Assembly (NCBI GenBank): GCA_014879565.1
Contig: JACSRW010000034.1
Coordinates: 1 to 64,000 of the forward strand
Length of the DNA stretch: 64,000 nucleotides
DNA from: Chitinophagaceae bacterium
Lineage (GTDB): Bacteria > Bacteroidota > Bacteroidia > Chitinophagales > Chitinophagaceae
Direction: 5' to 3'
Positions within the stretch are counted from its first letter, which is position 1; every line of letters starts with the position of its first letter. Of this stretch, positions 1 through 64,000 are shown in pieces. The position numbers and the translations under genes were made by a program. A model generated the notes under the pieces. It did not search any database. It was not told the origin of the DNA and saw only the letters and a program-made list of their open reading frames with translations.

Positions 1-759
1 TACAGTCGGACATTTATCTTCCTCATCATTGATACCGTCTTTATCAGTATCAGGAATCGGGCATCCTTTGTATTTCTCTATTCCTTTTTGTGTCGGACAT
101 TTATCCAGACTGTCAATGATACCATCACCGTCGGTATCAGCCGGAGGACGGGGAGGTTCAATTACTACCGGTTCTTTTTTCTTACCTAAACGACCGGCAA
201 GACCCACACTGTGCTGAAAATGGTAATTGGCTGTTTCGGTAGTTACCGGCACGCGGTACTGGGAGGTTACATAAAAATGCGCTTCATCCAGCAGATTTAC
301 TTTCAGCCCCAGACCCGTGGGTAAAAAAGCTCCGTAATAATTCTTGTATTTATGTGCCCCCACCCCTGCAATAATGTAAGGCTGAACCCAGTATTTTTCA
401 GTTGTCATTTTAAAATTCAGCAGGGCACTGGCTTCCAGAAGAAGACTGTTATCTGCGAAACTTTTATTAGGCATGGGGTAACGAAGGAATGAACCGCCCA
501 GTGAAGCAGCCACGTCCAGGCGTGGACGTAATCCCTGAAAATAGGTAATGGCTATTCCGGGAGACATTTCCTGGATTTTGGCAAACTGCCTGTTGCTGAT
601 AACCGAAGTGAGTGATGTGGTACGAATTCTGTCAGCAGTGACAAAATCGTTCAGGAAAAAACTCACACCCAGTGCTTTCGGCCTGATCTCATCATCCTGG
701 GCCCTCGCAGCAGGCACGAGCAGATACAATGCAAACAAAGCAGATAATATCTTCTTCAT
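1..759 (-). CDS. Outer-membrane beta-barrel protein with thrombospondin type-3 repeats (3' part beyond the left edge)
   Basis: The frame opens at an ATG at 757-759 and runs leftward without a stop to base 1, about 253 codons. It starts with a signal peptide (MKKILSALFALYLLVPAARA). About 170 residues follow with the alternating aromatic/polar pattern of an outer-membrane beta-barrel. A Pro-rich linker (EPPRPPADTD) comes next, then acidic repeats DTDGDGIIDSLDKCP and DTDKDGINDEEDKCP near residues 205-250. These are Ca-binding thrombospondin type-3 repeats. In Bacteroidota this order normally continues into an OmpA-type peptidoglycan-binding domain, which would lie outside the window; that last part is inference. 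A promoter-like box lies just upstream. Confidence 0.85.
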   Translation of the reverse strand, partial: MKKILSALFALYLLVPAARAQDDEIRPKALGVSFFLNDFVTADRIRTTSLTSVISNRQFAKIQEMSPGIAITYFQGLRPRLDVAASLGGSFLRYPMPNKSFADNSLLLEASALLNFKMTTEKYWVQPYIIAGVGAHKYKNYYGAFLPTGLGLKVNLLDEAHFYVTSQYRVPVTTETANYHFQHSVGLAGRLGKKKEPVVIEPPRPPADTDGDGIIDSLDKCPTQKGIEKYKGCPIPDTDKDGINDEEDKCPTV

Positions 760-786
760 AAAGAGATAGTTTGGTTTTTATCCCGG

Positions 787-794
787 CAAAAATA
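787..794 (-). promoter_or_regulatory. -7 promoter element TATTTTTG of the outer-membrane protein gene
   Basis: On the minus strand the sequence TATTTTTG matches the Bacteroidota TAnnTTTG element and lies 27 nt before the start codon. No clear -33 TTG is seen at the usual spacing, so this is a moderate call. Confidence 0.45.
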
Positions 795-912
795 ACGGGT
801 CTGATTTAGATCCTAAAATAAATTATTTAGTTAATATTCACGGCTTTGGGAAGGTTTTTTTTAAAAAAAGAGGGGAAACACGGAACAGGCCTCCGGTTCA
901 AATGCCTTACAT

Positions 913-2601
913 TCATTTGTTCCGGAAGTATCTTTCCCGGAGAAAGCGGTCATCCCCGTAGACATCATCATAAAATACCAGATTTCCTTTTTGCCCCTCA
1001 CAGGTAAAATACCGCAGAAAAACAGGCACCCGGTTGCGGAGGCTGATTGTTCTTTTCTGCTTATGTTTGAGCCAGTATTTTACAGAATCCGTCCGGGCCA
1101 CCCCCTTTCCTCCATTTAGCACGCTGTCGCTTTTTAAAAGATCCCAGGCCAGTTTATCCCATTCCTGCACCCGCACACAACCATGACTGAGGGAACGCAT
1201 CGCATTGGCAAAAAGATAGCGCTGATTCGTATCATGTAAATAAACAGCAAACTTGTTCTCAAACACAAATTTCATGATACCCAATGCATTAGCATCCCCG
1301 CTACCCTGCACAACCCGGTAAGGGATAGATTTTTTGTATTTGGACCAGTCAACCGTATATGGATCCACTTCATTGCCGTCCTTATCCAGCAGACTGAACC
1401 CTTTTTTTGCCAGGTAACCGGGATTTCTTTTTACCGCCGGCAGTATTTCCTTTTCAATAATACTGGCTGGTGGCACCCACTGCGGATAGGTTATCAGGGC
1501 ATAAATGGCACTGTTTAGTAAGGGGGTCCTGGTTTTGGGCTTGCCGGTGATCACACGGGAGCGGATTTTCACTACCCCGCTGTCTGTTAACTCCATATAA
1601 TTTCCGGAAGTATTAACCAGGATATACCGGTCCGGCATTTTAACAGGAAACTGTTTGTACTTATCCAAACTGATGGCTATCCGGGCAAATCGCTCCCGGT
1701 CATCAAGATTAAGCATACGCACCGTTCCCTCTCCGGCTTTTCCGTCAACCGTGATATTATTTATTTGCTGAAATTTTTTTACTGCAGCAGCCAGGTTTGC
1801 GGAATCAAGGGCGATACTGTCCTGACTGACCAGCCCTTCTTCAAAAAGCCTTTTTTGCAGAAGCCGGTTAAACTGCCGGGTATCCTTCATCGGAAAGGGT
1901 AGTTTGGTATATACGGCAAAACGGGCCCTTGCGAGAAAGGAAGGAAGCGCTTCCTTCAGTTGCCGGTAACCAGCTATACCGGGTTCGAGGTTTTTTATCA
2001 GGGCCCTGATTCCCTGCTTTTCAAGCAGGTTTACCTGCGATATAAGAAAACTGTCGGTAAGCAGGGTATCCTTCCTCAGTGTCACACTGTCAAAAGGCAA
2101 TCTTCCCAGTTTTACATCTTTGATCAGCCGGAAAATAGCATCCGTTGAATACAAGTCAGCCAGTCCCCACCAGCGGGCATCCCGCCGATCCGATTTACCC
2201 GTACTGTCGGCCAGGATGGTATCTCTTATTTGTGTAAGGGGGGTATAAAAATAATCCTCCGGGTAAAGTCCGAATAATTTTGCTTCCCTGATGAACTGCC
2301 AGAGTGAATCCGCCCTGTTTTCCCATTTCATATCCCGGCTCCAGAACGCAGTGTCGGCCCGCATTTTATAAAAATCCCGCAGTAGTTCCGGGAATGCCAG
2401 CACACCGGCTGAATCCGGTAAACGGCCACTGTTGGCAACCGCCTGGTCAAGCTGAAAACGGAGAAAACTGCTGATTTTTTGTTGGAGTTCGGCCGGGTCA
2501 GCAGCAACCGTATCAGGAGGCTGCCCTTTTCCCTTACAGGAAAAAAGAATAATACCAGCCAGCAAAAGCCGGATTAAAGGGTACTTGTTTGCGGAATACA
2601 T
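913..2601 (-). CDS. L,D-transpeptidase (YcbB/ErfK type), lipoprotein
   Basis: This is a 562-residue murein L,D-transpeptidase, expected to form 3-3 peptidoglycan cross-links or attach proteins to peptidoglycan in the periplasm. The start at 2601 was chosen because it gives a short lipoprotein signal (IRLLLAGIILFSC, lipobox LFSC). An upstream in-frame ATG at 2649 would bury that signal. An N-terminal scaffold region is followed by a peptidoglycan-binding-like helical segment near residues 270-310 (FQQINNITVDGKAGEGTVRML). The YkuD catalytic domain covers about residues 330-500, with the motif SHGCVRV and nucleophile near C474. The size fits the large YcbB-like subgroup. It lies 126 nt downstream of the DUF952 gene at the end of the aromatic run, and no clear terminator separates them. 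Confidence 0.9.
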   Translation of the reverse strand: MYSANKYPLIRLLLAGIILFSCKGKGQPPDTVAADPAELQQKISSFLRFQLDQAVANSGRLPDSAGVLAFPELLRDFYKMRADTAFWSRDMKWENRADSLWQFIREAKLFGLYPEDYFYTPLTQIRDTILADSTGKSDRRDARWWGLADLYSTDAIFRLIKDVKLGRLPFDSVTLRKDTLLTDSFLISQVNLLEKQGIRALIKNLEPGIAGYRQLKEALPSFLARARFAVYTKLPFPMKDTRQFNRLLQKRLFEEGLVSQDSIALDSANLAAAVKKFQQINNITVDGKAGEGTVRMLNLDDRERFARIAISLDKYKQFPVKMPDRYILVNTSGNYMELTDSGVVKIRSRVITGKPKTRTPLLNSAIYALITYPQWVPPASIIEKEILPAVKRNPGYLAKKGFSLLDKDGNEVDPYTVDWSKYKKSIPYRVVQGSGDANALGIMKFVFENKFAVYLHDTNQRYLFANAMRSLSHGCVRVQEWDKLAWDLLKSDSVLNGGKGVARTDSVKYWLKHKQKRTISLRNRVPVFLRYFTCEGQKGNLVFYDDVYGDDRFLRERYFRNK

Positions 2602-2727
2602 AATCGGGATGGGTTTACGCCCGTTAATGGTTTGATGGTTCCCAGCCAACGACAGCCGGTACTACAAAATACTCATTTGGCCCGGCATTCCCTCTTTCCG
2701 CTACCTGATTTTTTACGGAGTAAATTT

Positions 2728-3027
2728 TCAGACAGGATCGGCTTTCAGTACCGCATCTGTATTTAACGGACCGTATATGTGGGGAAATTCTTCCTGTACA
2801 GAAGGGGCCAGGTCATATTGCAAACGGGATTTCAGCCTGGCGGTATCTATTGTCAGGAGTAATAAATCCGGCTGACCGGAAAAATACCTTTCCAGCACAC
2901 CCTGAACCTGCGACTTTTCCGCGCAATGGATAAATCCCTCTGCGGCGAGGGAAGGGTGTTCATAAAATCCTGTCTCAAGAGCACGGCTCCAGGACTGTCC
3001 GGACGTAACATGGTAGATGAGCGCCAT
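2728..3027 (-). CDS. DUF952 family protein
   Basis: This 99-residue soluble protein matches the DUF952 pattern. It opens with IYHVTSGQSW, contains SLAAEGFIHCAEKSQV around residues 26-42, and carries the late motif FPHIYGPLN. The family is small, widespread in bacteria and without an established reaction. The cysteine in FIHC and the IYGPL motif are its hallmarks. Its ATG overlaps the aroC stop in a TGATG arrangement, so it is probably translationally coupled to the shikimate genes. Nothing in the sequence connects it to aromatic synthesis. Confidence 0.85.
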   Translation of the reverse strand: MALIYHVTSGQSWSRALETGFYEHPSLAAEGFIHCAEKSQVQGVLERYFSGQPDLLLLTIDTARLKSRLQYDLAPSVQEEFPHIYGPLNTDAVLKADPV

Positions 3028-4019
3028 CAGAAAATTTTTTTTATCCGTTGTTCAAGAAGCATACAGTCAGCCAGCACCAGGGCTGTAACCGCCTCAACAA
3101 TCACCGGAGCCCGGAGCGCCACACAGAGATCATGCCGGCCCCTGATGGTAAATTTTTCCACCTGACCCGTTTCCCGGTTAAGGCTTTCCTGCTCTTTAGG
3201 TGTGGAAGAAGTGGGTTTGACTGCCAGCCGGAAAACCAGCTCATTTCCATTCGTAATGCCACCCACCACACCACCCGCATGATTACTGCGGGTACGGCCA
3301 TCTGCATCTTCTATCGCATCGTTATGCTCACTGCCAAACATCTCGGCAGCCGCGAATCCGGTTCCGAATTCAACTCCCCTTACCGCGGGTATGGCGAATA
3401 ATATATGGGCCAGCAGGGATTCCAGGGAGTCAAAATAAGGTTCACCTAATCCCACCGGCACCCCGGATACCCTGCATTCAACAATCCCTCCCACAGAGTC
3501 TTTGGCGTCAATTGCTTTCTGCAGTCCTTTCTCCAGATCTTTCTCCCCGCCTATTGCTGTCACCAGGGCATTGATTTGTATGTCCGGCATCAGTTTTTTG
3601 GCAATAACCCCGGCAGCAACCAGACCGGTGGTGAGACGGGCACTGAAATGCCCGCCGCCCCTATAATCTTCATGACCGCCGAACTTTTGGCTGGCCACCC
3701 AATCAGCATGACCCGGCCTGGGTATACTTCGCTGGCGGCTGTAATCTTCACTGCGGGTATTTGTATTTTCAAAAAGGATTGTCAGTGGAAATCCGGTTGT
3801 TTTCCCGTTAAACAACCCGCTCCGGAATAAAGGATAGTCCGGTTCCTGACGGGGTGTTGTGCCTTTTTGTTTACCGCCTTTTCTTCTTTCGAGGTCGGTC
3901 AGCAGATCCTCTTCGGTCAGTGGCAGACCGGCGGGGCAACCGTCAATCGTAACCCCGACAGCTTCCCCGTGTGATTCTCCAAAAACGGACACCCTGAATA
4001 AACGGCCAAATGAGTTCAT
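3027..4019 (-). CDS. aroC: Chorismate synthase
   Basis: AroC converts 5-enolpyruvylshikimate-3-phosphate to chorismate with reduced FMN as cofactor, the last shikimate step. The 330-residue product begins with the family signature RLFRVSVFGESHGEAVGV, contains RPGHADW near residue 100, and has RSNHAGGVVGGITNG near residues 240-255. It ends at RIKKIF, slightly shorter than the usual 350-360 residues. It lies 8 nt after aroA in the same leftward operon and overlaps the following DUF952 start by one base. Confidence 0.97.
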   Translation of the reverse strand: MNSFGRLFRVSVFGESHGEAVGVTIDGCPAGLPLTEEDLLTDLERRKGGKQKGTTPRQEPDYPLFRSGLFNGKTTGFPLTILFENTNTRSEDYSRQRSIPRPGHADWVASQKFGGHEDYRGGGHFSARLTTGLVAAGVIAKKLMPDIQINALVTAIGGEKDLEKGLQKAIDAKDSVGGIVECRVSGVPVGLGEPYFDSLESLLAHILFAIPAVRGVEFGTGFAAAEMFGSEHNDAIEDADGRTRSNHAGGVVGGITNGNELVFRLAVKPTSSTPKEQESLNRETGQVEKFTIRGRHDLCVALRAPVIVEAVTALVLADCMLLEQRIKKIF

Positions 4020-4027
4020 GTCACGGT

Positions 4028-5323
4028 TTATAAATTAAATGATGCAAATGGATGGGTCAGTTTCGCTCCCAATTTTTCAAGATCCCTGAAAAATCCCGGA
4101 TAAGATTTGTTTACGGCATTAGCCTGTTCAATCACCACAGGACCATCTGCCCTGAGTGCCGCTACGGCACAGGCCATAGCGATCCGGTGATCGTGATGTG
4201 AATGCACGCTTGCACCTGTAAGCCCCTGCCCGCCGTAAACCCGCATCAGGTCTCCCTCAATTTCAATCTTAAGTCCCATTTTCCCAAATTCTTCCTGAAG
4301 TGTGAGTGCCCGGTTACTTTCTTTATGGGCCAGCCGGGAAACCCCTTTTATGGACGATATCCCTTCGGCGTAAGCAGCCAGTGCCACCAGGGGCGGAAAA
4401 AGATCCGGGCAGTCGGTCGCATCAAAATCAAACGCGGTGAGCGGAGAAGGATGCAGATGAATGCCCTTGGTATCCATGGCCATCCCGGCATTTGCGCGCA
4501 GGAGGGCATCCAGTATTGCTTTATCCGCCTGGGCGGAAAGAGGATCCAGGCCACGTACGGTTACAGGACCGGCCAGCACACCCGCCACCAGAAGGAATGC
4601 GCCACCGCTCCAGTCACCTTCCACCGTATAATTCACCGGTGAGCCGGAAACGGGAAGGGCTTCTCCCGCATGAAAAATAAACTTTTCATAACTTCTGTTT
4701 TCCGGAACCTTCAGTCCGAATTTGCGCATAACATCCAGTGTCAGATCAATATAAGGACGGCTTCTGAGATTATGGACCCGGATGCTGACTCCGGAAGCGC
4801 CGGCAGCGGCATAGGCCATGAGTAAACCGGTCAAAAACTGGGAACTGAGTGAGCCGTCAACTTCAATGGTCTGCGGCTGCAGCGGGCCCCTGAGTTTTAT
4901 GGGTAAGCGGCCCTGGCTGGTTTCCACAGCAACCCCCAGACGGGGTAAAATTTCATCAAAAAAATCCATTGGCCTGCTGACAAGACTGCCGGTCCCGCTG
5001 ATCGTAATCGCTTTTCCCGACAGCGCTGCAAGCGGTGTAAACATCCGGATACTGAGCCCGCTTTCGCCACATTGAATTTCATCTTTTACCGGATTTATCC
5101 CCCGGCTGCTTACCACCAGCAATTCACCCTTGTCTTCCAGACTGGCGCCAAGCCGTTCAATGATATTGACAGCTGCCTTATCATCATTGCTGTGTCCGGG
5201 ATTGTGAATATGCGATTCCCCCTGACGGATCAGGGCAGCTGCACAGGCACGCTGCATGGAACTTTTTGATGCCGGGGCCTGTACCGGTCCGTTAAGCCGT
5301 GAGGGATGTATAGTTATTACCAC
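4028..5323 (-). CDS. aroA: 3-phosphoshikimate 1-carboxyvinyltransferase (EPSP synthase)
   Basis: AroA transfers enolpyruvate from PEP to shikimate-3-phosphate. The product has 431 residues. Near the N-terminus it has the substrate-binding segment PASKSSMQRA and later SGLSIRMFTPLAAL. The C-terminal half has HKESNRALTLQEEFGKMG and DHRIAMACAVAALRA. The GNAGT-type loop of well-studied homologues reads GESGLSIRM here, a known divergent form in this phylum. The gene follows aroB with a 1-nt gap and precedes aroC by 8 nt, so the three form a tight unit. Confidence 0.96.
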   Translation of the reverse strand: MVITIHPSRLNGPVQAPASKSSMQRACAAALIRQGESHIHNPGHSNDDKAAVNIIERLGASLEDKGELLVVSSRGINPVKDEIQCGESGLSIRMFTPLAALSGKAITISGTGSLVSRPMDFFDEILPRLGVAVETSQGRLPIKLRGPLQPQTIEVDGSLSSQFLTGLLMAYAAAGASGVSIRVHNLRSRPYIDLTLDVMRKFGLKVPENRSYEKFIFHAGEALPVSGSPVNYTVEGDWSGGAFLLVAGVLAGPVTVRGLDPLSAQADKAILDALLRANAGMAMDTKGIHLHPSPLTAFDFDATDCPDLFPPLVALAAYAEGISSIKGVSRLAHKESNRALTLQEEFGKMGLKIEIEGDLMRVYGGQGLTGASVHSHHDHRIAMACAVAALRADGPVVIEQANAVNKSYPGFFRDLEKLGAKLTHPFASFNL

Positions 5324-5324
5324 G

Positions 5325-6344
5325 TCAGATTGCTTGTATTATTTTTTCGAGTTGACGGAGAGCTATTTTATGCACAGATCCTTTACCAATCCGGTCAAGC
5401 AGGATATAGTGCATATCTTTTTTCTCCCTTTTTTTATCCATTTTCAGAATAGAAAAAACTTTTCCCTTATCAAATTGTGCATACGCCGGCAAGCCGTACT
5501 GTTCCAGGGTTTTCACCACTTTCTCTGTTTGCCTGAAACCGGTCAGTTTTTCCGAAATATGACAGGCATACGTCATCCCAATCGCTACTGCCTGGCCATG
5601 CAATAGTTCATATTGTGTTTCCAGGGCATGACCAAGCGTATGCCCGAAGTTCAGCATTCGCCTTTCCCCTTTTTCAAATTCGTCTTTCTTCACCACACTT
5701 ATTTTGATAAGGGCATTTTTCTCAATAAGGCTGCTTAACTTTTTGGGCTGACTGCGGAATACCGGCAAATCTGCTTCGCTGAGTTCAGTAAACAGGCCGG
5801 CACTTTTTATAGCGGCATGTTTAATAATCTCCGCAAACCCATTGGACCATTCCTGTTCGGGCAGACTCCGGAGCAGGGAGAGATCATGTAAAATAAAAGA
5901 AGGTTGCCGGATGACGCCGACCATATTTTTATAGGGCCCCACATCAATCCCGTTTTTGCCGCCAATAGAGGCATCCACCAGTCCGAGTATGGATGTGGGG
6001 ACAAAACCAAAACGGATACCCCGCATATATACAGCGGCAATATAACCGGCCAGGTCTGTCACTACTCCGCCACCCACACCCACCAGGGTGAACTTACGGT
6101 CAGCTTCCATCCGGATCAGTTCTTCCACCACGGCATCCACTGTTGACTGCACTTTATATTCTTCCCCGGGTTTAAGCACAATGGTATTCCAGCCGCTGAA
6201 CAGTTTTGCATGCGCCTTGTACACATGTTCATCGGTCAGCAGTACAGCCGATTTAGGATCCGCGATTTTGCGTAAATAGCCAAACCGGCCGGAAAAATAA
6301 AAATCCGTGGATCCCCCCGAAAACCTGGCTGTAATTTTTTTCAT
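5325..6344 (-). CDS. aroB: 3-dehydroquinate synthase
   Basis: AroB closes DAHP to 3-dehydroquinate, an NAD- and metal-dependent reaction and the second shikimate step. The 339-residue protein shows the family segments GVGGGVVTDLAGYIAAVYMRGI (about residues 90-111), PTSILGLVDASIGGKNGID, and the metal-site region MLNFGHTLGHALE. Its length is typical of compact bacterial AroB. It lies 90 nt downstream of the DAHP synthase gene, and that gap is almost entirely a heptamer array. The aroA start follows its stop after one base. Confidence 0.96.
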   Translation of the reverse strand: MKKITARFSGGSTDFYFSGRFGYLRKIADPKSAVLLTDEHVYKAHAKLFSGWNTIVLKPGEEYKVQSTVDAVVEELIRMEADRKFTLVGVGGGVVTDLAGYIAAVYMRGIRFGFVPTSILGLVDASIGGKNGIDVGPYKNMVGVIRQPSFILHDLSLLRSLPEQEWSNGFAEIIKHAAIKSAGLFTELSEADLPVFRSQPKKLSSLIEKNALIKISVVKKDEFEKGERRMLNFGHTLGHALETQYELLHGQAVAIGMTYACHISEKLTGFRQTEKVVKTLEQYGLPAYAQFDKGKVFSILKMDKKREKKDMHYILLDRIGKGSVHKIALRQLEKIIQAI

Positions 6345-6365
6345 ATACTTCTTATACTAAATACC

Positions 6366-6435
6366 ATTGCACATTGCCTATTACCTATTGCCTATTGCCT
6401 TTTGCCTACTACCTATTACCTATTACCTGTCACCT
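6366..6435. repeat. Tandem heptamer array, ATTGCCT/ATTACCT type, ten units
   Basis: Ten consecutive 7-base units in perfect register (mostly ATTGCCT and ATTACCT, with TTTGCCT, ACTACCT and GTCACCT variants) fill the aroF-aroB gap. The array runs into the aroF stop codon at 6435-6437. Seven similar arrays lie elsewhere in the window. Confidence 0.9.
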
Positions 6436-7523
6436 TAACTATCCAGCACTTTCTTCTGATGGTTAATACTTTCCATATGCACCACATCCAGGTAGCGGGT
6501 AATAAATTCCTTACTCAAGCCCACTTTCTCTCCTTTGGCGGTGGCTCTTTCTATGATTTCATTCCAGCGGGTGGTCTGCAGAATGGTAATATTGTTGTCC
6601 TTTTTATATTGCCCGATCTGTTCGGCTATTTTCATTCTTTGTCCGAGTATCTGCATCAGTTCATCATCCAGGTGATTGATTTTTTGCCGCAATGCCTCCA
6701 GGGCTGCATGGTATTCTTCGGAATTTACATCTTCTCTTCTCCAGATAATCTGATCCAGCATTTCCGCCAGTTTTTCAGGTGTTACCTGCTGTTTGGCATC
6801 ACTCCAGGCATGATCGGGATCTATATGGCTCTCTATCATAAGCCCGTCATAATCCAGGTCAATGGCTTTTTGCATGACTTCCAGCAGAATATCCCTTCTG
6901 CCGCAGATATGGGAAGGGTCATTGATCAGCGGCATACCCGGATATTTCAGTTTCATATCAATAGCCAGGTGCCACATTGGTGCGTTCCGGTATTCACTGT
7001 TGCCGTAGGAACTGAAACCCCGGTGAATGAGACCGATTTGTCTGACTCCTGCGCGGGCCACCCGTTCCACTGCCCCACCCCACAATTCCAGATCGGGGTT
7101 GATGGGGTTTTTGATCATAACCGGAACATCCACACCTCTTAAGGCATCCGCCACCTCCTGTACACTGAAGGGGTTTACCGTTGTACGGGCCCCGATCCAG
7201 AGTACATCCACGTCAAAAGTAAGTGCATCCTGTACCTGCTTTCCGGTTGCCACTTCAACGGTTGTGGGCAGGCCGGTCAGTTTTTTAGCCTGCTGGAGCC
7301 AGGGCAATCCTTTGGCACCGATCCCTTCAAACATCCCGGGTTTGGTACGGGGTTTCCAGATTCCTGCGCGCAGCATATCCACTTTGCCGGTGGCCGCCAG
7401 CCGCTGGGCAGTAGCCAGTACCTGTTCTTCAGTTTCCGCGCTGCAGGGGCCGCTGATTATCAGTGGACGTTTATGCCAGGCTGCCTGCACTTTCTCTTTC
7501 ATGGTTTGTTCCGTTGTTTGCAT
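6435..7523 (-). CDS. aroF: Bifunctional DAHP synthase (type I-beta) / chorismate mutase
   Basis: This 362-residue fusion covers the first shikimate step (PEP plus erythrose-4-phosphate to DAHP) and the chorismate-to-prephenate step. Residues about 10-265 are the DAHP synthase/KDO8P-synthase-like barrel, with SGPCSAE, LRAGIWKPRTKPGMFEG, GARTTVNP, KNPINPDLELW and NDPSHICGRRD. Residues about 270-362 are an AroQ-type chorismate mutase, with EALRQKINHLDDELMQILGQR and a C-terminal helix. In this family the mutase domain often mediates feedback control. The ATG at 7523 is only 4 nt after a TAnnTTTG box. If transcription starts there, either this codon is used leaderless or the next ATG at 7502 is the start. 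Confidence 0.95.
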   Translation of the reverse strand: MQTTEQTMKEKVQAAWHKRPLIISGPCSAETEEQVLATAQRLAATGKVDMLRAGIWKPRTKPGMFEGIGAKGLPWLQQAKKLTGLPTTVEVATGKQVQDALTFDVDVLWIGARTTVNPFSVQEVADALRGVDVPVMIKNPINPDLELWGGAVERVARAGVRQIGLIHRGFSSYGNSEYRNAPMWHLAIDMKLKYPGMPLINDPSHICGRRDILLEVMQKAIDLDYDGLMIESHIDPDHAWSDAKQQVTPEKLAEMLDQIIWRREDVNSEEYHAALEALRQKINHLDDELMQILGQRMKIAEQIGQYKKDNNITILQTTRWNEIIERATAKGEKVGLSKEFITRYLDVVHMESINHQKKVLDS

Positions 7524-7527
7524 TGTA

Positions 7528-7535
7528 CAAATTTA
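7528..7535 (-). promoter_or_regulatory. Possible internal -7 element TAAATTTG before the DAHP synthase gene
   Basis: The minus strand reads TAAATTTG, then TACA, then ATG. It matches TAnnTTTG and could give the DAHP synthase, aroB, aroA and aroC genes a promoter independent of the leader-controlled one upstream of pheA. No -33 TTG is found at 20 bp. Confidence 0.4.
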
Positions 7536-7582
7536 ATTATTTATGATCACTGTATTTTGATTACGTTTCTCCGGGTGTTTCT

Positions 7583-8434
7583 TCAGCGGATAATCCGCCG
7601 GATTTTATTGGCTTCTTCAATCAGGTTTTTCAGCTCATCCGCTTTTTCTTCCTGTATACAATCCCTGAATCGTTTCAGCTGTTCAATATGTTCGTTCAGC
7701 ACATCGAGAACATTCTCTTTATTCTGCAGAAAAATAGGCACCCACATGCTCGGATTACTTTTGGCCAGCCTGACGGTACTTTCAAAACCGGCCGAAGCCA
7801 GTTCAAATATGGCATTGTCTTCTTTTTCTTTCTGCAAAACCGTATTGGCAAGGGCAAAGGAAGTGATATGGGATATATGACTCACATAAGCGGCATGAAG
7901 ATCATGGGCACCGGCTTCCATCTCCAGCTGCCGCATGCCAATTTTTCTGAACATACCTTTTACCCAGTCCAGTACATCCGCATCGGTTTGCTCTGTATTA
8001 CAGAATATGACCGCTTTGTTTTCAAAAGCGCCCTTCACTGCCGAAGCCGGACCGCTGTATTCCGTTCCCCACATCGGATGGGTTGCACAATACCTGCCTC
8101 TCTTTTCATGATGCTTCACCGCCTCCGCGAGTTGTGATTTCGTGGATCCCAGGTCAAGGATAATCTGATCCTTTACCCGGTTCAGGATCACGGGCAACAG
8201 GTTTACCATCCTGTCAACCGGTATAGCAAGAATGATCACCTCCGCCAGGTCGATGGCTGTTTCCAGGGGCAATATTTCATCCACTAACTCCAGTTCAAGG
8301 GCTTTCGCCGCATGCACAGGATCTGTTTCCACCCCAATCAGGCGGGAGGATAATTTTTTTTCATGTAACTGAAGGGCCATAGAACCACCGATCAGCCCCA
8401 CTCCCACAATGGCAATTTTTTTCCTGTCTGTCAT
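7583..8434 (-). CDS. tyrA: Prephenate dehydrogenase
   Basis: TyrA oxidises and decarboxylates prephenate to 4-hydroxyphenylpyruvate on the tyrosine branch. The 283-residue product opens with a Rossmann motif (IAIVGVGLIGGSMA), followed by ILAIPVDRM and LDLGSTKSQL. The catalytic-region histidine motif is ATHPMWGTEYSGP near residues 115-127. A longer open frame extends upstream, but those residues overlap the aminotransferase gene. The ATG at 8434 is 1 nt after the aminotransferase stop and begins exactly at the conserved fold. No ACT domain is present. Confidence 0.94.
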   Translation of the reverse strand: MTDRKKIAIVGVGLIGGSMALQLHEKKLSSRLIGVETDPVHAAKALELELVDEILPLETAIDLAEVIILAIPVDRMVNLLPVILNRVKDQIILDLGSTKSQLAEAVKHHEKRGRYCATHPMWGTEYSGPASAVKGAFENKAVIFCNTEQTDADVLDWVKGMFRKIGMRQLEMEAGAHDLHAAYVSHISHITSFALANTVLQKEKEDNAIFELASAGFESTVRLAKSNPSMWVPIFLQNKENVLDVLNEHIEQLKRFRDCIQEEKADELKNLIEEANKIRRIIR

Positions 8435-8435
8435 A

Positions 8436-9599
8436 CTATCTTTTTTTAAGGGCTTTGTTGATACGGCTGATCGCTTCCTCAATTTTTTCTTCCGGCGCAC
8501 AGAGGCTGATCCGGACATATTTTTTTCCGGCTTTCCCAAAAATGCCACCCGGTGTAATAAACACCCCGGCCGTATGTAAAATCTCATCACTCAATGCATA
8601 TCCATCGGGGTAACCATCCGGTATACCGGCCCAGAGAAATAAACCGGCCTGCTCATTACTGAACCGGCAACCCAGTATTTGCAAGAGGGATTTGGCTTTT
8701 TCCTTGCGGCCCCGGTAAATATTGTTCAGTTCCCTGTGCCAGTCATTCCCCAGGGTTAATGCTTTGGCTGCAGCCAGCTGAACCGGAAGAAACATACCGC
8801 TGTCCATATTGCTTTTGAAACGTAATACTTCTTCAATCCGCCGGGCCGAACCGCAAAGCACCCCGACACGCCAGCCGGCCATATTGTGGGATTTGCTGAG
8901 TGAATTCAGTTCAAGGACATGCTCCCGGGCCCCGGGTACAGCCAGGAGGCTTTCCGGTTTATCGTTCAGGATAAAGGAATAGGGATTATCATGTACCAGG
9001 AGAATTTTATGCCGTTCAGCGAAACGCACCAGCGAGGAGAACAGACCCGGCAATGGCAGCTGACCTGTCGGCATATGCGGGTAGTTAACAAACATCAGTT
9101 TTACCTTTTTCAGTCCTCTTTTTTCCAGTTTCGCCAAATCCGGCAGATAATTGTTCTTCTCTTTAAGGCTATAAAACACCGGTTGTCCTCCGGCCAGTTT
9201 TACCGCACTCTGATAGGTGGGATAACCCGGGTCGGGCACCAGTACTTCATCACCCGGATTCAGATAGGTCATGCAGATATGCAGTATGCCTTCTTTGCTC
9301 CCTATCAGCGGCAGCACTTCAGTAGCAGGATCGGGCTTTATTCCATACCAGCGGTAATACCATTCACTGAAGGCCTCCCGCAGCGCCGGAGCCCCTTTAT
9401 ACGACTGGTAGGCATGTGTATGAGGTTTTGCCGCTTCTTCCTGCAACACCTTAATCACTTCCGGATGAGGTGGCAGGTCCGGGCTTCCGATCCCCAGATT
9501 GATAATCGCTTTCCCCTGCCTGTTCAGAGTCTCTATCTCCCGTAATTTCTGCGAGAAATAATATTCCCCTATTCCATTCAGCCTTTTTGCAACTTTCAT
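8436..9599 (-). CDS. Class I/II aminotransferase of the Phe/Tyr operon
   Basis: This is a 387-residue PLP-dependent fold-type I aminotransferase. Visible motifs are INLGIGSPDLPPHPEV, the YQSYKGAPALREA segment, VPDPGYPTYQ, VHDNPYSFI, the PLP-lysine segment ELNSLSKSHNMAGWRVG, and a late arginine segment YVRISLCAP. Sequence alone suits an aspartate/LL-diaminopimelate-type aminotransferase. Its position between pheA and tyrA, with one base separating it from tyrA, suggests it transaminates phenylpyruvate, hydroxyphenylpyruvate or prephenate. That substrate assignment is inferred from context. Confidence 0.88.
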   Translation of the reverse strand: MKVAKRLNGIGEYYFSQKLREIETLNRQGKAIINLGIGSPDLPPHPEVIKVLQEEAAKPHTHAYQSYKGAPALREAFSEWYYRWYGIKPDPATEVLPLIGSKEGILHICMTYLNPGDEVLVPDPGYPTYQSAVKLAGGQPVFYSLKEKNNYLPDLAKLEKRGLKKVKLMFVNYPHMPTGQLPLPGLFSSLVRFAERHKILLVHDNPYSFILNDKPESLLAVPGAREHVLELNSLSKSHNMAGWRVGVLCGSARRIEEVLRFKSNMDSGMFLPVQLAAAKALTLGNDWHRELNNIYRGRKEKAKSLLQILGCRFSNEQAGLFLWAGIPDGYPDGYALSDEILHTAGVFITPGGIFGKAGKKYVRISLCAPEEKIEEAISRINKALKKR

Positions 9600-9639
9600 A
9601 TAGGTTATCTGATTATTTTAAAATTCACTCTACCCCCTG

Positions 9640-9688
9640 CTAACTTCTAACTACTAACTTGCATCTCCTGTCTCCCGTCTCCTATTTC
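9640..9688. repeat. Tandem heptamer array, CTAACTT and CTGTCTC types, ending in the pheA stop
   Basis: The units CTAACTT, CTAACTA, CTAACTT, GCATCTC, CTGTCTC, CCGTCTC and CTATTTC follow one another in register. The last overlaps the pheA stop codon (9682-9684). Two unrelated heptamer motifs share one 7-bp phase. Confidence 0.75.
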
Positions 9689-10512
9689 CACACGCCTCTT
9701 TTATATACGCCGTACACTTTTATACCGGCAGTCAGAGGTCTTATCTCTTTCAGTACGTCATTAAATTGTTCCGGCTGGTCAAATTCCATATCAGCGTGAA
9801 AGGCATATTTAAAATCAGAACCCGGAATCGGGAAACTCTGCAGTTTGCTGAGATTAATCCCGTTTTCGGCAATCCGGGTTAATACCCGGGCCAGACTGCC
9901 GCGGGAATGATCGGTATGAAAGGTCAGGGAAGCCTTATCAGCGCCGTCAACGGGTGAAATGGTTTCTTCGCGCTGCAGCATCAGAAAACGGGTATAGTTA
10001 TTTTTCAGGGTATGAATATTCGGAACAAGTACATCGAGCTGATAGAGTTCTGCCGCAAGCCGGCTGGCTATTGCAGCTACATGCCGGCTTTTATGCTGGT
10101 GAATATGTCTGGCACTCAGCGCGGTGTCATCCGTTTCCACCAGTTTCCATTTATGTTTATCCAGGAAATCATAACACTGCTGCAGGGCCATCGTGTGCGA
10201 ATGCACTTCACGGATATCCTCCAGTTGTACGCCTGGGTTTACGAGCAGACACTGCCGGATCTGCAAATAGATCTCCCCGGCAATGGTCAGGTTGCTTTTC
10301 TGCAGGAGATTATAGTTCGGAAGAATGCTGCCGGCAATCGAATTTTCTATAGCCATCACAGCTCCGTCAGTTTCTTTTTTACCGGAAGCCACCTGTACCA
10401 CTTCCCGGAAAGTATCACAGGGAATTACCTGTACGCTTTTTCCGTAAAAAAGTCGGGCAGCTACCTGGTGAAAGCTTCCCTCATACCCCTGAATGGACAC
10501 TCTTTTCTGCAT
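9682..10512 (-). CDS. pheA: Prephenate dehydratase
   Basis: PheA converts prephenate to phenylpyruvate. The 276-residue protein has the dehydratase domain in residues 1-180 (YEGSFHQVAARLFYG, AIENSIAGSI, the ALQQCYDFL helix, NYTRFLML). A C-terminal ACT domain covers about 195-270 (GSLARVLTRIAENGINLSKLQS). In the ACT domain the ESRP motif known to matter for phenylalanine feedback reads QSFP. It is the first structural gene after the Phe/Tyr leader peptide and hairpin, so expression is probably controlled by attenuation. A heptamer array begins at its stop codon. Confidence 0.95.
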   Translation of the reverse strand: MQKRVSIQGYEGSFHQVAARLFYGKSVQVIPCDTFREVVQVASGKKETDGAVMAIENSIAGSILPNYNLLQKSNLTIAGEIYLQIRQCLLVNPGVQLEDIREVHSHTMALQQCYDFLDKHKWKLVETDDTALSARHIHQHKSRHVAAIASRLAAELYQLDVLVPNIHTLKNNYTRFLMLQREETISPVDGADKASLTFHTDHSRGSLARVLTRIAENGINLSKLQSFPIPGSDFKYAFHADMEFDQPEQFNDVLKEIRPLTAGIKVYGVYKRGVWK

Positions 10513-10603
10513 ACCTACTTATTAATAACTTTTCAAAATGGCTGAGTCGTCCGGTGCCTCCTGCGGTATCATCCTGCGAATGAATACCGGTCTGACCTAA
10601 AAC

Positions 10604-10632
10604 AAGGATCCCGGCCTTTGGCCGGGATCCTT
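10604..10632 (-). terminator. Attenuator terminator hairpin of the Phe/Tyr operon
   Basis: A perfect 13-bp stem (AAGGATCCCGGCC with GGCCGGGATCCTT) encloses a 3-nt loop. On the minus strand it is followed by TTGTTTT, as expected of an intrinsic terminator. It lies about 20 nt after the stop codon of the leader peptide and 92 nt before pheA. Nine bases of its first arm (20-28 of the 106xx block) are also exactly complementary to 10676-10684 inside the leader-peptide gene. An alternative antiterminator pairing is therefore possible. Confidence 0.88.
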
Positions 10633-10652
10633 TATGTTGTCTTGAACGTTTC

Positions 10653-10742
10653 TCAGTTTTTTTGCAACAAAAGCAATCCCGGCCTCTTTCCAAAAAAGAA
10701 GTAATAAAAATAGAAACCAAAAAAGGATTGCATTGTCGTCAT
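10653..10742 (-). CDS. Phe/Tyr-rich leader peptide (pheL-like attenuator peptide)
   Basis: This 29-codon frame has not been annotated by length-based methods. It reads MTTMQS, then FFGFYFYYFFF, then GKRPGLLLLQKN. Ten of the eleven codons 7-17 are Phe (7) or Tyr (3). It is the pattern of a ribosome-stalling leader peptide, like E. coli PheL, placed before a Phe/Tyr biosynthesis operon. Segment 1 (CAATCC, codons 5-6, 10725-10730) pairs with segment 2 (GGATTG, 10674-10679). Segment 2 (GGCCGGGAT, 10676-10684) also pairs with the first terminator arm. Translation may start at codon 1 or at Met4 (10733). Confidence 0.85.
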   Translation of the reverse strand: MTTMQSFFGFYFYYFFFGKRPGLLLLQKN

Positions 10743-10746
10743 GCTA

Positions 10747-10777
10747 CAAATGTAATGTAACCGGGTTGTTCTTCCAA
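10747..10777 (-). promoter_or_regulatory. Promoter of the Phe/Tyr leader and operon: TTG-N20-TACATTTG
   Basis: On the minus strand a -33 TTG (10775-10777) is separated by exactly 20 bp from the -7 element TACATTTG (10747-10754). The leader ATG follows after 4 nt. If the element is centred at -7, transcription starts at or next to this ATG, so the leader peptide is read leaderless or from Met4. Confidence 0.7.
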
Positions 10778-10790
10778 CAGAGAGCAATAA

Positions 10791-12452
10791 TTATTTTCTT
10801 TTTCCGCCGGCTTCCGCATCATTCATCCTGATTTTGCGGCCCCGGAAATTTTTCCCGTCCAGCGCCTTGATCATTTTCTTAGCCGCAGCATGCTCCACTT
10901 CCACCCAGCTGTTGAGCTCTTTCATATCAATACGGCCAAGTACATCCTTCCGGAGATCACTCATATCCAGAATAAACTGAAGAAAACTGGCCTTGTAGAA
11001 ACCATCCTTTGTTCCCAGGTTTACAAACAGTCGTTGATAATTGATTTTCTCTCCGCCAAAACTCCGGCCTTTTGTATCTCTGGATTGCGTACGTTCTCCG
11101 GACTTTTCAGTTTTACGGGAACCTTCCCGGACGTTCAGATCCACCGCATTTTCATAATATTTCAGGAAGCGGTCAAATTCAAGGGCTGCAACCCGTTGCA
11201 GGATTTCTTCCTTTTCCACATCCGCAAATTTCTCGCGGAGCAGTGGTACATAGGTCTCATATTCCCCGTTACTGATATCTGCCTGCAGCATTTTATCGAT
11301 AAAATGGAAGAATTGTTTCCGGCATACATCCTTTCCGGCAGGTATATCCAGTTTATGAAAAGTATTTTTTACCAGTTTTTCGATTTGCCTGAGCCGGTAC
11401 TGTTCACGGGGTGTAACCAGGGCTGCGGAGATACCACTTCTCCCTGCCCGTCCGGTTCTCCCGCTCCGGTGGGTATATACTTCAATATCATCCGGCAGTT
11501 CATAATGAATCACATGGGTGATACCCTGCACATCAATTCCCCGGGCCGCCACATCGGTGGCTATAAGCAACTGGAGACTCTTCTCCCGGAAACGGGCCAT
11601 TACCTTATCCCGTTGAGCCTGGGTCAGGTCACCATGCAACGCCTCAATATCATACCCTTCCCGGATGAGTGATTCGGTAATCTCCTGGGCATCGGCTTTG
11701 GTACGCGTGAAAATGATACCATATATACCGGGATTGAAGTCAATGATCCGTTTCAGCGTCTCGTACCGGTTGCTGTGCTGGGTGAGATAATACTGGTGGT
11801 CAATATTGGCATTCCCTGCATTCACTTTTCCGATCGTGATCTCAAAGGGATTTTCCATATACCGCTTGCTGACCTGCCGGATTTCAGGGGGCATGGTCGC
11901 GCTGAACAGCCAGGTACTTTCCCGGGCCGGCGTATTTTTTAAAATAAACTCAATATCTTCCTTGAAACCCATATTGAGCATTTCATCTGCTTCATCCAGC
12001 ACCACATAATGAATCTGCTCCAGGTTGACCGCCTTTCTTTCAATCAGGTCAATCAGCCGGCCAGGGGTGGCTACAATGATATGCGTGCCTTTTTTCAGGT
12101 CCCGGATCTGCATACTGATGGATGTTCCGCCATAAACCGCCGTTACCTGTACCGGGATTTTTTTGCTTTTGAATTTTTCAAGGTCGTTACTGATCTGCAG
12201 GCATAATTCCCGGGTGGGACATATAATCAGCGCCTGCGGATGTTTTTGTGCCTTATCAATCAGCTGGAGCAGGGGCAGACCGAATGCCGCTGTTTTACCG
12301 GTACCTGTCTGTGCCAGTCCCACAAAATCGCGGGTTCCCTGTAATAAAACGGGTATGGCTTTTTCCTGTATGGGCGTGGGTTGGGTAAACCCTAATGCTT
12401 CAATACTGTGCAGCAGGCCTTCTTCAATACCCAGATCCTGAAATGTTATCAC
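10791..12452 (-). CDS. DEAD-box RNA helicase with DbpA-type C-terminal RNA-binding domain
   Basis: This 553-residue ATP-dependent RNA helicase carries all the main motifs: Q motif (FTQPTPIQEKAIP), Walker A AQTGTGKT, PTRELCLQI, VLDEADEMLNMGF, LFSATMPPEI, ATDVAARGIDVQG and HRSGRTGRAGRSG. After a charged linker, residues about 470-550 form a DbpA-like RNA-binding domain (INYQRLFVNLGTKDG and later WVEVEHAAAKKMIKAL). This matches the CsdA/DeaD group, which acts in ribosome assembly and cold adaptation; the exact role is inferred. It lies upstream of the Phe/Tyr leader on the same strand, which has its own promoter. Confidence 0.95.
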   Translation of the reverse strand: MITFQDLGIEEGLLHSIEALGFTQPTPIQEKAIPVLLQGTRDFVGLAQTGTGKTAAFGLPLLQLIDKAQKHPQALIICPTRELCLQISNDLEKFKSKKIPVQVTAVYGGTSISMQIRDLKKGTHIIVATPGRLIDLIERKAVNLEQIHYVVLDEADEMLNMGFKEDIEFILKNTPARESTWLFSATMPPEIRQVSKRYMENPFEITIGKVNAGNANIDHQYYLTQHSNRYETLKRIIDFNPGIYGIIFTRTKADAQEITESLIREGYDIEALHGDLTQAQRDKVMARFREKSLQLLIATDVAARGIDVQGITHVIHYELPDDIEVYTHRSGRTGRAGRSGISAALVTPREQYRLRQIEKLVKNTFHKLDIPAGKDVCRKQFFHFIDKMLQADISNGEYETYVPLLREKFADVEKEEILQRVAALEFDRFLKYYENAVDLNVREGSRKTEKSGERTQSRDTKGRSFGGEKINYQRLFVNLGTKDGFYKASFLQFILDMSDLRKDVLGRIDMKELNSWVEVEHAAAKKMIKALDGKNFRGRKIRMNDAEAGGKRK

Positions 12453-12610
12453 GTTGTATGTATTATAAATGAGAGCGTAAAAGTACGTTTATTCGTCCGT
12501 TGACCGAATTTCCGGTCCCGAACAGTTGAACGGGATGAATTAGCCGGAACCCCGTTCCCGGCAAGAACAAAGGATACTTTACCGGTTTTTTCCCTGAACT
12601 ATAAAAAAGA

Positions 12611-12635
12611 AAGCCGTTCCGGAAAGGAACGGCCT
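12611..12635 (-). terminator. Intrinsic terminator of the 64-66 aa lipoprotein gene
   Basis: An 8-bp GCCGTTCC/GGAACGGC stem (12613-12620 with 12626-12633) is followed on the minus strand by CTTTCTTTTTTAT. It lies 24 nt beyond the stop of the small lipoprotein. Confidence 0.8.
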
Positions 12636-12658
12636 TCAGCGATTTGCTTGCCAATTGC

Positions 12659-12859
12659 TTATTTCTTAGCAGCTGTATCAGCAGCAGCAGGAGCAGCAGT
12701 GTCAGCTACTTTAGCGGCAGTGTCAACAGCGGGAGCAGCCGGAGTGTCAACAGCGGGAGCAGCCGGAGTGTCAGTTGCGGGTTTGTTTTCAGAACTGTTG
12801 TTGCAGGCTACCATTACAGAAGCGAGGATTGCAATTGCAAAGAATTTCTTCATTTTCAA
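12659..12859 (-). CDS. Small Ala/Pro/Thr-rich lipoprotein
   Basis: This 64-66 residue protein has a lipoprotein signal (KKFFAIAILASVMVAC). The cysteine near residue 19 is followed by a low-complexity tail of DTPAAPAV and DTAA units. The tail has no recognisable domain and resembles extended spacer lipoproteins common in this phylum. Two ATGs two codons apart (12859 and 12853) are possible starts; the second gives the cleaner signal. The gene diverges from the ECF sigma factor gene and is followed by its own terminator. Function is unknown. Confidence 0.75.
   Translation of the reverse strand: MKMKKFFAIAILASVMVACNNSSENKPATDTPAAPAVDTPAAPAVDTAAKVADTAAPAAADTAAKK
12720..12767. repeat. Two perfect 24-bp tandem repeats inside the small lipoprotein gene
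   Basis: The 24-bp unit beginning GTGTCAACAGCGGGAG occurs twice head to tail and encodes the DTPAAPAV repeat. Copy-number change would lengthen or shorten the tail by eight residues without a frameshift. Confidence 0.85.
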
Positions 12860-12912
12860 TGATTTTTTTATTGTTTGAAATATTTCGCTTTTTATACCGT
12901 AATCAGAAAAAG

Positions 12913-12975
12913 GTAACCCGGAATTTTTAAATTTTTTTTTCAGGCTGCTTCCGGGTTACTATTTTTAAAAACCCG
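12913..12975. repeat. Alternating inverted repeats between the lipoprotein and ECF sigma genes
   Basis: GTAACCCGGAA (12913-12923) is an exact inverted copy of TTCCGGGTTAC (12949-12959) across a 25-nt A/T-rich spacer. A third element, AACCCG (12970-12975), can also pair with CGGGTT (12952-12957). The middle element can thus pair with either neighbour but not both. This could be an operator or two alternative RNA hairpins in the sigma-factor leader. Confidence 0.6.
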
Positions 12976-12991
12976 TATTAAATAAGGGAAT

Positions 12992-13567
12992 GTGAAACAA
13001 GAGATTAACGAAAAGGGCCTCCTGCAGGGATTAGCTATAAACGACAAAAAAGCCGTTGAAACGATTTACAGGGAGAATTACAATATGATTCAGTCCCTGA
13101 TAATCAATAACAACGGATCGGCAGACGACGCAAAGGACATATTCCAGGAAGCGATGATTGTGCTGTACGAGAAAGTGAGATCAGGAAGTTTTGAACTCAA
13201 CTGCCTGATCAAAACCTATCTTTATTCAGTTAGTAAAAGATTGTGGCTTAAGAAGTTACAACAACTTAACCGATACTCCCCTCCTATTGAAGACCTGGAA
13301 TCCACTGTCCCCGTAGACGAAGAAATTGAAGACCACGAGAAAAGAGATGCCGAGTTTGAGATGATGAATAAAGCCATCAGCAGTCTTGGAGAACCCTGTA
13401 AAAGTTTGCTTGAGGCCTATTACCTGCAAAAACAGAACATGCAGGTCATTGCAGCCAATTTCGGGTATACCAATGCAGATAATGCCAAGAACCAGAAGTA
13501 CAAATGCCTGATGCGCCTGAAAAAGATATTCTTTACGCATTATAAAAACGAAAACGGACATGGGTGA
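12992..13567 (+). CDS. ECF-type RNA polymerase sigma factor
   Basis: This is a 191-residue sigma-70 family factor of ECF size. The region-2 core is YRENYNMIQSLIINNNGSADDAKDIFQEAMIVLYEKV (read in two parts, about residues 25-62). Region 4 is SSLGEPCKSLLEAYYLQKQ followed by a helix-turn-helix ending RLKKIFF. The start is GTG at 12992, supported by an AAGGGA Shine-Dalgarno-like sequence 5 nt upstream; the ATG two bases earlier is stopped at once. Its last 8 nt overlap the start of the next gene, an anti-sigma-like membrane protease. That makes the two a sigma/anti-sigma pair by position. Confidence 0.88.
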   Translation: MKQEINEKGLLQGLAINDKKAVETIYRENYNMIQSLIINNNGSADDAKDIFQEAMIVLYEKVRSGSFELNCLIKTYLYSVSKRLWLKKLQQLNRYSPPIEDLESTVPVDEEIEDHEKRDAEFEMMNKAISSLGEPCKSLLEAYYLQKQNMQVIAANFGYTNADNAKNQKYKCLMRLKKIFFTHYKNENGHG

Positions 13568-14669
13568 TATTAATGTTTTAGAGGCGGTCGAACGCTATAT
13601 CCGTGGGGAGATGAATCCTGACGAACGTTTGCATTTTGAAAACCTGCGCAAAACCAGTGCTGAAATTGATCAGCTGGTGGTGGAGCATACCCTGTTTCTT
13701 CAGCAAATGAACCGGTTTGGGGAATGGAAGAAATTCCGCACTACCCTGCAGGATGTGCATACCGACCTCGCCGAAAAAGGGAAGATCAATTCAGCCCGCC
13801 TTACAGGTAAGGCCAAAGTGGTTTATCTGTGGAAAAGATACCGCCGGGTGGCTGCGATAGCCGCCAGTATTGCCGGGATCACCACCCTGACTATCAGCGC
13901 CCTGGTATGGTCTATTTCCCCGGCTGCGCCCAAATCCCAGTTCGAGGAGCTCAATAAAAAATACACCCAGCTGGATGCCCGGAGCCGGATGCTGACCCAT
14001 GAGGTTAACAAGATTAAAAAAAGTAATACCGGCACAAGCCAGCAACCGGCTCCCTATACCGTGGGTGGTACCGGTTTCATTATTGACGCCAAAGGTTACC
14101 TGGTGACCAATGCCCATGTGGTGGACAAGGCCCGGAATATCACCGTTCAGAACAGTAAAGGGGTGTTTGCCGCCAAAGTGGTTTTCCTGGATCTCAACCG
14201 GGATATAGCCATCCTCCGCATTGAAGATGAAAGTTTCAAACCTTTCAATTCTGTTCCCTATGCCATCAGCCGGAATTCCGGTCAGCTGGCTGAGCCGATT
14301 TTCACACTCGGTTACCCCCGCAATGATGCAGTCGTATACGGTCAGGGTTACCTGAGTGCCAAAACCGGTTTTAACGGAGACACGCTCAGTTGCCAGATTG
14401 AAATCGCCGCCAACCGTGGTAACAGCGGAAGCCCGATCCTGAACAATAACGGAGAAGTAATCGGAATTCTCAACGGAAGACAGGCAGACGCCGAAGGCTT
14501 TGTTTTTGCCATTCAGGGAAAAAATATTTATAAGGCGATGGAAGAACTGAAAAAGGATTCCAGTTACCAGCGTGTGAAAGTATCCTCCAGATCTTCGCTG
14601 GCAGGACTTGACCGCACCCAGCAGGTCCGCAAAATTGAAGAATATGTTTTCATGGTAAACGTCAACTAA
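13560..14669 (+). CDS. Anti-sigma-like membrane protein with periplasmic trypsin-like protease domain
   Basis: This 369-residue protein has three parts. Residues 1-95 are cytoplasmic and resemble Bacteroidota anti-sigma N-termini (VERYIRGEMNPDERLHFENL). Residues about 97-118 form one membrane segment. Residues 125-155 form a coiled coil. Residues about 165-330 form an HtrA/trypsin-like protease with a full triad: H186 in TNAHVVD, D215 in NRDIAIL and S289 in RGNSGSP. No PDZ domain follows. The gene overlaps the ECF sigma gene by 8 nt. Sensor and site-1 protease may be fused in one chain and release the sigma factor under envelope stress; that is inference from domain order. Confidence 0.82.
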   Translation: MGDINVLEAVERYIRGEMNPDERLHFENLRKTSAEIDQLVVEHTLFLQQMNRFGEWKKFRTTLQDVHTDLAEKGKINSARLTGKAKVVYLWKRYRRVAAIAASIAGITTLTISALVWSISPAAPKSQFEELNKKYTQLDARSRMLTHEVNKIKKSNTGTSQQPAPYTVGGTGFIIDAKGYLVTNAHVVDKARNITVQNSKGVFAAKVVFLDLNRDIAILRIEDESFKPFNSVPYAISRNSGQLAEPIFTLGYPRNDAVVYGQGYLSAKTGFNGDTLSCQIEIAANRGNSGSPILNNNGEVIGILNGRQADAEGFVFAIQGKNIYKAMEELKKDSSYQRVKVSSRSSLAGLDRTQQVRKIEEYVFMVNVN

Positions 14670-14692
14670 GAAACTCCCTATAGAAAAAACAA

Positions 14693-14718
14693 AGGGCTGT
14701 ATCGCAGGATACAGCCCT
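14693..14718. terminator. Bidirectional terminator between protease and nucleotidyltransferase genes
   Basis: The perfect 11-bp stem AGGGCTGTATC/GATACAGCCCT has a GCAG loop. It is preceded by an A-run and followed by CTTTTTT, so it serves the two convergent genes. Confidence 0.9.
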
Positions 14719-14738
14719 CTTTTTTAAACGGAGTCTTT

Positions 14739-15632
14739 TTACCACAGTCCCGCAGGATACTCGCCGGCCTGAATCAGGGTGTCCAGACTTTGTTTAACAA
14801 AAGGAGCATCCTCCTTATAGGTTACCCCAAACCAATTGGCACTGGTGGGCAGTATTTCCACATTTCCGCCTTCGCGGATAAACTGGTCGGCCACGAGGGG
14901 TATAAAGAATTCTGACTTGAGTTCCTGTCCGCTGGCATGCAAAAATTCAATAAAAAGTTTTTGGGTGTACGCAAAATAAGATGGATCAAAACACCAGAAA
15001 TTCATAGATACCCTCGTATCCACCGGCAGTTCGGCGGGTTCCAGTCCGTCACCGCAAAGAATCCGGCCATCTTTTTTCGCGATATTAATCCGTTCCGTTA
15101 CCGTTGCGAGATTACCGGCCGCGTCCAGCCCGCAGACTCCCCTGTTCACTGTTCCGTGTTCGGAAAGTGTACGCAGCAGATCATAGCCCACAATGGCATA
15201 GGTGTTTTTATCACAGCCGTTGTTCAGAAAATTTGCCGCCTGAATAAAGGCGTCCCGTCCGTAAAAATCATCCGCATTGATCACCGCAAAAGGTTCTTTC
15301 ACCACTTCTTTGGCGCATAATACCGCATGGGCGGTTCCCCAGGGTTTGGTCCGGTCCGCATTTGCCTTATACCCTTCGGTATAGGAATCCATTTCCTGGA
15401 AAACATATTCAGTATCCGCCTTCCCCTTCAGTTTGGGCTCAAAAATGTTTTTAAAGTTTTCCGCAAATTCTTTCCGGATAATGAAGACAATTTTTCCAAA
15501 ACCAGCCCGGATGGCATCATAAATAGAATAATCCATGATCGTTTCACCGGAAGGCCCGAAGCCTTCCACCTGTTTCATACTCCCGTAACGGGAAGCCATA
15601 CCGGCCGCAAGGATAACCAATGTAGGTTTCAT
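14739..15632 (-). CDS. Sugar-phosphate nucleotidyltransferase family protein
   Basis: This 297-residue NTP-transferase has the diagnostic N-terminal loop LAAGMASRYGSMKQ and the acidic VINADDFYGRDAF segment near residue 120. Later motifs are VSMNFWCFDP and FFIPLVADQF. It should couple a sugar phosphate to a nucleoside triphosphate for cell-envelope or polysaccharide synthesis. The sugar and nucleotide cannot be read from the sequence. It stands alone, converging on the protease gene and diverging from the PLP-dependent enzyme gene. Confidence 0.85.
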   Translation of the reverse strand: MKPTLVILAAGMASRYGSMKQVEGFGPSGETIMDYSIYDAIRAGFGKIVFIIRKEFAENFKNIFEPKLKGKADTEYVFQEMDSYTEGYKANADRTKPWGTAHAVLCAKEVVKEPFAVINADDFYGRDAFIQAANFLNNGCDKNTYAIVGYDLLRTLSEHGTVNRGVCGLDAAGNLATVTERINIAKKDGRILCGDGLEPAELPVDTRVSMNFWCFDPSYFAYTQKLFIEFLHASGQELKSEFFIPLVADQFIREGGNVEILPTSANWFGVTYKEDAPFVKQSLDTLIQAGEYPAGLW

Positions 15633-15680
15633 AGTATTAATGTTTGGGTTCGCGCTGCGAAATTAGGCTAAATTCGCCAT

Positions 15681-16577
15681 GTGCCGCAGTCAGCAAATAT
15701 CAATCCATCTGCTATCCGCACCGACCCGGTCCGTCTGCCTCTGCTAGCAGAGAAAAATATTCAGGCAGACATGTTACGGACCGATCTGATCCACCCGGTC
15801 ATCTCGGGTAACAAATGGTTTAAACTGCGCTTCTACCTGGAGCAGGCAGTAAAAGAAGGGAAAAAAGGACTGCTTACTTTCGGCGGAGCCTGGTCGAACC
15901 ATATACATGCCACAGCCGCGGCGGGTCAGATGAAAGGACTAACCACCACCGGTATTATCCGGGGAGAAAAACCGGCTGTTCCTTCTCTGACACTCCGGGA
16001 AGCCGATGCCTGCGGCATGCATCTTTATTTTGTAAGCCGCGGGGATTACCGGACTAAGTCTGTACCTGCACCGGTAAATGATCCCGGATTATTGCTGGTA
16101 CCAGAAGGCGGATACGGGGAAACCGGCGCCCGGGGAGCGGCCACGATGCTGGACGGATGTAACGTTAATGACTACACGCATATTCTCTGTGCTGTGGGCA
16201 CCGGCACCATGCTGGCCGGTATTCAGTCCCGGGTTTCCGGCAACACCCGGGTAACCGGAATCAGTGTGATGAAAAACAATTTTTCCCTCGACAGCGCTGT
16301 GGCCGCTCTTCTGCCGGGTCAGCCTCTGCCTGTTATTCTGCATTCCTTTCATGCAGGGGGCTATGCCAGACATAATCCGGCCCTGTTATCCTTTATGAAC
16401 TTCTTTTTCCTGGAAACGGGGATCCCTACCGATTTTGTGTATACAGGCAAACTCTGCCACGCATTTTACCAGCTCACGGATGCGGGCTATTTCCCTTCAG
16501 GCAGCCGGGTACTGCTGATCCACAGCGGAGGTTTGCAGGGCAACCGTTCGCTTGCTGAAGGAACGTTAATATTTTAA
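15681..16577 (+). CDS. PLP-dependent D-cysteine desulfhydrase / ACC deaminase family protein
   Basis: This is a 298-residue fold-type II PLP enzyme. The PLP-lysine segment is SGNKWFKLRFYLEQA near residues 47-61, and LTFGGAWSNHIHATAAAGQ follows. The phosphate-binding loop is AVGTGTMLAGI near residue 173. The family includes D-cysteine desulfhydrase and 1-aminocyclopropane-1-carboxylate deaminase, which cannot be separated here by eye. The start is GTG at 15681, because the ATG two bases upstream runs into a stop. It diverges from the nucleotidyltransferase gene. Confidence 0.85.
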   Translation: MPQSANINPSAIRTDPVRLPLLAEKNIQADMLRTDLIHPVISGNKWFKLRFYLEQAVKEGKKGLLTFGGAWSNHIHATAAAGQMKGLTTTGIIRGEKPAVPSLTLREADACGMHLYFVSRGDYRTKSVPAPVNDPGLLLVPEGGYGETGARGAATMLDGCNVNDYTHILCAVGTGTMLAGIQSRVSGNTRVTGISVMKNNFSLDSAVAALLPGQPLPVILHSFHAGGYARHNPALLSFMNFFFLETGIPTDFVYTGKLCHAFYQLTDAGYFPSGSRVLLIHSGGLQGNRSLAEGTLIF

Positions 16578-16596
16578 AAATAAGAGGAGCCCGCCC

Positions 16597-16604
16597 TATC
16601 TTTG
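16597..16604 (+). promoter_or_regulatory. -7 promoter element TATCTTTG of the secreted 272-aa protein gene
   Basis: TATCTTTG matches TAnnTTTG and lies 22 nt before the ATG at 16627. This supports 16627 as the true start instead of upstream in-frame TTG or GTG codons. Confidence 0.6.
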
Positions 16605-16626
16605 TTTTTTGCCTGTGACACCAGTA

Positions 16627-17445
16627 ATGAAAATGCAACGTCTGTTTTTGTTTCTCCTGTTTGTGCTGTATACCTGTACCTTTTTACAGGCGCAGGACAC
16701 CCTCCCGCATTTTTCATTGAAAAACGCCGGTAAAAACCGGATCGTTATCAGCTGGACCAATCCGTTTGCGGATATCCGGCAACTCAGTATACAGCGATCC
16801 GCCGACAGTCTGAAAGGATTTAAAACCATCCTTACCATGGCAGATCCCACTACACCCCAAAACGGTTTTGTGGACACCAAAGCACCCGATGACAAACAGT
16901 TTTACCGTCTCTATATAATGCAGGAAGGAGGGCGATACCAGTTTAGCAAGGCAAAAAAAGTGCCTGTTGATTCCTCGGTTATCATTGCTTCGTTATTGTC
17001 TTCCAATCCCCTTGTCTCCCCGCTCTCCACCCCCGCGGCAGCCAGTATCCGACTGGTTGATTCGCTGCTGCGGATTGATTCAGTAACAAGGGCCCGGCCT
17101 GTCAGGATTGAGATCGGCCAGTTTCAGACAGGCGATTCAGCCAGTTTACCCAATGCGGTTATGGTAAAAAATATGCCGACTGCATTTATCCCCTCCCTGT
17201 ATGTATATACCACCCGCGACGACGGACATGTACAGGTCACCCTGCCTGCAGATACAGATAAAAAATACATGCTGAAATTCTTTGAAGATGACGGCAGCCC
17301 CCTTTTTGAGATCCGGGAGGTAAAAGAAAAGACTTTTAAGATTGATAAAGCCAGTTTTTTCCATGCCGGCTGGTTCCGGTTTGAACTGTATGAAAACGGC
17401 AAACTGCTGGAGAAACACCGGTTCTTCCTGTCAAGCGAGTTCTGA
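16627..17445 (+). CDS. Secreted protein of unknown function with fibronectin-III-like N-terminus
   Basis: The 272-residue product begins with a clear signal peptide (MQRLFLFLLFVLYTCTFLQAQ). The next 90 residues (NRIVISWTNPFADIRQLSIQRS and FYRLYIMQEGG) read like a fibronectin type-III or similar beta-sandwich domain. A Ser/Ala/Pro-rich stretch follows near residues 120-140. A second beta-rich region ends FRFELYENGKLLEKHRFFLS. No enzyme motif is seen. It is probably a periplasmic or surface protein. Its 3' end overlaps the convergent lipB by 15 nt. Confidence 0.72.
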   Translation: MKMQRLFLFLLFVLYTCTFLQAQDTLPHFSLKNAGKNRIVISWTNPFADIRQLSIQRSADSLKGFKTILTMADPTTPQNGFVDTKAPDDKQFYRLYIMQEGGRYQFSKAKKVPVDSSVIIASLLSSNPLVSPLSTPAAASIRLVDSLLRIDSVTRARPVRIEIGQFQTGDSASLPNAVMVKNMPTAFIPSLYVYTTRDDGHVQVTLPADTDKKYMLKFFEDDGSPLFEIREVKEKTFKIDKASFFHAGWFRFELYENGKLLEKHRFFLSSEF

Positions 17446-18132
17446 TACAATATCGGCGTTAAAAACGATACCGAAATTTTTTTTCACCTTCATTTTTACT
17501 TCTTCCATATCCAGTGAACGACCCAGTTCCTTTTGCAGGGAAGTCACTTTTTTATTCACAATCCCGCAGGGGATAATATGACTGAAATAACCCAGATCCG
17601 TATTCACATTCAGCGCAAAACCATGCATAGTTACCCAGCGGCTGCAACGCACACCAATCGCGCAGATTTTCCTTTCCTGCCCTGGAATTTCCGGATCCAG
17701 CCACACTCCTGTCTCCCCTTTTGACCGGTCGCCCCGTATACCATAATCCGCCAGGGTCAGTATGATCGTCTCCTCAATATTGCGGAGATAAAGACCGATA
17801 TCCGTATAAAATTTTTCCAGGTCCAGAATCGGATAACCGACCAGCTGATCCGGACCATGAAACGTGATATCTCCGCCACGGTTGGTATGAAAGAATTCTA
17901 TCTGATTCGCAGCCAGTTCTGCATCACTAAGCAGCACATGATCCTTGTTGCCGCTTTTCCCAAGTGTGTACACCGGCGGATGCTCCACAAAAAGCAGGTG
18001 GTGCCGGGTGTCTGCCCCGCTGCTACCTGATTTTAGTTCCACATTCGCTTTCAGCAGCGACTCCTGGAAATCCCAGGCATCCCGGTAAGGCATTTTTCCC
18101 AAATCCCTGAAATAAATTGTCTGCCGGCTCAT
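17431..18132 (-). CDS. lipB: Octanoyl-[acyl-carrier-protein]:protein transferase
   Basis: LipB moves octanoate from acyl carrier protein to lipoyl domains of 2-oxoacid dehydrogenases and GcvH. The 233-residue protein carries EHPPVYTLGKSG near residue 50, RGGDITFHGPDQLVGYPILD (about 85-104), the lysine segment RKICAIGVR and the catalytic cysteine motif IIPCGI. Its ATG lies 7 nt after a TAAATTTG box on the minus strand. The first conserved residues follow immediately, so no shorter start is likely. Confidence 0.95.
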   Translation of the reverse strand: MSRQTIYFRDLGKMPYRDAWDFQESLLKANVELKSGSSGADTRHHLLFVEHPPVYTLGKSGNKDHVLLSDAELAANQIEFFHTNRGGDITFHGPDQLVGYPILDLEKFYTDIGLYLRNIEETIILTLADYGIRGDRSKGETGVWLDPEIPGQERKICAIGVRCSRWVTMHGFALNVNTDLGYFSHIIPCGIVNKKVTSLQKELGRSLDMEEVKMKVKKNFGIVFNADIVSELA

Positions 18133-18139
18133 AGAAATG

Positions 18140-18174
18140 CAAATTTACCAACAAAAAATCATCCGTTACCTTTG
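18140..18174. promoter_or_regulatory. Back-to-back -7 elements of lipB (-) and rluD (+)
   Basis: The 48-bp gap between the divergent lipB and rluD starts holds TAAATTTG on the minus strand (18140-18147, 7 nt before lipB) and TACCTTTG on the plus strand (18167-18174, 6 nt before rluD). Both match TAnnTTTG, and both are so close to their ATGs that almost no 5' UTR is possible. Confidence 0.65.
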
Positions 18175-18180
18175 CCGGCT

Positions 18181-19248
18181 ATGCAGGACGAGCGTTTCCC
18201 GGATTCCCCAGACATAAACGACAGCAGTGATGAACTGTATGAGCGTTTTTCCCTGATAATTGACAAAGGGCAGGAACCCCTGCGTATTGATAAATTCCTT
18301 GCCAACCGGATTGAAGGAGCCACCCGTAATAAACTGCAGCAGGCAATGAATCACGGGATGGTGATGGTCAACGGAGGACCGGTTAAGCCCAACTACAAAA
18401 TCAAACCGGGTGACCAGGTAATTATCTATTCTGATCTCAGTCCGGAGGAAACCGACGTAGTACCGGAAAAAATGGACCTTGTCATTGTGTACGAGGATGC
18501 CGACCTGATGGTTGTTAACAAACCGGCCGGCATGGTGGTACATCCCGGGAGCGGCAATTACTCCGGCACCCTGCTGAACGGTGTCTCCTGGTACCTGAAG
18601 CAACAGCAACCGGATCTGACGGAAGATATACTACCCCGTTTCGGACTGGTACACCGGATAGACAAAAACACCAGCGGGCTCCTGGTTCTCGCCAAAACAG
18701 ATACGGCCATGCGGGCCCTTGCCAAACAGTTTTTTGACCATACCGTCAAAAGACAATACCAGGCCCTGGTTTGGGGAGATCTGGAGAAAGATACCGGAAC
18801 CATCATCGCTCATGTGGGCAGGCATCAGCGTTTCCGTAAATTATTTGAAGCCTACCCGGAAGGCGATCACGGGAAAGAAGCCATAACCCACTATGAAGTA
18901 CTGGAAAGATTTGGTTATGTTACCCTGGTTCGTTGTATTCTTGAAACCGGACGCACCCACCAGATCCGGGTACATATGAAACATATCGGGCACCCTCTTT
19001 TCAGCGATGATTTTTATGGCGGCGATAAAATTGTAAAAGGAACAATCTATACGAAATACAAACAGTTCGTGGACAACTGCTTTGCCCTTTGTCCCCGGCA
19101 GGCCTTACATGCCAAAACCCTTGGCTTTTCCCACCCGGTTACCGGTAAAGAACTCTATTTTGACACTGAACTGCCGGAGGATATGGCACAGGTGATTGAG
19201 AAGTGGAGGAGGTATGGGAAAGGGAAAAACGGGATGAGCAATCAGTAA
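18181..19248 (+). CDS. Ribosomal large subunit pseudouridine synthase, RluA/RluD family
   Basis: This 355-residue enzyme has an N-terminal S4 RNA-binding domain (RIDKFLANRIEGATRNKLQQ, about residues 37-56) and an RluA-type catalytic domain. The catalytic aspartate lies in HRIDKNTSGLLVLAKT near residue 160. RQYQALVWG and GRTHQIRVHMKHIGHPL follow. It should isomerise uridines in 23S rRNA. The start at 18181 is the only ATG before the S4 domain and follows a TACCTTTG box by 6 nt. Its last codons and stop lie inside a heptamer array. Confidence 0.92.
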   Translation: MQDERFPDSPDINDSSDELYERFSLIIDKGQEPLRIDKFLANRIEGATRNKLQQAMNHGMVMVNGGPVKPNYKIKPGDQVIIYSDLSPEETDVVPEKMDLVIVYEDADLMVVNKPAGMVVHPGSGNYSGTLLNGVSWYLKQQQPDLTEDILPRFGLVHRIDKNTSGLLVLAKTDTAMRALAKQFFDHTVKRQYQALVWGDLEKDTGTIIAHVGRHQRFRKLFEAYPEGDHGKEAITHYEVLERFGYVTLVRCILETGRTHQIRVHMKHIGHPLFSDDFYGGDKIVKGTIYTKYKQFVDNCFALCPRQALHAKTLGFSHPVTGKELYFDTELPEDMAQVIEKWRRYGKGKNGMSNQ

Positions 19249-19342
19249 TGAGTGATGAATAATGAGTAATGGCCGATTCGTGATGATTATGCCGCCGGCA
19301 CTCATTACTCATTATTCATTATTCATTACTCATTATTCATTA
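19234..19342. repeat. Inverted pair of heptamer arrays (ATGAGTA / CTCATTA) between convergent genes
   Basis: Five units of the ATGAGTA type (19234-19268) start inside the last codons of rluD. Six units of the reverse-complement CTCATTA/TTCATTA type (19301-19342) overlap the stop of the opposing gene. A transcript through the region could fold into a long imperfect stem with a roughly 32-nt loop. Confidence 0.85.
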
Positions 19343-20280
19343 TTCTCAAAATCAAACAACGTCGCCGTAAACACCCCCCTTTCTCTTTTCTTGAATGCAA
19401 CATCCCAGTTCCCGATATACCGGAGCAGTTTGGGTACAACAAGATTGCCAGAGCGGGTCATAGCTACTTCCATGTGCACGTCAAAATCATAGACGCCGGC
19501 ATTGTAACTCATATCATAATTCCGGGCAAGGACCTCCATGGTCCGGGTACTGAACCAGGTCACCATATTATCAATAACGATTTTATCCTTCTTTCCGCCC
19601 AGGTTTTCTCTGGCTTTAATGGAAAAAATATAACAGGATTCTCCTTCATAATCGCCGAAATCTATTTGGAAATCATAAAGCTCCGCCCGGTCCGGATCAA
19701 AAATGTCAATTTTATCCCCGATAAAGGGAATACCCGGAATTCTTTTCCCGGGATTAAAAAAAAGCATTTTCAGTTGCTCTTTGTGTTTGGCGAGACCTGA
19801 TTTTGAACGGGGATTGAGGTCTGTCCCCTTTACAATATTTGTTTCCCCGCATACAGTTCCTTCTGTAAAAAAAAGCCCGGCATACAATTCAGCAGTATAA
19901 TAATTGAAACGGCCTTTCGCGTCATAAAAATCACCGCTGCTGTTCTCTGAAATCGTTTCCATCCGGCGGCAACCGCCGGACCGGAGCTGGCGGGTTTTGC
20001 TCATAAGCGCTGCCTTGATATGCCCCTTTTTATCCCGGATACGGATATCATTCCAGGAGGTAAAACCCAGGACCCGGAGGTTCCGGAACGCTTTGTAAAA
20101 ACTGGTATCCTTTTTAACCTGATTAATAAACCGGGCAATATTCAGATCACTGCGGATAATCACTTCCGTCAGACTGACCATTTTAGCCAGCCGGGCATTA
20201 TCAAGAGAGTCTTCATTCTCCTGAGCAGTTGCCGGGAGTAAGAGTAAAGAGGAGAACGATAAAAGGAGCAGGCTTTTCAT
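19333..20280 (-). CDS. Secreted protein of unknown function
   Basis: The 315-residue product has a signal peptide (MKSLLLLSFSSLLLLPATAQ). The mature part is beta-rich with no motif I recognise. It contains RNLRVLGFTSWNDIRIRDKKG, a Gly/Cys spot RSGGCRR near residue 103, and a late stretch VAMTRSGNLVVPKLLRYIGNWDVAFKKR. The general look is of a periplasmic or outer-membrane-associated protein in which a long beta structure handles a lipid or outer-membrane client, but that is only an impression. It starts 5 nt after the def stop, so it is likely co-transcribed with ruvX and def. Its final codons are made by heptamer-array sequence. Confidence 0.7.
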   Translation of the reverse strand: MKSLLLLSFSSLLLLPATAQENEDSLDNARLAKMVSLTEVIIRSDLNIARFINQVKKDTSFYKAFRNLRVLGFTSWNDIRIRDKKGHIKAALMSKTRQLRSGGCRRMETISENSSGDFYDAKGRFNYYTAELYAGLFFTEGTVCGETNIVKGTDLNPRSKSGLAKHKEQLKMLFFNPGKRIPGIPFIGDKIDIFDPDRAELYDFQIDFGDYEGESCYIFSIKARENLGGKKDKIVIDNMVTWFSTRTMEVLARNYDMSYNAGVYDFDVHMEVAMTRSGNLVVPKLLRYIGNWDVAFKKRERGVFTATLFDFENNE

Positions 20281-20285
20281 ACCGG

Positions 20286-20864
20286 TCAGCCGGGAAAAAG
20301 CATTTTATAATCAACACTGATTTTGCCTTTGGAAATATCATTGAGTTTCCCCTTCATCAGCTTACGCCGGAGGGGAGAGATATGATCAATAAAAAGTTTG
20401 CCCTCTATATGGTCGTATTCATGCAGGATCACCCTTGCTGTCAGACCTTCAAAAGTCTGTACCCGGGGTTCAAACTGTTCATCGACATACCGGAGGGTAA
20501 CCGATTCCGGCCGGTAAATATCCTCCCGTATCCGGGGGATACTCAGACAGCCCTCATTATAGGGCCACTCTTCCCCTTCCAGCCCGACAATATGGGCATT
20601 GATAAAAACAGCCTTCAGCCCGGGAGCATCCGGGTATTCTGCCTGTTCTTCCTGGTTCATCCCCTTGAACATCTGGCAGGTATCCACTACAAATAAACGG
20701 ATATCCCGGTTTATCTGGGGAGCAGCCAGACCCACTCCGCTGGAGGCATACATAGTTTCCCACATATCCTCTATCAGCTTCTCCAGGCATTTATAGTCGT
20801 TATCAATATCAGCAGCCACCTTCCGTAAAACCGGGTGGCCATAGGCTACAATAGGAAGAATCAT
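20286..20864 (-). CDS. def: Peptide deformylase
   Basis: Def removes the N-formyl group from nascent proteins. The 192-residue protein has all three metal/catalytic motifs: GVGLAAPQI near residue 43, NEGCLSIP near residue 104 and LHEYDHIEGKLF near residue 147. It lies 38 nt downstream of ruvX, and a heptamer array fills that gap. The next gene starts 5 nt after its stop. Confidence 0.96.
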   Translation of the reverse strand: MILPIVAYGHPVLRKVAADIDNDYKCLEKLIEDMWETMYASSGVGLAAPQINRDIRLFVVDTCQMFKGMNQEEQAEYPDAPGLKAVFINAHIVGLEGEEWPYNEGCLSIPRIREDIYRPESVTLRYVDEQFEPRVQTFEGLTARVILHEYDHIEGKLFIDHISPLRRKLMKGKLNDISKGKISVDYKMLFPG

Positions 20865-20890
20865 ACGGCAAAAATACCAATATATAAAAT

Positions 20891-20911
20891 ACGAAGTACG
20901 AACTACGAAGT
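20891..20911. repeat. Heptamer array ACGAAGT x3 overlapping the ruvX stop
   Basis: The three in-register units ACGAAGT, ACGAACT and ACGAAGT span the ruvX stop codon at 20903-20905. This is the shortest array of the set and a distinct motif family. Confidence 0.7.
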
Positions 20912-21319
20912 ACAGCCCCGCAGGTATTCCTGCAGCATAATAGTGGCCGCAATTTCATCCACCAGGGCTTTGTTCCGCCGGTCTTTTTTCTTCAGTCCCA
21001 TTTCCAGCATGGCGTCTTTAGCCATCTTAGAAGTATACCGTTCATCCACTTTCTTAATGGGCATCCCGGGAAAATTCTTTTGCAGGTCCTTAATACATTT
21101 TTCCACCAGCGGGGTGGCATGGGTGGCGGTATCGTCCCAGTTCTTAGGCTCCCCGATCAGGATCAGTTCCACAGACTCACGGGAGAAATAATCTTTCAGA
21201 AAGGGAATCAACTGCCGGGATTCCACCGTAGTCAGCCCGGTAGCAATGATCTGTAACGGATCTGTTACGGCCAGCCCGGTGCGTTTTCCGCCATAATCTA
21301 TACAAATGATTCTTGCCAA
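20903..21319 (-). CDS. ruvX: Holliday junction resolvase-like RuvX/YqgF
   Basis: This 138-residue RNase H-fold nuclease is implicated in 16S rRNA 5'-end processing and possibly Holliday-junction resolution. Visible landmarks are the N-terminal acidic strand IICIDYGGKRTGLAVTD, LILIGEPKNW, the VDERYTSKMA segment near residue 95 and a C-terminal acid in ALVDEIAATIML. Its start lies 3 nt downstream of the prenyltransferase stop, so the two are likely co-transcribed. Confidence 0.93.
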   Translation of the reverse strand: MARIICIDYGGKRTGLAVTDPLQIIATGLTTVESRQLIPFLKDYFSRESVELILIGEPKNWDDTATHATPLVEKCIKDLQKNFPGMPIKKVDERYTSKMAKDAMLEMGLKKKDRRNKALVDEIAATIMLQEYLRGCTS

Positions 21320-21322
21320 AGG

Positions 21323-22237
21323 TTATATTTTACTGATGAACAGATCTGCTATCACAAAAACGGCAAAGATCACCGAAGCGATCCCGTTGGCAGTCATAAA
21401 AGCGAGGTTGACACGCCTGAGGTCATTGGGCTTTACTACCGAATGCTGGTATACCAGCATACCGCAAAAGACCAGCACGCCGGCCCAGTAAAGCCAGCCG
21501 AATTGTCCGTATTTACCGGCATAAACCACCGCCGCTGCACTCAGCAAATGCAGGAATTCAGACACCCGTAAAGCATGGCCTTTTCCCAGCCAGGCCGGGA
21601 TGGAATATAATTGGTTGGATTTGTCAAACTCTACATCCTGTAATGCATAAATGATATCAAAGCCACTTACCCAGAAAATTACTGTTACCGAAAAAAGGAT
21701 AGGTAATAAGGCAAATGAACCTGTGACAGCCAGGTAGGCACCTATTGGGGCCAAAGAAAGTCCGGCCCCCAGTATCAGGTGACAAAACGGGGTGAACCTT
21801 TTGGTATAACTGTAGCCCAGTACAACAGCCAGGGCCACGGGCGACAAATAAAAACAGATACTATTGATAAAATAAGTGGTAATAACGAACAGAAAGCAAT
21901 TGACCAACGTGAACAGCAATGCATTCTTCGGGGTGATTACACCGGCCGGCACTTCACGGATAGCGGTCCGGGGATTCCTGGCATCAAAATGACGGTCCAG
22001 GTACCTGTTAAAAGCCATCGCTGCGCTGCGGGCGAAAACCATACATAAAACAACCAGTCCCAGTTTCCGCAGGAGGGCCATCCAGTCAAACTGAGGCGGG
22101 AAAACAAGGGTATGCCAGCCCGGCACAACGGATGTATATTCAAAAACGCCCAAAAAGAATCCGATCAGCGCAAAGGGCATGGCGAAAATGGTGTGGGAAA
22201 ATTTTATGAGGCTTAAATATGATCGTACTTTAGACAT
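21323..22237 (-). CDS. UbiA-family polyprenyltransferase, probably menaquinone pathway (MqnP-like)
   Basis: This 304-residue integral membrane enzyme has about eight or nine transmembrane helices. The first Asp-rich motif is NRYLDRHFDARNPRT near residues 78-92 and the second is DIIYALQDVEFD near residue 190. It should attach a polyprenyl chain to an aromatic acid for quinone synthesis. The compact form with NRYLDRHFD resembles the futalosine-route MqnP group, which is an inference. The start at 22237 was chosen because the upstream in-frame extension is a translated heptamer array (residues LLITHYSLF) and not protein. Confidence 0.88.
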   Translation of the reverse strand: MSKVRSYLSLIKFSHTIFAMPFALIGFFLGVFEYTSVVPGWHTLVFPPQFDWMALLRKLGLVVLCMVFARSAAMAFNRYLDRHFDARNPRTAIREVPAGVITPKNALLFTLVNCFLFVITTYFINSICFYLSPVALAVVLGYSYTKRFTPFCHLILGAGLSLAPIGAYLAVTGSFALLPILFSVTVIFWVSGFDIIYALQDVEFDKSNQLYSIPAWLGKGHALRVSEFLHLLSAAAVVYAGKYGQFGWLYWAGVLVFCGMLVYQHSVVKPNDLRRVNLAFMTANGIASVIFAVFVIADLFISKI

Positions 22238-22240
22238 GTA

Positions 22241-22282
22241 AGTGATGACGAATAATGAATAATGAGTAATGAGTAATGAAAC
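22241..22282. repeat. Heptamer array ATGAGTA type, six units, between trmH and the prenyltransferase gene
   Basis: Units AGTGATG, ACGAATA, ATGAATA, ATGAGTA, ATGAGTA and ATGAAAC run in register. They end 2 nt from the TrmH-family stop codon and start 3 nt from the prenyltransferase start. The motif family is the same as at 19.2-19.3 kb. Confidence 0.85.
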
Positions 22283-22284
22283 TG

Positions 22285-22821
22285 CTAGGAAGCACTGATT
22301 CGGGTACGAACTAATTCCCATAATACAACACCGGCTGCAGTAGCGATATTGAGCGAATGTTTCATACCCAGCTGGGGAATCTCCAGGCATCCGTCGCACA
22401 AGGCAATAGTTGATTGCTCCACCCCCGTTACTTCATTCCCGAATACCACCGCAATTTTTTCATCGGATTCAAATCCGATGGCGTTTAATTTAAAACTGCC
22501 TTCTGCCTGTTCAGCGGCATATACATTGAATCCTTCCTTTCTGGCTACTGCGATCGCCTCTTCACTGGTTTTAAAATATTTCCAGCTGACCGTTTCCTCA
22601 GCACCAAGGGCCGTCTTTTTTATTTCCTTATGCGGTGGTTTGGCAGAATAACCGATTATATAGATCGCTTCAACCAGGAAAGCGTCGGAGGTACGGAATA
22701 CACTGCCCACATTATAGGCGCTCCGGATATTTTCCAGCACCAGTATGATGGGCATTTTTTCAGATGCCCGGAACTCCTCCACTGTTTTCCGGCCCAGTTC
22801 CGCCATGCTCAGTTTTCGCAT
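22285..22821 (-). CDS. TrmH/SpoU-family RNA 2'-O-methyltransferase
   Basis: This 178-residue SPOUT-fold methyltransferase contains ILVLENIRSAYNVGSVFRTSDAF near residues 26-48 (read as two blocks), VFGNEVTGVEQ near residue 127 and IPQLGMKHSLNIATAAGVVLWE at the C-terminus. These are the three TrmH/SpoU motifs. It should methylate ribose in tRNA or rRNA; the target is not readable. A TACCTTTG box ends 4 nt before the ATG, so either the transcript is leaderless or translation starts at the next ATG, 15 nt later. Confidence 0.92.
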   Translation of the reverse strand: MRKLSMAELGRKTVEEFRASEKMPIILVLENIRSAYNVGSVFRTSDAFLVEAIYIIGYSAKPPHKEIKKTALGAEETVSWKYFKTSEEAIAVARKEGFNVYAAEQAEGSFKLNAIGFESDEKIAVVFGNEVTGVEQSTIALCDGCLEIPQLGMKHSLNIATAAGVVLWELVRTRISAS

Positions 22822-22825
22822 GGCG

Positions 22826-22833
22826 CAAAGGTA
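22826..22833 (-). promoter_or_regulatory. -7 element TACCTTTG 4 nt before the TrmH-family start
   Basis: The minus strand reads TACCTTTG, CGCC, ATG. It is a full match to TAnnTTTG and among the closest to a start codon in the window. Confidence 0.6.
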
Positions 22834-22845
22834 AGGTCCTGCCTA

Positions 22846-24468
22846 TTATTGTCTGACCAGCCTGAAAATGGTTTTTTCGCCTGATGCCGCCTGGCAGGAC
22901 AGGAAATAGATACCCGGCGACCAGGCGCCGGTTTCCAGTTGCAGGCTGTTCTTTCCGTAAAGGGCCGCGAAGTTCCGGTTGAGCACAATCCTTCCAGATA
23001 CATCTGTTACCCGGATATGTATCTGCTGCGCCAGCCTGGACCGGATATCCAGGAAGAACCAGGAACTGACAGGATTGGGATATCCGGTAATCAGCACATC
23101 GGCTGTTTCCGATGCCGGGTAATCATAACAAGGCCCTTCATTGGGAATGGAAGCGCTGATCCATCCCACACGGGCAGCAATCCAGGATTTCAGGGCCTCT
23201 ATTTCACCAGCATAAGTGGAGGGTATCGGGTCCGGATTGGGCCAGATATAACTACCCAGCACGGGCCAGCGCTGAAAATGCCGCTGACGGGCTTCCGCTG
23301 TCAGGCTGACAATAGAATCAATCAGGAAATAGATCCGGTTATCACTCAGCGAAGTGTTCCGCGCCGATTTCCACCGGCACCGGAAATTCGCCTGAAAAGC
23401 GCTGTCTTTTTCAAAACGGTACCACCAGAAAGGCACCTGCCAGAAATCCTGCGTACATTCTTTATTAAACTGGTAAGCCCAGCCGGACACATCACTTCCC
23501 TTACAATAATTCGCATTCCGGAAAGCCAGGTCATAATCCCATACCGGCCCTGCAATGAGTTTACCCCCTTTGCTGTACCGGTCTTTATAGAAATAGGAAC
23601 TCAGTCTGTACCCGTCCACATTCCGGCTTACTTCATTCACAATCATATAGTCAATAAACGAAGCCTCATCCGCAAACCGCCGCCAGCCCCATTGTTTGTC
23701 CTGAAATTGTGTGCCATCCAGTGCTGCTTCAAAACTATCCACATACCCTTTAATATAGGCAGTCTGTTCGGGCACAAGAGCGGTAATCTTGGGATATATA
23801 TAGGAAAACCGGATATTCTGCCCGGCCGTACTGTACCAGGGATAAACAGCCGAATACCACCCGTCTGCTTCCTTGTCAATGGAAAAAATATAGCCCCCGG
23901 TAACGGCATCACCACCGGTATCAGTGGCCGCCATCTTGGTCACCGGTACCCGGCCACTGCCTCTTTTAATCTTCTCCATAAATACATAAATGCCTTTGTA
24001 GTCTCCGTTCAGCACAAGTTCCACATACCGGCAGCGGGAAGCCCAGTGCCCCAATTCCCGGGAAAACGTGTAGGCCAGAAAATTCCGCATCAGTGTTTTA
24101 TCGGTATACGGGGCATACAGTACCCAGTCGCTTTCCTTTGGCATGCCAAATAAGGACTTATCCTGTGAGTTCCCGTTATTATCCCACAATTCAATACTGT
24201 ACGATTTCATCGGAAACATTTGCGACGACTGCCCGCGAATCTCAATGCCTATCTTCCCGTTATAATGGTTAAAGGGATCCGAAACTGCATTCCGGACCCC
24301 CTCCCCGTTATAAATAATCCCCATATCTGCCATAATCTTGGGCTCGTTCGGTATTTCCTGCCCGTTTGTATTGATAACAATCACCGGTAAATTGGAAGTG
24401 GTGAGCGACTGTGCCCCCATATGGCCAGCCCATGCCAGCCAGCAAATCCCTAACAATAACCTTTTCAT
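22846..24468 (-). CDS. CotH-family protein with type IX secretion C-terminal sorting domain
   Basis: This 540-residue secreted protein has a signal peptide (MKRLLLGICWLAWAGHMGAQ) and a CotH kinase-like domain over about residues 28-440. CotH landmarks are KIGIEIRGQSSQMFPMKSY, YTDKTLMRNFLAY and the catalytic-type GPVWDYDLAFRN near residue 325. Residues about 465-540 form a T9SS type A sorting domain (ITGYPNPVSSWFFLDI and later SPGIYFLSCQ). This implies secretion through the type IX system and a cell-surface location. CotH proteins are atypical kinases in spore coats; the bacterial substrate here is unknown. Confidence 0.88.
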   Translation of the reverse strand: MKRLLLGICWLAWAGHMGAQSLTTSNLPVIVINTNGQEIPNEPKIMADMGIIYNGEGVRNAVSDPFNHYNGKIGIEIRGQSSQMFPMKSYSIELWDNNGNSQDKSLFGMPKESDWVLYAPYTDKTLMRNFLAYTFSRELGHWASRCRYVELVLNGDYKGIYVFMEKIKRGSGRVPVTKMAATDTGGDAVTGGYIFSIDKEADGWYSAVYPWYSTAGQNIRFSYIYPKITALVPEQTAYIKGYVDSFEAALDGTQFQDKQWGWRRFADEASFIDYMIVNEVSRNVDGYRLSSYFYKDRYSKGGKLIAGPVWDYDLAFRNANYCKGSDVSGWAYQFNKECTQDFWQVPFWWYRFEKDSAFQANFRCRWKSARNTSLSDNRIYFLIDSIVSLTAEARQRHFQRWPVLGSYIWPNPDPIPSTYAGEIEALKSWIAARVGWISASIPNEGPCYDYPASETADVLITGYPNPVSSWFFLDIRSRLAQQIHIRVTDVSGRIVLNRNFAALYGKNSLQLETGAWSPGIYFLSCQAASGEKTIFRLVRQ

Positions 24469-24515
24469 AGACTGGCAAAATAATCATTCACCCCCAAAAA
24501 AACCATGATCTCACG

Positions 24516-24536
24516 CCCATTGCCTATTGCCTATTT
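24516..24536. repeat. Heptamer array CCCATTG/CCTATTG overlapping the MuiA-like stop
   Basis: The three in-register units CCCATTG, CCTATTG and CCTATTT include the stop codon at 24531-24533. The motif is the same as at 6.4, 37.0 and 49.8 kb. Confidence 0.75.
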
Positions 24537-26246
24537 CAAATTCACAATCTTCTTATCCTTCGGATACTTCACACTGTAACTGAAGCGCAGTTTCCGGCTT
24601 TCCCCGGGTTTCAGGTCAACTTTCCAGGTCAATACCCCGGTTTCAGGATTCACCATTGCTCCGCCATCCTCTTCCAGCTTCACCTCCACTTCTTTTATGG
24701 TGCTGAGCGGAAACTGATCCTTCAGCAAAAGGTTTACATCCGTAACCTTGTTATTCTTCACCAGTATTTCCCAGGTGAAAACCTGACGGGTACTGCTTCC
24801 CGATGTCTTCAGGCTGCTCTGCTCCTTTACCAGAGACCGCTTTACGGCCACTCTTCTGTCCCTTCCCAGGGAAAGATTCAGGGTGTCGGCTGTACTGTTC
24901 GGATCAATCACTGATTTACCGATATAGGTATCATCCATTATGATATTGGCATCACCCGGCAGCAGGTCAAGGTTCTGCCAGTCGGCTACCTCTGCCAGCA
25001 GATAGGCATCTTTGTCCATCCGCGGCACAACATAGTTTTTCAGTATACAACTGATCTCCTCATCCTTTATTGTTACGCTGTTCAGCTGCCCGTCGCTGGC
25101 GATATCGTAGGGCAGGTCAATTTCAAAACTGGTATTGAGCTGACCCTGGCTGAGACTGGTGTACTGCTGCAGGGTGCTCGGATCCACCGTTTCCTGTTTT
25201 GATTTCACCCGCATGGTGCCATAACCCTGTGTCACCACTTCTTCTTTCAGTTCGTTATCATCTGTATAGGACTGAATCATGTTGCGGGCGGCATTCCCCT
25301 GCATGGCCCGTCTTTGCAGGTCGGTATAGATACCCGGCACATACAACTGGAGATACCAGGGACTGAGCACCGGGGCCGATACCCCGAAATTGGGCGTACC
25401 GGTACTGAGAATAAGTTTTGATTTTTTCCAGTCAATACCGGTTGTTTGTGTAAGGGACGCCTTGTAAACCAGTTTTACTTTATTACTCTTTGAATTCACC
25501 CGTACATCGTACAGGGCCACCCAACCGGCATTATTGGTATAATAAGAAAGTTGTACCGGAATTTCGCCCGGACGTCTGCACATTACCTGCAGGATCACTT
25601 CTCCAAACGGCTTTTGTCTTTCCGGTGTTTTATACTGGATCTGTGCAATCCGCTGACGCAATTCGGCAATACGCAACTGAACCGCTGCTATCTGCTGCCG
25701 GTTTGTATAGACAGCCATTTTGGCTTTCTCAATTTTTGCCGTGTAATAGTCAACCAGCTTAAGCAATTCGGCACTCTGGATTGTTTTTCCCTCCAGGTTA
25801 CCAGCCGCTCCTTCAATCAGGGCACCCGTTTTGGCAAGCGTTTCCTGGTCAATCAGTACCAGGTTTTCCAGTCTTCCTGTTTCCTTAATAAGCAGGCGGA
25901 TGCTGTCTTCCAGCCGTTCCGCTTCCCGGTTGCGAACCGGTTCAGGTGCCGGAGGCTGATACACCCGGTATCGTTGCGACAGCAGCGCCACATCCTCCGG
26001 AACACTTACCTGGAGACTGTTGATATCTGCACTGGTACTGAGCTGGCTGATAACGATGGTACGGGTGCCGGTTTCCACCTTTACACGGGCTTCATGGGTC
26101 AGTTCGGCTCCATAACCAAAATATACAGTAGCCTGGCCAAGAGTGGCCTCTCCGCGTACCGTATCGGCTTTAACCGGGTTGCCGGATTGGGCATGCAGCA
26201 GGCAGGCGGGCATAAAGAAGGCCGCCAGCAGGATGTTTTGCTTCAT
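24531..26246 (-). CDS. DUF4139 / MuiA-like mucoidy-inhibitor family protein
   Basis: The 571-residue secreted protein has a signal peptide (MKQNILLAAFFMPACLLHAQ). A DUF4140-like N-terminal beta region spans about residues 30-95. A long coiled coil spans about 100-205 (REAERLEDSIRLLIKETGRLE onward). A DUF4139 beta domain spans about 215-571, with VQLSYYTNNAGWVALYDVRV and a closing GESRKLRFSYSVKYPKDKKI. The family is widespread and contains a Streptomyces 'mucoidy inhibitor A' member, but its molecular function is not established. It diverges from mutS. Confidence 0.85.
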   Translation of the reverse strand: MKQNILLAAFFMPACLLHAQSGNPVKADTVRGEATLGQATVYFGYGAELTHEARVKVETGTRTIVISQLSTSADINSLQVSVPEDVALLSQRYRVYQPPAPEPVRNREAERLEDSIRLLIKETGRLENLVLIDQETLAKTGALIEGAAGNLEGKTIQSAELLKLVDYYTAKIEKAKMAVYTNRQQIAAVQLRIAELRQRIAQIQYKTPERQKPFGEVILQVMCRRPGEIPVQLSYYTNNAGWVALYDVRVNSKSNKVKLVYKASLTQTTGIDWKKSKLILSTGTPNFGVSAPVLSPWYLQLYVPGIYTDLQRRAMQGNAARNMIQSYTDDNELKEEVVTQGYGTMRVKSKQETVDPSTLQQYTSLSQGQLNTSFEIDLPYDIASDGQLNSVTIKDEEISCILKNYVVPRMDKDAYLLAEVADWQNLDLLPGDANIIMDDTYIGKSVIDPNSTADTLNLSLGRDRRVAVKRSLVKEQSSLKTSGSSTRQVFTWEILVKNNKVTDVNLLLKDQFPLSTIKEVEVKLEEDGGAMVNPETGVLTWKVDLKPGESRKLRFSYSVKYPKDKKIVNLK

Positions 26247-26303
26247 GAGTTGTTTATTTTTTCAACAGATGCGGAAAGGATGTTTCTTACATAAACTGTT
26301 CCT

Positions 26304-26311
26304 TATTTTTG
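26304..26311 (+). promoter_or_regulatory. -7 promoter element TATTTTTG of mutS
   Basis: TATTTTTG matches TAnnTTTG and lies 34 nt upstream of the mutS ATG, leaving room for a normal short leader. Confidence 0.55.
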
Positions 26312-26345
26312 TCACCCCCTGACCTAAAAAGAAGGAAAAGCAGTT

Positions 26346-28955
26346 ATGGCGAAAGCAGCAGGATCGGAAACTCCCATGATGCAACAGCACCGGGCAATCA
26401 AGCAGAAATACCCGGATGCCATCCTGCTATTCCGGGTTGGTGATTTCTATGAAACCTTTGGCCAGGATGCGGTGCTGGCTTCCAGGATACTGGGGATTAC
26501 CCTGACCAAAAGAAATAACGGGGCCGCCTCCGCCTCTGAACTGGCGGGATTCCCCCACCATGCCCTCGATACCTATCTGCACAAACTGGTCAAAGCCGGT
26601 CACCGCGTGGCGATCTGTGATCAGCTGGAAGATCCCAGGCAGGCAAAAGGTATTGTTAAACGCGGGGTGACCGATATGGTGACGCCCGGTACAACCGTCA
26701 ACGATAAACTGCTGGAACATCACAGTAATAATTTTCTGGCGGCCCTGCATTTTGCCGACAATGAACAGTTCGGTCTCGCTTTCCTGGATATCTCAACAGG
26801 GGAATTCCTCTTAGCCGAGGGCGACCGGGAGTATGCCGACAAACTGCTCCAGAGTTTTAAACCCGCTGAACTGGTATTTCAGCGTCATCAGCAAAAGAAA
26901 TTCCGCGAGCTGTTTAACAATAAAGTCTATACCTATACCCTGGATGAATGGATCTTTGACCGGGTCTTTGCCACCGAAACGCTGCTGAAACATTTTCAGA
27001 CACATTCCCTGAAAGGATTCGGGGTGGATGATATGACTCACGGATTAACTGCGGCCGGCGCCATTATCCATTACCTGCGGGAGACCGAACATCCCAACCT
27101 CCAGCATATTGTTTCCCTGCAACGGATTGACCGGGAGGATTTCCTCTGGATGGACCGTTTCACTATCCGCAATCTTGAACTGGTTCAGGGAGCGGCAGAC
27201 GGGAACCATACCCTGCTGGGTGTACTGGATAATACCGTATCCCCCATGGGTGCCCGGCTGATGAAACGCTGGATTGTTTTTCCGCTTCGGGATATCCACA
27301 AAATAAATGAACGGCTGGACACGGTGGAATTTCTGATAAAGGAAACTGAATTACGGAATCAGCTGGTACAACCCATCAAACAATGCGGCGATATTGAACG
27401 ACTGGTGTCTAAAATTCCGCTGAAAAAAATTAACCCGAGAGAAGTGCTGCAACTGGCCCGGGGGCTGAGGCAGGTGGATGTGATAAAAAATCTCTGCCTG
27501 AACAACGTGAATGAATACCTCAGGCGCCTCGGGGATGCGCTCCATCCCTGCCCCTATATAGCTGATAAAATATTCCGGGAAATCTCAGAGCAGGCGCCGG
27601 CCCTTGCCGCCAAAGGCGGATTGATCGCTGCCGGTGTGAACCGGGAACTGGATGAACTCCGCCAGATTTCCTATAGCGGAAAAGAATACCTGGCCAGCCT
27701 GCAGCAGCAGGAGGCCGAAAGAACCGGCATTCCCTCCCTGAAAATCGGCTATAACAACGTTTTCGGTTACTACCTGGAAGTCACCAATGCCCATAAGAAC
27801 AAAGTACCGGCTGACTGGATCCGGAAACAAACTCTTACCAATGCGGAAAGATATATTACTCCGGAGCTGAAGGAATATGAAGAAAAAATCACCGGCGCGG
27901 AAGAAAAAATTCTGCGGATTGAACTGGAACTCTATGAGTCACTCCTGAATGAACTGTATGACTATCTCGCACCGGTGCAGACCAATGGCCACCTGCTGGC
28001 GATCCTGGATTGCCTGGCCTGCCATGCCCAGAATGCGATCCTGTTCAAATACCGCAAACCGCGTATCCATACCGGCGAAGAGTGGCTGGTGAAGGAAGGC
28101 CGGCATCCGGTAATCGAACAGCACCTTCCACCCGGCGAGACCTATATAAGCAATGACCTGCATCTGGATAAAACCGGTCAGCAGATCATTATTCTGACCG
28201 GGCCCAATATGAGTGGTAAATCCGCCCTGCTCCGGCAAACCGCCCTGATCACCCTGATGGCCCATACGGGGAGTTTTGTTCCTGCCACAGAAGCCCTTAT
28301 ACCCCTAACGGATAAAATATTTACCCGGGTCGGGGCCTCTGATAACCTCTCAGGCGGCGAATCAACCTTTATGGTGGAAATGAATGAAACGGCTTCCATT
28401 ATTAATAATATCACTCCCGGCAGCCTGATCCTGCTGGATGAAATCGGAAGAGGGACTTCTACCTATGACGGGATATCCATTGCCTGGAGTATTGCCGAGT
28501 ACCTTCACCATACACCACAAAAACCCCTGACCCTTTTCGCCACCCATTACCATGAGCTGAACGAACTGGAAACCCGCTGCCCCCGTATCCGCAATTATCA
28601 TATCACGAATAAAGAGGTGGGTAATAAAATTCTCTTTCTCCGGAAACTGGCACCAGGTGGCAGCACACACAGTTTTGGTATCCATGTGGCCAGGATGGCA
28701 GGTATGCCCCCCGCTCTGATCAGCCGGGCCAATGAAATTCTGAAACAGCTGGAAAGCAAACAGGTCCAGGAAGCAACCGGTGAAACCCTCAAAAAACTGC
28801 CGGAAGAAGGCTCCCGCATGCAATTATCCATTTTTGACGCCCATAGTGAGACATTTGAGGAAATACGCCGGCTGCTGGAAGAAACGGATATCAACCGGCT
28901 TACCCCGGTAGAAGCCCTGCTCAAGCTCCAGGAAATTAAAAACCGCCTGAAATAA
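26346..28955 (+). CDS. mutS: DNA mismatch repair protein MutS
   Basis: MutS recognises mismatches and recruits MutL. The 869-residue protein shows domain I with the mismatch-contacting FYETFGQDA near residue 34. The connector, lever and clamp domains follow. The ATPase starts near residue 600, with Walker A TGPNMSGKSALLRQ near residue 618, the DNLSGGEST signature, Walker B LILLDEIGRGTSTYDG and the FATHYHELNELE switch. The length is standard. It is a stand-alone gene. Confidence 0.98.
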   Translation: MAKAAGSETPMMQQHRAIKQKYPDAILLFRVGDFYETFGQDAVLASRILGITLTKRNNGAASASELAGFPHHALDTYLHKLVKAGHRVAICDQLEDPRQAKGIVKRGVTDMVTPGTTVNDKLLEHHSNNFLAALHFADNEQFGLAFLDISTGEFLLAEGDREYADKLLQSFKPAELVFQRHQQKKFRELFNNKVYTYTLDEWIFDRVFATETLLKHFQTHSLKGFGVDDMTHGLTAAGAIIHYLRETEHPNLQHIVSLQRIDREDFLWMDRFTIRNLELVQGAADGNHTLLGVLDNTVSPMGARLMKRWIVFPLRDIHKINERLDTVEFLIKETELRNQLVQPIKQCGDIERLVSKIPLKKINPREVLQLARGLRQVDVIKNLCLNNVNEYLRRLGDALHPCPYIADKIFREISEQAPALAAKGGLIAAGVNRELDELRQISYSGKEYLASLQQQEAERTGIPSLKIGYNNVFGYYLEVTNAHKNKVPADWIRKQTLTNAERYITPELKEYEEKITGAEEKILRIELELYESLLNELYDYLAPVQTNGHLLAILDCLACHAQNAILFKYRKPRIHTGEEWLVKEGRHPVIEQHLPPGETYISNDLHLDKTGQQIIILTGPNMSGKSALLRQTALITLMAHTGSFVPATEALIPLTDKIFTRVGASDNLSGGESTFMVEMNETASIINNITPGSLILLDEIGRGTSTYDGISIAWSIAEYLHHTPQKPLTLFATHYHELNELETRCPRIRNYHITNKEVGNKILFLRKLAPGGSTHSFGIHVARMAGMPPALISRANEILKQLESKQVQEATGETLKKLPEEGSRMQLSIFDAHSETFEEIRRLLEETDINRLTPVEALLKLQEIKNRLK

Positions 28956-29039
28956 ACAGTTTACTGACAACCCGTTAGCCATTCAGGGAAAAATATTGTC
29001 AATTCAAAAAAGTTCTTATTTTTACTCAAATTACCAAAC

Positions 29040-29540
29040 ATGAAACTGCTGAAACTTACTGCTTTATCACTTCTTATAACTGGTTCCCTGTTTGTCCTTT
29101 CTTCCTGCGAAACAGATGCAGAACTGAACCGAACTACTGATTATACCAAAACCGGTATTGCCCTCACCGGCGCACAGGTAGTTCCGGTTTCTGCTTCCCC
29201 GGCCCTGGGTACCATGGATGTTTTTTATACCAGAAATTCAAAAATTCTTACTTATACAATCAACTGGTCTGGCCTTAGCGGGGCAGTTACCGGTTTAGGC
29301 ATTCATGGCCTGGCTCCTACCGGTTACGCATCACCAACCCTCGTTCAGACCTTTTCAACTTCTGCCATTGTACGCTGCGCCACCGTGAGCAATACCTCCT
29401 GCGGCACCTATAAAGGAACAATGAAAGTGGATGATGTGGTAGTCAAAGAAGCAGATCTGCTGAACGGCGTTTACTATGTAAATATCCGTACTGCTGCCTA
29501 TCCTGCCGGTGAAATCCGCGGACAGATTCGCTTTCAGTAA
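29040..29540 (+). CDS. CHRD-domain lipoprotein
   Basis: This 166-residue lipoprotein has a signal ending LFVLSSC. The mature part is a single CHRD (chordin-like) domain, recognisable from the closing pattern YYVNIRTAAYPAGEIRGQI. CHRD domains are beta-structures in secreted proteins; no enzymatic role is known. A TATTTTTA box (not the full TAnnTTTG) with a TTG about 20 bp upstream sits 20-30 nt before the ATG. A terminator follows the stop. Confidence 0.85.
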   Translation: MKLLKLTALSLLITGSLFVLSSCETDAELNRTTDYTKTGIALTGAQVVPVSASPALGTMDVFYTRNSKILTYTINWSGLSGAVTGLGIHGLAPTGYASPTLVQTFSTSAIVRCATVSNTSCGTYKGTMKVDDVVVKEADLLNGVYYVNIRTAAYPAGEIRGQIRFQ

Positions 29541-29567
29541 TTAAACTTTTACATACGATATTTTATA

Positions 29568-29587
29568 AAACCGCTATCCGGCGGTTT
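29568..29587 (+). terminator. Intrinsic terminator of the CHRD lipoprotein gene
   Basis: A 7-bp stem AAACCGC/GCGGTTT with a 6-nt loop is followed by a run of T. It abuts the stop of the convergent SET-domain gene. Confidence 0.85.
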
Positions 29588-29591
29588 TTTT

Positions 29592-29975
29592 TTATTGCGC
29601 GTCAAACCAGACAGGCTCCGCATCATTCCAGTCGCCATTGTAGTTTATTGTCAGCTCCTCCCCCGCCTGGATATCACGGATAGCAACAATCCGGATCTGC
29701 TGCTGTGCATAATCCATATCATATTCACAATTGCTGGTATAGGAATGATTATAAACCGGTACATACCCCAGGGCCATACAGCATTGCCGGGAATCCTCCC
29801 CCCATTCAAAAATATAATCATGCAGCAGGGGCTGATCCAGCAGTTTTCTTTCCTCCCCGCTCATAACAATCACCGGCGATATTTCCACCACCACCCCCGC
29901 TTCAAGAGCATCAGCGGTAAACACCCCCCTTCCCCGGTTACCGGAAGGAGCAATAAAAAGACAGGGTATAATCAT
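29592..29975 (-). CDS. SET-domain protein (putative lysine methyltransferase)
   Basis: This 127-residue protein consists almost entirely of a minimal SET domain. RGRGVFTADALEAG (residues 14-27) is the N-SET motif. YNHSYTSNCEYD (75-86) is the NHS..N motif that forms the S-adenosylmethionine pocket, and GEELTINYNG (105-114) is the closing tyrosine motif. No pre-SET cysteines or post-SET domain are visible. Stand-alone bacterial SET proteins are known but their substrates are poorly defined. A TATATTTG box lies 20 nt before the start. Confidence 0.85.
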   Translation of the reverse strand: MIIPCLFIAPSGNRGRGVFTADALEAGVVVEISPVIVMSGEERKLLDQPLLHDYIFEWGEDSRQCCMALGYVPVYNHSYTSNCEYDMDYAQQQIRIVAIRDIQAGEELTINYNGDWNDAEPVWFDAQ

Positions 29976-29994
29976 ATTTGAACGGGTTCAGCTG

Positions 29995-30056
29995 CAAATA
30001 TATTTCTCCCCCCGGAAAACGAAGGTTGTTCCCGCTGCCGGCAGTTCGTATTTTTG
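29995..30056. promoter_or_regulatory. Divergent promoters of the SET gene (-) and mgtE (+)
   Basis: On the minus strand TATATTTG (29995-30002) lies 20 nt before the SET start. On the plus strand TTG (30026-30028), 20 bp and TATTTTTG (30049-30056) form a full promoter, and the mgtE ATG follows after only 5 nt. Confidence 0.65.
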
Positions 30057-30061
30057 ACCCC

Positions 30062-31453
30062 ATGACGCCGGAACTTGAACAGCCAACCCTGCAGGAACAA
30101 TTTGAAGCGGTCATCCTCACAGAAGACCGGCTGGCCATCCGTGCCTTCCTGGATGACCAGCTGATCAGTGATGTGGCCAACCTGGTAGATGAATACCCGG
30201 ATTACCAGGGCCAGATCATTGCCAATATGTCGGTGCACAGAGCGGCCAGCGTCTTTAAAATCCTGGATCTTTCCATCCAGAAATCTGTTATCCGGGATCT
30301 GCCCCCGAATACAACAGCCTCCCTGCTGAATGAGTTGCCGGCCGATGACCGGACCGATTTCCTGGAAGAGTTGCCAAGTAACGCTGTACGGGAACTGATC
30401 AAACTGCTGGACCCGGAAGAAAGAAAAATCACCCTCTCCCTGCTCGGATACCCGGAAAACAGTATTGGGCGGCTGATGACCCCCGATTATGTGTATGTGT
30501 ATCCCTGGAACAGCATTGAGGAAGTATTTACCACTATCCGGAAATTCGGAAAAGACAGCGAAACGATCAATGTGATCTATGTGATCAATGACAAAGGGGA
30601 ACTGCTGGATGATATCCGGATCCGGGAATTCATCCTGAACCCGCCCGATAAAAAAGTTTCCGAGCTGATGGACGACCGGTTTATTGCCCTCCGGCCGGAA
30701 GACGACCAGGAATCCGCCGCAGAGGTTTTTAAAATGAATAACCGGGTAGCCCTGCCCGTTGTCAGTAAAAGCAATAAACTGCTGGGTATTGTTACCATTG
30801 ACGATATTTTGTGGGTAACTGCCGAGGAATTCAGTGAAGACATGCAGAAAATGGGGGGTACGGAAGCCCTGAACGAACCCTATCTGGAGATGCCGATATT
30901 CAGGCTCTTCAAAAAGAGAATTGTCTGGCTGGTTATCCTTTTTATGGGAGAATTGCTGACAGCTTCTGCCATGGCTTATTTTGAAGACGAAATCAAACAA
31001 GCCGTGGTATTGGCTTTATTTGTTCCCCTGATCATTTCCAGCGGGGGTAATTCCGGGTCACAGGCATCCACGCTCATTATACAGGCCATGGCTGTCGGGG
31101 AAATCACGATAAAAGACTGGTGGCGGGTAATGCGCCGTGAAATTATCTCCGGTTTATTGCTGGGATCCGTACTGGGGCTCATCGGTTTCTTCCGGATTTA
31201 CGCGTGGCACGTTTTCGCGCCGGGTATTTACAGCGAACACTGGGCACCGGTTGGCATTACCGTCGGAATTACCCTGCTGGGCGTTGTACTCTGGGGTACC
31301 ATTACCGGCAGTATGCTGCCCCTCCTGCTGAAAAGACTGGGGGCCGATCCTGCTGTCAGTTCCGCGCCCTTTGTGGCTACACTGGTGGATGTCACCGGAC
31401 TTATCCTGTATTTTTCCGTGGCCTATTCCCTTTTACAGGGAACCCTTTTATAG
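30062..31453 (+). CDS. mgtE: Magnesium transporter MgtE
   Basis: MgtE is a Mg2+ channel gated by intracellular Mg2+. The 463-residue protein has the cytoplasmic N domain (residues about 10-140, with NELPADDRTDFLEELPSNAV). A CBS pair follows (about 145-270, with SIGRLMTPDYVYVYP and VALPVVSKSNKLLGIVTIDD). Five membrane helices from residue about 290 include the pore motif SSGGNSGSQASTLIIQAMA. The start at 30062 was chosen over an upstream in-frame ATG because it begins at the conserved fold and lies 5 nt after a promoter box. Confidence 0.95.
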   Translation: MTPELEQPTLQEQFEAVILTEDRLAIRAFLDDQLISDVANLVDEYPDYQGQIIANMSVHRAASVFKILDLSIQKSVIRDLPPNTTASLLNELPADDRTDFLEELPSNAVRELIKLLDPEERKITLSLLGYPENSIGRLMTPDYVYVYPWNSIEEVFTTIRKFGKDSETINVIYVINDKGELLDDIRIREFILNPPDKKVSELMDDRFIALRPEDDQESAAEVFKMNNRVALPVVSKSNKLLGIVTIDDILWVTAEEFSEDMQKMGGTEALNEPYLEMPIFRLFKKRIVWLVILFMGELLTASAMAYFEDEIKQAVVLALFVPLIISSGGNSGSQASTLIIQAMAVGEITIKDWWRVMRREIISGLLLGSVLGLIGFFRIYAWHVFAPGIYSEHWAPVGITVGITLLGVVLWGTITGSMLPLLLKRLGADPAVSSAPFVATLVDVTGLILYFSVAYSLLQGTLL

Positions 31454-31511
31454 CTTCCTTTTGCCGTCTCGCCAAAATTGCAGACATTCGTTTTTTGCAG
31501 GCAGGCAAACG

Positions 31512-31542
31512 TTTGCATGTTTAAAAAACCAACCTATTGTTG
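31512..31542 (+). promoter_or_regulatory. Promoter of glmS: TTTG-N19-TATTGTTG
   Basis: A -33 TTTG at 31512-31515 is followed after 19 bp by TATTGTTG at 31535-31542, one mismatch from TAnnTTTG, and the glmS ATG lies 16 nt later. Confidence 0.5.
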
Positions 31543-31558
31543 CAAAAAATTCAATACC

Positions 31559-33394
31559 ATGTGCGGAATAGTCGGTTACACCGGTCACCGGGAAGCATAT
31601 CCCATAATTATAAAAGGTCTCAAAAGACTGGAATACCGGGGGTATGACAGTACAGGGGTTGCCCTCCGGAATGGCGGGCTTAAAGTATATAAAAAGAAAG
31701 GGAAAGTAGCAGAACTGGAGGAAACACTGACCGGTACCAATCTGCATTCTCATATCGGCATCGGTCATACCCGCTGGGCCACCCATGGAGAACCCAGTGA
31801 CCGGAATGCTCACCCCCATCAGTCATCCAGCGGCGAACTGGCGATGATCCATAACGGGATTATTGAAAACTACCATCAGCTTAAACAGGAACTCACCAAT
31901 AAGGGATATACATTCAGCAGTGATACGGATACCGAAGTCTTGCTGAACTTCATTGAAGAAATCAAGAAAAATAACAATTGCTCCCTGGAAGAAGCGGTAC
32001 GGGTAGCGCTGAAAAGGGTTACGGGGGCCTATGTTATCCTGCTGATGGATGCCAATGACCCGGACACCATCATCGCAGCCCGAAAAGGAAGTCCCCTGGT
32101 GATCGGGGTGGGTAAGGGAGAACATTTTCTTGGTTCCGATGCCTCTCCCATGCTGGAATACACAAAGGAAGTGGTGTATGTGAACGACTACGAACTCGCT
32201 ATTGTGAAACCGGATGAACTGGTGCTGAAAAACCTGGGGAACGAGAAAATCACCCCCTATGTCCAGAAACTGGATCTTGAACTGGCGGCTATCGAAAAGG
32301 GCGGCTTTGATCACTTTATGCTCAAGGAAATATTTGAGCAGCCGCAAACGGTTTATGATTGCCTGCGCGGAAGGCTGGATGCCACAGAAGGCACGATCAC
32401 CATGAGCGGTATCCAGCAATATGCGGAACAGATTATTCATGCTAACCGGATTATAATGGTGGCCTGCGGAACGAGCTGGCATGCGGGACTGGTAGCCGAA
32501 TATATTTTTGAAGAACTGTGCCGGATCAATGTGGAAGTAGAATATGCATCTGAATTCCGTTACCGCAATCCAGTCATAAGCAAAGGAGATGTAATTATCG
32601 CCATTTCCCAAAGCGGGGAAACGGCCGACACACTCGTGGCTATTGAAAATGCCAAAAATAACGGGGCCATCATCCTGGGTGTGGTGAATGTAGTAGGCTC
32701 TTCCATTGCACGTACCAGCCATGCCGGCGCCTATACCCATGCCGGCCCGGAAATAGGGGTGGCTTCCACCAAGGCTTTTACTGCCCAGCTGGCCGTTCTG
32801 ACCATGATCGCCCTGAAAGTCGGGTATATGAAAGGCACCATCCCGCATAAAAGATATATGCACCTTCTCAGGGAATTACAGGAGGTGCCGGAAAAAATAG
32901 CCTGGGCCCTCCAGAGAAGTGATACCATTAAGAAGCTGGCAGAAAAATATAAGGACGCCCGAGATTTCCTTTACCTGGGCCGGGGTTATAATTTTCCGGT
33001 TGCCCTGGAAGGCGCCCTGAAACTCAAAGAGATTTCTTATATCCACGCGGAAGGATATCCGGCCGCGGAAATGAAACATGGTCCGATCGCTCTTGTGGAT
33101 GAAACCCTGCCCGTGGTATTCGTGGCAACCCGCGATTCCTATCATGAAAAAGTAATCAGCAATATGCAGGAGATAAAGGCCCGCAAAGGAAAAGTGATTG
33201 CTGTCATCACCGAAGGTGACGACAGTTCCGGCTCCCTGGCAGAAGAGGTCATGATCGTTCCTGAAGCCGATGAAATCATTGCGCCCATGCTCAGTGTGGT
33301 TCCCCTGCAACTGCTTGCCTATTATATCGGGGTGGCCAAAGGCTGTGATGTGGACAAACCCCGCAACCTGGCAAAATCTGTTACGGTTGAGTAA
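31559..33394 (+). CDS. glmS: Glutamine--fructose-6-phosphate aminotransferase (isomerising)
   Basis: GlmS makes glucosamine-6-phosphate, the first step of UDP-GlcNAc synthesis for peptidoglycan and LPS. The 611-residue protein starts MCGIVGYTG, so Cys2 becomes the N-terminal glutaminase nucleophile; this fixes the start at 31559. The amidotransferase domain covers about residues 1-240 (GHTRWATHGEP). Two SIS domains follow (ACGTSWHAG, AISQSGETADT and AEGYPAAEMKHGPIAL). The sequence ends in NLAKSVTVE, the conserved C-terminal tail. The DUF4954 gene follows after 13 nt. Confidence 0.97.
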   Translation: MCGIVGYTGHREAYPIIIKGLKRLEYRGYDSTGVALRNGGLKVYKKKGKVAELEETLTGTNLHSHIGIGHTRWATHGEPSDRNAHPHQSSSGELAMIHNGIIENYHQLKQELTNKGYTFSSDTDTEVLLNFIEEIKKNNNCSLEEAVRVALKRVTGAYVILLMDANDPDTIIAARKGSPLVIGVGKGEHFLGSDASPMLEYTKEVVYVNDYELAIVKPDELVLKNLGNEKITPYVQKLDLELAAIEKGGFDHFMLKEIFEQPQTVYDCLRGRLDATEGTITMSGIQQYAEQIIHANRIIMVACGTSWHAGLVAEYIFEELCRINVEVEYASEFRYRNPVISKGDVIIAISQSGETADTLVAIENAKNNGAIILGVVNVVGSSIARTSHAGAYTHAGPEIGVASTKAFTAQLAVLTMIALKVGYMKGTIPHKRYMHLLRELQEVPEKIAWALQRSDTIKKLAEKYKDARDFLYLGRGYNFPVALEGALKLKEISYIHAEGYPAAEMKHGPIALVDETLPVVFVATRDSYHEKVISNMQEIKARKGKVIAVITEGDDSSGSLAEEVMIVPEADEIIAPMLSVVPLQLLAYYIGVAKGCDVDKPRNLAKSVTVE

Positions 33395-33407
33395 TCCCGG
33401 ATCTGAC

Positions 33408-35615
33408 ATGAACATAATAACCAAAAAAGCGATCTCCTCCCTCGGATACGGGTTTATTCCCAAAGAGTATATTCCTAAAGGGAAAAACGAATATTACCTG
33501 CGCAACCGGCAAAACCGGAGCGGCATCCGTTACAGACAGCTTAGCCAGGTTGAAATATCCCTGCTTGAAAAAAACGATAACAGTTCAGACAATTGGGATA
33601 AAGTGCTTGTTTCCGAAGCCTTTGATCCTACCCTGGTGAAACGCTGTTCTTTTTTCGGCCTGGTCCGGATCGGCAAACTGGAGCCGTATTTCCATGAATT
33701 CAACAATCTGCACATGCCGGTAGGTCTGTACAACAGCACTATCATCAGTTGTGATATCGGCGACAATGCCGTTATAGACAATGTAAACTTCATGAGCCAT
33801 TACATCATCGGTAATGACGTCATGCTGGTCAATATCAATGAACTCGCCACCACCAATCATTCCAAATTCGGTAATGGCGTGCTGAAAGAAGGTGAAAAAG
33901 AATCAGTGCGAATCTGGATGGAAATCTGCAATGAAAACGGGGGTCGCAGCGTGCTGCCCTTTAATGAAATGCAGGCCGGCGATGCCTGGCTCTGGTCCAA
34001 ATACCGGGACGACGAAAAACTGCTGCAGAAATTCAGGGAATTCACCGACCAGAAATTTGACACCAAAAGAGGCTATTACGGGAAGATCGGTGACCGTACC
34101 GTGATCAAAAACTGTAAAATCATCAAAGATGCCTGGATTGGCACCGACGCCTATCTTAAAGGAGCCAATAAAATCAAGAACATCACAATCAATTCCTCCC
34201 CGCAGGCCAAATCACAGATCGGGGAAGGCTGCGAACTGGTGAACGGGATTGTGGGTTATGGCTGCCGGATATTTTACGGTGTGAAGGCAGTGCGTTTTAT
34301 GATGGGCACCAATTCCCAGCTGAAATACGGGGCAAGGCTGATCAACTCTTACCTGGGTGATAACTCAACCATCTCCTGCTGTGAAGTGCTGAATTCACTG
34401 ATATTCCCTGCGCATGAACAGCATCATAATAATTCTTTTCTATGCGCTGCCAGTATCCTGGGCCAGAGTAATATGGCCGCCGGAGCCACCATCGGCTCCA
34501 ATCACAATTCCCGGGGAGCTGACGGGGAACTGATTGCAGGAAGAGGTTTCTGGCCGGGCTTATGTGTAAGCCTGAAACATAATTCCCGTTTCGCCTCCTT
34601 TGTACTCATCGCAAAAGGCGATTTCCCCGCAGAACTGAATATACCGCTGCCCTTCTCTCTGGTCAGCAATGATGTGAGCCGCGACCGGCTGGTGATAATG
34701 CCGGCTTACTGGTTTTTGTATAATATGTACGCGCTGGCAAGAAATGCAGGGAAATACACCAGCCGGGATAAACGACTGGACAAGTCGCAGTATATAGAAT
34801 ATGACTACCTGGCCCCCGACAGTATTCATGAATTACTGGAAAGTCTCACCCTGCTGAAAAGGTTTACCGGGCAGGCCTGGGCCAAAACCCTGGGGAAAAA
34901 AATGTCGCCGGAAGCCTGCGAAAAAAAAGGAGAACAATTGCTTGAGAAATATCCGGAAACCGTAAACAGCCTGGAGATATTGGCAGAAGGTTTTGAAAAC
35001 AGTCGCCGGCCGGTACAACTGATAAAAGTGGCCGAAGCATGGGCCATCAGCCGGGAAATGATCCGTTATTACGGGATTACACAACTGCTCCGTTTTATAC
35101 AGGAAAAGGGATTCCGGAACTGGAAACAGCTGGCCACCCGGCTGCCCGGAAAAACAACCCGTACCAAATGGATCAATATCGGCGGACAACTGATGCCGGA
35201 ACCTTCGCTGAAAAAACTGATCCGGGAAGTGAAAAACGGGAAACTGGCCGACTGGGATGCCGTACACGCATTCTACCGGTCCGTGTCTGCCGCTTATCCT
35301 GCAGAAAAATTCAGGCAGTCTTTTGCCGCCCTGTTGGAAGTGACCGGACTGAAGCCGGACGGTTTTTCCCGGGAAAAATGCATCCGGCTTTTACAGGAAA
35401 GCACCAAAACCCGTAAACGGATCAGTGACGCGATCTATTCCTCCCGTGCCAGGGATTATGAAAACCCGTTCCGGAAAATGGTATATAACAACGACGAGGA
35501 AATGAACCGGGTTATCGGCCGCCTGGATGAAAACAGTTTTATCCTCCAGCAGCAGGAAGAAGAGAAATTATATACGGAAAAGGTCAGGGAAATTATTGAA
35601 CTGCTCTCCGCCTGA
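33408..35615 (+). CDS. DUF4954 family protein (left-handed beta-helix type)
   Basis: The 735-residue cytoplasmic protein begins MNIITKKAISSLGYGF. Between about residues 90 and 400 it is rich in hexapeptide-like turns (VIDNVNFMSHYIIGNDVMLVN, VIKNCKIIKDAWIGTDAYL, GEGCELVNGIVGYGCRIFYG). This suggests a left-handed parallel beta-helix as in acyl- and nucleotidyltransferases. The rest is helical. I match it to DUF4954, a family without known function. The 13-nt spacing after glmS suggests a shared transcript and a link to amino-sugar or envelope metabolism; that is inference. Confidence 0.75.
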   Translation: MNIITKKAISSLGYGFIPKEYIPKGKNEYYLRNRQNRSGIRYRQLSQVEISLLEKNDNSSDNWDKVLVSEAFDPTLVKRCSFFGLVRIGKLEPYFHEFNNLHMPVGLYNSTIISCDIGDNAVIDNVNFMSHYIIGNDVMLVNINELATTNHSKFGNGVLKEGEKESVRIWMEICNENGGRSVLPFNEMQAGDAWLWSKYRDDEKLLQKFREFTDQKFDTKRGYYGKIGDRTVIKNCKIIKDAWIGTDAYLKGANKIKNITINSSPQAKSQIGEGCELVNGIVGYGCRIFYGVKAVRFMMGTNSQLKYGARLINSYLGDNSTISCCEVLNSLIFPAHEQHHNNSFLCAASILGQSNMAAGATIGSNHNSRGADGELIAGRGFWPGLCVSLKHNSRFASFVLIAKGDFPAELNIPLPFSLVSNDVSRDRLVIMPAYWFLYNMYALARNAGKYTSRDKRLDKSQYIEYDYLAPDSIHELLESLTLLKRFTGQAWAKTLGKKMSPEACEKKGEQLLEKYPETVNSLEILAEGFENSRRPVQLIKVAEAWAISREMIRYYGITQLLRFIQEKGFRNWKQLATRLPGKTTRTKWINIGGQLMPEPSLKKLIREVKNGKLADWDAVHAFYRSVSAAYPAEKFRQSFAALLEVTGLKPDGFSREKCIRLLQESTKTRKRISDAIYSSRARDYENPFRKMVYNNDEEMNRVIGRLDENSFILQQQEEEKLYTEKVREIIELLSA

Positions 35616-35619
35616 TCTG

Positions 35620-36933
35620 TTATTTCTTACGGAAAAACAAGCGCACCGGCACACCCGTAAACGAAAAATGTTCCCGCAATTTATTTTCCAGGTAATTCTT
35701 GTAAGGCTGTTTGATATCATCCGGGAAATTGCAGAAAAAAGCAAAAGACGGCACGGCTGTCGGAAGCTGGGTGACAAACTTAATCTTCACCGGATTCCCC
35801 CGCACAACCGGCGGATGGTAGGCCTGGATAGCTTTCAGCATGATATCGTTCAGGGCTGATGTAGGCAATTTCCGCTGCCGGTTCTCGTAAACCTCCAGAG
35901 CGGTTTCAATCGCTTTGAATATCCTTGTTTTTTCCAGGGCGGAAATAAACAGAATGGGCACATCGTTAAAGGGAGCAAATCGCTTTTTCAGTTCTGCCTC
36001 GTATTCCTTGGCCGTATTGGTTGATTTCTCCACGAGATCCCACTTATTGACGAGCACCACAATTCCTTTTCCTTTCCGGGCAGCCAGGCTGTAAATATTC
36101 AGATCCTGGGCAGCGATTCCTTTTTCCGCATCCAGCAGGATCAGGCAAACATCCGCTTCATCCATTGCTTTGATGGCCCTGATGACCGAATAGAATTCGA
36201 GATCCTCATGCACTTTTGATTTCCGCCGGATACCCGCGGTATCGATCAGGATAAATTCTTTCTGGAACAGATTATAATGGGTATGAATGGTATCCCTGGT
36301 GGTACCGGCAATATCGCTGACAATGGTCCGCTCTTCCCCGATGAGGGCGTTGAGCAGAGAAGACTTGCCGGTATTGGGCTGCCCGATAATGGCAAATTTC
36401 GGCAATGCCGCCATTTCCTTTGTCTCTTCGGAAGCGTCCTCTGTAATCAGCTCTGTTATCCCGTCGAGCAATTCTCCCGTCCCGCTGCCGCTCGCTGCCG
36501 CAATAAAGAAGATGCGGTCAAAACCCAGGCTGTAAAATTCAGAGGCTTCCAGCAGACGCTCGTTATTATCTACTTTATTCACCGTCAGAAATACCGGCTT
36601 CGTACTACGGCGCAACACATCCGCCATGGAGTCGTCCAGGTTGGTCATACCCGTGGCGGCATCCACCATAAAAATGATGGCGTTCGCCTCTTCCACAGCC
36701 ACCAGCACCTGTTTGGCAATCTCTTTTTCAAACACATCCTCACTTCCCTGTACAAAACCGCCGGTATCAATCACATTAAAGGTCTTCCCGTTCCAGTCAG
36801 CAATGCCATACTGACGGTCACGGGTCACCCCGCTGATATCATCCACAATGGCTTTCCGCTGCTCCAGCAAACGGTTAAACAAGGTACTCTTGCCCACATT
36901 CGGTCTTCCAACAATAGCTACTGTAAATGACAT
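35620..36933 (-). CDS. der: Ribosome-assembly GTPase Der (EngA)
   Basis: Der is a double GTPase needed for 50S ribosome maturation. The 437-residue protein has two G domains: first GRPNVGKSTLFNRLL, DISGVTRD, DTGGF and NKVD, then GQPNTGKSSLLNALIG, DIAGTTRD, DTAGI and NKWD. A C-terminal KH-like domain follows from about residue 350. It is downstream of era on the same strand, and a heptamer array fills the 65-nt gap. Its stop lies 4 nt from the convergent DUF4954 stop. Confidence 0.97.
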   Translation of the reverse strand: MSFTVAIVGRPNVGKSTLFNRLLEQRKAIVDDISGVTRDRQYGIADWNGKTFNVIDTGGFVQGSEDVFEKEIAKQVLVAVEEANAIIFMVDAATGMTNLDDSMADVLRRSTKPVFLTVNKVDNNERLLEASEFYSLGFDRIFFIAAASGSGTGELLDGITELITEDASEETKEMAALPKFAIIGQPNTGKSSLLNALIGEERTIVSDIAGTTRDTIHTHYNLFQKEFILIDTAGIRRKSKVHEDLEFYSVIRAIKAMDEADVCLILLDAEKGIAAQDLNIYSLAARKGKGIVVLVNKWDLVEKSTNTAKEYEAELKKRFAPFNDVPILFISALEKTRIFKAIETALEVYENRQRKLPTSALNDIMLKAIQAYHPPVVRGNPVKIKFVTQLPTAVPSFAFFCNFPDDIKQPYKNYLENKLREHFSFTGVPVRLFFRKK

Positions 36934-36957
36934 GTTGAATTATTTTATTTTTTTATC

Positions 36958-37006
36958 CATTGCCTGCTGCCCATTGCCCATTGCCTATTGCCTGCTGCCT
37001 AATACC
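36958..37006. repeat. Heptamer array CCATTGC/CTGCTGC, seven units, overlapping the era stop
   Basis: Units CCATTGC, CTGCTGC, CCATTGC, CCATTGC, CTATTGC, CTGCTGC and CTAATAC run in register. The era stop codon is at 36999-37001, inside the array. Confidence 0.85.
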
Positions 37007-37865
37007 CATATTCCTTCAGCTGCATCTCATTTTCCCTCCACTTCGGCTTCACTTTGACAAACAGTTCCAGAAAAACTTTCTGCTGCAGAAAATCCTCAAT
37101 CGCTTTCCGGGCTTCCGTGCCGATTTTTTTGATCATACTGCCTTTCTCCCCGATCAGGATCATCTTCTGTGTTTCCCGGTGCACGATAATATCCGCTACA
37201 ATTTTCACCAGGGTGGTTTTTTCTTTGAACTCCCTCACCAGTACAGCCGTATGATATGGAATTTCATCTTCTGATAATTCGTAAATTTTTTCCCGGATCA
37301 GTTCGCTCACAAAAAACTTTGTCGGCAGATCGCTGATCTCATCCCCCGGGAAAAAAGGCTCTCCTTCCGGTAAAAGCGCCAGCACCGGTTCCATGAATTT
37401 TTTCAGATCCGGCGAACGGGTGGCGGAAAGGGATATGGTTCCTTTACAATAAGACTTCCCCCTGAAATAGGCCTCCGCCTCTCTTACTTTTTCCGCGCTC
37501 ACTTTATCGGTTTTATTGATCACCACCAGGGCGGGCACTTTCAGTTTCAAGGATGAAAAGATCGCATCCGGGGTTTCCCATTCATCACTGACATCCACCA
37601 GCAGTAAGGCCAGGTCTGCATCCTCCAGGGCGCTTTTAACCGCCTGCATCATTTTTTCATGCAGTTTGTAACGGGGCTCAATAATCCCGGGTGTATCGGA
37701 AAAAATCACCTGGTAATCCTCGCCCGTCAGTATGGCCTTGATCCGGTGCCGGGTGGTCTGCGCTTTGTGAGATACAATCGCCAGTTTCTCCCCCATCAAT
37801 GCATTCAACAAGGTGCTTTTCCCCGCATTGGGCCGGCCAAAAATATTGACAAAACCACTTTTCAT
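36999..37865 (-). CDS. era: GTPase Era
   Basis: Era is a GTPase and RNA-binding protein acting in 16S rRNA maturation and 30S assembly. The 288-residue protein has the G domain (GRPNAGKSTLLNALMG, DTPGI, NKTDKV) in residues 1-175. A KH domain follows at about residues 205-280 (IHVHRETQKMILIGEKGSMIKKIG in the conserved GXXG-containing region, shown in parts). It ends in the short tail MQLKEYGY. It is upstream of der, giving a two-GTPase ribosome-assembly unit. Confidence 0.96.
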   Translation of the reverse strand: MKSGFVNIFGRPNAGKSTLLNALMGEKLAIVSHKAQTTRHRIKAILTGEDYQVIFSDTPGIIEPRYKLHEKMMQAVKSALEDADLALLLVDVSDEWETPDAIFSSLKLKVPALVVINKTDKVSAEKVREAEAYFRGKSYCKGTISLSATRSPDLKKFMEPVLALLPEGEPFFPGDEISDLPTKFFVSELIREKIYELSEDEIPYHTAVLVREFKEKTTLVKIVADIIVHRETQKMILIGEKGSMIKKIGTEARKAIEDFLQQKVFLELFVKVKPKWRENEMQLKEYGY

Positions 37866-37888
37866 ACTTCCTGCAAAATTGCATAAAA

Positions 37889-37909
37889 AAACCGGGCCGT
37901 GCCCGGTTT
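37889..37909 (-). terminator. Intrinsic terminator after the lipocalin-like lipoprotein gene
   Basis: A 9-bp stem AAACCGGGC/GCCCGGTTT has a 3-nt loop, followed on the minus strand by TTTTTATG. It separates the lipoprotein gene from era. Confidence 0.85.
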
Positions 37910-37927
37910 ATATAGGGAGCTTTATTA

Positions 37928-38347
37928 TTACTGGCGGGTATAGGTTATGATCAGCACATCGCCGGCCACCAGGTTATCGGAAGAACTTACGGTAAATGCC
38001 GAACAACTGAAATTGCCAACGGTACCCGGTATACCGTCTACCGTCATGGTGGTGCCGGAAAGGCTCCAGGTACCATTATCCGCGGAGCTGGGGGTACATA
38101 CGACGCCGGCGTCCGCAATTGTATAAACTCCGCCTGCAGAAAGGGTCAGCACATTATCCCGGTCACATTCATCCAGGTAAGTTGTCAGCACATCCAGTTC
38201 CGGTGAGGAGGCAGAAGCTTTGTATTTCATAGCAGTAATTTTGTAACTGCCCTGAATGGCTTCCGTGCTGAGACTGCAGTTGTCTTTGTCTTTTTTACAG
38301 GCAGTAAAAAGAACTGCCAGTACGATAAAGGATAAGATTTTTTTCAT
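37928..38347 (-). CDS. Lipocalin-like domain lipoprotein
   Basis: This 139-residue lipoprotein has the signal KKILSFIVLAVLFTAC. The mature part reads like the Bacteroidota lipocalin-like family: an initial EAIQGSYKITAMKY, a central NVLTLSAGGVYTIADAG, then GTWSLSGTTMTVDG and a closing DVLIITYTRQ. These proteins form small beta-barrels in the periplasm or on the outer membrane and probably bind small hydrophobic ligands, but no ligand is known here. It lies between era and the A+T-rich islet. Confidence 0.8.
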   Translation of the reverse strand: MKKILSFIVLAVLFTACKKDKDNCSLSTEAIQGSYKITAMKYKASASSPELDVLTTYLDECDRDNVLTLSAGGVYTIADAGVVCTPSSADNGTWSLSGTTMTVDGIPGTVGNFSCSAFTVSSSDNLVAGDVLIITYTRQ

Positions 38348-38367
38348 GTCAGGTTTTTTTAATTTGT

Positions 38368-38403
38368 CAATAAAGGCCCCACCTGCCGGCGGGGCCTTTA
38401 TTG
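38368..38403 (-). terminator. 13-bp hairpin, probably the displaced original terminator of the tRNA gene
   Basis: The stem CAATAAAGGCCCC/GGGGCCTTTATTG has a 10-nt loop. On the minus strand it directly follows the left copy of the 12-bp tRNA 3'-end repeat. This is the order expected if it terminated the tRNA transcript before the islet was inserted. That history is inference. Confidence 0.6.
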
Positions 38404-38412
38404 CGAAGGGGA
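38401..38412. repeat. Left copy of 12-bp direct repeat (att-like), TTGCGAAGGGGA
   Basis: The sequence is identical to the last 12 bases of the tRNA gene at 40133-40144, in the same orientation. It marks the far end of the A+T-rich islet. Confidence 0.65.
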
Positions 38413-38582
38413 AGTTACCCCCATTTCATTTTAACCATTACAATGCAAAGATAACGATTGATTATCAATATCTGCAAATTTTCTCATGTTGAATAAATGA
38501 AGGTTTGCGGGCAAGTCTTTACAAGCTTCCGCTGAAGATCAATGCAAAACAATTTCATAACTGTCTTGGTACTGAAATAAAA

Positions 38583-38607
38583 AAAGCCAGGAGAACTTCC
38601 CGGCTTT
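38583..38607 (-). terminator. Intrinsic terminator downstream of the small membrane protein gene
   Basis: The imperfect stem AAAGCC(A)GG/CC(C)GGCTTT is followed on the minus strand by TTTTTTTATTT. It lies 81 nt after the 86-aa gene. Confidence 0.75.
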
Positions 38608-38687
38608 GTCAAGAAAATGTAAGAAGACAAATTCCAAGTATTAATTAATACGAAAGCCCACTGTTATTTTTTTTAACCTGCAGATTT

Positions 38688-38948
38688 CTATTTAACAATT
38701 GATCTGAAATAGTATGTAAGCGTTCCTAACACTATCACTAAAAAACCAACACCTAACAGTAGTAAGTTTGGTTTTTTTACAACTGAATTCTCTTTCTTGG
38801 ACAACTCAATAGCTGCGTCAACAATCATGTCTAATCCACGCATAGTGACCACACCCCAGAAAAACAATCTTATTTGTATTGAGTTACTTGTTGCAATCAA
38901 AAAAAAAGCTGCACAATTAATAATAAAATACACTTGATCTTTTCTCAT
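38688..38948 (-). CDS. Small membrane protein of unknown function in the islet
   Basis: This 86-residue protein has two predicted membrane segments. One is N-terminal (VYFIINCAAFFLIATSN, about residues 6-22) and one C-terminal (LLLLGVGFLVIVLGTLTYYF, about 62-81). A charged loop (ELSKKENSVVKK) lies between them. There is no known motif. Codons are A/T-rich, unlike the neighbouring genes. It follows the 249-residue lipoprotein gene by 44 nt on the same strand, so the pair may be one operon. An immunity-like role for the lipoprotein is possible but only speculation. Confidence 0.6.
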   Translation of the reverse strand: MRKDQVYFIINCAAFFLIATSNSIQIRLFFWGVVTMRGLDMIVDAAIELSKKENSVVKKPNLLLLGVGFLVIVLGTLTYYFRSIVK

Positions 38949-38992
38949 TTTGCCATTTTAAGAAAGACAAAAATTATACCATTTACTTTATA

Positions 38993-39742
38993 TTAGCTCA
39001 AACCAGCACCCCATAAACAGCCTCCGAAGTCCAAAGCCAATCCGGCAACCTTATACCAAGGTGATGCATTTTTCACAACACGCCATGCAATTTGAAAAAC
39101 ATCCGTCCACCCCAAAACGCTACCGCCTAATTTAGCCAAACCTCTAACTTCTCCAATTATGTCACCATATGCCGCGACAGATGCCCCAAGAGATTGAACT
39201 GTACAAGCCCAAAATTCTCCTGAAGTGATATTACAAAAACAAAAATTCTTTACTTTTTCGATAGTAGCAATAACTCCTATTTCTCTTATCCTGGGTATTG
39301 TCGACTGTTCCAATAAAATCAACGGGTTCGTTGGATAGTTTTGTCTAAAAGTTATTGAAGTTACAGAGTCCTTTATTACATTAAATATTTGTTGTTTTTC
39401 TTCAATTGAAAGATTTGCATAGTTAGGGTGTGCTTCTTCAAGAAGAATTTGTGTGGTTATATTTCCTGACGCCGCATCATATACCGCAAAAGAATCAAGC
39501 ATACTAATTTTAAAAGCATTGTCAACTCCAATAATAGCATTAATCTTAAGGTTATTGATTACATTAGACTCAACAAAGTTGTAAAAATTTGTATCTGTTA
39601 AAAAATGTTTTGAGTAAAAAGCAACAGGATTTTCGATTCCTACAGGTCCCTTGGTTGATGTTGACTTTTCCTTCTGACAGGAAATAAAGAAAACAATTGC
39701 TGCAATTGCAAGGCCAGAAAGGCCCAATGTGAATTTTTTCAT
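38993..39742 (-). CDS. Lipoprotein with hydrophobic Gly/Cys-containing C-terminus, unknown function
   Basis: This is a 249-residue product; 39742 was chosen because it gives a lipoprotein signal (LSGLAIAAIVFFISC, lipid cysteine C22). An upstream in-frame start would add 25 residues before it. Residues 40-165 are mixed and polar. From residue 166 the sequence becomes hydrophobic and Gly/Ala-rich with four cysteines (C168, C170, C180, C242), including FCFCNITSGEFWAC and ending GGCLWGAGLS. Such a tail could insert into membranes or be processed as a small peptide. I recognise no family. Codon use is A/T-rich like its islet neighbour. Confidence 0.65.
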   Translation of the reverse strand: MKKFTLGLSGLAIAAIVFFISCQKEKSTSTKGPVGIENPVAFYSKHFLTDTNFYNFVESNVINNLKINAIIGVDNAFKISMLDSFAVYDAASGNITTQILLEEAHPNYANLSIEEKQQIFNVIKDSVTSITFRQNYPTNPLILLEQSTIPRIREIGVIATIEKVKNFCFCNITSGEFWACTVQSLGASVAAYGDIIGEVRGLAKLGGSVLGWTDVFQIAWRVVKNASPWYKVAGLALDFGGCLWGAGLS

Positions 39743-40110
39743 TGAATTAAGTTTGGTTAAAGAATAGGGCGCGAATGTACCCTTTTCCCCAAAACAAACA
39801 ACTCGAATTTCCGCCAAATCCTTGTAGTAATTTGTGGATACGAAATGCCCTACATAAATGCTTGATTTTGGTCAACAAACCCCTCATTTTATTATCGGCT
39901 TCTGGCTTAACACCCGCTCTATTTCGGCGATGGATACACTAATTTGACTCATTGACTTTTCAGTGTCTTCAGCCATTTGTACAGCACTTCTTCTGCCGAA
40001 GATTTCTGTTTGCCGCGAGAATAAGCTGTATGTAATTCCGTTTACATTGCATGCAAAGCCAGCAGACTCATCAACTCCCTTGCCCGGGCTATACCTGTAA
40101 CAAAAAGAAA
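39743..40110. other. Islet segment between the lipoprotein gene and the tRNA terminator
   Basis: No gene with a clear start is seen. The first 140 bp are A+T-rich and probably hold the lipoprotein promoter. The rest carries an open minus-strand frame described separately. Confidence 0.5.
39884..40105 (-). pseudogene. Open frame of about 70 codons without a start, possible gene remnant
   Basis: The minus-strand frame ending with TGA at 39884-39886 is open back to about 40105, next to the tRNA terminator. It reads like protein, for example YSPGKGVDESAGFACNVNG and later QMAEDTEKSMSQISVSIAEI, a likely amphipathic helix. The only ATGs are internal (near 39962 and earlier). It may be the decayed 3' end of a gene carried by the islet. 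I cannot assign a family. Confidence 0.3.
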
Positions 40111-40129
40111 ACCCGCGACTTGCGCGGGT
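40111..40129 (-). terminator. Terminator directly downstream of the initiator tRNA gene
   Basis: A 7-bp stem ACCCGCG/CGCGGGT is followed on the minus strand by TTTTCTTTTTG. It starts 3 nt beyond the tRNA 3' end and lies inside the islet. Confidence 0.8.
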
Positions 40130-40132
40130 TAG

Positions 40133-40204
<72 letters not shown>

Positions 40205-40215
40205 ATGTTGAAGCG

Positions 40216-40247
40216 CAAAGGTAAGGCTTCCTGCGGTATCTGCCAAA
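40216..40247 (-). promoter_or_regulatory. Promoter of the initiator tRNA: TTTG-N20-TACCTTTG
   Basis: On the minus strand the full -33 TTTG (40244-40247), a 20-bp spacer and the -7 TACCTTTG (40216-40223) lie 11 nt before the tRNA. It has the same elements and spacing as the rpsL promoter at 61.6 kb. Confidence 0.85.
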
Positions 40248-40251
40248 GAAA

Positions 40252-40279
40252 AAAACGCCTTTCAGAAAAAAGGCGTTTT
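40252..40279 (-). terminator. Intrinsic terminator of the DUF2807 gene pair
   Basis: An 11-bp stem AAAACGCCTTT/AAAGGCGTTTT is followed by T-rich sequence on the minus strand. It lies 22 nt after the stop of the second DUF2807 gene. Confidence 0.85.
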
Positions 40280-40301
40280 ATCATGACTATACGGAAAAGA
40301 T

Positions 40302-41006
40302 TTATCGGCCCTTGCTCACTGAGCCGGATCCGCTGCTTTTCACTTCACGGACACGGCACTCGCCCTTATATTTTACATCACTGGCGCCACTGGCTTCTGC
40401 AGACAGTTCCCGGTTTACCGTAATGCGGATATCACTGGCCCCGCTGGCTTTGGCTTCACAGGTTTCTGTTACCAGGTCAAACCCTTTAAAATCACTGGCT
40501 CCGCTGGCTTCTACATACAGGCGGGTGGCTGTGCCGCTGATCTGCATATCACTGGCCCCGCTGAGCTCAATTTTTAATTTCTGCACCGCAAATTTCCCCT
40601 TCATATCACTGGCTCCGCTTTGTTTAATTACCAGTTCATCGGTCTTCAGCACGCCATCAATAAAAACATCACAGGCGCCGGAAACCGTGATCTGATTCAG
40701 CTGCTTTACCGAAATATAGGCTTTGAGTTTTTTATTGCCACTTCCCCATTTGCCTGATTTACTGTACCCGATATACAGTATGCCGTCTTTAACCTCCGTT
40801 GTGATCAGCGCCCGGTCGCTGGTTGTCGCTGCACTGACAGCTACCGCTTCCTCATTGCCCTGACTGAGATATACATTAAAGGCGGAGGATACGTTTATAC
40901 CGTGAAACCCACTATGCTTTCTGACTTCGGCATTCGGGTCATTAAACTGACCAAACAATACTGTTCCGGCTAAAGTCAGCAGAAAAGAGAAAAATAACTT
41001 TTTCAT
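40302..41006 (-). CDS. DUF2807 (GIN-domain) secreted protein, SGASD-repeat type
   Basis: This 234-residue secreted protein has a signal peptide (MKKLFFSFLLTLAGTVLFGQ). It matches DUF2807, a putative auto-transporter adhesin 'head GIN' domain: FHGINVSSAFNVYLSQGNEEAV near residue 33 (quoted within limits), then regularly spaced SGASD turns at about 20-residue intervals to the end. That spacing points to a parallel beta-helix with one turn per repeat. Gly/Ser/Ala/Asp at each turn may bind a ligand or stack. It is 31 nt downstream of a paralogue with a different turn sequence. Confidence 0.85.
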   Translation of the reverse strand: MKKLFFSFLLTLAGTVLFGQFNDPNAEVRKHSGFHGINVSSAFNVYLSQGNEEAVAVSAATTSDRALITTEVKDGILYIGYSKSGKWGSGNKKLKAYISVKQLNQITVSGACDVFIDGVLKTDELVIKQSGASDMKGKFAVQKLKIELSGASDMQISGTATRLYVEASGASDFKGFDLVTETCEAKASGASDIRITVNRELSAEASGASDVKYKGECRVREVKSSGSGSVSKGR

Positions 41007-41037
41007 ATACGCAAATTTTTGGCTGTATTAGAATAGG

Positions 41038-41760
41038 TCAGATCCGGGAAACCGAACCCCCTGTATTTGTTTTAATTTCCTTTAAAGCGGCGGCCCCTTT
41101 GTATCTGACTGTGCCTCCGGTATTGGCTTTTACTTCCAGTTCTTTTCCGGCATTTACCGTGATACTGGCTCCGGTACTTACCTCAATATGACATTCCTCT
41201 GCCACAAGGTCTTCTCCCTTAAACTTACTTCCGGTATCGCCGTTAACGTCCAGCTTTCCGGCTTTACCCGTCAGTAAAACCTGTGAACCTGTATTGACTT
41301 TTACCTGTAAAGATTCAATATCCACCTCTCCTTTCACCATGGCCCCGGTATTGACCTGCATAACCAGGCCGGTACCTTTCAGCCGGCTGACGAAATCCAC
41401 CTGCGCCCCGGTATTCACCACCAGTTTATCCGGCGTACGGCAGGAAACCCAGGCTTTCAGGTTCCTGCCTTCTTTTTTCCGGCTGATGGCACCCAGTTTA
41501 TTGTCATAATAAATCTTCAGGATCCCGTTTTCCACTTTTGTTACAATCTTATCCCTGTACTCAACAGTGAGAGCGCTTACCGCCACCTCATCTGTATTTC
41601 CCTGGGTAAGATAGACATGTATTCCGGTGGCTGCTTCAATCCCATGAAAAGCGGGAACGGTTCTTTTTTCCGCCAGGGGATCCTGCATAGTCTCCTGGGC
41701 AATTCCCAGAAACGGCATCAGTAATACGAAAAGGCTGTACAGAAACTTGTTCATAAACAC
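41038..41760 (-). CDS. DUF2807 (GIN-domain) secreted protein, NTG-repeat type
   Basis: This is a 240-residue paralogue of the gene downstream, with a signal peptide (FLYSLFVLLMPFLGIAQ) and the same opening FHGIEAATGIHVYLTQGN. Its beta-helix turns use NTGAQV, NTGAMV, NTGSQV, DTGSKF, STGASI and NTGGTV in place of SGASD. Two ATGs two codons apart (41760, 41754) could start it. The pair shares a terminator and probably a promoter. Localisation should be periplasmic or surface; function is unknown. Confidence 0.82.
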   Translation of the reverse strand: MFMNKFLYSLFVLLMPFLGIAQETMQDPLAEKRTVPAFHGIEAATGIHVYLTQGNTDEVAVSALTVEYRDKIVTKVENGILKIYYDNKLGAISRKKEGRNLKAWVSCRTPDKLVVNTGAQVDFVSRLKGTGLVMQVNTGAMVKGEVDIESLQVKVNTGSQVLLTGKAGKLDVNGDTGSKFKGEDLVAEECHIEVSTGASITVNAGKELEVKANTGGTVRYKGAAALKEIKTNTGGSVSRI

Positions 41761-41820
41761 TGGTTTTGCTGTAATACGACGGGGAAAACAGAAATGTTAC
41801 AGGCAAATCTGAATTCTCCT

Positions 41821-41828
41821 TAATTTTG
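41821..41828 (+). promoter_or_regulatory. -7 element TAATTTTG upstream of the TPP riboswitch
   Basis: TAATTTTG matches TAnnTTTG and would start the transcript just before the two leader hairpins, about 65 nt before the riboswitch. Confidence 0.5.
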
Positions 41829-41835
41829 CCTCCGG

Positions 41836-41891
41836 ATCAGTGAAACAGCATGCTGAATCACTGATTCCCAATGTCTGCCCTCCGGCAGACA
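41836..41891 (+). other. Two stable hairpins preceding the TPP aptamer
   Basis: The first (41836-41865) is ATCAGTGA, AA, the palindrome CAGCATGCTG, AA, TCACTGAT, symmetric over 30 nt. The second (41872-41891) is an 8-bp stem TGTCTGCC/GGCAGACA with a CTCC loop. They are not part of the standard aptamer. They could insulate its folding, protect the 5' end or bind a protein. Confidence 0.6.
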
Positions 41892-41893
41892 GG

Positions 41894-41973
41894 TTTCCCG
41901 GGGTGTTTCCGTATGAACGGAATCTGAGATCATACCCGTAGAACCTGGTCAGGGTAATGCCTGCGAAGGGAAG
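41894..41973 (+). promoter_or_regulatory. TPP (thi-box) riboswitch
   Basis: The conserved thi-box is complete. P1 pairs TTCCC (about 41895-41899) with GGGAA (41968-41972), followed by GGGGTG. A variable arm TTCCG/CGGAA comes next, then CTGAGAT (41924-41930), ACCCG, GAACCTGGTCAGGGTAATGCC and the closing GCGAAGGGAA. It senses thiamin pyrophosphate. Downstream GTTTCCC (42001-42007 region) can pair with the 3' strand of P1, a possible switch; that part is inference. It controls the following TonB-dependent receptor. Confidence 0.93.
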
Positions 41974-42038
41974 GAATGTTCTGAAGTCCTTTCTCCACAG
42001 CGTTTCCCTCTTATTTTTTAAACCAAAAAAATTAAAAA

Positions 42039-44195
42039 ATGAAGAGGATTTTTGTATCCGCCTGCTGGCTGGCCGTCATGTCGGCTTCCGCCCAGCAGAA
42101 TCAGTCAGCTAAAGACAGTTTTTACACCCTTTCCCCGGTGGAAGTGAAAGCCATCCGGGCTGGTGAAAATGCCCCGTTTACCAAGACCAATCTCACAAAA
42201 AAGGATATTGCCGCGTCCAACCTCGGACAGGATATTCCCTTTTTACTGAACCAGACTGCATCGGTGGTGGTCAACGCAGACGCAGGTAACGGGATCGGCT
42301 ATACAGGGCTCCGTATCCGGGGTACCGATGCCACCCGGATTAATATGACCCTGAATGGTATACCCTATAACGACGCGGAAAGCCAGGGTATTTTCTTTGT
42401 AAACCTGCCGGATATTGTTTCATCGGCGGGATCTGTTCAGATCCAAAGGGGTGTGGGAACTTCCTCCAACGGGGCCGGTGCTTTCGGGGCCAGTATGAAT
42501 TTCAGCACCAATGAATGGAATCCGGAAGAATCGCTGGAACTGAACAACAGTTTCGGTTCTTTCAACAGCTGGAAAAACACCCTGAAATACAGCAGCGGAC
42601 TGGTGAACGGCTTTTCCACCGATATCCGTCTATCCCGGATCAGCAGCGACGGCTTTATTGACAGAGCCGCCAGTGACCTGAAGTCTTTTTATATCTCCAC
42701 TGCCTGGACCAATAGACAAACCACCCTTCGGTTTAATACTTTTTCCGGCAGGGAAAAAACATACCAGGCCTGGTACGGCATTCCGGAAACTGATTTACAG
42801 GCAGGCAACCGCCGGGTGAATTATGCCGGAACGGAAAAGCCGGGAGAACCCTATGATAATGAAACCGACAACTATACCCAGACGCATTACCAGCTATTCT
42901 TCACCCGGGAAGGAAAAAAGGGAATCAGTTTTAATACGGCGCTTTTCCTGACACGCGGGAAAGGATATTACGAACAATATAAAGCGGAGGAAGATTACGC
43001 GAAATATAATCTCCCCTATCCCGTCAACGGAAATGACAGCATTTTTGTTTCCGATTTTATCCGTCAGCTCTGGCTGGATAACTATTTCTACGGAACCGTT
43101 TTCTCGGTACAGCATAAAGGTCCTAAAACCCAGACAACCCTTGGGGGCGGCCTGACCCGGTATGACGGAAGGCATTTTGGCCGGATTATATGGGCCGCAA
43201 AAGGCCTGACAGACAATGGTGACTGGTATAACCTTGACGCGAATAAAACTGATTTTAATCTCTACGCCAAACAGCAGCTGCAAACCAGCCCGGCCTTTTA
43301 CCTTTTTTATGACCTGCAATACCGGTACGTGGATTATACCCTCAACGGCTTCCGCGATAACCCCGGTTTATTCATAAAAAATGACTGGCATTTTTTCAAT
43401 CCCAAAGCAGGCATCACCTACAAAAAAGGAAAATGGAAAGCGACCCTTTCCTATAGTGTGGGCAATAAGGAACCCAACCGGGATGATTTTGAAGCCGGCG
43501 CCGGCCAACAACCCAAAGCAGAACAACTGCACGATGTGGAAGCAGGCCTGGAAAGACAGGGGCAAAACTGGCACTGGCGCTCCACTTTGTATTATATGCG
43601 TTACAAAGACCAGCTGATACTCACGGGCCGGATCAATGATGTGGGCGCCTATACCCGTACAAATATTCCAAAAAGTTACCGGGCGGGGATCGAACTGGAA
43701 GCCGGCCTGCAATTAATTGACCGGGTATCCCTGAGCGGCAATCTCACTCTCAGCAGCAACAAGGTGCTGGATATGGAAGAATACATTGATGACTATGACA
43801 ATGGCGGGCAAAAAATTAACCGTTACCCTTCCGCTACGATTGCCTTTTCCCCTGCTGTTACCGGAGGAGCCAATGTGCAATTTGGCCCGTTTGCCAATAC
43901 CCGTTTCAGTTTAATCAGCAAATATGTCAGCCGGCAGTACCTGGATAACACCGGTAATACTGCGCGCTCACTTGACCCCTTCTTTGTGCAGGATCTCCGG
44001 GTTAACTATGCCGTGAAGATGAAGAAATTAAAGTCACTGGAACTGATTCTGCAGGTGAACAACCTGTTCAACACCAAGTATGAACCCAACGGGTATACAT
44101 TCAGCTACATATACGGAGGGCAGCTGACTACAGAAAACTATTATTTTCCGATGGCGGGAATCCACTTTATGACCGGACTTACTATCCGGCTGTAA
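42039..44195 (+). CDS. TonB-dependent receptor, predicted thiamin (or precursor) uptake
   Basis: This 718-residue outer-membrane receptor begins with a signal peptide (MKRIFVSACWLAVMSASAQQ). A plug domain covers about residues 35-160 (YTGLRIRGTDATRINMTLNG, GSVQIQRGVGTSSNGAGAFGA). A 22-strand barrel ends in the aromatic residues of MTGLTIRL. No N-terminal carboxypeptidase-like repeat or signalling domain is present. The TPP riboswitch directly upstream implies repression by thiamin pyrophosphate. The substrate is therefore probably thiamin or a thiamin precursor; that assignment rests on regulation. Confidence 0.92.
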   Translation: MKRIFVSACWLAVMSASAQQNQSAKDSFYTLSPVEVKAIRAGENAPFTKTNLTKKDIAASNLGQDIPFLLNQTASVVVNADAGNGIGYTGLRIRGTDATRINMTLNGIPYNDAESQGIFFVNLPDIVSSAGSVQIQRGVGTSSNGAGAFGASMNFSTNEWNPEESLELNNSFGSFNSWKNTLKYSSGLVNGFSTDIRLSRISSDGFIDRAASDLKSFYISTAWTNRQTTLRFNTFSGREKTYQAWYGIPETDLQAGNRRVNYAGTEKPGEPYDNETDNYTQTHYQLFFTREGKKGISFNTALFLTRGKGYYEQYKAEEDYAKYNLPYPVNGNDSIFVSDFIRQLWLDNYFYGTVFSVQHKGPKTQTTLGGGLTRYDGRHFGRIIWAAKGLTDNGDWYNLDANKTDFNLYAKQQLQTSPAFYLFYDLQYRYVDYTLNGFRDNPGLFIKNDWHFFNPKAGITYKKGKWKATLSYSVGNKEPNRDDFEAGAGQQPKAEQLHDVEAGLERQGQNWHWRSTLYYMRYKDQLILTGRINDVGAYTRTNIPKSYRAGIELEAGLQLIDRVSLSGNLTLSSNKVLDMEEYIDDYDNGGQKINRYPSATIAFSPAVTGGANVQFGPFANTRFSLISKYVSRQYLDNTGNTARSLDPFFVQDLRVNYAVKMKKLKSLELILQVNNLFNTKYEPNGYTFSYIYGGQLTTENYYFPMAGIHFMTGLTIRL

Positions 44196-44201
44196 AATGT
44201 T

Positions 44202-44249
44202 AACGGGGAAAAACTACCGGTAAGCCCGGCAGGTTTTCCCCGTTTTTTT
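44202..44249. terminator. Bidirectional terminator between the TonB receptor and rhodanese genes
   Basis: An 11-bp stem AACGGGGAAAA/TTTTCCCCGTT encloses a 21-nt loop. A T-run follows on the plus strand and TTTTT occurs within the minus-strand stem. It lies 7 nt after the receptor stop. Confidence 0.8.
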
Positions 44250-44264
44250 CGTTGCTGTAATCTT

Positions 44265-44573
44265 TTATTTTCCGAATTTTTCCAGCCAGGCGAGAATCCC
44301 GCCTTCCACATTTACGGTCTTTTGAAAACCCAGGCTGTCCAGGAACATGCAGGCCATCATACTCCTTTTTCCGCTGCGGCAATGAATGATCACTTCTTCC
44401 TGTTTCAGATCCATCAGTTCATCTGACTGCATGGTTTGGATCTGTCCCAGGGGAATCAGTTTGGCGCCGATGTTGACTTCGACGTATTCAGCCGGCTCGC
44501 GGCAATCAATCAGATGCAGTTTTTCCCCGGCGTCCAGCCGGGCCTTTAGTTGTTCAACTGTAATTGTCTCCAT
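44265..44573 (-). CDS. Single-domain rhodanese-like protein
   Basis: This 102-residue cytoplasmic protein consists of one rhodanese domain: LHLIDCREPAEYVEVNIGAKL near the N-terminus, then the active loop HCRSGKRSMMA with the catalytic cysteine near residue 65, and GGILAW near the end. Single-domain rhodaneses carry persulfide sulfur; the acceptor here is unknown. Its start lies 2 nt after the PASTA gene stop, so the three genes ddl, PASTA and rhodanese are likely one operon. Confidence 0.92.
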   Translation of the reverse strand: METITVEQLKARLDAGEKLHLIDCREPAEYVEVNIGAKLIPLGQIQTMQSDELMDLKQEEVIIHCRSGKRSMMACMFLDSLGFQKTVNVEGGILAWLEKFGK

Positions 44574-44575
44574 GT

Positions 44576-45376
44576 TTAAAAATCGCTGGTTAATGTATCT
44601 TTTACAGGTCTGTCAACCTGCAGCCATACGTCAATCGTCTGCCCGGAACGGATCCGGAGCAGCCTTTTTTCCTCATCAAATTTTTCCGGCACCTGCCTGT
44701 ATATATACGCGTTGCAGGTATCCTGTACATCTCCTGCTGCCACTACAGAGCCAATGATAAGTCCCATGGATTCAAGCGTGGCCCGGGCTTCACAGAAGGT
44801 CATACCCGTAATAACCGGCACCGGGAATTCCTGGTTTCCAATTCCGTCACCGAGTACAAGGGAAATCACACTCCCTTTCCGGATTTTGGTACCGGGTTTT
44901 ATCTGACTGCCGTTATACCACTGCTCCAGCACGGCGTTCCGCGCGAAATCAGGTTTAAAAGTGGTATCTCCCACCCGCAGATCCATACTTTTCAGTACCA
45001 TCTCCGCATTCCGGAAACTATACCCGGTAAGGTTTGGCATCTCAACTTCGGGAGGCACTACGCGCCGGATTACCAGGAAAATGGTGCGGTTGGACTTCAC
45101 CACTTCATCGGCTTCCGGAATCTGTTTTAATACCCGGTTTGCCGGAACGGAATCCACATATACGGAGTCCTGTATCTCCACATCAAATCCCGCTTTGCGT
45201 AATAAAGAACGCGCCTCCTCATAAGACTTGCCGGTGACTGATGGCACCGTTGCGGATTGGCCATGTCCTGTCAGCCAGTTCAGTGAAGCCAGGAATAAGG
45301 CGAAAATGCCGGCAGCAAGCAAAAGACCGGCCAGTATATTTACCCAAAGGGGGCGGTTGGTGATCGCTTTAAACAT
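44576..45376 (-). CDS. PASTA-domain membrane protein without kinase domain
   Basis: The 266-residue protein has one N-terminal membrane anchor (NILAGLLLAAGIFALFLASL, about residues 13-32). Three PASTA repeats follow: VPSVTGKSYEEARSLLRKAG, MPNLTGYSFRNAEMVLKSM and VPVITGMTFCEARATLESMG. PASTA domains bind peptidoglycan precursors or beta-lactams. Elsewhere they sit on penicillin-binding proteins or serine/threonine kinases. Here there is only the membrane anchor and the extracytoplasmic domains. It lies 12 nt after ddl, consistent with a role at the cell wall. Confidence 0.9.
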   Translation of the reverse strand: MFKAITNRPLWVNILAGLLLAAGIFALFLASLNWLTGHGQSATVPSVTGKSYEEARSLLRKAGFDVEIQDSVYVDSVPANRVLKQIPEADEVVKSNRTIFLVIRRVVPPEVEMPNLTGYSFRNAEMVLKSMDLRVGDTTFKPDFARNAVLEQWYNGSQIKPGTKIRKGSVISLVLGDGIGNQEFPVPVITGMTFCEARATLESMGLIIGSVVAAGDVQDTCNAYIYRQVPEKFDEEKRLLRIRSGQTIDVWLQVDRPVKDTLTSDF

Positions 45377-45388
45377 CCGGTTTCTTTT

Positions 45389-46387
45389 TTATTTTTTGTC
45401 CAGGCACTCCATCACCAGTTTACTGTAAAATTCATTCAGACTCCAGCCCATCGTGCGTACCTGCTGGGGGATGATACTGGCTTCACTTTGGCCGGGAATT
45501 GAATTTACCTCCAGCATATAGGGCCTTCCCTCTTCTTCCTGGAAAATAAAATCAATCCGGATTACCCCGCGGCAATTAAATGCTGTATATACCCTTCTGG
45601 CCATGTCCCGGATAATATCGGCTTTAGCCTCCTCCAGATCGGCGGGTGTGGTTTCTGAAGACTTGCCCTGGTATTTTGCTTCGAAATCAAAAAAGGATTT
45701 ATCTGCATCCGCCCTTACTTCAGTGAGGGGCAGCACGATCAGCTGACCGGCCGAACGAAAAACCCCCACAGTAAACTCGCGCCCCTGCACCATTTCTTCC
45801 ACCAGTACCTGATTGTCTTCCCGGAAGGCTTTTTCAATGGCAGCTCCCAGTACCTCTGCAGAGGGCTGATCCACTTTTGACATACCGATACTGGATCCCC
45901 CGTTATTTGGTTTTACAAATACAGGAAAACGGAGCCTGCTCAGAATTTCAGCAGGATTAACCGGATAATCTTTGAGCAGCAGCAGGGAATTGGCTACCGG
46001 TATACCGGAAGCAGCCGCCACAGCGGTGGCATAGCGTTTATTGAATGTAAGGGCAGACGAAGTGGCATCACAGCCGGTATAGGGTATGCCCAGGGTGTCA
46101 AAATATCCCTGCAGTTTGCCATCCTCACCGGGTGTTCCGTGCATACCGATAAAAACGGCGTCAAAATGCAGTTTGCCCTCTTTCAAAGGCAGGCTAAAAT
46201 CATTCTTATCCACCGCTATCTTTTCTTCTCCCGGTGTGGTATAGAACCAGCCTTCCCGGGTGATATCTATTTTGTAAACATTGAAAAGCTGACGATCCAG
46301 GTGATTGTCAATCGTCACAGCTGTTCTGTATGAGATGACAGCTTCCCCGGAAAAACCGCCGGTAACCAGCGCGATATTCTTTTTCAT
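45389..46387 (-). CDS. ddl: D-alanine--D-alanine ligase
   Basis: Ddl joins two D-alanines for the peptidoglycan stem peptide, using ATP. The 332-residue ATP-grasp enzyme has the N-terminal GGFSGEAVISYRTA loop and FIGMHGTPGEDGKLQGYFD near residue 78. ATP-binding KPNNGGSSIGMSKV lies near residue 162. The metal and substrate motifs are RIDFIFQEEEGRPYMLEVNSIPGQ (shown in part: EVNSIPG), with GRE earlier. It heads the ddl-PASTA-rhodanese operon. Confidence 0.95.
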   Translation of the reverse strand: MKKNIALVTGGFSGEAVISYRTAVTIDNHLDRQLFNVYKIDITREGWFYTTPGEEKIAVDKNDFSLPLKEGKLHFDAVFIGMHGTPGEDGKLQGYFDTLGIPYTGCDATSSALTFNKRYATAVAAASGIPVANSLLLLKDYPVNPAEILSRLRFPVFVKPNNGGSSIGMSKVDQPSAEVLGAAIEKAFREDNQVLVEEMVQGREFTVGVFRSAGQLIVLPLTEVRADADKSFFDFEAKYQGKSSETTPADLEEAKADIIRDMARRVYTAFNCRGVIRIDFIFQEEEGRPYMLEVNSIPGQSEASIIPQQVRTMGWSLNEFYSKLVMECLDKK

Positions 46388-46683
46388 TTACTTATAAAGG
46401 GATTGCTTCCCCGAAGTGCAAATATTGGAGAAAAAACCAACATGCCCAACCCGTAACAGGAGAATTCCGGAGGCTTAACAAAAATTATAGGCAGACCGGA
46501 CAGAGCGGTAAAAAATAAGAAAGGTGAAGGCCGTTTCTCCTTCACCTTTTTACGACGGGAAATATCACCCGTCACAAATAGAACAGCATAGCTGTTTTGT
46601 ATTACATCCTGAAATTAGGCAAAAAAACAGCAGCCTGCAAGAGGCAAGGGATATTTTTTTTGCACAGGAAAAGCACAACCGGA
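46388..46683. other. Non-coding region between ddl and the ferredoxin gene
   Basis: I see no gene in these 296 bp. It holds the upstream region of ddl, a strong terminator (46520-46549) and a small hairpin GACGGG/CCCGTC (46554-46573). Confidence 0.6.
46520..46549. terminator. Intrinsic terminator downstream of the ferredoxin gene
   Basis: An 11-bp stem AAAGGTGAAGG/CCTTCACCTTT has an 8-nt loop and T-rich sequence on both strands. It is 135 nt beyond the ferredoxin stop, with no gene between. Confidence 0.8.
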
Positions 46684-47031
46684 TCAGGCGTGCAGCTTTC
46701 CCTTTTTAGCCATCAGGTCATCCACTGTTTCCTGGTACATATCATCCGGAACACAGCAGTCAACCGGGCATACAGCCGCGCACTGGGGTTCTTCGTGGAA
46801 ACCCTGGCACTCAGTGCATTTATTGGGAGTGATGTAATAGGTATCCGTGGAAACAGGTGCCAGTTTCTGGTCGGCATCCACCACAGTACCATCCATTAAA
46901 GTAAAAGAGCCTTTCACGGAAGTTCCGTCGGACATTGCCCATTCCACACCACCTTCATAGATAGCATTGTTGGGACATTCGGGCTCACAGGCACCGCAAT
47001 TGATACATTCTTCGGTAATCTTAATAGCCAT
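46684..47031 (-). CDS. 2[4Fe-4S] ferredoxin
   Basis: This 115-residue ferredoxin carries two cysteine motifs: CINCGACEPECP near residue 9 and CTECQGFHEEPQCAAVCPVDC near residue 72 (8-residue spacing typical of the Allochromatium/Azotobacter type). About 45 residues of insert lie between them. It is a low-potential electron carrier; its partner is not indicated. It diverges from the acyl-CoA reductase gene, with overlapping promoter regions. Confidence 0.93.
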   Translation of the reverse strand: MAIKITEECINCGACEPECPNNAIYEGGVEWAMSDGTSVKGSFTLMDGTVVDADQKLAPVSTDTYYITPNKCTECQGFHEEPQCAAVCPVDCCVPDDMYQETVDDLMAKKGKLHA

Positions 47032-47057
47032 AAAAAACTAATTAACGGGTTCAGGGT

Positions 47058-47078
47058 TACTTTTGCCTTACAAAATTA
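47058..47078. promoter_or_regulatory. Divergent -7 elements of the acyl-CoA reductase (+) and ferredoxin (-) genes
   Basis: TACTTTTG on the plus strand (47058-47065) lies 23 nt before the reductase start. TAATTTTG on the minus strand (47071-47078) lies 39 nt before the ferredoxin start. The two promoters overlap, so they may compete for polymerase. Confidence 0.6.
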
Positions 47079-47088
47079 AGAGAGCGGA

Positions 47089-48087
47089 ATGAATTTACAA
47101 CACAGAATTTATTTATTATCAAGGCTTGGGGATTATATCATGGAAGCCCCCCCCGAGTGGCAGGCAGCCATGGAAAAAGCCGGGCTGGAAAACGGCTGGT
47201 TTATACCCGCTTTTACGGAAACAGCTGCCCGGAGTATCGCGACCCACTACCTGGATAAAAACCGTCTTGAACAATGGGCCGCACAGCAGGGCTTACCAGA
47301 CAACCCGGAAACGGTCAGATCAATCGGGATCGTTATGGCCGGAAATATCCCCCTGGTAGGCTTTCATGACTGGCTATCTGTTTTTATCAGCGGGCATAAA
47401 GCAATAGTAAAGCCCTCCTCACGTGACCAGGTGCTGATCAAACACCTGACCGCAATGCTGGCCTGCTGGGATGAAACGGCCGCCATACAGACCAGCTTTG
47501 CCGAAATGCTGAAAGGCTGTGATGCCTATATAGCCACCGGCAGCAATAATTCTTCCCGTTACTTTCAGTACTATTTTGGCCGTTACCCGCATATTATCCG
47601 GAAAAACCGGACGTCTGTGGCCATCCTGACAGGCCGGGAAACAACGGCTGAATTGGAAGCCCTGGCGGATGATGTTTATCTGTATTTTGGACTTGGCTGC
47701 CGGAATGTGACCAAGCTTTATGTACCCGAAGGATATGATTTCGTCCCCCTTCTTGAAGCCTTCCGCAAATACAATTACCTGGCCGACCACCATAAATACA
47801 AAAACAATTACGACTATAACCTGGCCCTGCATATCCTGAACAAGAAATTCTATATGACAAATGGTTCCCTGCTGCTGATTGAAGACAAAAACCTGTTCTC
47901 CCCTATCAGCCAGCTGAACTATGAGTTTTACAGCGATCCGGACAAATTGGCAACCGAACTTTCCGTGAACGAAGATCTCCAGTCTGTTACCGGGGCCGGC
48001 TACCGGGCTTTTGGCAGCAACCAGCATCCGGAACTGGATGACTGGGCCGACGGGGTTAATACACTTGCCTTCCTGCAAAAGCTTTGA
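47089..48087 (+). CDS. Acyl-CoA reductase (LuxC-like)
   Basis: This 332-residue protein of the LuxC/aldehyde dehydrogenase superfamily has GIVMAGNIPLVGFHDWL near residue 79, KPSSRDQVLIKHL near residue 108, YFGLGCRNVTKLYVPEG with the candidate catalytic cysteine near residue 204, and later YNLALHILNKKFYMTNGSLL (within limits). It should reduce acyl-CoA or acyl-ACP to aldehyde, or act as a related thioester reductase. The product and pathway are unknown. The divergent neighbour is a ferredoxin, a common partner arrangement in this phylum but without proven link. Confidence 0.88.
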   Translation: MNLQHRIYLLSRLGDYIMEAPPEWQAAMEKAGLENGWFIPAFTETAARSIATHYLDKNRLEQWAAQQGLPDNPETVRSIGIVMAGNIPLVGFHDWLSVFISGHKAIVKPSSRDQVLIKHLTAMLACWDETAAIQTSFAEMLKGCDAYIATGSNNSSRYFQYYFGRYPHIIRKNRTSVAILTGRETTAELEALADDVYLYFGLGCRNVTKLYVPEGYDFVPLLEAFRKYNYLADHHKYKNNYDYNLALHILNKKFYMTNGSLLLIEDKNLFSPISQLNYEFYSDPDKLATELSVNEDLQSVTGAGYRAFGSNQHPELDDWADGVNTLAFLQKL

Positions 48088-48245
48088 CAGGAAGATCCGG
48101 CAGCAAGGCAAAGAACTACGAAAGCCTTAGTAAAGATTTGTTAAACTGACAGGATTCGGGAGAAACTTGAACTGACAGTTTGTTATTTTGTAATGCTAAG
48201 GCACAGGTTTTGTAAAAATCATTGTACTGAAAATTGTAAAACGCT

Positions 48246-49745
48246 ATGAAACTCAAACAGCTTTTATTGATTGTCGCCGTAAGTGCGGTTTCGGCTATCG
48301 GCAGCGTCTGGATTTACAGCAAACTGGTCAACCGTTCCCAGGTTTCTTTTATCCAGTCAGCCGACGGGAAAGTCCCTGTAAACTATGCCGGGTTCCTGGA
48401 AAATGCAGCTGCCCCCATCGGGGAAGCCACCGATTTCACCAAGGCGGCCAACGCGGCGGTGCCGGCAGTGGTGCATATCAAGACCAAGATACCGGCCAAA
48501 AGAATCACCAACCAGCTTCCCCGGAGCCGGGGCAATGGCTTTGAAGATTTTTTTGAGCAGTTTTTCAATTTCGGCCCCCAGATCCAGCCGGAGCAAAGAG
48601 CTTCCGGAAGTGGCGTGATCATCAGCGACGACGGGTACATCGTTACAAATAACCACGTGATATCTGACGGAGCCCAGGGTGTGGCGGATGAAATTACCGT
48701 TACCCTCAGCAATAAGAAAACATACAAGGCCAGAGTGATCGGAAAGGATCCCAGCAGCGACATCGCTGTCCTGAAAATTGACGGGACCGGATTCCCCTTC
48801 CTGCTCTATGGCAATTCGGATAATGTAAAACTCGGCCAATGGGTACTGGCCATCGGCTACCCGCTGACACTCGAAACAACCGTAACTGCGGGAATCATCA
48901 GTGCAAAAGGCCGGAATATCGGCATCAACAGCCGCCAGAGCGAAACCCCGATTGAGTCTTTTATTCAGACCGATGCCGCGGTTAACCAGGGAAACAGTGG
49001 CGGAGCCCTTGTTACGACAGACGGACAACTGATAGGCATTAACTCCGCTATTTATGCCCCCACGGGTACGTATGCCGGGTATTCCTTCGCTATTCCGGTG
49101 AACCTGGTGAAAAAAATTGTGAACGACCTGATCAAGTACGGAGATGTTAAACGACCCTATCTCGGCATCGCCGCGGATAATACAAGGATCAATTCCACAG
49201 ATGGCGCCTATATCGGCAATGTGGCTCCCGACGGGGCCGCAGCGGCAGCCGGGCTGCGGAAAGGAGACATCATTAAAAAAATTAACAACGTACAGGTTAG
49301 TTCCTGGACCGAACTGCAGGGTACCGTAGCCTCGCTGAATACCGGTGACAAGATTACGATTACCTATAAACGCGACGGGAAAGAATATATAACCTCCGCG
49401 ACCCTGAAAGCCGAACAGGGTACCTACAATAACCTGGCTGCCTCCAATCTGGGAGACGTACTGGGTGCAGACCTGGAGACCCTCGATAAAAAAACGGCCC
49501 AGAAAAATGAAGTGGAAGGTGGGGTACTGGTTAAGAAAATCCGCAGCGGGGGTCCTTTCAGCCGGACCCGGATGCAAGACAGCTTTATCATCACCAGTGT
49601 AAACGGGGTGGAAGTAAAAAATGTGGAAGAACTGAGCCGCGCCATTGCAGGCCTTCGCGGAGAAAGTATAAGTCTTGAAGGTTTTTACGACGGATTTGAC
49701 GGTATGTACCGCTACCCGGTTAACCTGCAACTGGAAGAAGAATAA
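48246..49745 (+). CDS. HtrA/DegP-family serine protease (Do-like)
   Basis: This is a 499-residue periplasmic protease and chaperone. A membrane anchor or uncleaved signal occupies residues 4-26. The trypsin-like domain has a full triad: H137 in VTNNHVI, D172 in SSDIAVLKI and S251 in GNSGGALV. A PDZ domain spans about residues 295-400 (RPYLGIAADN, GDIIKKINNVQVSSWTEL), and a second, more divergent PDZ spans about 420-495. It has the Do architecture. A second HtrA-like protease fused to an anti-sigma domain lies at 13.6 kb. Confidence 0.94.
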   Translation: MKLKQLLLIVAVSAVSAIGSVWIYSKLVNRSQVSFIQSADGKVPVNYAGFLENAAAPIGEATDFTKAANAAVPAVVHIKTKIPAKRITNQLPRSRGNGFEDFFEQFFNFGPQIQPEQRASGSGVIISDDGYIVTNNHVISDGAQGVADEITVTLSNKKTYKARVIGKDPSSDIAVLKIDGTGFPFLLYGNSDNVKLGQWVLAIGYPLTLETTVTAGIISAKGRNIGINSRQSETPIESFIQTDAAVNQGNSGGALVTTDGQLIGINSAIYAPTGTYAGYSFAIPVNLVKKIVNDLIKYGDVKRPYLGIAADNTRINSTDGAYIGNVAPDGAAAAAGLRKGDIIKKINNVQVSSWTELQGTVASLNTGDKITITYKRDGKEYITSATLKAEQGTYNNLAASNLGDVLGADLETLDKKTAQKNEVEGGVLVKKIRSGGPFSRTRMQDSFIITSVNGVEVKNVEELSRAIAGLRGESISLEGFYDGFDGMYRYPVNLQLEEE

Positions 49746-49769
49746 GTTAGCATAAACATTTTAATCAGC

Positions 49770-49800
49770 AATAAAGCCTGTCCATCCGACAGGCTTTATT
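49770..49800 (+). terminator. Intrinsic terminator of the HtrA gene
   Basis: A 13-bp stem AATAAAGCCTGTC/GACAGGCTTTATT has a 5-nt loop, 25 nt after the stop codon. T-rich sequence follows. Confidence 0.85.
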
Positions 49801-49810
49801 ATTTCTTTTG

Positions 49811-49887
49811 AATGCCCACTCCCTACTGCCTATTGCCCATAGCCCATTGCCCATTGCCTATTGCCCATTGCCTATTGCCTATAACTA
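49811..49887. repeat. Heptamer array ATTGCCT/ATTGCCC, eleven units, ending in the amylase stop
   Basis: This is the longest array: eleven in-register units including ACTGCCT, ATAGCCC, repeated ATTGCCC and ATTGCCT, and ATAACTA. The last contains the stop codon (49885-49887) of the alpha-amylase gene. Confidence 0.9.
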
Positions 49888-51276
49888 CTGCCCTTTCTCA
49901 TAAACCAAAAACTCCCAGGGCTGCATTTCAAAACTCCTTTCTGCCGTAAAATCATTGGCCGCACCTGAAAAAACGTTTTTAAATATCCCTTTCAGCTGGC
50001 TGTCTGTAATGTCAAAATGGAGGTTCCCCTGATTTGAAAGGTTGAGTACCACCAGGACTTCCTGCTGACCGTAGCGGCGCAAATAAGCAAGCACTTTTTG
50101 GTTTTCCGTATTGGCCAGCCGGAAAGTGGTTACAGCCGGATCTCCTGCTCTTAAAGCCGGGTTCCGGGCTTTCAGTTGCATGAGTGCCTGATAAAAGGCC
50201 GTCATTTCCGCAGCCCTTGGCCCTGCCTGTAAAGTGTCTTTTTCAAAAAATTCCAGCCTGGCTGTATTACCGGTTTCCTGTCCGGAATAAAGAAGCGGTA
50301 TCCCGTTCCAGGTAGCACTGAAAACAGCCAGGGCCTTGGCCATTTCCCCGTATTTTTCATATTCCGTACCGTTCCAGCTGTTCTCGTCATGATTGGTGGT
50401 AAACCAGGCCCGCATAGTCTTATCCCCGAGATCATCATACCGCTTTAGTATTTCCAGCAGACTGTCCACCGGCCACCCATTTTCATAAAACTCTTTTGTT
50501 TTATGCATCCAGGTCCAGGAATAACTCGCATCAAACACTTCCCCGTATGCTGCATTTTCCAGTTCATCATATTCTCCCAGCCAGAACAAGGGCTTGAGCG
50601 CATCCAGCTGCGGACGGGCTTCTTTCCAGAAATCAAGTTCCACCCAGAATGCCAGATCGCAACGGAAACCGTCAATATCACATTCCCGCACCCAAAACTG
50701 CATGGCCTCAATCATGGCTTTCCGCAAACCGGGGTGAGAGAAATCCAGTTCAATGATATCATCCATACCGGATGCTTTCTGAAAATCGCCCGTCACACTG
50801 TCACGCAGATAATATTCAGGATGTTCCCTTGTCCAGCGATGATCCCATCCTGTATGGTTGGCCACCCAGTCAAGGATAACTTTAAAGCCCATGGCATGGG
50901 CCTGCTTTACCAGGTCTTTAAAATCTTCCAGGGTACCGAATTCCGGGTTGACAGCGGTATAGTCGGAACAGGCATAATAACTGCCCAGACTGCCTTTCCG
51001 GTTTTTTTCCGCAATGGGAGTTACCGGCATAAACCAAAGCGTTTCGACCCCCAGTTCGCGCAGCCGCGGCAGGTGGGCCATAAAGGCACTGATGGTGCCT
51101 TCCGGTGTATATTGCCGGAGATTAACTTCATAAATACGGGTGCTTTTTACCCATTCCGGAGCGCTGTATGTAACTGTCATGAGAGAGGGGGTTGGGTTTT
51201 CTTTTTTTTCATTTTTGGGCATCAGTTTGCAGGAAAAAAGCAAAATGACACTCAGGATTAAAGACCACCGTGGCAT
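49885..51276 (-). CDS. Alpha-amylase family glycoside hydrolase (GH13), lipoprotein
   Basis: This is a 463-residue lipoprotein (signal MPRWSLILSVILLFSC) with a GH13 barrel. The four conserved regions are DWVANH (about 136-141), GFRCD with nucleophile D207, LGEYD with acid/base E235, and TTNHDENSW with D297. A C-terminal beta domain runs from about residue 375. It should hydrolyse or rearrange alpha-1,4-glucans at the cell envelope; exact specificity is not readable. The glucan phosphorylase-like gene lies 1.3 kb away, beyond ispH. Confidence 0.92.
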   Translation of the reverse strand: MPRWSLILSVILLFSCKLMPKNEKKENPTPSLMTVTYSAPEWVKSTRIYEVNLRQYTPEGTISAFMAHLPRLRELGVETLWFMPVTPIAEKNRKGSLGSYYACSDYTAVNPEFGTLEDFKDLVKQAHAMGFKVILDWVANHTGWDHRWTREHPEYYLRDSVTGDFQKASGMDDIIELDFSHPGLRKAMIEAMQFWVRECDIDGFRCDLAFWVELDFWKEARPQLDALKPLFWLGEYDELENAAYGEVFDASYSWTWMHKTKEFYENGWPVDSLLEILKRYDDLGDKTMRAWFTTNHDENSWNGTEYEKYGEMAKALAVFSATWNGIPLLYSGQETGNTARLEFFEKDTLQAGPRAAEMTAFYQALMQLKARNPALRAGDPAVTTFRLANTENQKVLAYLRRYGQQEVLVVLNLSNQGNLHFDITDSQLKGIFKNVFSGAANDFTAERSFEMQPWEFLVYEKGQ

Positions 51277-51362
51277 AACCGGTTATTTCCGGCAATTTAC
51301 ACATAACATTTGAGCCGGAGCGTTGTTATTAAGCATCCTGACAGTATTCATACCTTTACACC

Positions 51363-52574
51363 ATGAAGCAATTTGATGTGCCCCTTTTTTACCGGAGTCC
51401 GCTGATCAGTGCGGTAAAGAAATCCCGGAAAGAAGCCGACAAACTGAAAAAAGACTTCAGCCCCACCCTGCTGGATTTCGGGCCGCTGCAAATCCTGCTG
51501 GCCCGGCATTTCGGATTTTGCTATGGAGTGGAAAATGCCATTGATATCGCTTTCCGGACCGTGGCGGAAAATCCCGGGAAACGGATTTATCTCCTCAGTG
51601 AAATGATACACAATCCCCGGGTAAATGCCGATCTGACGGCCCATGGGATTCTGTTTCTCCAGGATACAAACGGCAAACAACTTATTCCTTTTTCTGAAAT
51701 CACCGGAGAGGATATTGTGCTTATACCGGCTTTTGGCACCACCCTGGCAATTGAAGCCATGCTCAGGGAAAAAGGCATTGCAGTAGAAAAATACAATACC
51801 ACCTGCCCTTTTGTGGAAAAAGTATGGAACCGCAGTGAAGCCATTGCCCGGAAGGAGTACACGATAATTATTCATGGTAAACCGGGCCATGAGGAAACCC
51901 GTGCTACTTTCTCACATGCTGCGGCTTCCGGTCCAGCCCTGATTATACGAGATATAGAAGAAGCGAAAAAACTGTCGCTCTTTATTACCGGCACAGAAAA
52001 TCCTGAAAATTTCACCTCCGCTTTCAGGGGGCAGTTCTCCGCGGGTTTTGATCCCGTCAAAGACCTGAAGAGAATTGGCGTGGTGAATCAGACAACAATG
52101 CTGGCCAGCGATACCCAGTCCATAGCAGATTACCTCAAAAAAACAATTGTAGATCATACCGGAAACCCGGATTGTTTTGCCGACACGCGTGACACCCTTT
52201 GTTATGCCACAAACGACAACCAGACGGCTGTAGCTGCTATGCTTGGAGAAAAAGCAGACCTCGCCATTGTTGTGGGCGGATATAATTCCTCCAACACCTC
52301 TCACCTGGTGGAACTCTGTGAGGAAAAACTCCCCACCTATTTTATCAGCAGCTCAGAAAAACTGATTTCCTCCGCTTTAATTTCCCATTTTAATTTTCAC
52401 CGGAAAGAAGAAAAACAGACAACCGGGTACCTGCCGGATAAAACACCTGTCCGGATATTACTGACCAGTGGCGCTTCCTGTCCGGATGCCATGGTAGAAG
52501 CTGTCATCCGCAGGTTACTGGAGTTTTTCCCGGGGGCCGGCAAACCGGAGGAACTGATTCCGCAATTTGTATAA
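51363..52574 (+). CDS. ispH: 4-hydroxy-3-methylbut-2-enyl diphosphate reductase
   Basis: IspH is the last enzyme of the MEP isoprenoid pathway and has an Fe-S cluster. The 403-residue protein has the three cluster cysteines, C53 in HFGFCYGVENAI, C148 in NTTCPFVEKVW and a third near residue 373 in SGASCPDAMVE. TTMLASDTQ and NYSS-like loops (GGYNSSNTSH) also match. It is longer than the E. coli enzyme by an N-terminal region of about 40 residues and an internal insertion, as in other Bacteroidota. Confidence 0.95.
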   Translation: MKQFDVPLFYRSPLISAVKKSRKEADKLKKDFSPTLLDFGPLQILLARHFGFCYGVENAIDIAFRTVAENPGKRIYLLSEMIHNPRVNADLTAHGILFLQDTNGKQLIPFSEITGEDIVLIPAFGTTLAIEAMLREKGIAVEKYNTTCPFVEKVWNRSEAIARKEYTIIIHGKPGHEETRATFSHAAASGPALIIRDIEEAKKLSLFITGTENPENFTSAFRGQFSAGFDPVKDLKRIGVVNQTTMLASDTQSIADYLKKTIVDHTGNPDCFADTRDTLCYATNDNQTAVAAMLGEKADLAIVVGGYNSSNTSHLVELCEEKLPTYFISSSEKLISSALISHFNFHRKEEKQTTGYLPDKTPVRILLTSGASCPDAMVEAVIRRLLEFFPGAGKPEELIPQFV

Positions 52575-52580
52575 AAAAAA

Positions 52581-52600
52581 GCCCCGCTGTGATGCGGGGC
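52581..52600 (-). terminator. Intrinsic terminator of the phosphorylase-like gene
   Basis: A 7-bp GC stem GCCCCGC/GCGGGGC is followed on the minus strand by eight T. It lies 19 nt past the stop of the glucan phosphorylase-like gene and 6 nt past ispH. Confidence 0.85.
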
Positions 52601-52619
52601 GCTGAAAAATTAAGCGGAT

Positions 52620-54275
52620 TTATTTATACAGTAAATCATAGTATTCATGGGCCATCCGGTTACTGTCGAACCGGAACCGTACATCCTGCATGCCATTTTT
52701 CATTACCTGTCTCCAGGTAGCATAATTTTCATAATACAAGGGGAGGATTTCTTTCAGCAGGATATCATAAATCCTGTCCAGGTCATACTGGTCCTGTTCA
52801 TGTACGGGCATATGTTCATAATCGGCCATGGGCACCACAAAGCCATTGTGTCCGTGATTGATAAACTCCGGAATCCAACCGTCATTGGTTGAAAAATTCA
52901 CGGCGCCGTTCATGGCCGCTGTCATGCCACTGGTGCCGGACGCTTCCCGGGGAACCCTGGGATTATTCAGCCAGATATCCGCCGCCTGTTTAAGCCGCTT
53001 GGACAATCCCAGTTCATAACCGGTGAGTACTGCCACGTTCTTGTATTTTTTACTGAGGTGTACAAGCTGGTTAAATTCACTGATGGCCGGATGATCAACC
53101 GGGTAAGGTTTTCCGGCCCAGATGATCTGTACCGGGTACCTGGTATCGTGAACCATTTTTTCAAACCGTTCCTCATCCTGGGTAATAAGACCCGCTCTTT
53201 TATACCCGGCAAAACGGCGGGCCCATACAATGGTAAATACATCCGGGTGAAACAGTTTCCCTGTCTGATCCGCCACAATATCAAAAGCTCTTTTTTTAAG
53301 GTACTTTTTGCGGTCATCCATCCCAAAGTCATCCCCGGCTTCCATGAAGCGATAGAGCTGTTTATCGGCCCAGTAACGCCAGTTCTGGGCATTAGTGATT
53401 GAAATAATCGGACAGATATTCTCATACTTACCCCACATGGCACGGGATACATGTCCGTGCAACTGGGATACCCCGTTTGCCAGACGCGCAAAACGGAGAG
53501 CGGCCAGGGAGTGATTAAACTGATCGCTGCTGTCACCATAAAGCGCTTTAACCTCTTCCACCGACAATCCGCAGAAATAGCTCATTTTATGGCAGAGATA
53601 GATATCATGTTTTTCGTTGCCTGCTTCTTCAGGTGTATGCGTGGTAAACACCAGCCTTTTGCGGACATCATTCAGGTTATTCCCGAATTTTTTATACAGA
53701 TAAAAGGCGGCGGAAATACCATGCGCTTCATTCAGATGATACAGATCCGGGTTAAAGCCAAGTAAATCTATCAGTTTCGCCCCGCCCACTCCCAGCAAAA
53801 TGAACTGCGCCACCTTGGTAGCCACGTTCGCATCATACAGCCGGTGGGTAATTGTTTGTGAAACATAGTCATTCTCCGGAAGATCCGTTGATAATAGGAA
53901 GAGCGGAGCAGTCCGGAAAGTTTCCGGGTTCAGGTAATAGGCTTTCACCCAAACCGGATGCTCATGAATATTAATCTGAAACTTAATCCCGGTATCTTCC
54001 AGAAAACTGTATTGTTTTTCATTCCAGGCCACATCCAGTGTCTGATCCTGGTTTCTTTCCTGGTCATAGTATCCGTACTTCCATAAGATGCCCACGCCGA
54101 TCAGATTCTGCCGCAACTCATACGCGCTGCGCAGATGTGAACCGGCCAGGAAACCCAAACCGCCGCTGTAAATTTTTAAGGGCTGATGGGTGGCAAATTC
54201 CATGGAAAAATAAGCGACTCTTTTACTGTATCTTTCTTCTGCCGGGTAAGGGACCTGAAACTTTGTGAAATTCAT
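52620..54275 (-). CDS. Alpha-glucan phosphorylase family protein (GT35) lacking the PLP lysine
   Basis: This 551-residue protein of the short GT35 alpha-glucan phosphorylase group shows VAYFSMEFATHQPLKIYSGG, the HLNEAHG loop and the phosphate-region segment ARRFAGYKRAGLI. The expected segment EASGTSGM is present. However, the position normally held by the PLP-binding lysine (GNMK in rabbit muscle, GMK in the short group) is threonine T452 (codon ACA, 52920-52922). The fold should bind glucan, but canonical PLP-dependent phosphorolysis is uncertain. A frameshift or sequencing fault is unlikely, since the frame is intact throughout. Confidence 0.85.
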   Translation of the reverse strand: MNFTKFQVPYPAEERYSKRVAYFSMEFATHQPLKIYSGGLGFLAGSHLRSAYELRQNLIGVGILWKYGYYDQERNQDQTLDVAWNEKQYSFLEDTGIKFQINIHEHPVWVKAYYLNPETFRTAPLFLLSTDLPENDYVSQTITHRLYDANVATKVAQFILLGVGGAKLIDLLGFNPDLYHLNEAHGISAAFYLYKKFGNNLNDVRKRLVFTTHTPEEAGNEKHDIYLCHKMSYFCGLSVEEVKALYGDSSDQFNHSLAALRFARLANGVSQLHGHVSRAMWGKYENICPIISITNAQNWRYWADKQLYRFMEAGDDFGMDDRKKYLKKRAFDIVADQTGKLFHPDVFTIVWARRFAGYKRAGLITQDEERFEKMVHDTRYPVQIIWAGKPYPVDHPAISEFNQLVHLSKKYKNVAVLTGYELGLSKRLKQAADIWLNNPRVPREASGTSGMTAAMNGAVNFSTNDGWIPEFINHGHNGFVVPMADYEHMPVHEQDQYDLDRIYDILLKEILPLYYENYATWRQVMKNGMQDVRFRFDSNRMAHEYYDLLYK

Positions 54276-54386
54276 AATGTGTTCTTTTTACACGAAGGCG
54301 CAAGATAGGATATAATCCTGAATATTATTAAATAGCTCATTTTCAACAACTGCCAGCCGAAAATACTGATACCCCCTGTTGGTTCC

Positions 54387-55349
54387 TCATTTTTTTCCGG
54401 GTTTTTTATTCCATTTTCTCCGGGCGTAGGATCCTTCAAAACTGCAGTCCAGGCCATGCCGGGATCCACATCCTTTCTCATACAGCCGAACCGCCCCGCT
54501 ACTGAAAACAAAACTAAGTTCACAGGGATCTCCGTCTTGTTTATATACAGCTTTACCCGGGCTCACCCAACGGGCTTCTCCTTTCAGTTCACCGCTGCAG
54601 TTGCCTCCTTTTTTTTCAATATGAATAAAAAAGCTGATCCGGTCACTCTTCCGGCCATCCCTTACAGAGACCAGGTTCATTCCACCGGGACCGTAATCTG
54701 CAGCATATTTATGTTTACGCGGCAGCGTATCAATCGGGTTGATCAGTTCGGTCACTTTATCTTCCAGGGCTTCAGTAAGAATCAGCATAAACTGAGCGGC
54801 TTCTTTATTCAGCACAAATACCTCTTTCCCCTCACTGATACTGCCGTCTGTGTTTTTTCTCAGCGCCGCACGGGTAATTGTATACTTCCGGTCAAGCGTA
54901 AAAACCTGGTTCATTCCTTTTCGGGTATCCGGACTCAGCGCAGTCATGGCCGTAAGGAATTTCTCTTCCTGGTCAAAAGCCATCAGCAGCAATACCTTTT
55001 TGGACGGAATACCGGCCCTGACCAGCAGGTAAATTTCACCCTTGGGTACGGCTGTTTTACCAATAGCCTGTATCACCGGCCGGGCCGTTTTACCAAAAAT
55101 TTTTCCCAGTACCGAATCGGGTACAAACTGGCTGAATACCTTCCGGCTGATTTTCAGCGAATCTTTTTCTTTCCGGTTCAGTAACGTATCCGCCGCCGTA
55201 AAGGGCAGGTTTAATTCCGGGAAGAACCCGATAAAATCCGACACCTCAACCGGGTCCTCTCCTGTCATAGATGGTGCTTTCCGTTTATCACAGGCCGTCA
55301 GCAGGAAAAGCCAGACAGGCAGAAGACAAAAAATCAAACGCAGACGCAT
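54387..55349 (-). CDS. Lipoprotein of unknown function
   Basis: The 320-residue product starting at 55349 has a lipoprotein signal (RLIFCLLPVWLFLLTAC). An upstream in-frame ATG would add 13 residues before it. The mature part has a hydrophobic-polar alternation without a family I recognise. It includes FIGFFPELNLPFTAAD, a Lys-rich middle and three or more cysteines near the C-terminus (GNCSGELKG, DPCELSF, KGCGSRHGLDCSF). A paired-cysteine C-terminal domain is plausible. It lies 111 nt upstream of the phosphorylase-like gene on the same strand and diverges from mntR. Confidence 0.7.
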   Translation of the reverse strand: MRLRLIFCLLPVWLFLLTACDKRKAPSMTGEDPVEVSDFIGFFPELNLPFTAADTLLNRKEKDSLKISRKVFSQFVPDSVLGKIFGKTARPVIQAIGKTAVPKGEIYLLVRAGIPSKKVLLLMAFDQEEKFLTAMTALSPDTRKGMNQVFTLDRKYTITRAALRKNTDGSISEGKEVFVLNKEAAQFMLILTEALEDKVTELINPIDTLPRKHKYAADYGPGGMNLVSVRDGRKSDRISFFIHIEKKGGNCSGELKGEARWVSPGKAVYKQDGDPCELSFVFSSGAVRLYEKGCGSRHGLDCSFEGSYARRKWNKKPGKK

Positions 55350-55426
55350 AGTATAAATTAACGGGACGTAAGGTAACGGTTTTACCAATGCCTGTCAACA
55401 GGAATTTGGACAAATACAAAACATAA

Positions 55427-55454
55427 TTTAGATTTGTCTAAATAATTTTTTAGA
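55427..55454 (+). promoter_or_regulatory. Candidate MntR/DtxR operator overlapping the mntR promoter
   Basis: TTTAGA-TTTG-TCTAAA (55427-55442) is a perfect 6-bp inverted repeat with a 4-bp spacer. It covers the -7 element TAGATTTG (55429-55436). A third TTTAGA half-site lies at 55449-55454, just before the start codon at 55459. A palindrome on the promoter of a metal-dependent repressor is the usual form of autoregulation. Confidence 0.65.
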
Positions 55455-55458
55455 TATA

Positions 55459-56121
55459 ATGAATTATTCCGTCAGTGAGGAGAATTACCTAAAGACCATT
55501 TTTCACCTGCAGAAAAAAGAGGGAACGGTCACCACCAATGAGCTGGCTGCGGAACTGAAAACCCGGCCGGCATCGGTAACGGATATGATGAAAAAACTCA
55601 AGACCAAAAAACTGCTGCATTACCAGCCCTACCAGGGATTCCGGCTGACGGCGGATGGCAGCAAAGTGGCGCTCGGGATTATTCGCCGGCACCGTTTATG
55701 GGAATATTTCCTCGCGGAAAAACTCAACTTCACCTGGGATGAAGTGCATGAAGTGGCGGAAGAACTGGAACATGTGAGTAACAAAAAACTCATAGACAAG
55801 CTGGATGCGTATCTCGGTTATCCGAAAAACGATCCGCACGGTGATCCGATTCCTGATGCCAGCGGTAAAATTGAACAGGGCAAAAAGATCCGTTTACAGG
55901 ATGCCCCGCTCCAGATTCCCTGCCGGGTTGCCGGTGTTCGTAACCAGTCGCCGGGCATGCTGGAACTCCTGGCACACAAAAAAATCAGGATCGGAACGAT
56001 CCTGGAAATCCGGCAGAAATTTGATTTTGACCATTCGCTTGAAGTAAAAACGGGTAAACAGCAAATCATCACCATCAGCCGTCAGCTGGCTGAAAATTTA
56101 CTTGTCACGCATGAAGACTGA
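55459..56121 (+). CDS. mntR: DtxR/MntR-family metal-dependent transcriptional regulator
   Basis: This 220-residue repressor begins with a winged helix-turn-helix (SEENYLKTIFHLQKKEG, then RPASVTDMMKKLKTKKLLHY as recognition region). The DtxR metal-binding and dimerisation domain follows (RRHRLWEYFLAEKL, EVAEELEHVSNKKLIDKLDAYLG). A C-terminal FeoA/SH3-like domain covers about residues 145-220. It should repress in the presence of Mn2+ or Fe2+. The gene overlaps the start of an Nramp transporter by 11 nt, so Mn is the likely signal. Its promoter carries a matching palindrome. Confidence 0.9.
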   Translation: MNYSVSEENYLKTIFHLQKKEGTVTTNELAAELKTRPASVTDMMKKLKTKKLLHYQPYQGFRLTADGSKVALGIIRRHRLWEYFLAEKLNFTWDEVHEVAEELEHVSNKKLIDKLDAYLGYPKNDPHGDPIPDASGKIEQGKKIRLQDAPLQIPCRVAGVRNQSPGMLELLAHKKIRIGTILEIRQKFDFDHSLEVKTGKQQIITISRQLAENLLVTHED

Positions 56122-58006
56122 ACAGGAAAATTATCCCTCACTCAGCGAAGTGCACCATTCGGTTGACACCACCCGGTTTCAGGGCAAAGGGTGGAGGAAA
56201 CTGCTGGCCTTTTTCGGTCCGGCCTACCTGGTAAGTGTGGGGTATATGGATCCGGGTAACTGGGCTACCGATCTGGCGGGTGGCAGCCAGTTTGGGTATA
56301 CGCTTATCTGGGTGTTGCTGATGAGTAACCTGATGGCCCTCCTGCTGCAAAGCCTTTCTGCCAGACTGGGTATTGTTCGTGGCCGTGACCTGGCGCAGGC
56401 CAACCGGGAGACTTATCCGAAATATATCAATTATGCTCTTTATGTGCTGGCTGAAATTGCGATCGCCGCAACAGACCTGGCTGAAATCCTGGGAATGGCT
56501 ATCGGGATCCAGTTACTTACAGGGCTGCCGCTCATCTGGGGGGTACTTATCACCGTACTGGATACGTTTCTTTTCCTGTTGCTCCAGCGTTTGGGCATGC
56601 GGAAAATGGAGGCTTTTATCATCGCCCTGGTAGCGGTTATCGGATTATCATTCCTGACTGAAATTCTGCTGGCCAAACCGGAACTGGACAAAGTGGCGCA
56701 GGGTTTTATTCCCCGTCTGCCCAACGATACCGCCCTGTATATTGCCATCGGTATAATCGGGGCCACAGTAATGCCCCATAATCTCTACCTGCATTCTGCA
56801 CTGGTTCAAACCCGGAAAATCCGCCGGGATGAAAAAGGCATACGGAAGGCCCTAAAAATGAATTTCATTGACAGTGCCATTGCGCTTAACCTGGCATTTT
56901 TTGTAAATGCCGCTATCCTCGTGCTGGCCGGAAAAGTTTTTTTTGAATCAGGCCGTACCGATGTGGCTGAAATCAAGACCGCCCATGAATTACTGAAACC
57001 CATGCTGGGCTCTGACCTGGCCCCGGTTTTATTTGCCATCGCCCTGATAGCGGCCGGACAAAGCTCCACCATTACCGGCACCCTGGCCGGTCAGATCGTG
57101 ATGGAGGGATATCTGCGTTTGCGGATTGCCCCCTGGCTGCGCCGGCTGCTCACCCGCTTAATAGCGGTTATACCAGCTATGGCAGTTATCCTGATTAACG
57201 GCGAAGAGAACATTGACAGTCTGCTCATACTCAGTCAGGTTATTCTAAGCCTGCAACTGGGTTTTGCCATCATCCCGCTGATTCATTTCACGAGCGACCG
57301 GGAGAAAATGGGAAAATATGCTATCCGTCCGTTTATGATTGTGCTGGCTTCCCTCATTACTGCGGTACTGGTTTATCTCAACATCAGAATGGTGGCCGAA
57401 CAGGCCAGCAGTTTCTTCCGGGAATCAGACAGCTTTTTATGGAAAACAGTGATCATCCTTTCAGGACTGCTGTATATTTTCCTGCTGGGGATCGCCATTG
57501 TTTACCCCCTGCTCAGGAAAAAAAAGGGTGTTGTGCCAGCAACCGCTCCTGCCATCCATCCGCAGGTCAAATCCCTTTCAGATCTGGATGCGCCGTCCTA
57601 CCAGTGTATTGCCGTGGCGCTTGATTTCAGTGAAAACGATTCCCGGCTGATCGGACATGCAATCGGGCAGGGACATACCGGTACGGAGTACGTGCTGATC
57701 CATGTGGTGGAAAGCGCGGCAACCCGTATAATAGGCCGAGAAGCCGATGACCTGGAAACCCGCAAAGACCAGGAACACCTGGATGATTATATCCGGCAGC
57801 TTCAGCAAAAAGGAATCGCCGCAAAAGGTTTTCTCGGATTTAATGACCGGATAAAAGAAATTACCCGGATTGTTAAGGAAAGTAAAGCGGATATGCTGGT
57901 CATCGGGGCCCATGGACACAGCGGACTGAAAGACCTTATTTACGGCCAGACGGTGAATGCAGTACGGCACGAACTGAAAATACCCGTACTGGTAGTCAGT
58001 GTCTGA
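56111..58006 (+). CDS. mntH: Nramp-family Mn2+/divalent cation transporter fused to a universal-stress (USP) domain
   Basis: The 631-residue protein starts at the ATG 56111, inside the mntR stop. Residues about 35-480 are an Nramp transporter with 11 predicted helices. The metal site is marked by DPGN (VGYMDPGNWATDLAGG, D47) in helix 1 and MPHNLYLHSALVQTR in helix 6. Residues about 496-631 form a USP domain (IAVALDFSENDSRLIGHAI and the ATP-type loop GAHGHSGLKDLIYGQTVNAV). MntH proteins normally lack this cytoplasmic domain. It might sense ATP or a second messenger and regulate transport. Confidence 0.92.
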   Translation: MKTEQENYPSLSEVHHSVDTTRFQGKGWRKLLAFFGPAYLVSVGYMDPGNWATDLAGGSQFGYTLIWVLLMSNLMALLLQSLSARLGIVRGRDLAQANRETYPKYINYALYVLAEIAIAATDLAEILGMAIGIQLLTGLPLIWGVLITVLDTFLFLLLQRLGMRKMEAFIIALVAVIGLSFLTEILLAKPELDKVAQGFIPRLPNDTALYIAIGIIGATVMPHNLYLHSALVQTRKIRRDEKGIRKALKMNFIDSAIALNLAFFVNAAILVLAGKVFFESGRTDVAEIKTAHELLKPMLGSDLAPVLFAIALIAAGQSSTITGTLAGQIVMEGYLRLRIAPWLRRLLTRLIAVIPAMAVILINGEENIDSLLILSQVILSLQLGFAIIPLIHFTSDREKMGKYAIRPFMIVLASLITAVLVYLNIRMVAEQASSFFRESDSFLWKTVIILSGLLYIFLLGIAIVYPLLRKKKGVVPATAPAIHPQVKSLSDLDAPSYQCIAVALDFSENDSRLIGHAIGQGHTGTEYVLIHVVESAATRIIGREADDLETRKDQEHLDDYIRQLQQKGIAAKGFLGFNDRIKEITRIVKESKADMLVIGAHGHSGLKDLIYGQTVNAVRHELKIPVLVVSV

Positions 58007-58007
58007 T

Positions 58008-58616
58008 TCAGGCGTGCGTTTTCCTGGGAGAATGGCTTTGGCGGAGCAGGTGTTTGAAACGGCTGAAAGTTTCTGGCTTTATATTCAGGTAAGACGCCAG
58101 GTATTTTTGCGGAACCCGCTGCATCAGTTCCGGGTTGCGGGTCACAAAGTTTATAAACCTTTCCCTTGGCGTCATTTTGATGAGCTGCATCTGCCATTTA
58201 TCTTTTATCACCATGGAGTAGGTGACAATAATCCGGCCCATACGTTCCATCCGCTGTGATGAAGCAAACATCTTCTCTGCATCTTCAAAACTGATTGACA
58301 CCATGGTGGTCGGCTCAATAGCCTCAATGGTATACTCAGAAGGCTGGCGGCTGTGAAAGGATTCCTGGCTCAGTAACATCTGTCCTTCCAGGGATATCTG
58401 GGTATTAATCTCGTGATGGTTCTTTTTATAATATTTACGGGCAAGCCCTTTCACTATAAAATTGAAGTAATTCTCCACCTCCCCGGTCTTTGTAATAATT
58501 TCTTTTTTACCAAAACGGCGGACCCGGCAAACGGGTTCAAGGTGCCGGACAAACTCCTCCTCCGTGATGTCAGTCAGCTTCTGGAGATAAGCCATAAATG
58601 TCCGGATCGCATCCAT
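58008..58616 (-). CDS. Crp/Fnr-family transcriptional regulator
   Basis: This roughly 202-residue regulator has an N-terminal cyclic-nucleotide-type beta domain (VRRFGKKEIITKTGEVENYFNFIVKG and ISLEGQMLLSQESFHSRQPS, each shown in part) and a C-terminal winged helix. The recognition segment is VPQKYLASYLNIKPETFSRFKHLL. No four-cysteine FNR cluster is seen, so the ligand is unclear. An in-frame ATG at 58634 lies inside a TACCTTTT promoter-like box, so the ATG at 58616 is preferred. It converges on mntH with 1 nt between stops. Confidence 0.85.
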   Translation of the reverse strand: MDAIRTFMAYLQKLTDITEEEFVRHLEPVCRVRRFGKKEIITKTGEVENYFNFIVKGLARKYYKKNHHEINTQISLEGQMLLSQESFHSRQPSEYTIEAIEPTTMVSISFEDAEKMFASSQRMERMGRIIVTYSMVIKDKWQMQLIKMTPRERFINFVTRNPELMQRVPQKYLASYLNIKPETFSRFKHLLRQSHSPRKTHA

Positions 58617-58742
58617 ATTATTTCTGTACGGCATAAAAGGTACGATTTTTTCTTGACCTGAATCAATTCAATTAAAAACAATATTGCCACAGCAAAGGTA
58701 GAATCCTGCGGCAGGCAGGCCAATGATATAAGTCACATCTGA

Positions 58743-58750
58743 TAAATTTG
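58743..58750 (+). promoter_or_regulatory. -7 promoter element TAAATTTG of icd
   Basis: TAAATTTG matches TAnnTTTG and lies 59 nt before the icd start, leaving a leader of about 50 nt. No -33 TTG at 20 bp is seen. Confidence 0.45.
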
Positions 58751-58809
58751 TAAGTTTGTAGCTGCCTGATTACTATCAGGTTCTCACACTAAAACCCAAA
58801 TCAACCTTT

Positions 58810-60042
58810 ATGGCAAACAAGATCAAAGTGCTGAATCCGGTAGTGGAGCTGGATGGCGATGAAATGACCCGGATCATCTGGAAATTTATCAAGGACAAAT
58901 TAATTCTTCCCTATCTGGACCTGGATATCAAGTATTTTGACCTGGGTATAGAATACCGTGATCAGACTGACGACCAGGTGACGGTGGACGCAGCCAATGC
59001 CATCAAACAATACGGAGTAGGTATAAAATGTGCCACAATTACCCCGGATGAAGCCCGGGTAAAAGAATTCAGCCTGAAGCAAATGTGGAAAAGCCCCAAC
59101 GGTACGATCCGGAATATCCTGGACGGCACTGTATTCCGGGAACCCATTGTAATCAGTAATGTGCCCCGGCTGGTAACCAACTGGACGGCCCCGATTATTG
59201 TCGGACGTCACGCATTTGGTGATCAGTACCGGGCCACCGACACGGTTATCAAAGGAAAAGGGAAACTTACCATGACTTTTACCCCGGAGGATGGCAGTGC
59301 ACCCCAGATTTTTGAAGTTTTTAATTTCAAAGGAGATGGTGTGGCGATGAGTATGTATAACACAGATGAAAGCATCCAGGGATTTGCCCGCAGCTGCTTC
59401 AATATGGCCCTCAGTAAAAAATGGCCCCTGTACCTCTCATCTAAAAACACGATCCTGAAAAAATATGATGGTCGTTTTAAGGATATCTTCCAGGAGATTT
59501 ATGATAATGAATTTAAAGCCCTGTTTGAAGCGGCCGGCATTACTTATGAGCACCGGCTGATTGATGATATGGTGGCCAGCGCCCTTAAATGGAACGGAAA
59601 TTTTGTATGGGCCTGTAAAAATTATGACGGGGATGTGCAGAGTGATACCGTTGCCCAGGGCTTCGGATCACTGGGACTTATGACTTCCGTACTGATTACT
59701 CCCGACGGCAAGACCATGGAAGCGGAAGCCGCTCATGGAACTGTAACCCGCCATTACCGCGACCACCAGGCAGGCAAACCCACGTCCACCAATCCGATTG
59801 CCTCAATTTTCGCCTGGACAAGAGGATTGGCCTTCCGGGGCAAACTGGACGGAAACCAGGAACTGATTGATTTCTGCCAGGCCCTTGAAACCGTATGTAT
59901 CGAAACCGTGGAAGAAGGAAAAATGACCAAAGACCTGGCCGTATGTATACATGGCAACAAGGTTAAACACGGGGAGCATTTCCTGTACACCGAGGAGTTT
60001 CTGGAAGCAATCGATACGAACCTGCAGAAGAAACTGAAATAA
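58810..60042 (+). CDS. icd: NADP-dependent isocitrate dehydrogenase, eukaryotic-type
   Basis: Icd decarboxylates isocitrate to 2-oxoglutarate in the TCA cycle. The 410-residue protein begins [29 protein letters not shown] (shown in two blocks of the family signature), has [14 protein letters not shown] and [20 protein letters not shown], and later [15 protein letters not shown]. This is the eukaryotic-like homodimeric NADP subfamily, unlike E. coli Icd. It is a stand-alone gene with a terminator. Confidence 0.96.
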
Positions 60043-60059
60043 TTTTAAATGAATAGTAA

Positions 60060-60084
60060 AGAGGTTGTCTGACAAACAACCTCT
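60060..60084 (+). terminator. Intrinsic terminator of icd
   Basis: A 9-bp stem AGAGGTTGT/ACAACCTCT with a 7-nt loop is followed by seven T. Confidence 0.9.
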
Positions 60085-60163
60085 TTTTTTATTCCTGTAA
60101 AAAAACCTGTTACCGGAGCACCTGATTCATTTTTTCCATTTTTCCATTTAACTTCCGGTTGCA

Positions 60164-60661
60164 ATGAAAAAAAGAACAGACTATATCACCTGGGATGAAT
60201 ATTTCATGGGCGTGGCCCTCTTATCTGCCCGGCGGAGTAAAGATCCCAGCACACAGGTAGGCGCCTGTATCGTCAATACAAAAAATAAAATCGTGGGAGC
60301 CGGATACAACGGATTACCTGCCGGCTGTGATGACGATCTGTTCCCCTGGGATAAAAGCGGAGACTTCCTTCAGACCAAATACCCGTATATCTGTCATGCC
60401 GAGCTGAATGCGATACTGAACAATATCGGGATGGATCTGCACGGGTGTAAGATCTATACGGCCCTGTTTCCCTGTAATGAATGCGCCAAAGCAATCATTC
60501 AGGCCGGTATCACCGAGGTCATCTATCTATCCGATAAATACGCTTCCAATGAAGTCTTTATTGCCTCCCGGAAAATGCTGGATACAGCCGGTGTGAAATG
60601 CCGGAAAGTAAGTGTCAGCCGGGAAGAGGTCCTGCTCTCCTTCCGGGAGAAGGATGTCTGA
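60164..60661 (+). CDS. Deoxycytidylate (dCMP) deaminase
   Basis: This is a 165-residue zinc-dependent deaminase with the cytidine-deaminase zinc site: H78 and E80 in [10 protein letters not shown]104 and C107 in [10 protein letters not shown]. The N-terminal [30 protein letters not shown] (in parts) and [10 protein letters not shown] are typical of dCMP deaminases. It supplies dUMP for dTMP synthesis. The Asp/His-rich segment [21 protein letters not shown] is the substrate-side insertion. It converges on rpsG. Confidence 0.92.
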
Positions 60662-60679
60662 GCAAGCGCGGAAAAAAAA

Positions 60680-60701
60680 AGCCGCCCGATAGCAGGCGGC
60701 T
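60680..60701 (-). terminator. Intrinsic terminator after rpsG
   Basis: A 7-bp stem AGCCGCC/GGCGGCT is followed on the minus strand by nine T. It ends the rpsL-rpsG transcript, so fusA is not part of this unit. Confidence 0.9.
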
Positions 60702-60723
60702 GGTGCAGTTGTATAAAAATCGG

Positions 60724-61191
60724 TTACACTTTAAAGTGGGCAAAAGCCTTGTTGGCTTCAGCCATACGGTGTGTATCTTCTTTTTTCTTGAATGCGGCTC
60801 CTTCCCCTTTGCTGGCAGCCACGATTTCATTCGCCAGTTTATCAGCCATGCTGCGGCCATTACGCTCGCGGCTGTAGCGGATCAGCCATTTAATACTGAG
60901 GGAAATTTTGCGGTCGGGACGTACCTCAGAAGGAATCTGGAAGGTAGCTCCCCCGATACGACGGCTTCTTACCTCCACAGCAGGAGAAACATTGGCCAGC
61001 GCTTTTTTCCACACTTCATAACCATCTTCGTTGGTGAATTTGGCTACTTTATCCAGCGCATCATAAAAAATGGTAAAAGCTCCGCTTTTTTTGCCTTCCC
61101 ACATCAGGTTGTTCACAAAACGGGTAACAAGTTTATCATTAAACTTGGGATCGGGCGCTAAAGGGAGTTTTTTTGCTTGTGCTTTCCGCAT
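60724..61191 (-). CDS. rpsG: 30S ribosomal protein S7
   Basis: S7 is a primary 16S rRNA-binding protein of the 30S head. The 155-residue product begins [19 protein letters not shown] and contains [18 protein letters not shown], the rRNA-binding motif [20 protein letters not shown] (as in the family) and a C-terminal [18 protein letters not shown]. It follows rpsL after 26 nt. A strong terminator follows, where most Bacteroidota continue into fusA. Confidence 0.98.
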
Positions 61192-61217
61192 GACTTATTA
61201 CTTAAACTTATGACTGA

Positions 61218-61598
61218 TTACTTTTTGGCTTTTTCTTTCTTGGTACCGTATTTGGAACGGCTCTGTTTACGGTCTTTTACACCGGCTGTATCGAGCGAAC
61301 CACGGACAATATGATAACGAACACCCGGAAGATCCTTCACACGACCTCCGCGGATCAGCACGATGGAGTGCTCCTGCAGGTTGTGACCTTCACCGGGGAT
61401 ATAGGCAATCACCTCCACTTTGTTGGTCAGACGAACCTTGGCCACTTTACGAAGGGCTGAGTTCGGCTTTTTGGGTGTGGTCGTATACACACGGGTACAA
61501 ACACCCCGGCGCTGCGGACACTGATCCAGGGCCCTGGATTTGCTTTTTGCCCTGATAATTTCTCTTCCTTTACGTACTAATTGTTGAATTGTAGGCAT
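61218..61598 (-). CDS. rpsL: 30S ribosomal protein S12
   Basis: S12 lies at the decoding centre and is the streptomycin-resistance protein. The 126-residue product reads [15 protein letters not shown] at the start, then [20 protein letters not shown] with the conserved Lys near residue 42-43, and [16 protein letters not shown] with the second streptomycin-region Lys. It is first in a two-gene transcript with rpsG and has a consensus promoter. Confidence 0.98.
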
Positions 61599-61622
61599 TC
61601 TAGACCCTTATTTTTGGGAGGG

Positions 61623-61654
61623 CAAAGGTAAAGGTACACTGCTTAATCTCCAAA
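61623..61654 (-). promoter_or_regulatory. Promoter of rpsL-rpsG: TTTG-N20-TACCTTTG
   Basis: The minus strand has TTTG (61651-61654), 20 bp, then TACCTTTG (61623-61630), a full match. The transcript starts about 20 nt before the rpsL ATG. The architecture is identical to the initiator-tRNA promoter. Confidence 0.85.
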
Positions 61655-61742
61655 AAAATACAGCCCGATTTTTGAAAACCAGCCGGTTTTGGGGATAAAA
61701 CGGACCATTTAACCGCCCTATACAGCATTTTTTTATGCAAAA

Positions 61743-61773
61743 TGCCGGTTTCAGTTGATTCCTGAAACCGGCA
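61743..61773 (-). terminator. Intrinsic terminator of ilvE
   Basis: A perfect 12-bp stem TGCCGGTTTCAG/CTGAAACCGGCA has a 7-nt loop, about 77 nt past the ilvE stop. T-rich sequence follows on the minus strand. Confidence 0.8.
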
Positions 61774-61849
61774 AATATTCATTCTCAGACATTTAGATTA
61801 ATTCAGGTCCGGATACACTCCTTTAATCCCGCCAGGTATTTCATCCCCG

Positions 61850-62914
61850 TCAAACACGAAACATCCAGCCATGGGTATCCGCCACCCTGCCTTCCCGTAT
61901 ATCGGTGATCATTTTTTTAACAGCCGGGGCGATTTTCCATTTCGTTAGGTCAAAAGTCATGGTAAAGTCTTTATAGGCGAGCTCCTTTATGGGAGAAATG
62001 GTCGCAGCTGTACCCGTTCCAAATACTTCCATATGTTTCCCGGCTTTGTACGAGTCGGTGATTTCGTCAATACTCAGGTTCCTTTCCTCCACTTTTACAC
62101 CCATTTCCTGCAGCATGGTGATTACACTCATCCGGGTTACCCCGCCAAGTATTGTTCCGTCTTCCAGTCCGGGTGTTATCGCGGTATCCCCGATAATAAA
62201 GAAAACATTCATGGTGCCGCATTCCTGCACATATTTATGCTCCAGGGCATCCATCCAGAGTACCTGGTCGTATCCCTTCTTACGGGCTTCATTGGTTGGA
62301 TACATAGCCGCTCCATAATTACCCGCTGCTTTCGCATAGCCCACCCCTCCGGGTACTGCTCTTACATACTTTTCTTCTACATATATCCGCATGGGGGCAG
62401 CATAATACGGACCACTGGGGCTCAGTATAATCAGGAATTTGTATTTTTCAGATGGCCTGACCCCGATCAGTTCGTCAGAAGAAAACATAAAGGGCCGGAT
62501 ATAGAGAGAAAAATCTTCTTTCATGGGGATCCAGTCCTGATCAAGTGCGATCAGTTCCCGCATTCCATCCATAAAAATCTCTTCCGGAACAGCCGGCATC
62601 TGCATCCGCTCAGCAGATTTATTGAAACGGATAAAATTATCGTAAGGCCGGAAAATAAAGGGATTACCCTGTCTGTCCTTATAGGCCTTGATACCCTCAA
62701 AAATAGCCTGACCATAATGAAGAGCTGCTGTCGAAGGGCTCAGCAGCATGGGCTGATAGGGCAAAATCTCTGCTGTTTTCCATTCGCCGTTTTCATATTC
62801 TGCTTCCAGCATATGATCCGTAAAGTATTTTCCAAACGGAAGGTTTTCCATATCCAGTTCCTGCAAACGGCTTCTTTCCGCCTTCCGGACGTTTAATGTT
62901 ACAGCTCCAGTCAT
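61850..62914 (-). CDS. ilvE: Branched-chain amino-acid aminotransferase
   Basis: IlvE transaminates Val, Leu and Ile. The 354-residue fold-type IV PLP enzyme contains LHYGQAIFEGIKAYKDRQGN, FIRPFMFSSDELIGV, the PLP-lysine segment GGVGYAKAAGNYGAAMYPTN and the phosphate-binding TTAT-like GTGTAATISPI near residue 300. It has the length of the eukaryote-type (larger) subgroup. No ilv/leu genes are adjacent in the window. It diverges from the 182-aa gene. Confidence 0.95.
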   Translation of the reverse strand: MTGAVTLNVRKAERSRLQELDMENLPFGKYFTDHMLEAEYENGEWKTAEILPYQPMLLSPSTAALHYGQAIFEGIKAYKDRQGNPFIFRPYDNFIRFNKSAERMQMPAVPEEIFMDGMRELIALDQDWIPMKEDFSLYIRPFMFSSDELIGVRPSEKYKFLIILSPSGPYYAAPMRIYVEEKYVRAVPGGVGYAKAAGNYGAAMYPTNEARKKGYDQVLWMDALEHKYVQECGTMNVFFIIGDTAITPGLEDGTILGGVTRMSVITMLQEMGVKVEERNLSIDEITDSYKAGKHMEVFGTGTAATISPIKELAYKDFTMTFDLTKWKIAPAVKKMITDIREGRVADTHGWMFRV

Positions 62915-62985
62915 AATTGGTTATTTTTGGACTTCAAAGAAACGAAAAAAAGGGCAGACCTTTTCTTACTTTAATCAGCCAATGA

Positions 62986-63534
62986 ATGGATATTAATCAG
63001 ATCAGCCTGCATCCGGCCGCCCTTCAGGGGTTATATAAAACACATCTGGTGGACCCCGGGCCAACCGGCTCAGCAGGCAGGATGGAACAGCCGCCCCTAA
63101 CTCCTGAAATTAGTACCACTGATATCCGGACTGCCCCGGATACAAAACCGAAATACCTGGGCGAAAATAAAAAAGGTATCCTGATCCTGGTGAATAACAA
63201 GGAAACCGTATTGCTGCCTGATGAAGAATTACGTTTTCTGACCGGCATTCTCAATGCCTGCCGGCTGAGCCTGGCAGATACAGCGGTCTGCAACCTTCAT
63301 TCTTCGTCTGTAAAGGACTACCGGGAGCTGGGGAAGCTGTTCCACTGTAAGGAAATGCTGCTGTTTGGTGCCGGCCCCGCTGATATCGGGCTCCCCCTTC
63401 ATTTTCCCGATTTCCAGAACCAGGAGTTCAACGGAGTCCGTTACCTGGCTGCACCGGCCCTTTCCGCTCTGGAAAAAGACAGGACGCTGAAAACAAAACT
63501 CTGGGCCTGTCTTAAACTGCTTTTTAACCTGTAA
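62986..63534 (+). CDS. Hypothetical protein, unknown family
   Basis: This 182-residue soluble protein has a weakly conserved N-terminal half (long linker SAGRMEQPPLTPEISTTD). The C-terminal half reads like an alpha/beta fold: GILILVNNKETVLLPDEELRFLTGILNACRL (in part), then HCKEMLLFGAGPADIGLPLHF and a closing SALEKDRTLKTKLWACLKLLF. No motif identifies it. It precedes the RdgB-like gene by 9 nt, so the two are likely co-transcribed. Confidence 0.65.
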   Translation: MDINQISLHPAALQGLYKTHLVDPGPTGSAGRMEQPPLTPEISTTDIRTAPDTKPKYLGENKKGILILVNNKETVLLPDEELRFLTGILNACRLSLADTAVCNLHSSSVKDYRELGKLFHCKEMLLFGAGPADIGLPLHFPDFQNQEFNGVRYLAAPALSALEKDRTLKTKLWACLKLLFNL

Positions 63535-63543
63535 CCCGAACTT

Positions 63544-64000
63544 ATGAAACTGATATTTGCCACGAATAATGACCATAAAGCGGCCGAAATCCGGTCGGTC
63601 ATCCGGCAGGACCTGGAAATCATTACCCTGAAAGAAGCGGGTATAGACCAGGATATCCCGGAGCCCTATAATACCCTGGAAGAAAATGCACGCACCAAAT
63701 CGGCTACCGTTTATGCGCAGACCGGCACGGCCTGTTTCAGCGAGGATACCGGGCTGGAAGTAGATGCATTGGGAGGCGAACCGGGTGTAAAAAGTGCCCG
63801 GTATGCCGGTGAAAACCGTTCTTTTGACGACAATATCACCAAACTGCTGGAAAAACTGAAGGATAAACCTGACCGGAAAGCCCGGTTCCGCACCGTGATT
63901 TCGTTAATCTGGGAAGGAAAGGAGTACCAGTTTGAAGGAGTCTGCGAAGGGCGGATTCTGGAAGAAAGAAGGGGCGGCCAGGGTTTTGGTTATGACCCCG
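63544..64000 (+). CDS. RdgB/HAM1-family dITP/XTP pyrophosphatase (3' end beyond the window)
   Basis: The frame from the ATG at 63544 is open for 152 codons to the window edge. The N-terminus LIFATNNDHKAAEIRSVI, FSEDTGLEVDALGGEPGVKSARYAG (near residues 68-92, in parts) and GRILEERRGGQGFGYDP at the edge are the signature of the RdgB/HAM1 family. It hydrolyses non-canonical ITP, dITP and XTP to monophosphates and so keeps damaged purines out of DNA and RNA. About 40 residues are missing at the right edge. Confidence 0.93.
   Translation, partial: MKLIFATNNDHKAAEIRSVIRQDLEIITLKEAGIDQDIPEPYNTLEENARTKSATVYAQTGTACFSEDTGLEVDALGGEPGVKSARYAGENRSFDDNITKLLEKLKDKPDRKARFRTVISLIWEGKEYQFEGVCEGRILEERRGGQGFGYDP

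Follow-up and report, generated by a model that had tools for sequence, protein, structure and literature searches.

The window, by which we mean the whole stretch of 64,000 nt analysed here, carries on its reverse strand a run of genes for aromatic amino acid biosynthesis that begins with pheA. The region under study, on the same strand, is bounded by a DEAD-box helicase gene, whose last base is 10791, and by the start of pheA at 10512. Its features and the genes downstream of it are as follows:

10777-10747 (-): predicted promoter, with TTG at 10777-10775, a 20-nt spacer and the -7 box TACATTTG at 10754-10747
10742-10653 (-): leader peptide ORF MTTMQSFFGFYFYYFFFGKRPGLLLLQKN, 29 codons and a stop, from the ATG at 10742 to a TGA ending at 10653
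10741-10724 (-): segment 1 (codons 1-7), 5' arm of an anti-antiterminator, paired with 10680-10663 in the predicted fold
10684-10665 (-): segment 2, within the leader ORF, pairing with segment 1 or segment 3
10639-10620 (-): segment 3, 3' arm of the antiterminator, its 3' part being the 5' arm of the terminator
10632-10604 (-): sequence-predicted intrinsic terminator hairpin (segments 3:4), perfect 13-bp stem, loop AAA, GTTTT after it
10603-10598 (-): T tract GTTTTA 3' of the hairpin, as read from the sequence
9682-10512 (-): pheA, prephenate dehydratase, first gene under the proposed control (PF00800, E 4.7e-57)
8436-9599 (-): class I/II aminotransferase (PF00155)
7583-8434 (-): tyrA, prephenate dehydrogenase (PF02153, PF20463), ATG at 8434; the ORF list alternatively holds a longer GTG form reaching 8590
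6435-7523 (-): DAHP synthase fused to chorismate mutase (PF00793, PF01817)
5325-6344 (-): aroB, 3-dehydroquinate synthase (PF01761, PF24621)
4028-5323 (-): aroA, EPSP synthase (PF00275)
3027-4019 (-): aroC, chorismate synthase, end of the shikimate run (PF01264)

Codons 7-17 of the leader ORF hold 7 Phe and 3 Tyr codons within 11 codons, so that the counts given for this 29-codon frame in an earlier note on the same DNA were confirmed by the sequence, as were the two signals that the note had placed on either side of it: a promoter ending 4 nt upstream of the ATG and a perfect 13-bp terminator stem 20 nt past the stop. The upstream signal TACATTTG is a Bacteroidota -7 box, the motif TAnnTTTG being the sigma-A -7 box according to the available text of PMC9723704, and from its position the 5' end of the transcript is predicted to lie at or very near the leader ATG. 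Such a concentration of Phe and Tyr codons is rare by chance: when 81 upstream regions were each given 5 dinucleotide shuffles, at least 7 Phe/Tyr codons in a 12-codon window occurred in 4 of 405 shuffles and at least 8 in none of them, compared with 10 in the best window of the leader studied here. The 143-nt leader folds far better than its shuffles (z = -5.74), which is mostly owed to the terminator (z = -1.48 once the terminator is taken away), and it gave no match at gathering score to any of the 4227 families of Rfam 15, leader and T-box families included. Two Rfam matches fall in the window, a tRNA and a TPP riboswitch (41889-41988 (+), 64.4 bits), and both lie outside the leader.

By their Pfam assignments, the downstream genes make the same two amino acids, Phe and Tyr, that the leader would sense. 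Among the best 80 of 471 confirmed relatives (see below), an aminotransferase gene follows pheA in 80/80 and tyrA is present in 78. A consensus scan of both strands of 2600-10850 returned 13 terminator-like sites against 10.4 in shuffles, the longest of them being the leader hairpin with 13 pairs and the next longest having 7. The scan lends weak support to the run from pheA to aroC being a single transcript.

Conservation and alternative pairings in close relatives

Relatives were collected by scanning genome contigs with PheA, which gave 471 confirmed ones; the best 80, with identities of 70-86%, were retained and are thus close relatives. Their records bear the names Chitinophagaceae, Chitinophagales, Sphingobacteriales, Bacteroidota or Bacteroidetes, or those of genera such as Terrimonas and Niastella. 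The search that the earlier note had proposed, for a Phe/Tyr-rich leader with a terminator ahead of pheA in relatives, was positive throughout this set: each of the 80 loci has an ORF with at least 7 Phe/Tyr in 12 codons upstream of pheA, and in each a GC-rich, terminator-like hairpin follows 15-43 nt past the leader stop; in L062 and L066 the hairpin end is poor in T (fewer than 6 among the 12 nt surrounding the end of the stem). Together with the window, these loci give 81 cores with 972 codons in all, 756 of them TTY or TAY and none TTR. A high Phe/Tyr content was the criterion by which the cores were chosen, and no ORF can contain TAR, so that the informative part of this pattern is the absence of TTR; from this codon pattern, the leader may be translated. 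Both residues are present in 81/81 cores, which bears out at the level of sequence the mixed Phe and Tyr sensor that the earlier note had proposed. A strict TAnnTTTG box stands 4-7 nt before an in-frame start in 63/80 relatives of this best-80 set and at other gaps of 0-15 nt in a further 11, and none was found upstream of the leader in 6.

Pairings were counted on a MAFFT alignment of 79 sequences, comprising the window and 78 of the 80 loci (L003 and L012, near copies of L002 and L007, were left out), and the shuffle controls for covariation keep the kinship among loci in place. The earlier note had proposed complementarities of 13 bp for 3:4, 9 bp for 2:3 and 6 bp for 1:2; the first stood, while the antiterminator extends over about 19-20 bp (10684-10665 with 10639-10620) and the predicted 1:2 helix joins 10741-10724 to 10680-10663. 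The first half of segment 2 is a repeat of segment 4. For the antiterminator, which pairs GGCCGGGA.U.CUUUUGUUGA with UCAACAuAAAGaAUCCCGGCC, 89.7% of cells are paired compared with 30-53% when the arms are slid. Of its 19 pairs, 11 carry double changes, in 37 cells altogether, where shuffling gives 5.7 pairs and 11.8 cells and slid versions give 6-9 pairs and 10-23 cells. Covariation is tested more cleanly by the outer helix of the antiterminator (columns 98-103 with 131-136), which is no part of the terminator, than by the inner half, where segment 3 serves both structures; in the outer helix 3 of 6 pairs show double changes, one of them from G-C to A-U in 9 sequences. The 3:4 terminator is paired in 93.1% of cells and has 42 double-change cells (14.2 shuffled, 3-17 slid), distributed over 7 pairs (3.9 shuffled, 3-8 slid, with one slid version reaching 8). 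In this alignment, the predicted 2:3 antiterminator covaries and excludes the terminator, and the predicted 3:4 terminator covaries as well, so that compensatory changes in segments 2-4, which the earlier note had suggested looking for, are found for 2:3 and 3:4. The 1:2 helix with its ACAAAAGCAT-type arm is paired in 81.9% of cells against 43-54% slid, and covariation was not found for it in the 79 sequences (5 pairs and 11 cells; shuffled, 4.3 and 6.3; slid, 4-7 pairs and 8-19 cells); we regard the predicted 1:2 pairing as conserved and not as proven by covariation.

Exchanging arms between species weakened the pairings only slightly (own arms stood at percentile 0.515 for 1:2 and 0.66 for 2:3), a weak test given that the segments are so alike. 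Inspection by eye combined with duplex folding revealed altered arms that still pair in L013, L031, L038, L044, L045, L056, L057, L070 and L079. In L045 (Ilyomonas limi), L057, L070 and L079, segment 2 differs and segment 3 carries matching changes; in L045 the stop of the leader ORF precedes segment 2.

Leaders of other operons and range of the pheA leader

The same genome has leaders before hisG, trpE and ilvD, each with a run of the cognate residue and then a terminator. The His leader MRTHTHMHHHHLLLQG is found on contig C42, immediately ahead of hisG (match at 88459; about 1222-1272 of locus L141), with the box TATATTTG 8 nt upstream and the terminator GGCTTAC/GTAAGCC. On contig C1, a Trp leader with WWW (MKRIQTNKLWWWHTTLKGL) and a terminator lies upstream of trpE (match at 386929; L142), and an Ile/Val leader with the run IIIVVVIIII lies upstream of ilvD at C1:328365-328489 (-) (L143, L147), its run being followed by GGAGG and a terminator containing CCTCC. 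Among the top 30 loci per gene from 40 genomes of the family, a His leader precedes hisG in 26/30, a Trp leader precedes trpE in 30/30 (28 with a script-called terminator) and an Ile/Val leader with terminator precedes ilvD in 10/30. When one set of thresholds was applied to all four genes, leaders of each residue class were counted as follows:

pheA (best 80 of 471), of 80 loci: Phe/Tyr 80, His 0, Trp 1, Ile/Leu/Val 3
hisG (top 30), of 30 loci: Phe/Tyr 0, His 26, Trp 1, Ile/Leu/Val 0
trpE (top 30), of 30 loci: Phe/Tyr 0, His 0, Trp 30, Ile/Leu/Val 0
ilvD (top 30), of 30 loci: Phe/Tyr 0, His 0, Trp 2, Ile/Leu/Val 12

This match between leader and operon, a matter of sequence comparison, is the strongest single argument for the proposed sensing of amino acids. 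The mixed Phe and Tyr sensor, which the earlier note thought would be notable in Bacteroidota, has company in its own genome, where hisG, trpE and ilvD have leaders rich in their own residues. The promoter box lies 5-10 nt upstream of 17/26 His leaders, its strict form was seen with only 8/30 Trp leaders, and the four Ile/Val leaders with a box have it at gaps of 18-31 nt.

Further pheA loci beyond the close relatives came from two PF00800 searches. At class level, 30 of 39 matches were sampled, among them the own locus together with two loci from its family and one from its order. An ORF with at least 6 Phe/Tyr of 12 codons was present in 19 of these 30 loci, 15 of the 19 having a script-called terminator, and the script found no leader in the other 11. 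In 14 of the 15 class leaders with terminator, the 2:3 pairing exceeded that of 95% of shuffles, and in places their sequences are wholly different, as in the AATCCTGAT hairpins of L121 and L124. These counts depend on a script that requires a clean stem: L125, L132, L133 and L135 were scored as lacking a terminator despite a visible hairpin with mismatches, and L122, where a weaker ORF (5 Phe/Tyr) precedes a CCCGG hairpin, was counted as without leader. In the phylum outside this class, a Phe/Tyr-rich ORF before pheA was found in 0/29 loci, an uneven sample drawn from the 30 best-scoring genomes out of 258 that gave a match. A covariance model of the leader, R1, found no second copy at a good E-value in the own genome. 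The next match had an E-value of 1.23, and a weak match at 1.85 is the ilvD leader; two other weak-match loci (L145 and L146) were rejected, the script finding no boxed short ORF there.

From this distribution we tentatively draw a wider picture, in which Bacteroidia would have a suite of attenuators for Phe/Tyr, His, Trp and partly Ile/Val, with the Phe/Tyr and most His leaders beginning no more than a few nucleotides from the 5' end of the transcript, so that ribosomes would initiate on near-leaderless RNA, and the pheA leader acting as a two-amino-acid sensor of a shikimate supra-operon. We had put the chances of this picture at even and now place them slightly below that, since the near-leaderless start does not extend to all leaders.

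A proposed switch and its rivals

We hold with considerable confidence that the pheA leader is a ribosome-mediated transcription attenuator sensing Phe and Tyr. The reading draws on the ORF, its Phe/Tyr codons, the mutually exclusive pairings, the covariation of 2:3 and 3:4, the conservation, the content of the operon and the leader-operon match. In the course of events that we infer, transcription would begin at or just before the leader ATG, and a ribosome would begin the leader while RNA polymerase moves ahead. With charged Phe- and Tyr-tRNA plentiful, the ribosome would pass the Phe/Tyr codons and segment 2 and reach the stop; its footprint there and, after its release, the 1:2 pairing would hold segment 2 away from segment 3, so that the 3:4 terminator could form and transcription would end before pheA. 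If Phe-tRNA or Tyr-tRNA ran short, the ribosome would stall in the Phe/Tyr run and mask segment 1, leaving segment 2 free to form the long 2:3 antiterminator before segment 4 exists, and the Phe/Tyr/chorismate operon would be transcribed. The leader thus very probably lets the cell switch on its Phe and Tyr genes when either amino acid runs short.

The energetics of this switch were explored by folding 81 sequences under ribosome masks covering the first P-site base with 13 nt before it and 14 nt after it (the assumed ribosome footprint), with the gap defined as the difference between the best structure overall and the best structure lacking segment 4. The mean gap is 13.7 kcal/mol without a ribosome and 14.4 with a ribosome at the stop, drops to 5.8-6.7 when one of core codons 0-6 occupies the A site and climbs to 14.7 at codon 11. 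Averaged over codons 2-7, the gap for a stalled ribosome is smaller than the stop gap in 80/81 sequences and smaller than the ribosome-free gap in 79/81, suggesting that read-through would be cheapest while a ribosome waits in the Phe/Tyr run; the 1:2 pairing raises the gap. A point against the proposed switch is that in 54/81 sequences 30 nt separate the start of CCGGG from the end of the leader stop codon, so that a ribosome at the stop would mask only the distal half of segment 2.

Equilibrium folding was rejected as a display of the switch, as it favours the terminator in most sequences for every ribosome state: in 77/81 without a ribosome, in 78/81 with one at the stop, and in 48/55, 50/58 and 65/80 with the A site at core codons 2, 4 and 6. 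Which structure wins must therefore be a matter of timing, as in the accepted view of E. coli attenuators, and the switch would be kinetic. Also against the proposed reading, a transcript that reaches no further than segment 3 already forms the antiterminator in 70/81 sequences without a ribosome and in 65/81 with a ribosome at the stop; for an A site at core codon 0, 2 or 4 the counts are 79, 80 and 80, respectively.

Other readings of the leader differ in how well they survive these data. The attenuator might effectively sense Phe only, or a general slowing of translation, with Tyr codons being incidental; single-residue attenuators are known, and Phe codons outnumber Tyr codons in the 81 cores (mean 5.5 versus 3.8). 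However, every one of the 81 cores holds 2-6 Tyr codons, a mask at any core codon from 0 to 8 lowers the mean gap whatever the residue, the operon makes both amino acids, and the hisG and trpE leaders hold their own residue instead. We consider this reading improbable, and a sensor of both Phe and Tyr the better account. Still less credible is an arrest peptide in which the nascent leader itself would sense free Phe or Tyr, much as TnaC senses tryptophan. Many loci do share a tail of the form K/R-P-G-M/L-LLL after the run, but this tail is frame-shifted in L043, L048, L053 and L058 (SRECFC, KPGSLC, SSRESFC and KPGCFC), the ORF of L045 stops before it, and the pairings account for its conservation; the reading frame shifting through it in those four loci, the tail is kept as RNA and not as peptide. 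That the hairpin merely terminates the upstream helicase gene, which lies on the same strand with its end 48 nt from the leader ATG, and that the Phe/Tyr frame is a U-rich accident is hardly credible at all, as a helicase gene (>50% identity) lies upstream on the same strand in 34 and is absent in 42 of the 76 best-80 loci long enough to judge while the leader is kept in all 76, TTR codons number 0/972, and a promoter box separates the helicase gene from the leader ORF.

Comparison with known systems

The closest model for a Phe and Tyr attenuator of this kind is E. coli pheL/pheA, where a short Phe-rich ORF is followed by alternative 1:2, 2:3 and 3:4 pairings and a terminator before pheA. The leader described here resembles it in its residue-rich short ORF, its predicted 1:2/2:3/3:4 alternatives and its predicted terminator before pheA, and differs from it in lacking an Rfam match at gathering score, in mixing Phe and Tyr, in a start codon that adjoins the promoter box, in a segment 2 that lies inside the ORF well before its stop, and in preceding a whole shikimate run. 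We take it for an attenuator that follows the logic of pheL/trpL, whether or not it shares their descent, and that probably responds to both Phe and Tyr. Within the same genome, the hisG, trpE and ilvD leaders are like it in having a short ORF rich in the cognate residue, mostly followed by a terminator, and differ from it in their residues.

A 2010 comparative study by Lopatovskaya and co-workers, cited in PMC4833913, may hold Bacteroidetes cases. Among the open-licence papers listed by our searches, none dealt with a Phe/Tyr leader in this bacterial group. According to PMC2965389 (2010), whose authors added a case from Firmicutes, demonstrations of such systems had until then, as far as they were aware, been confined to Proteobacteria and Actinobacteria. 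For Bacteroidota, PMC9723704 had already suggested leader-peptide attenuation in one member: in the text available, it reports "strong clues" for such attenuation before amino-acid operons of Flavobacterium psychrophilum, with structured 5' elements before pheA and hisG that are conserved in other Flavobacteriaceae and have no Rfam match. Small ORFs reminiscent of leader peptides are also mentioned for B. thetaiotaomicron in the accessible part of PMC7366714. What makes the predicted near-leaderless start interesting is the scarcity of leaderless or near-leaderless mRNAs in two mapped Bacteroidota transcriptomes, at 5.5% in F. psychrophilum (PMC9723704) and, for 5' UTRs under 10 nt, about 3.7% in B. 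thetaiotaomicron (PMC7366714), as given in the available text of each.

Our analysis adds the anatomy of the leader, its covariation, the mixed sensor, its range and the leader-operon match, and so offers a concrete anatomy for amino-acid control in Bacteroidota, with a two-residue sensor over the common aromatic pathway and named pairings. The alignment and covariance model could be the source of an Rfam-type family, and the short ORFs that were marked are ones that annotation may miss.

Seen against these systems, the leader is of a kind already known and its presence in the phylum had been suggested earlier. It is ordinary in kind, and the comparison of sequences supports the proposed reading well. 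Like S. meliloti (Sinorhizobium meliloti) trpL, as described in the accessible part of PMC7298713, its RNA is predicted to start with the leader ATG, although trpL differs in responding to tryptophan, in belonging to the Alphaproteobacteria and in a leader RNA and peptide that also act in trans. With the F. psychrophilum proposal it shares the phylum, the gene and leader-peptide attenuation as the proposed control of amino-acid operons; the available text of PMC9723704 comes without a leader sequence, a mixed sensor or an antiterminator, and all three are given here.
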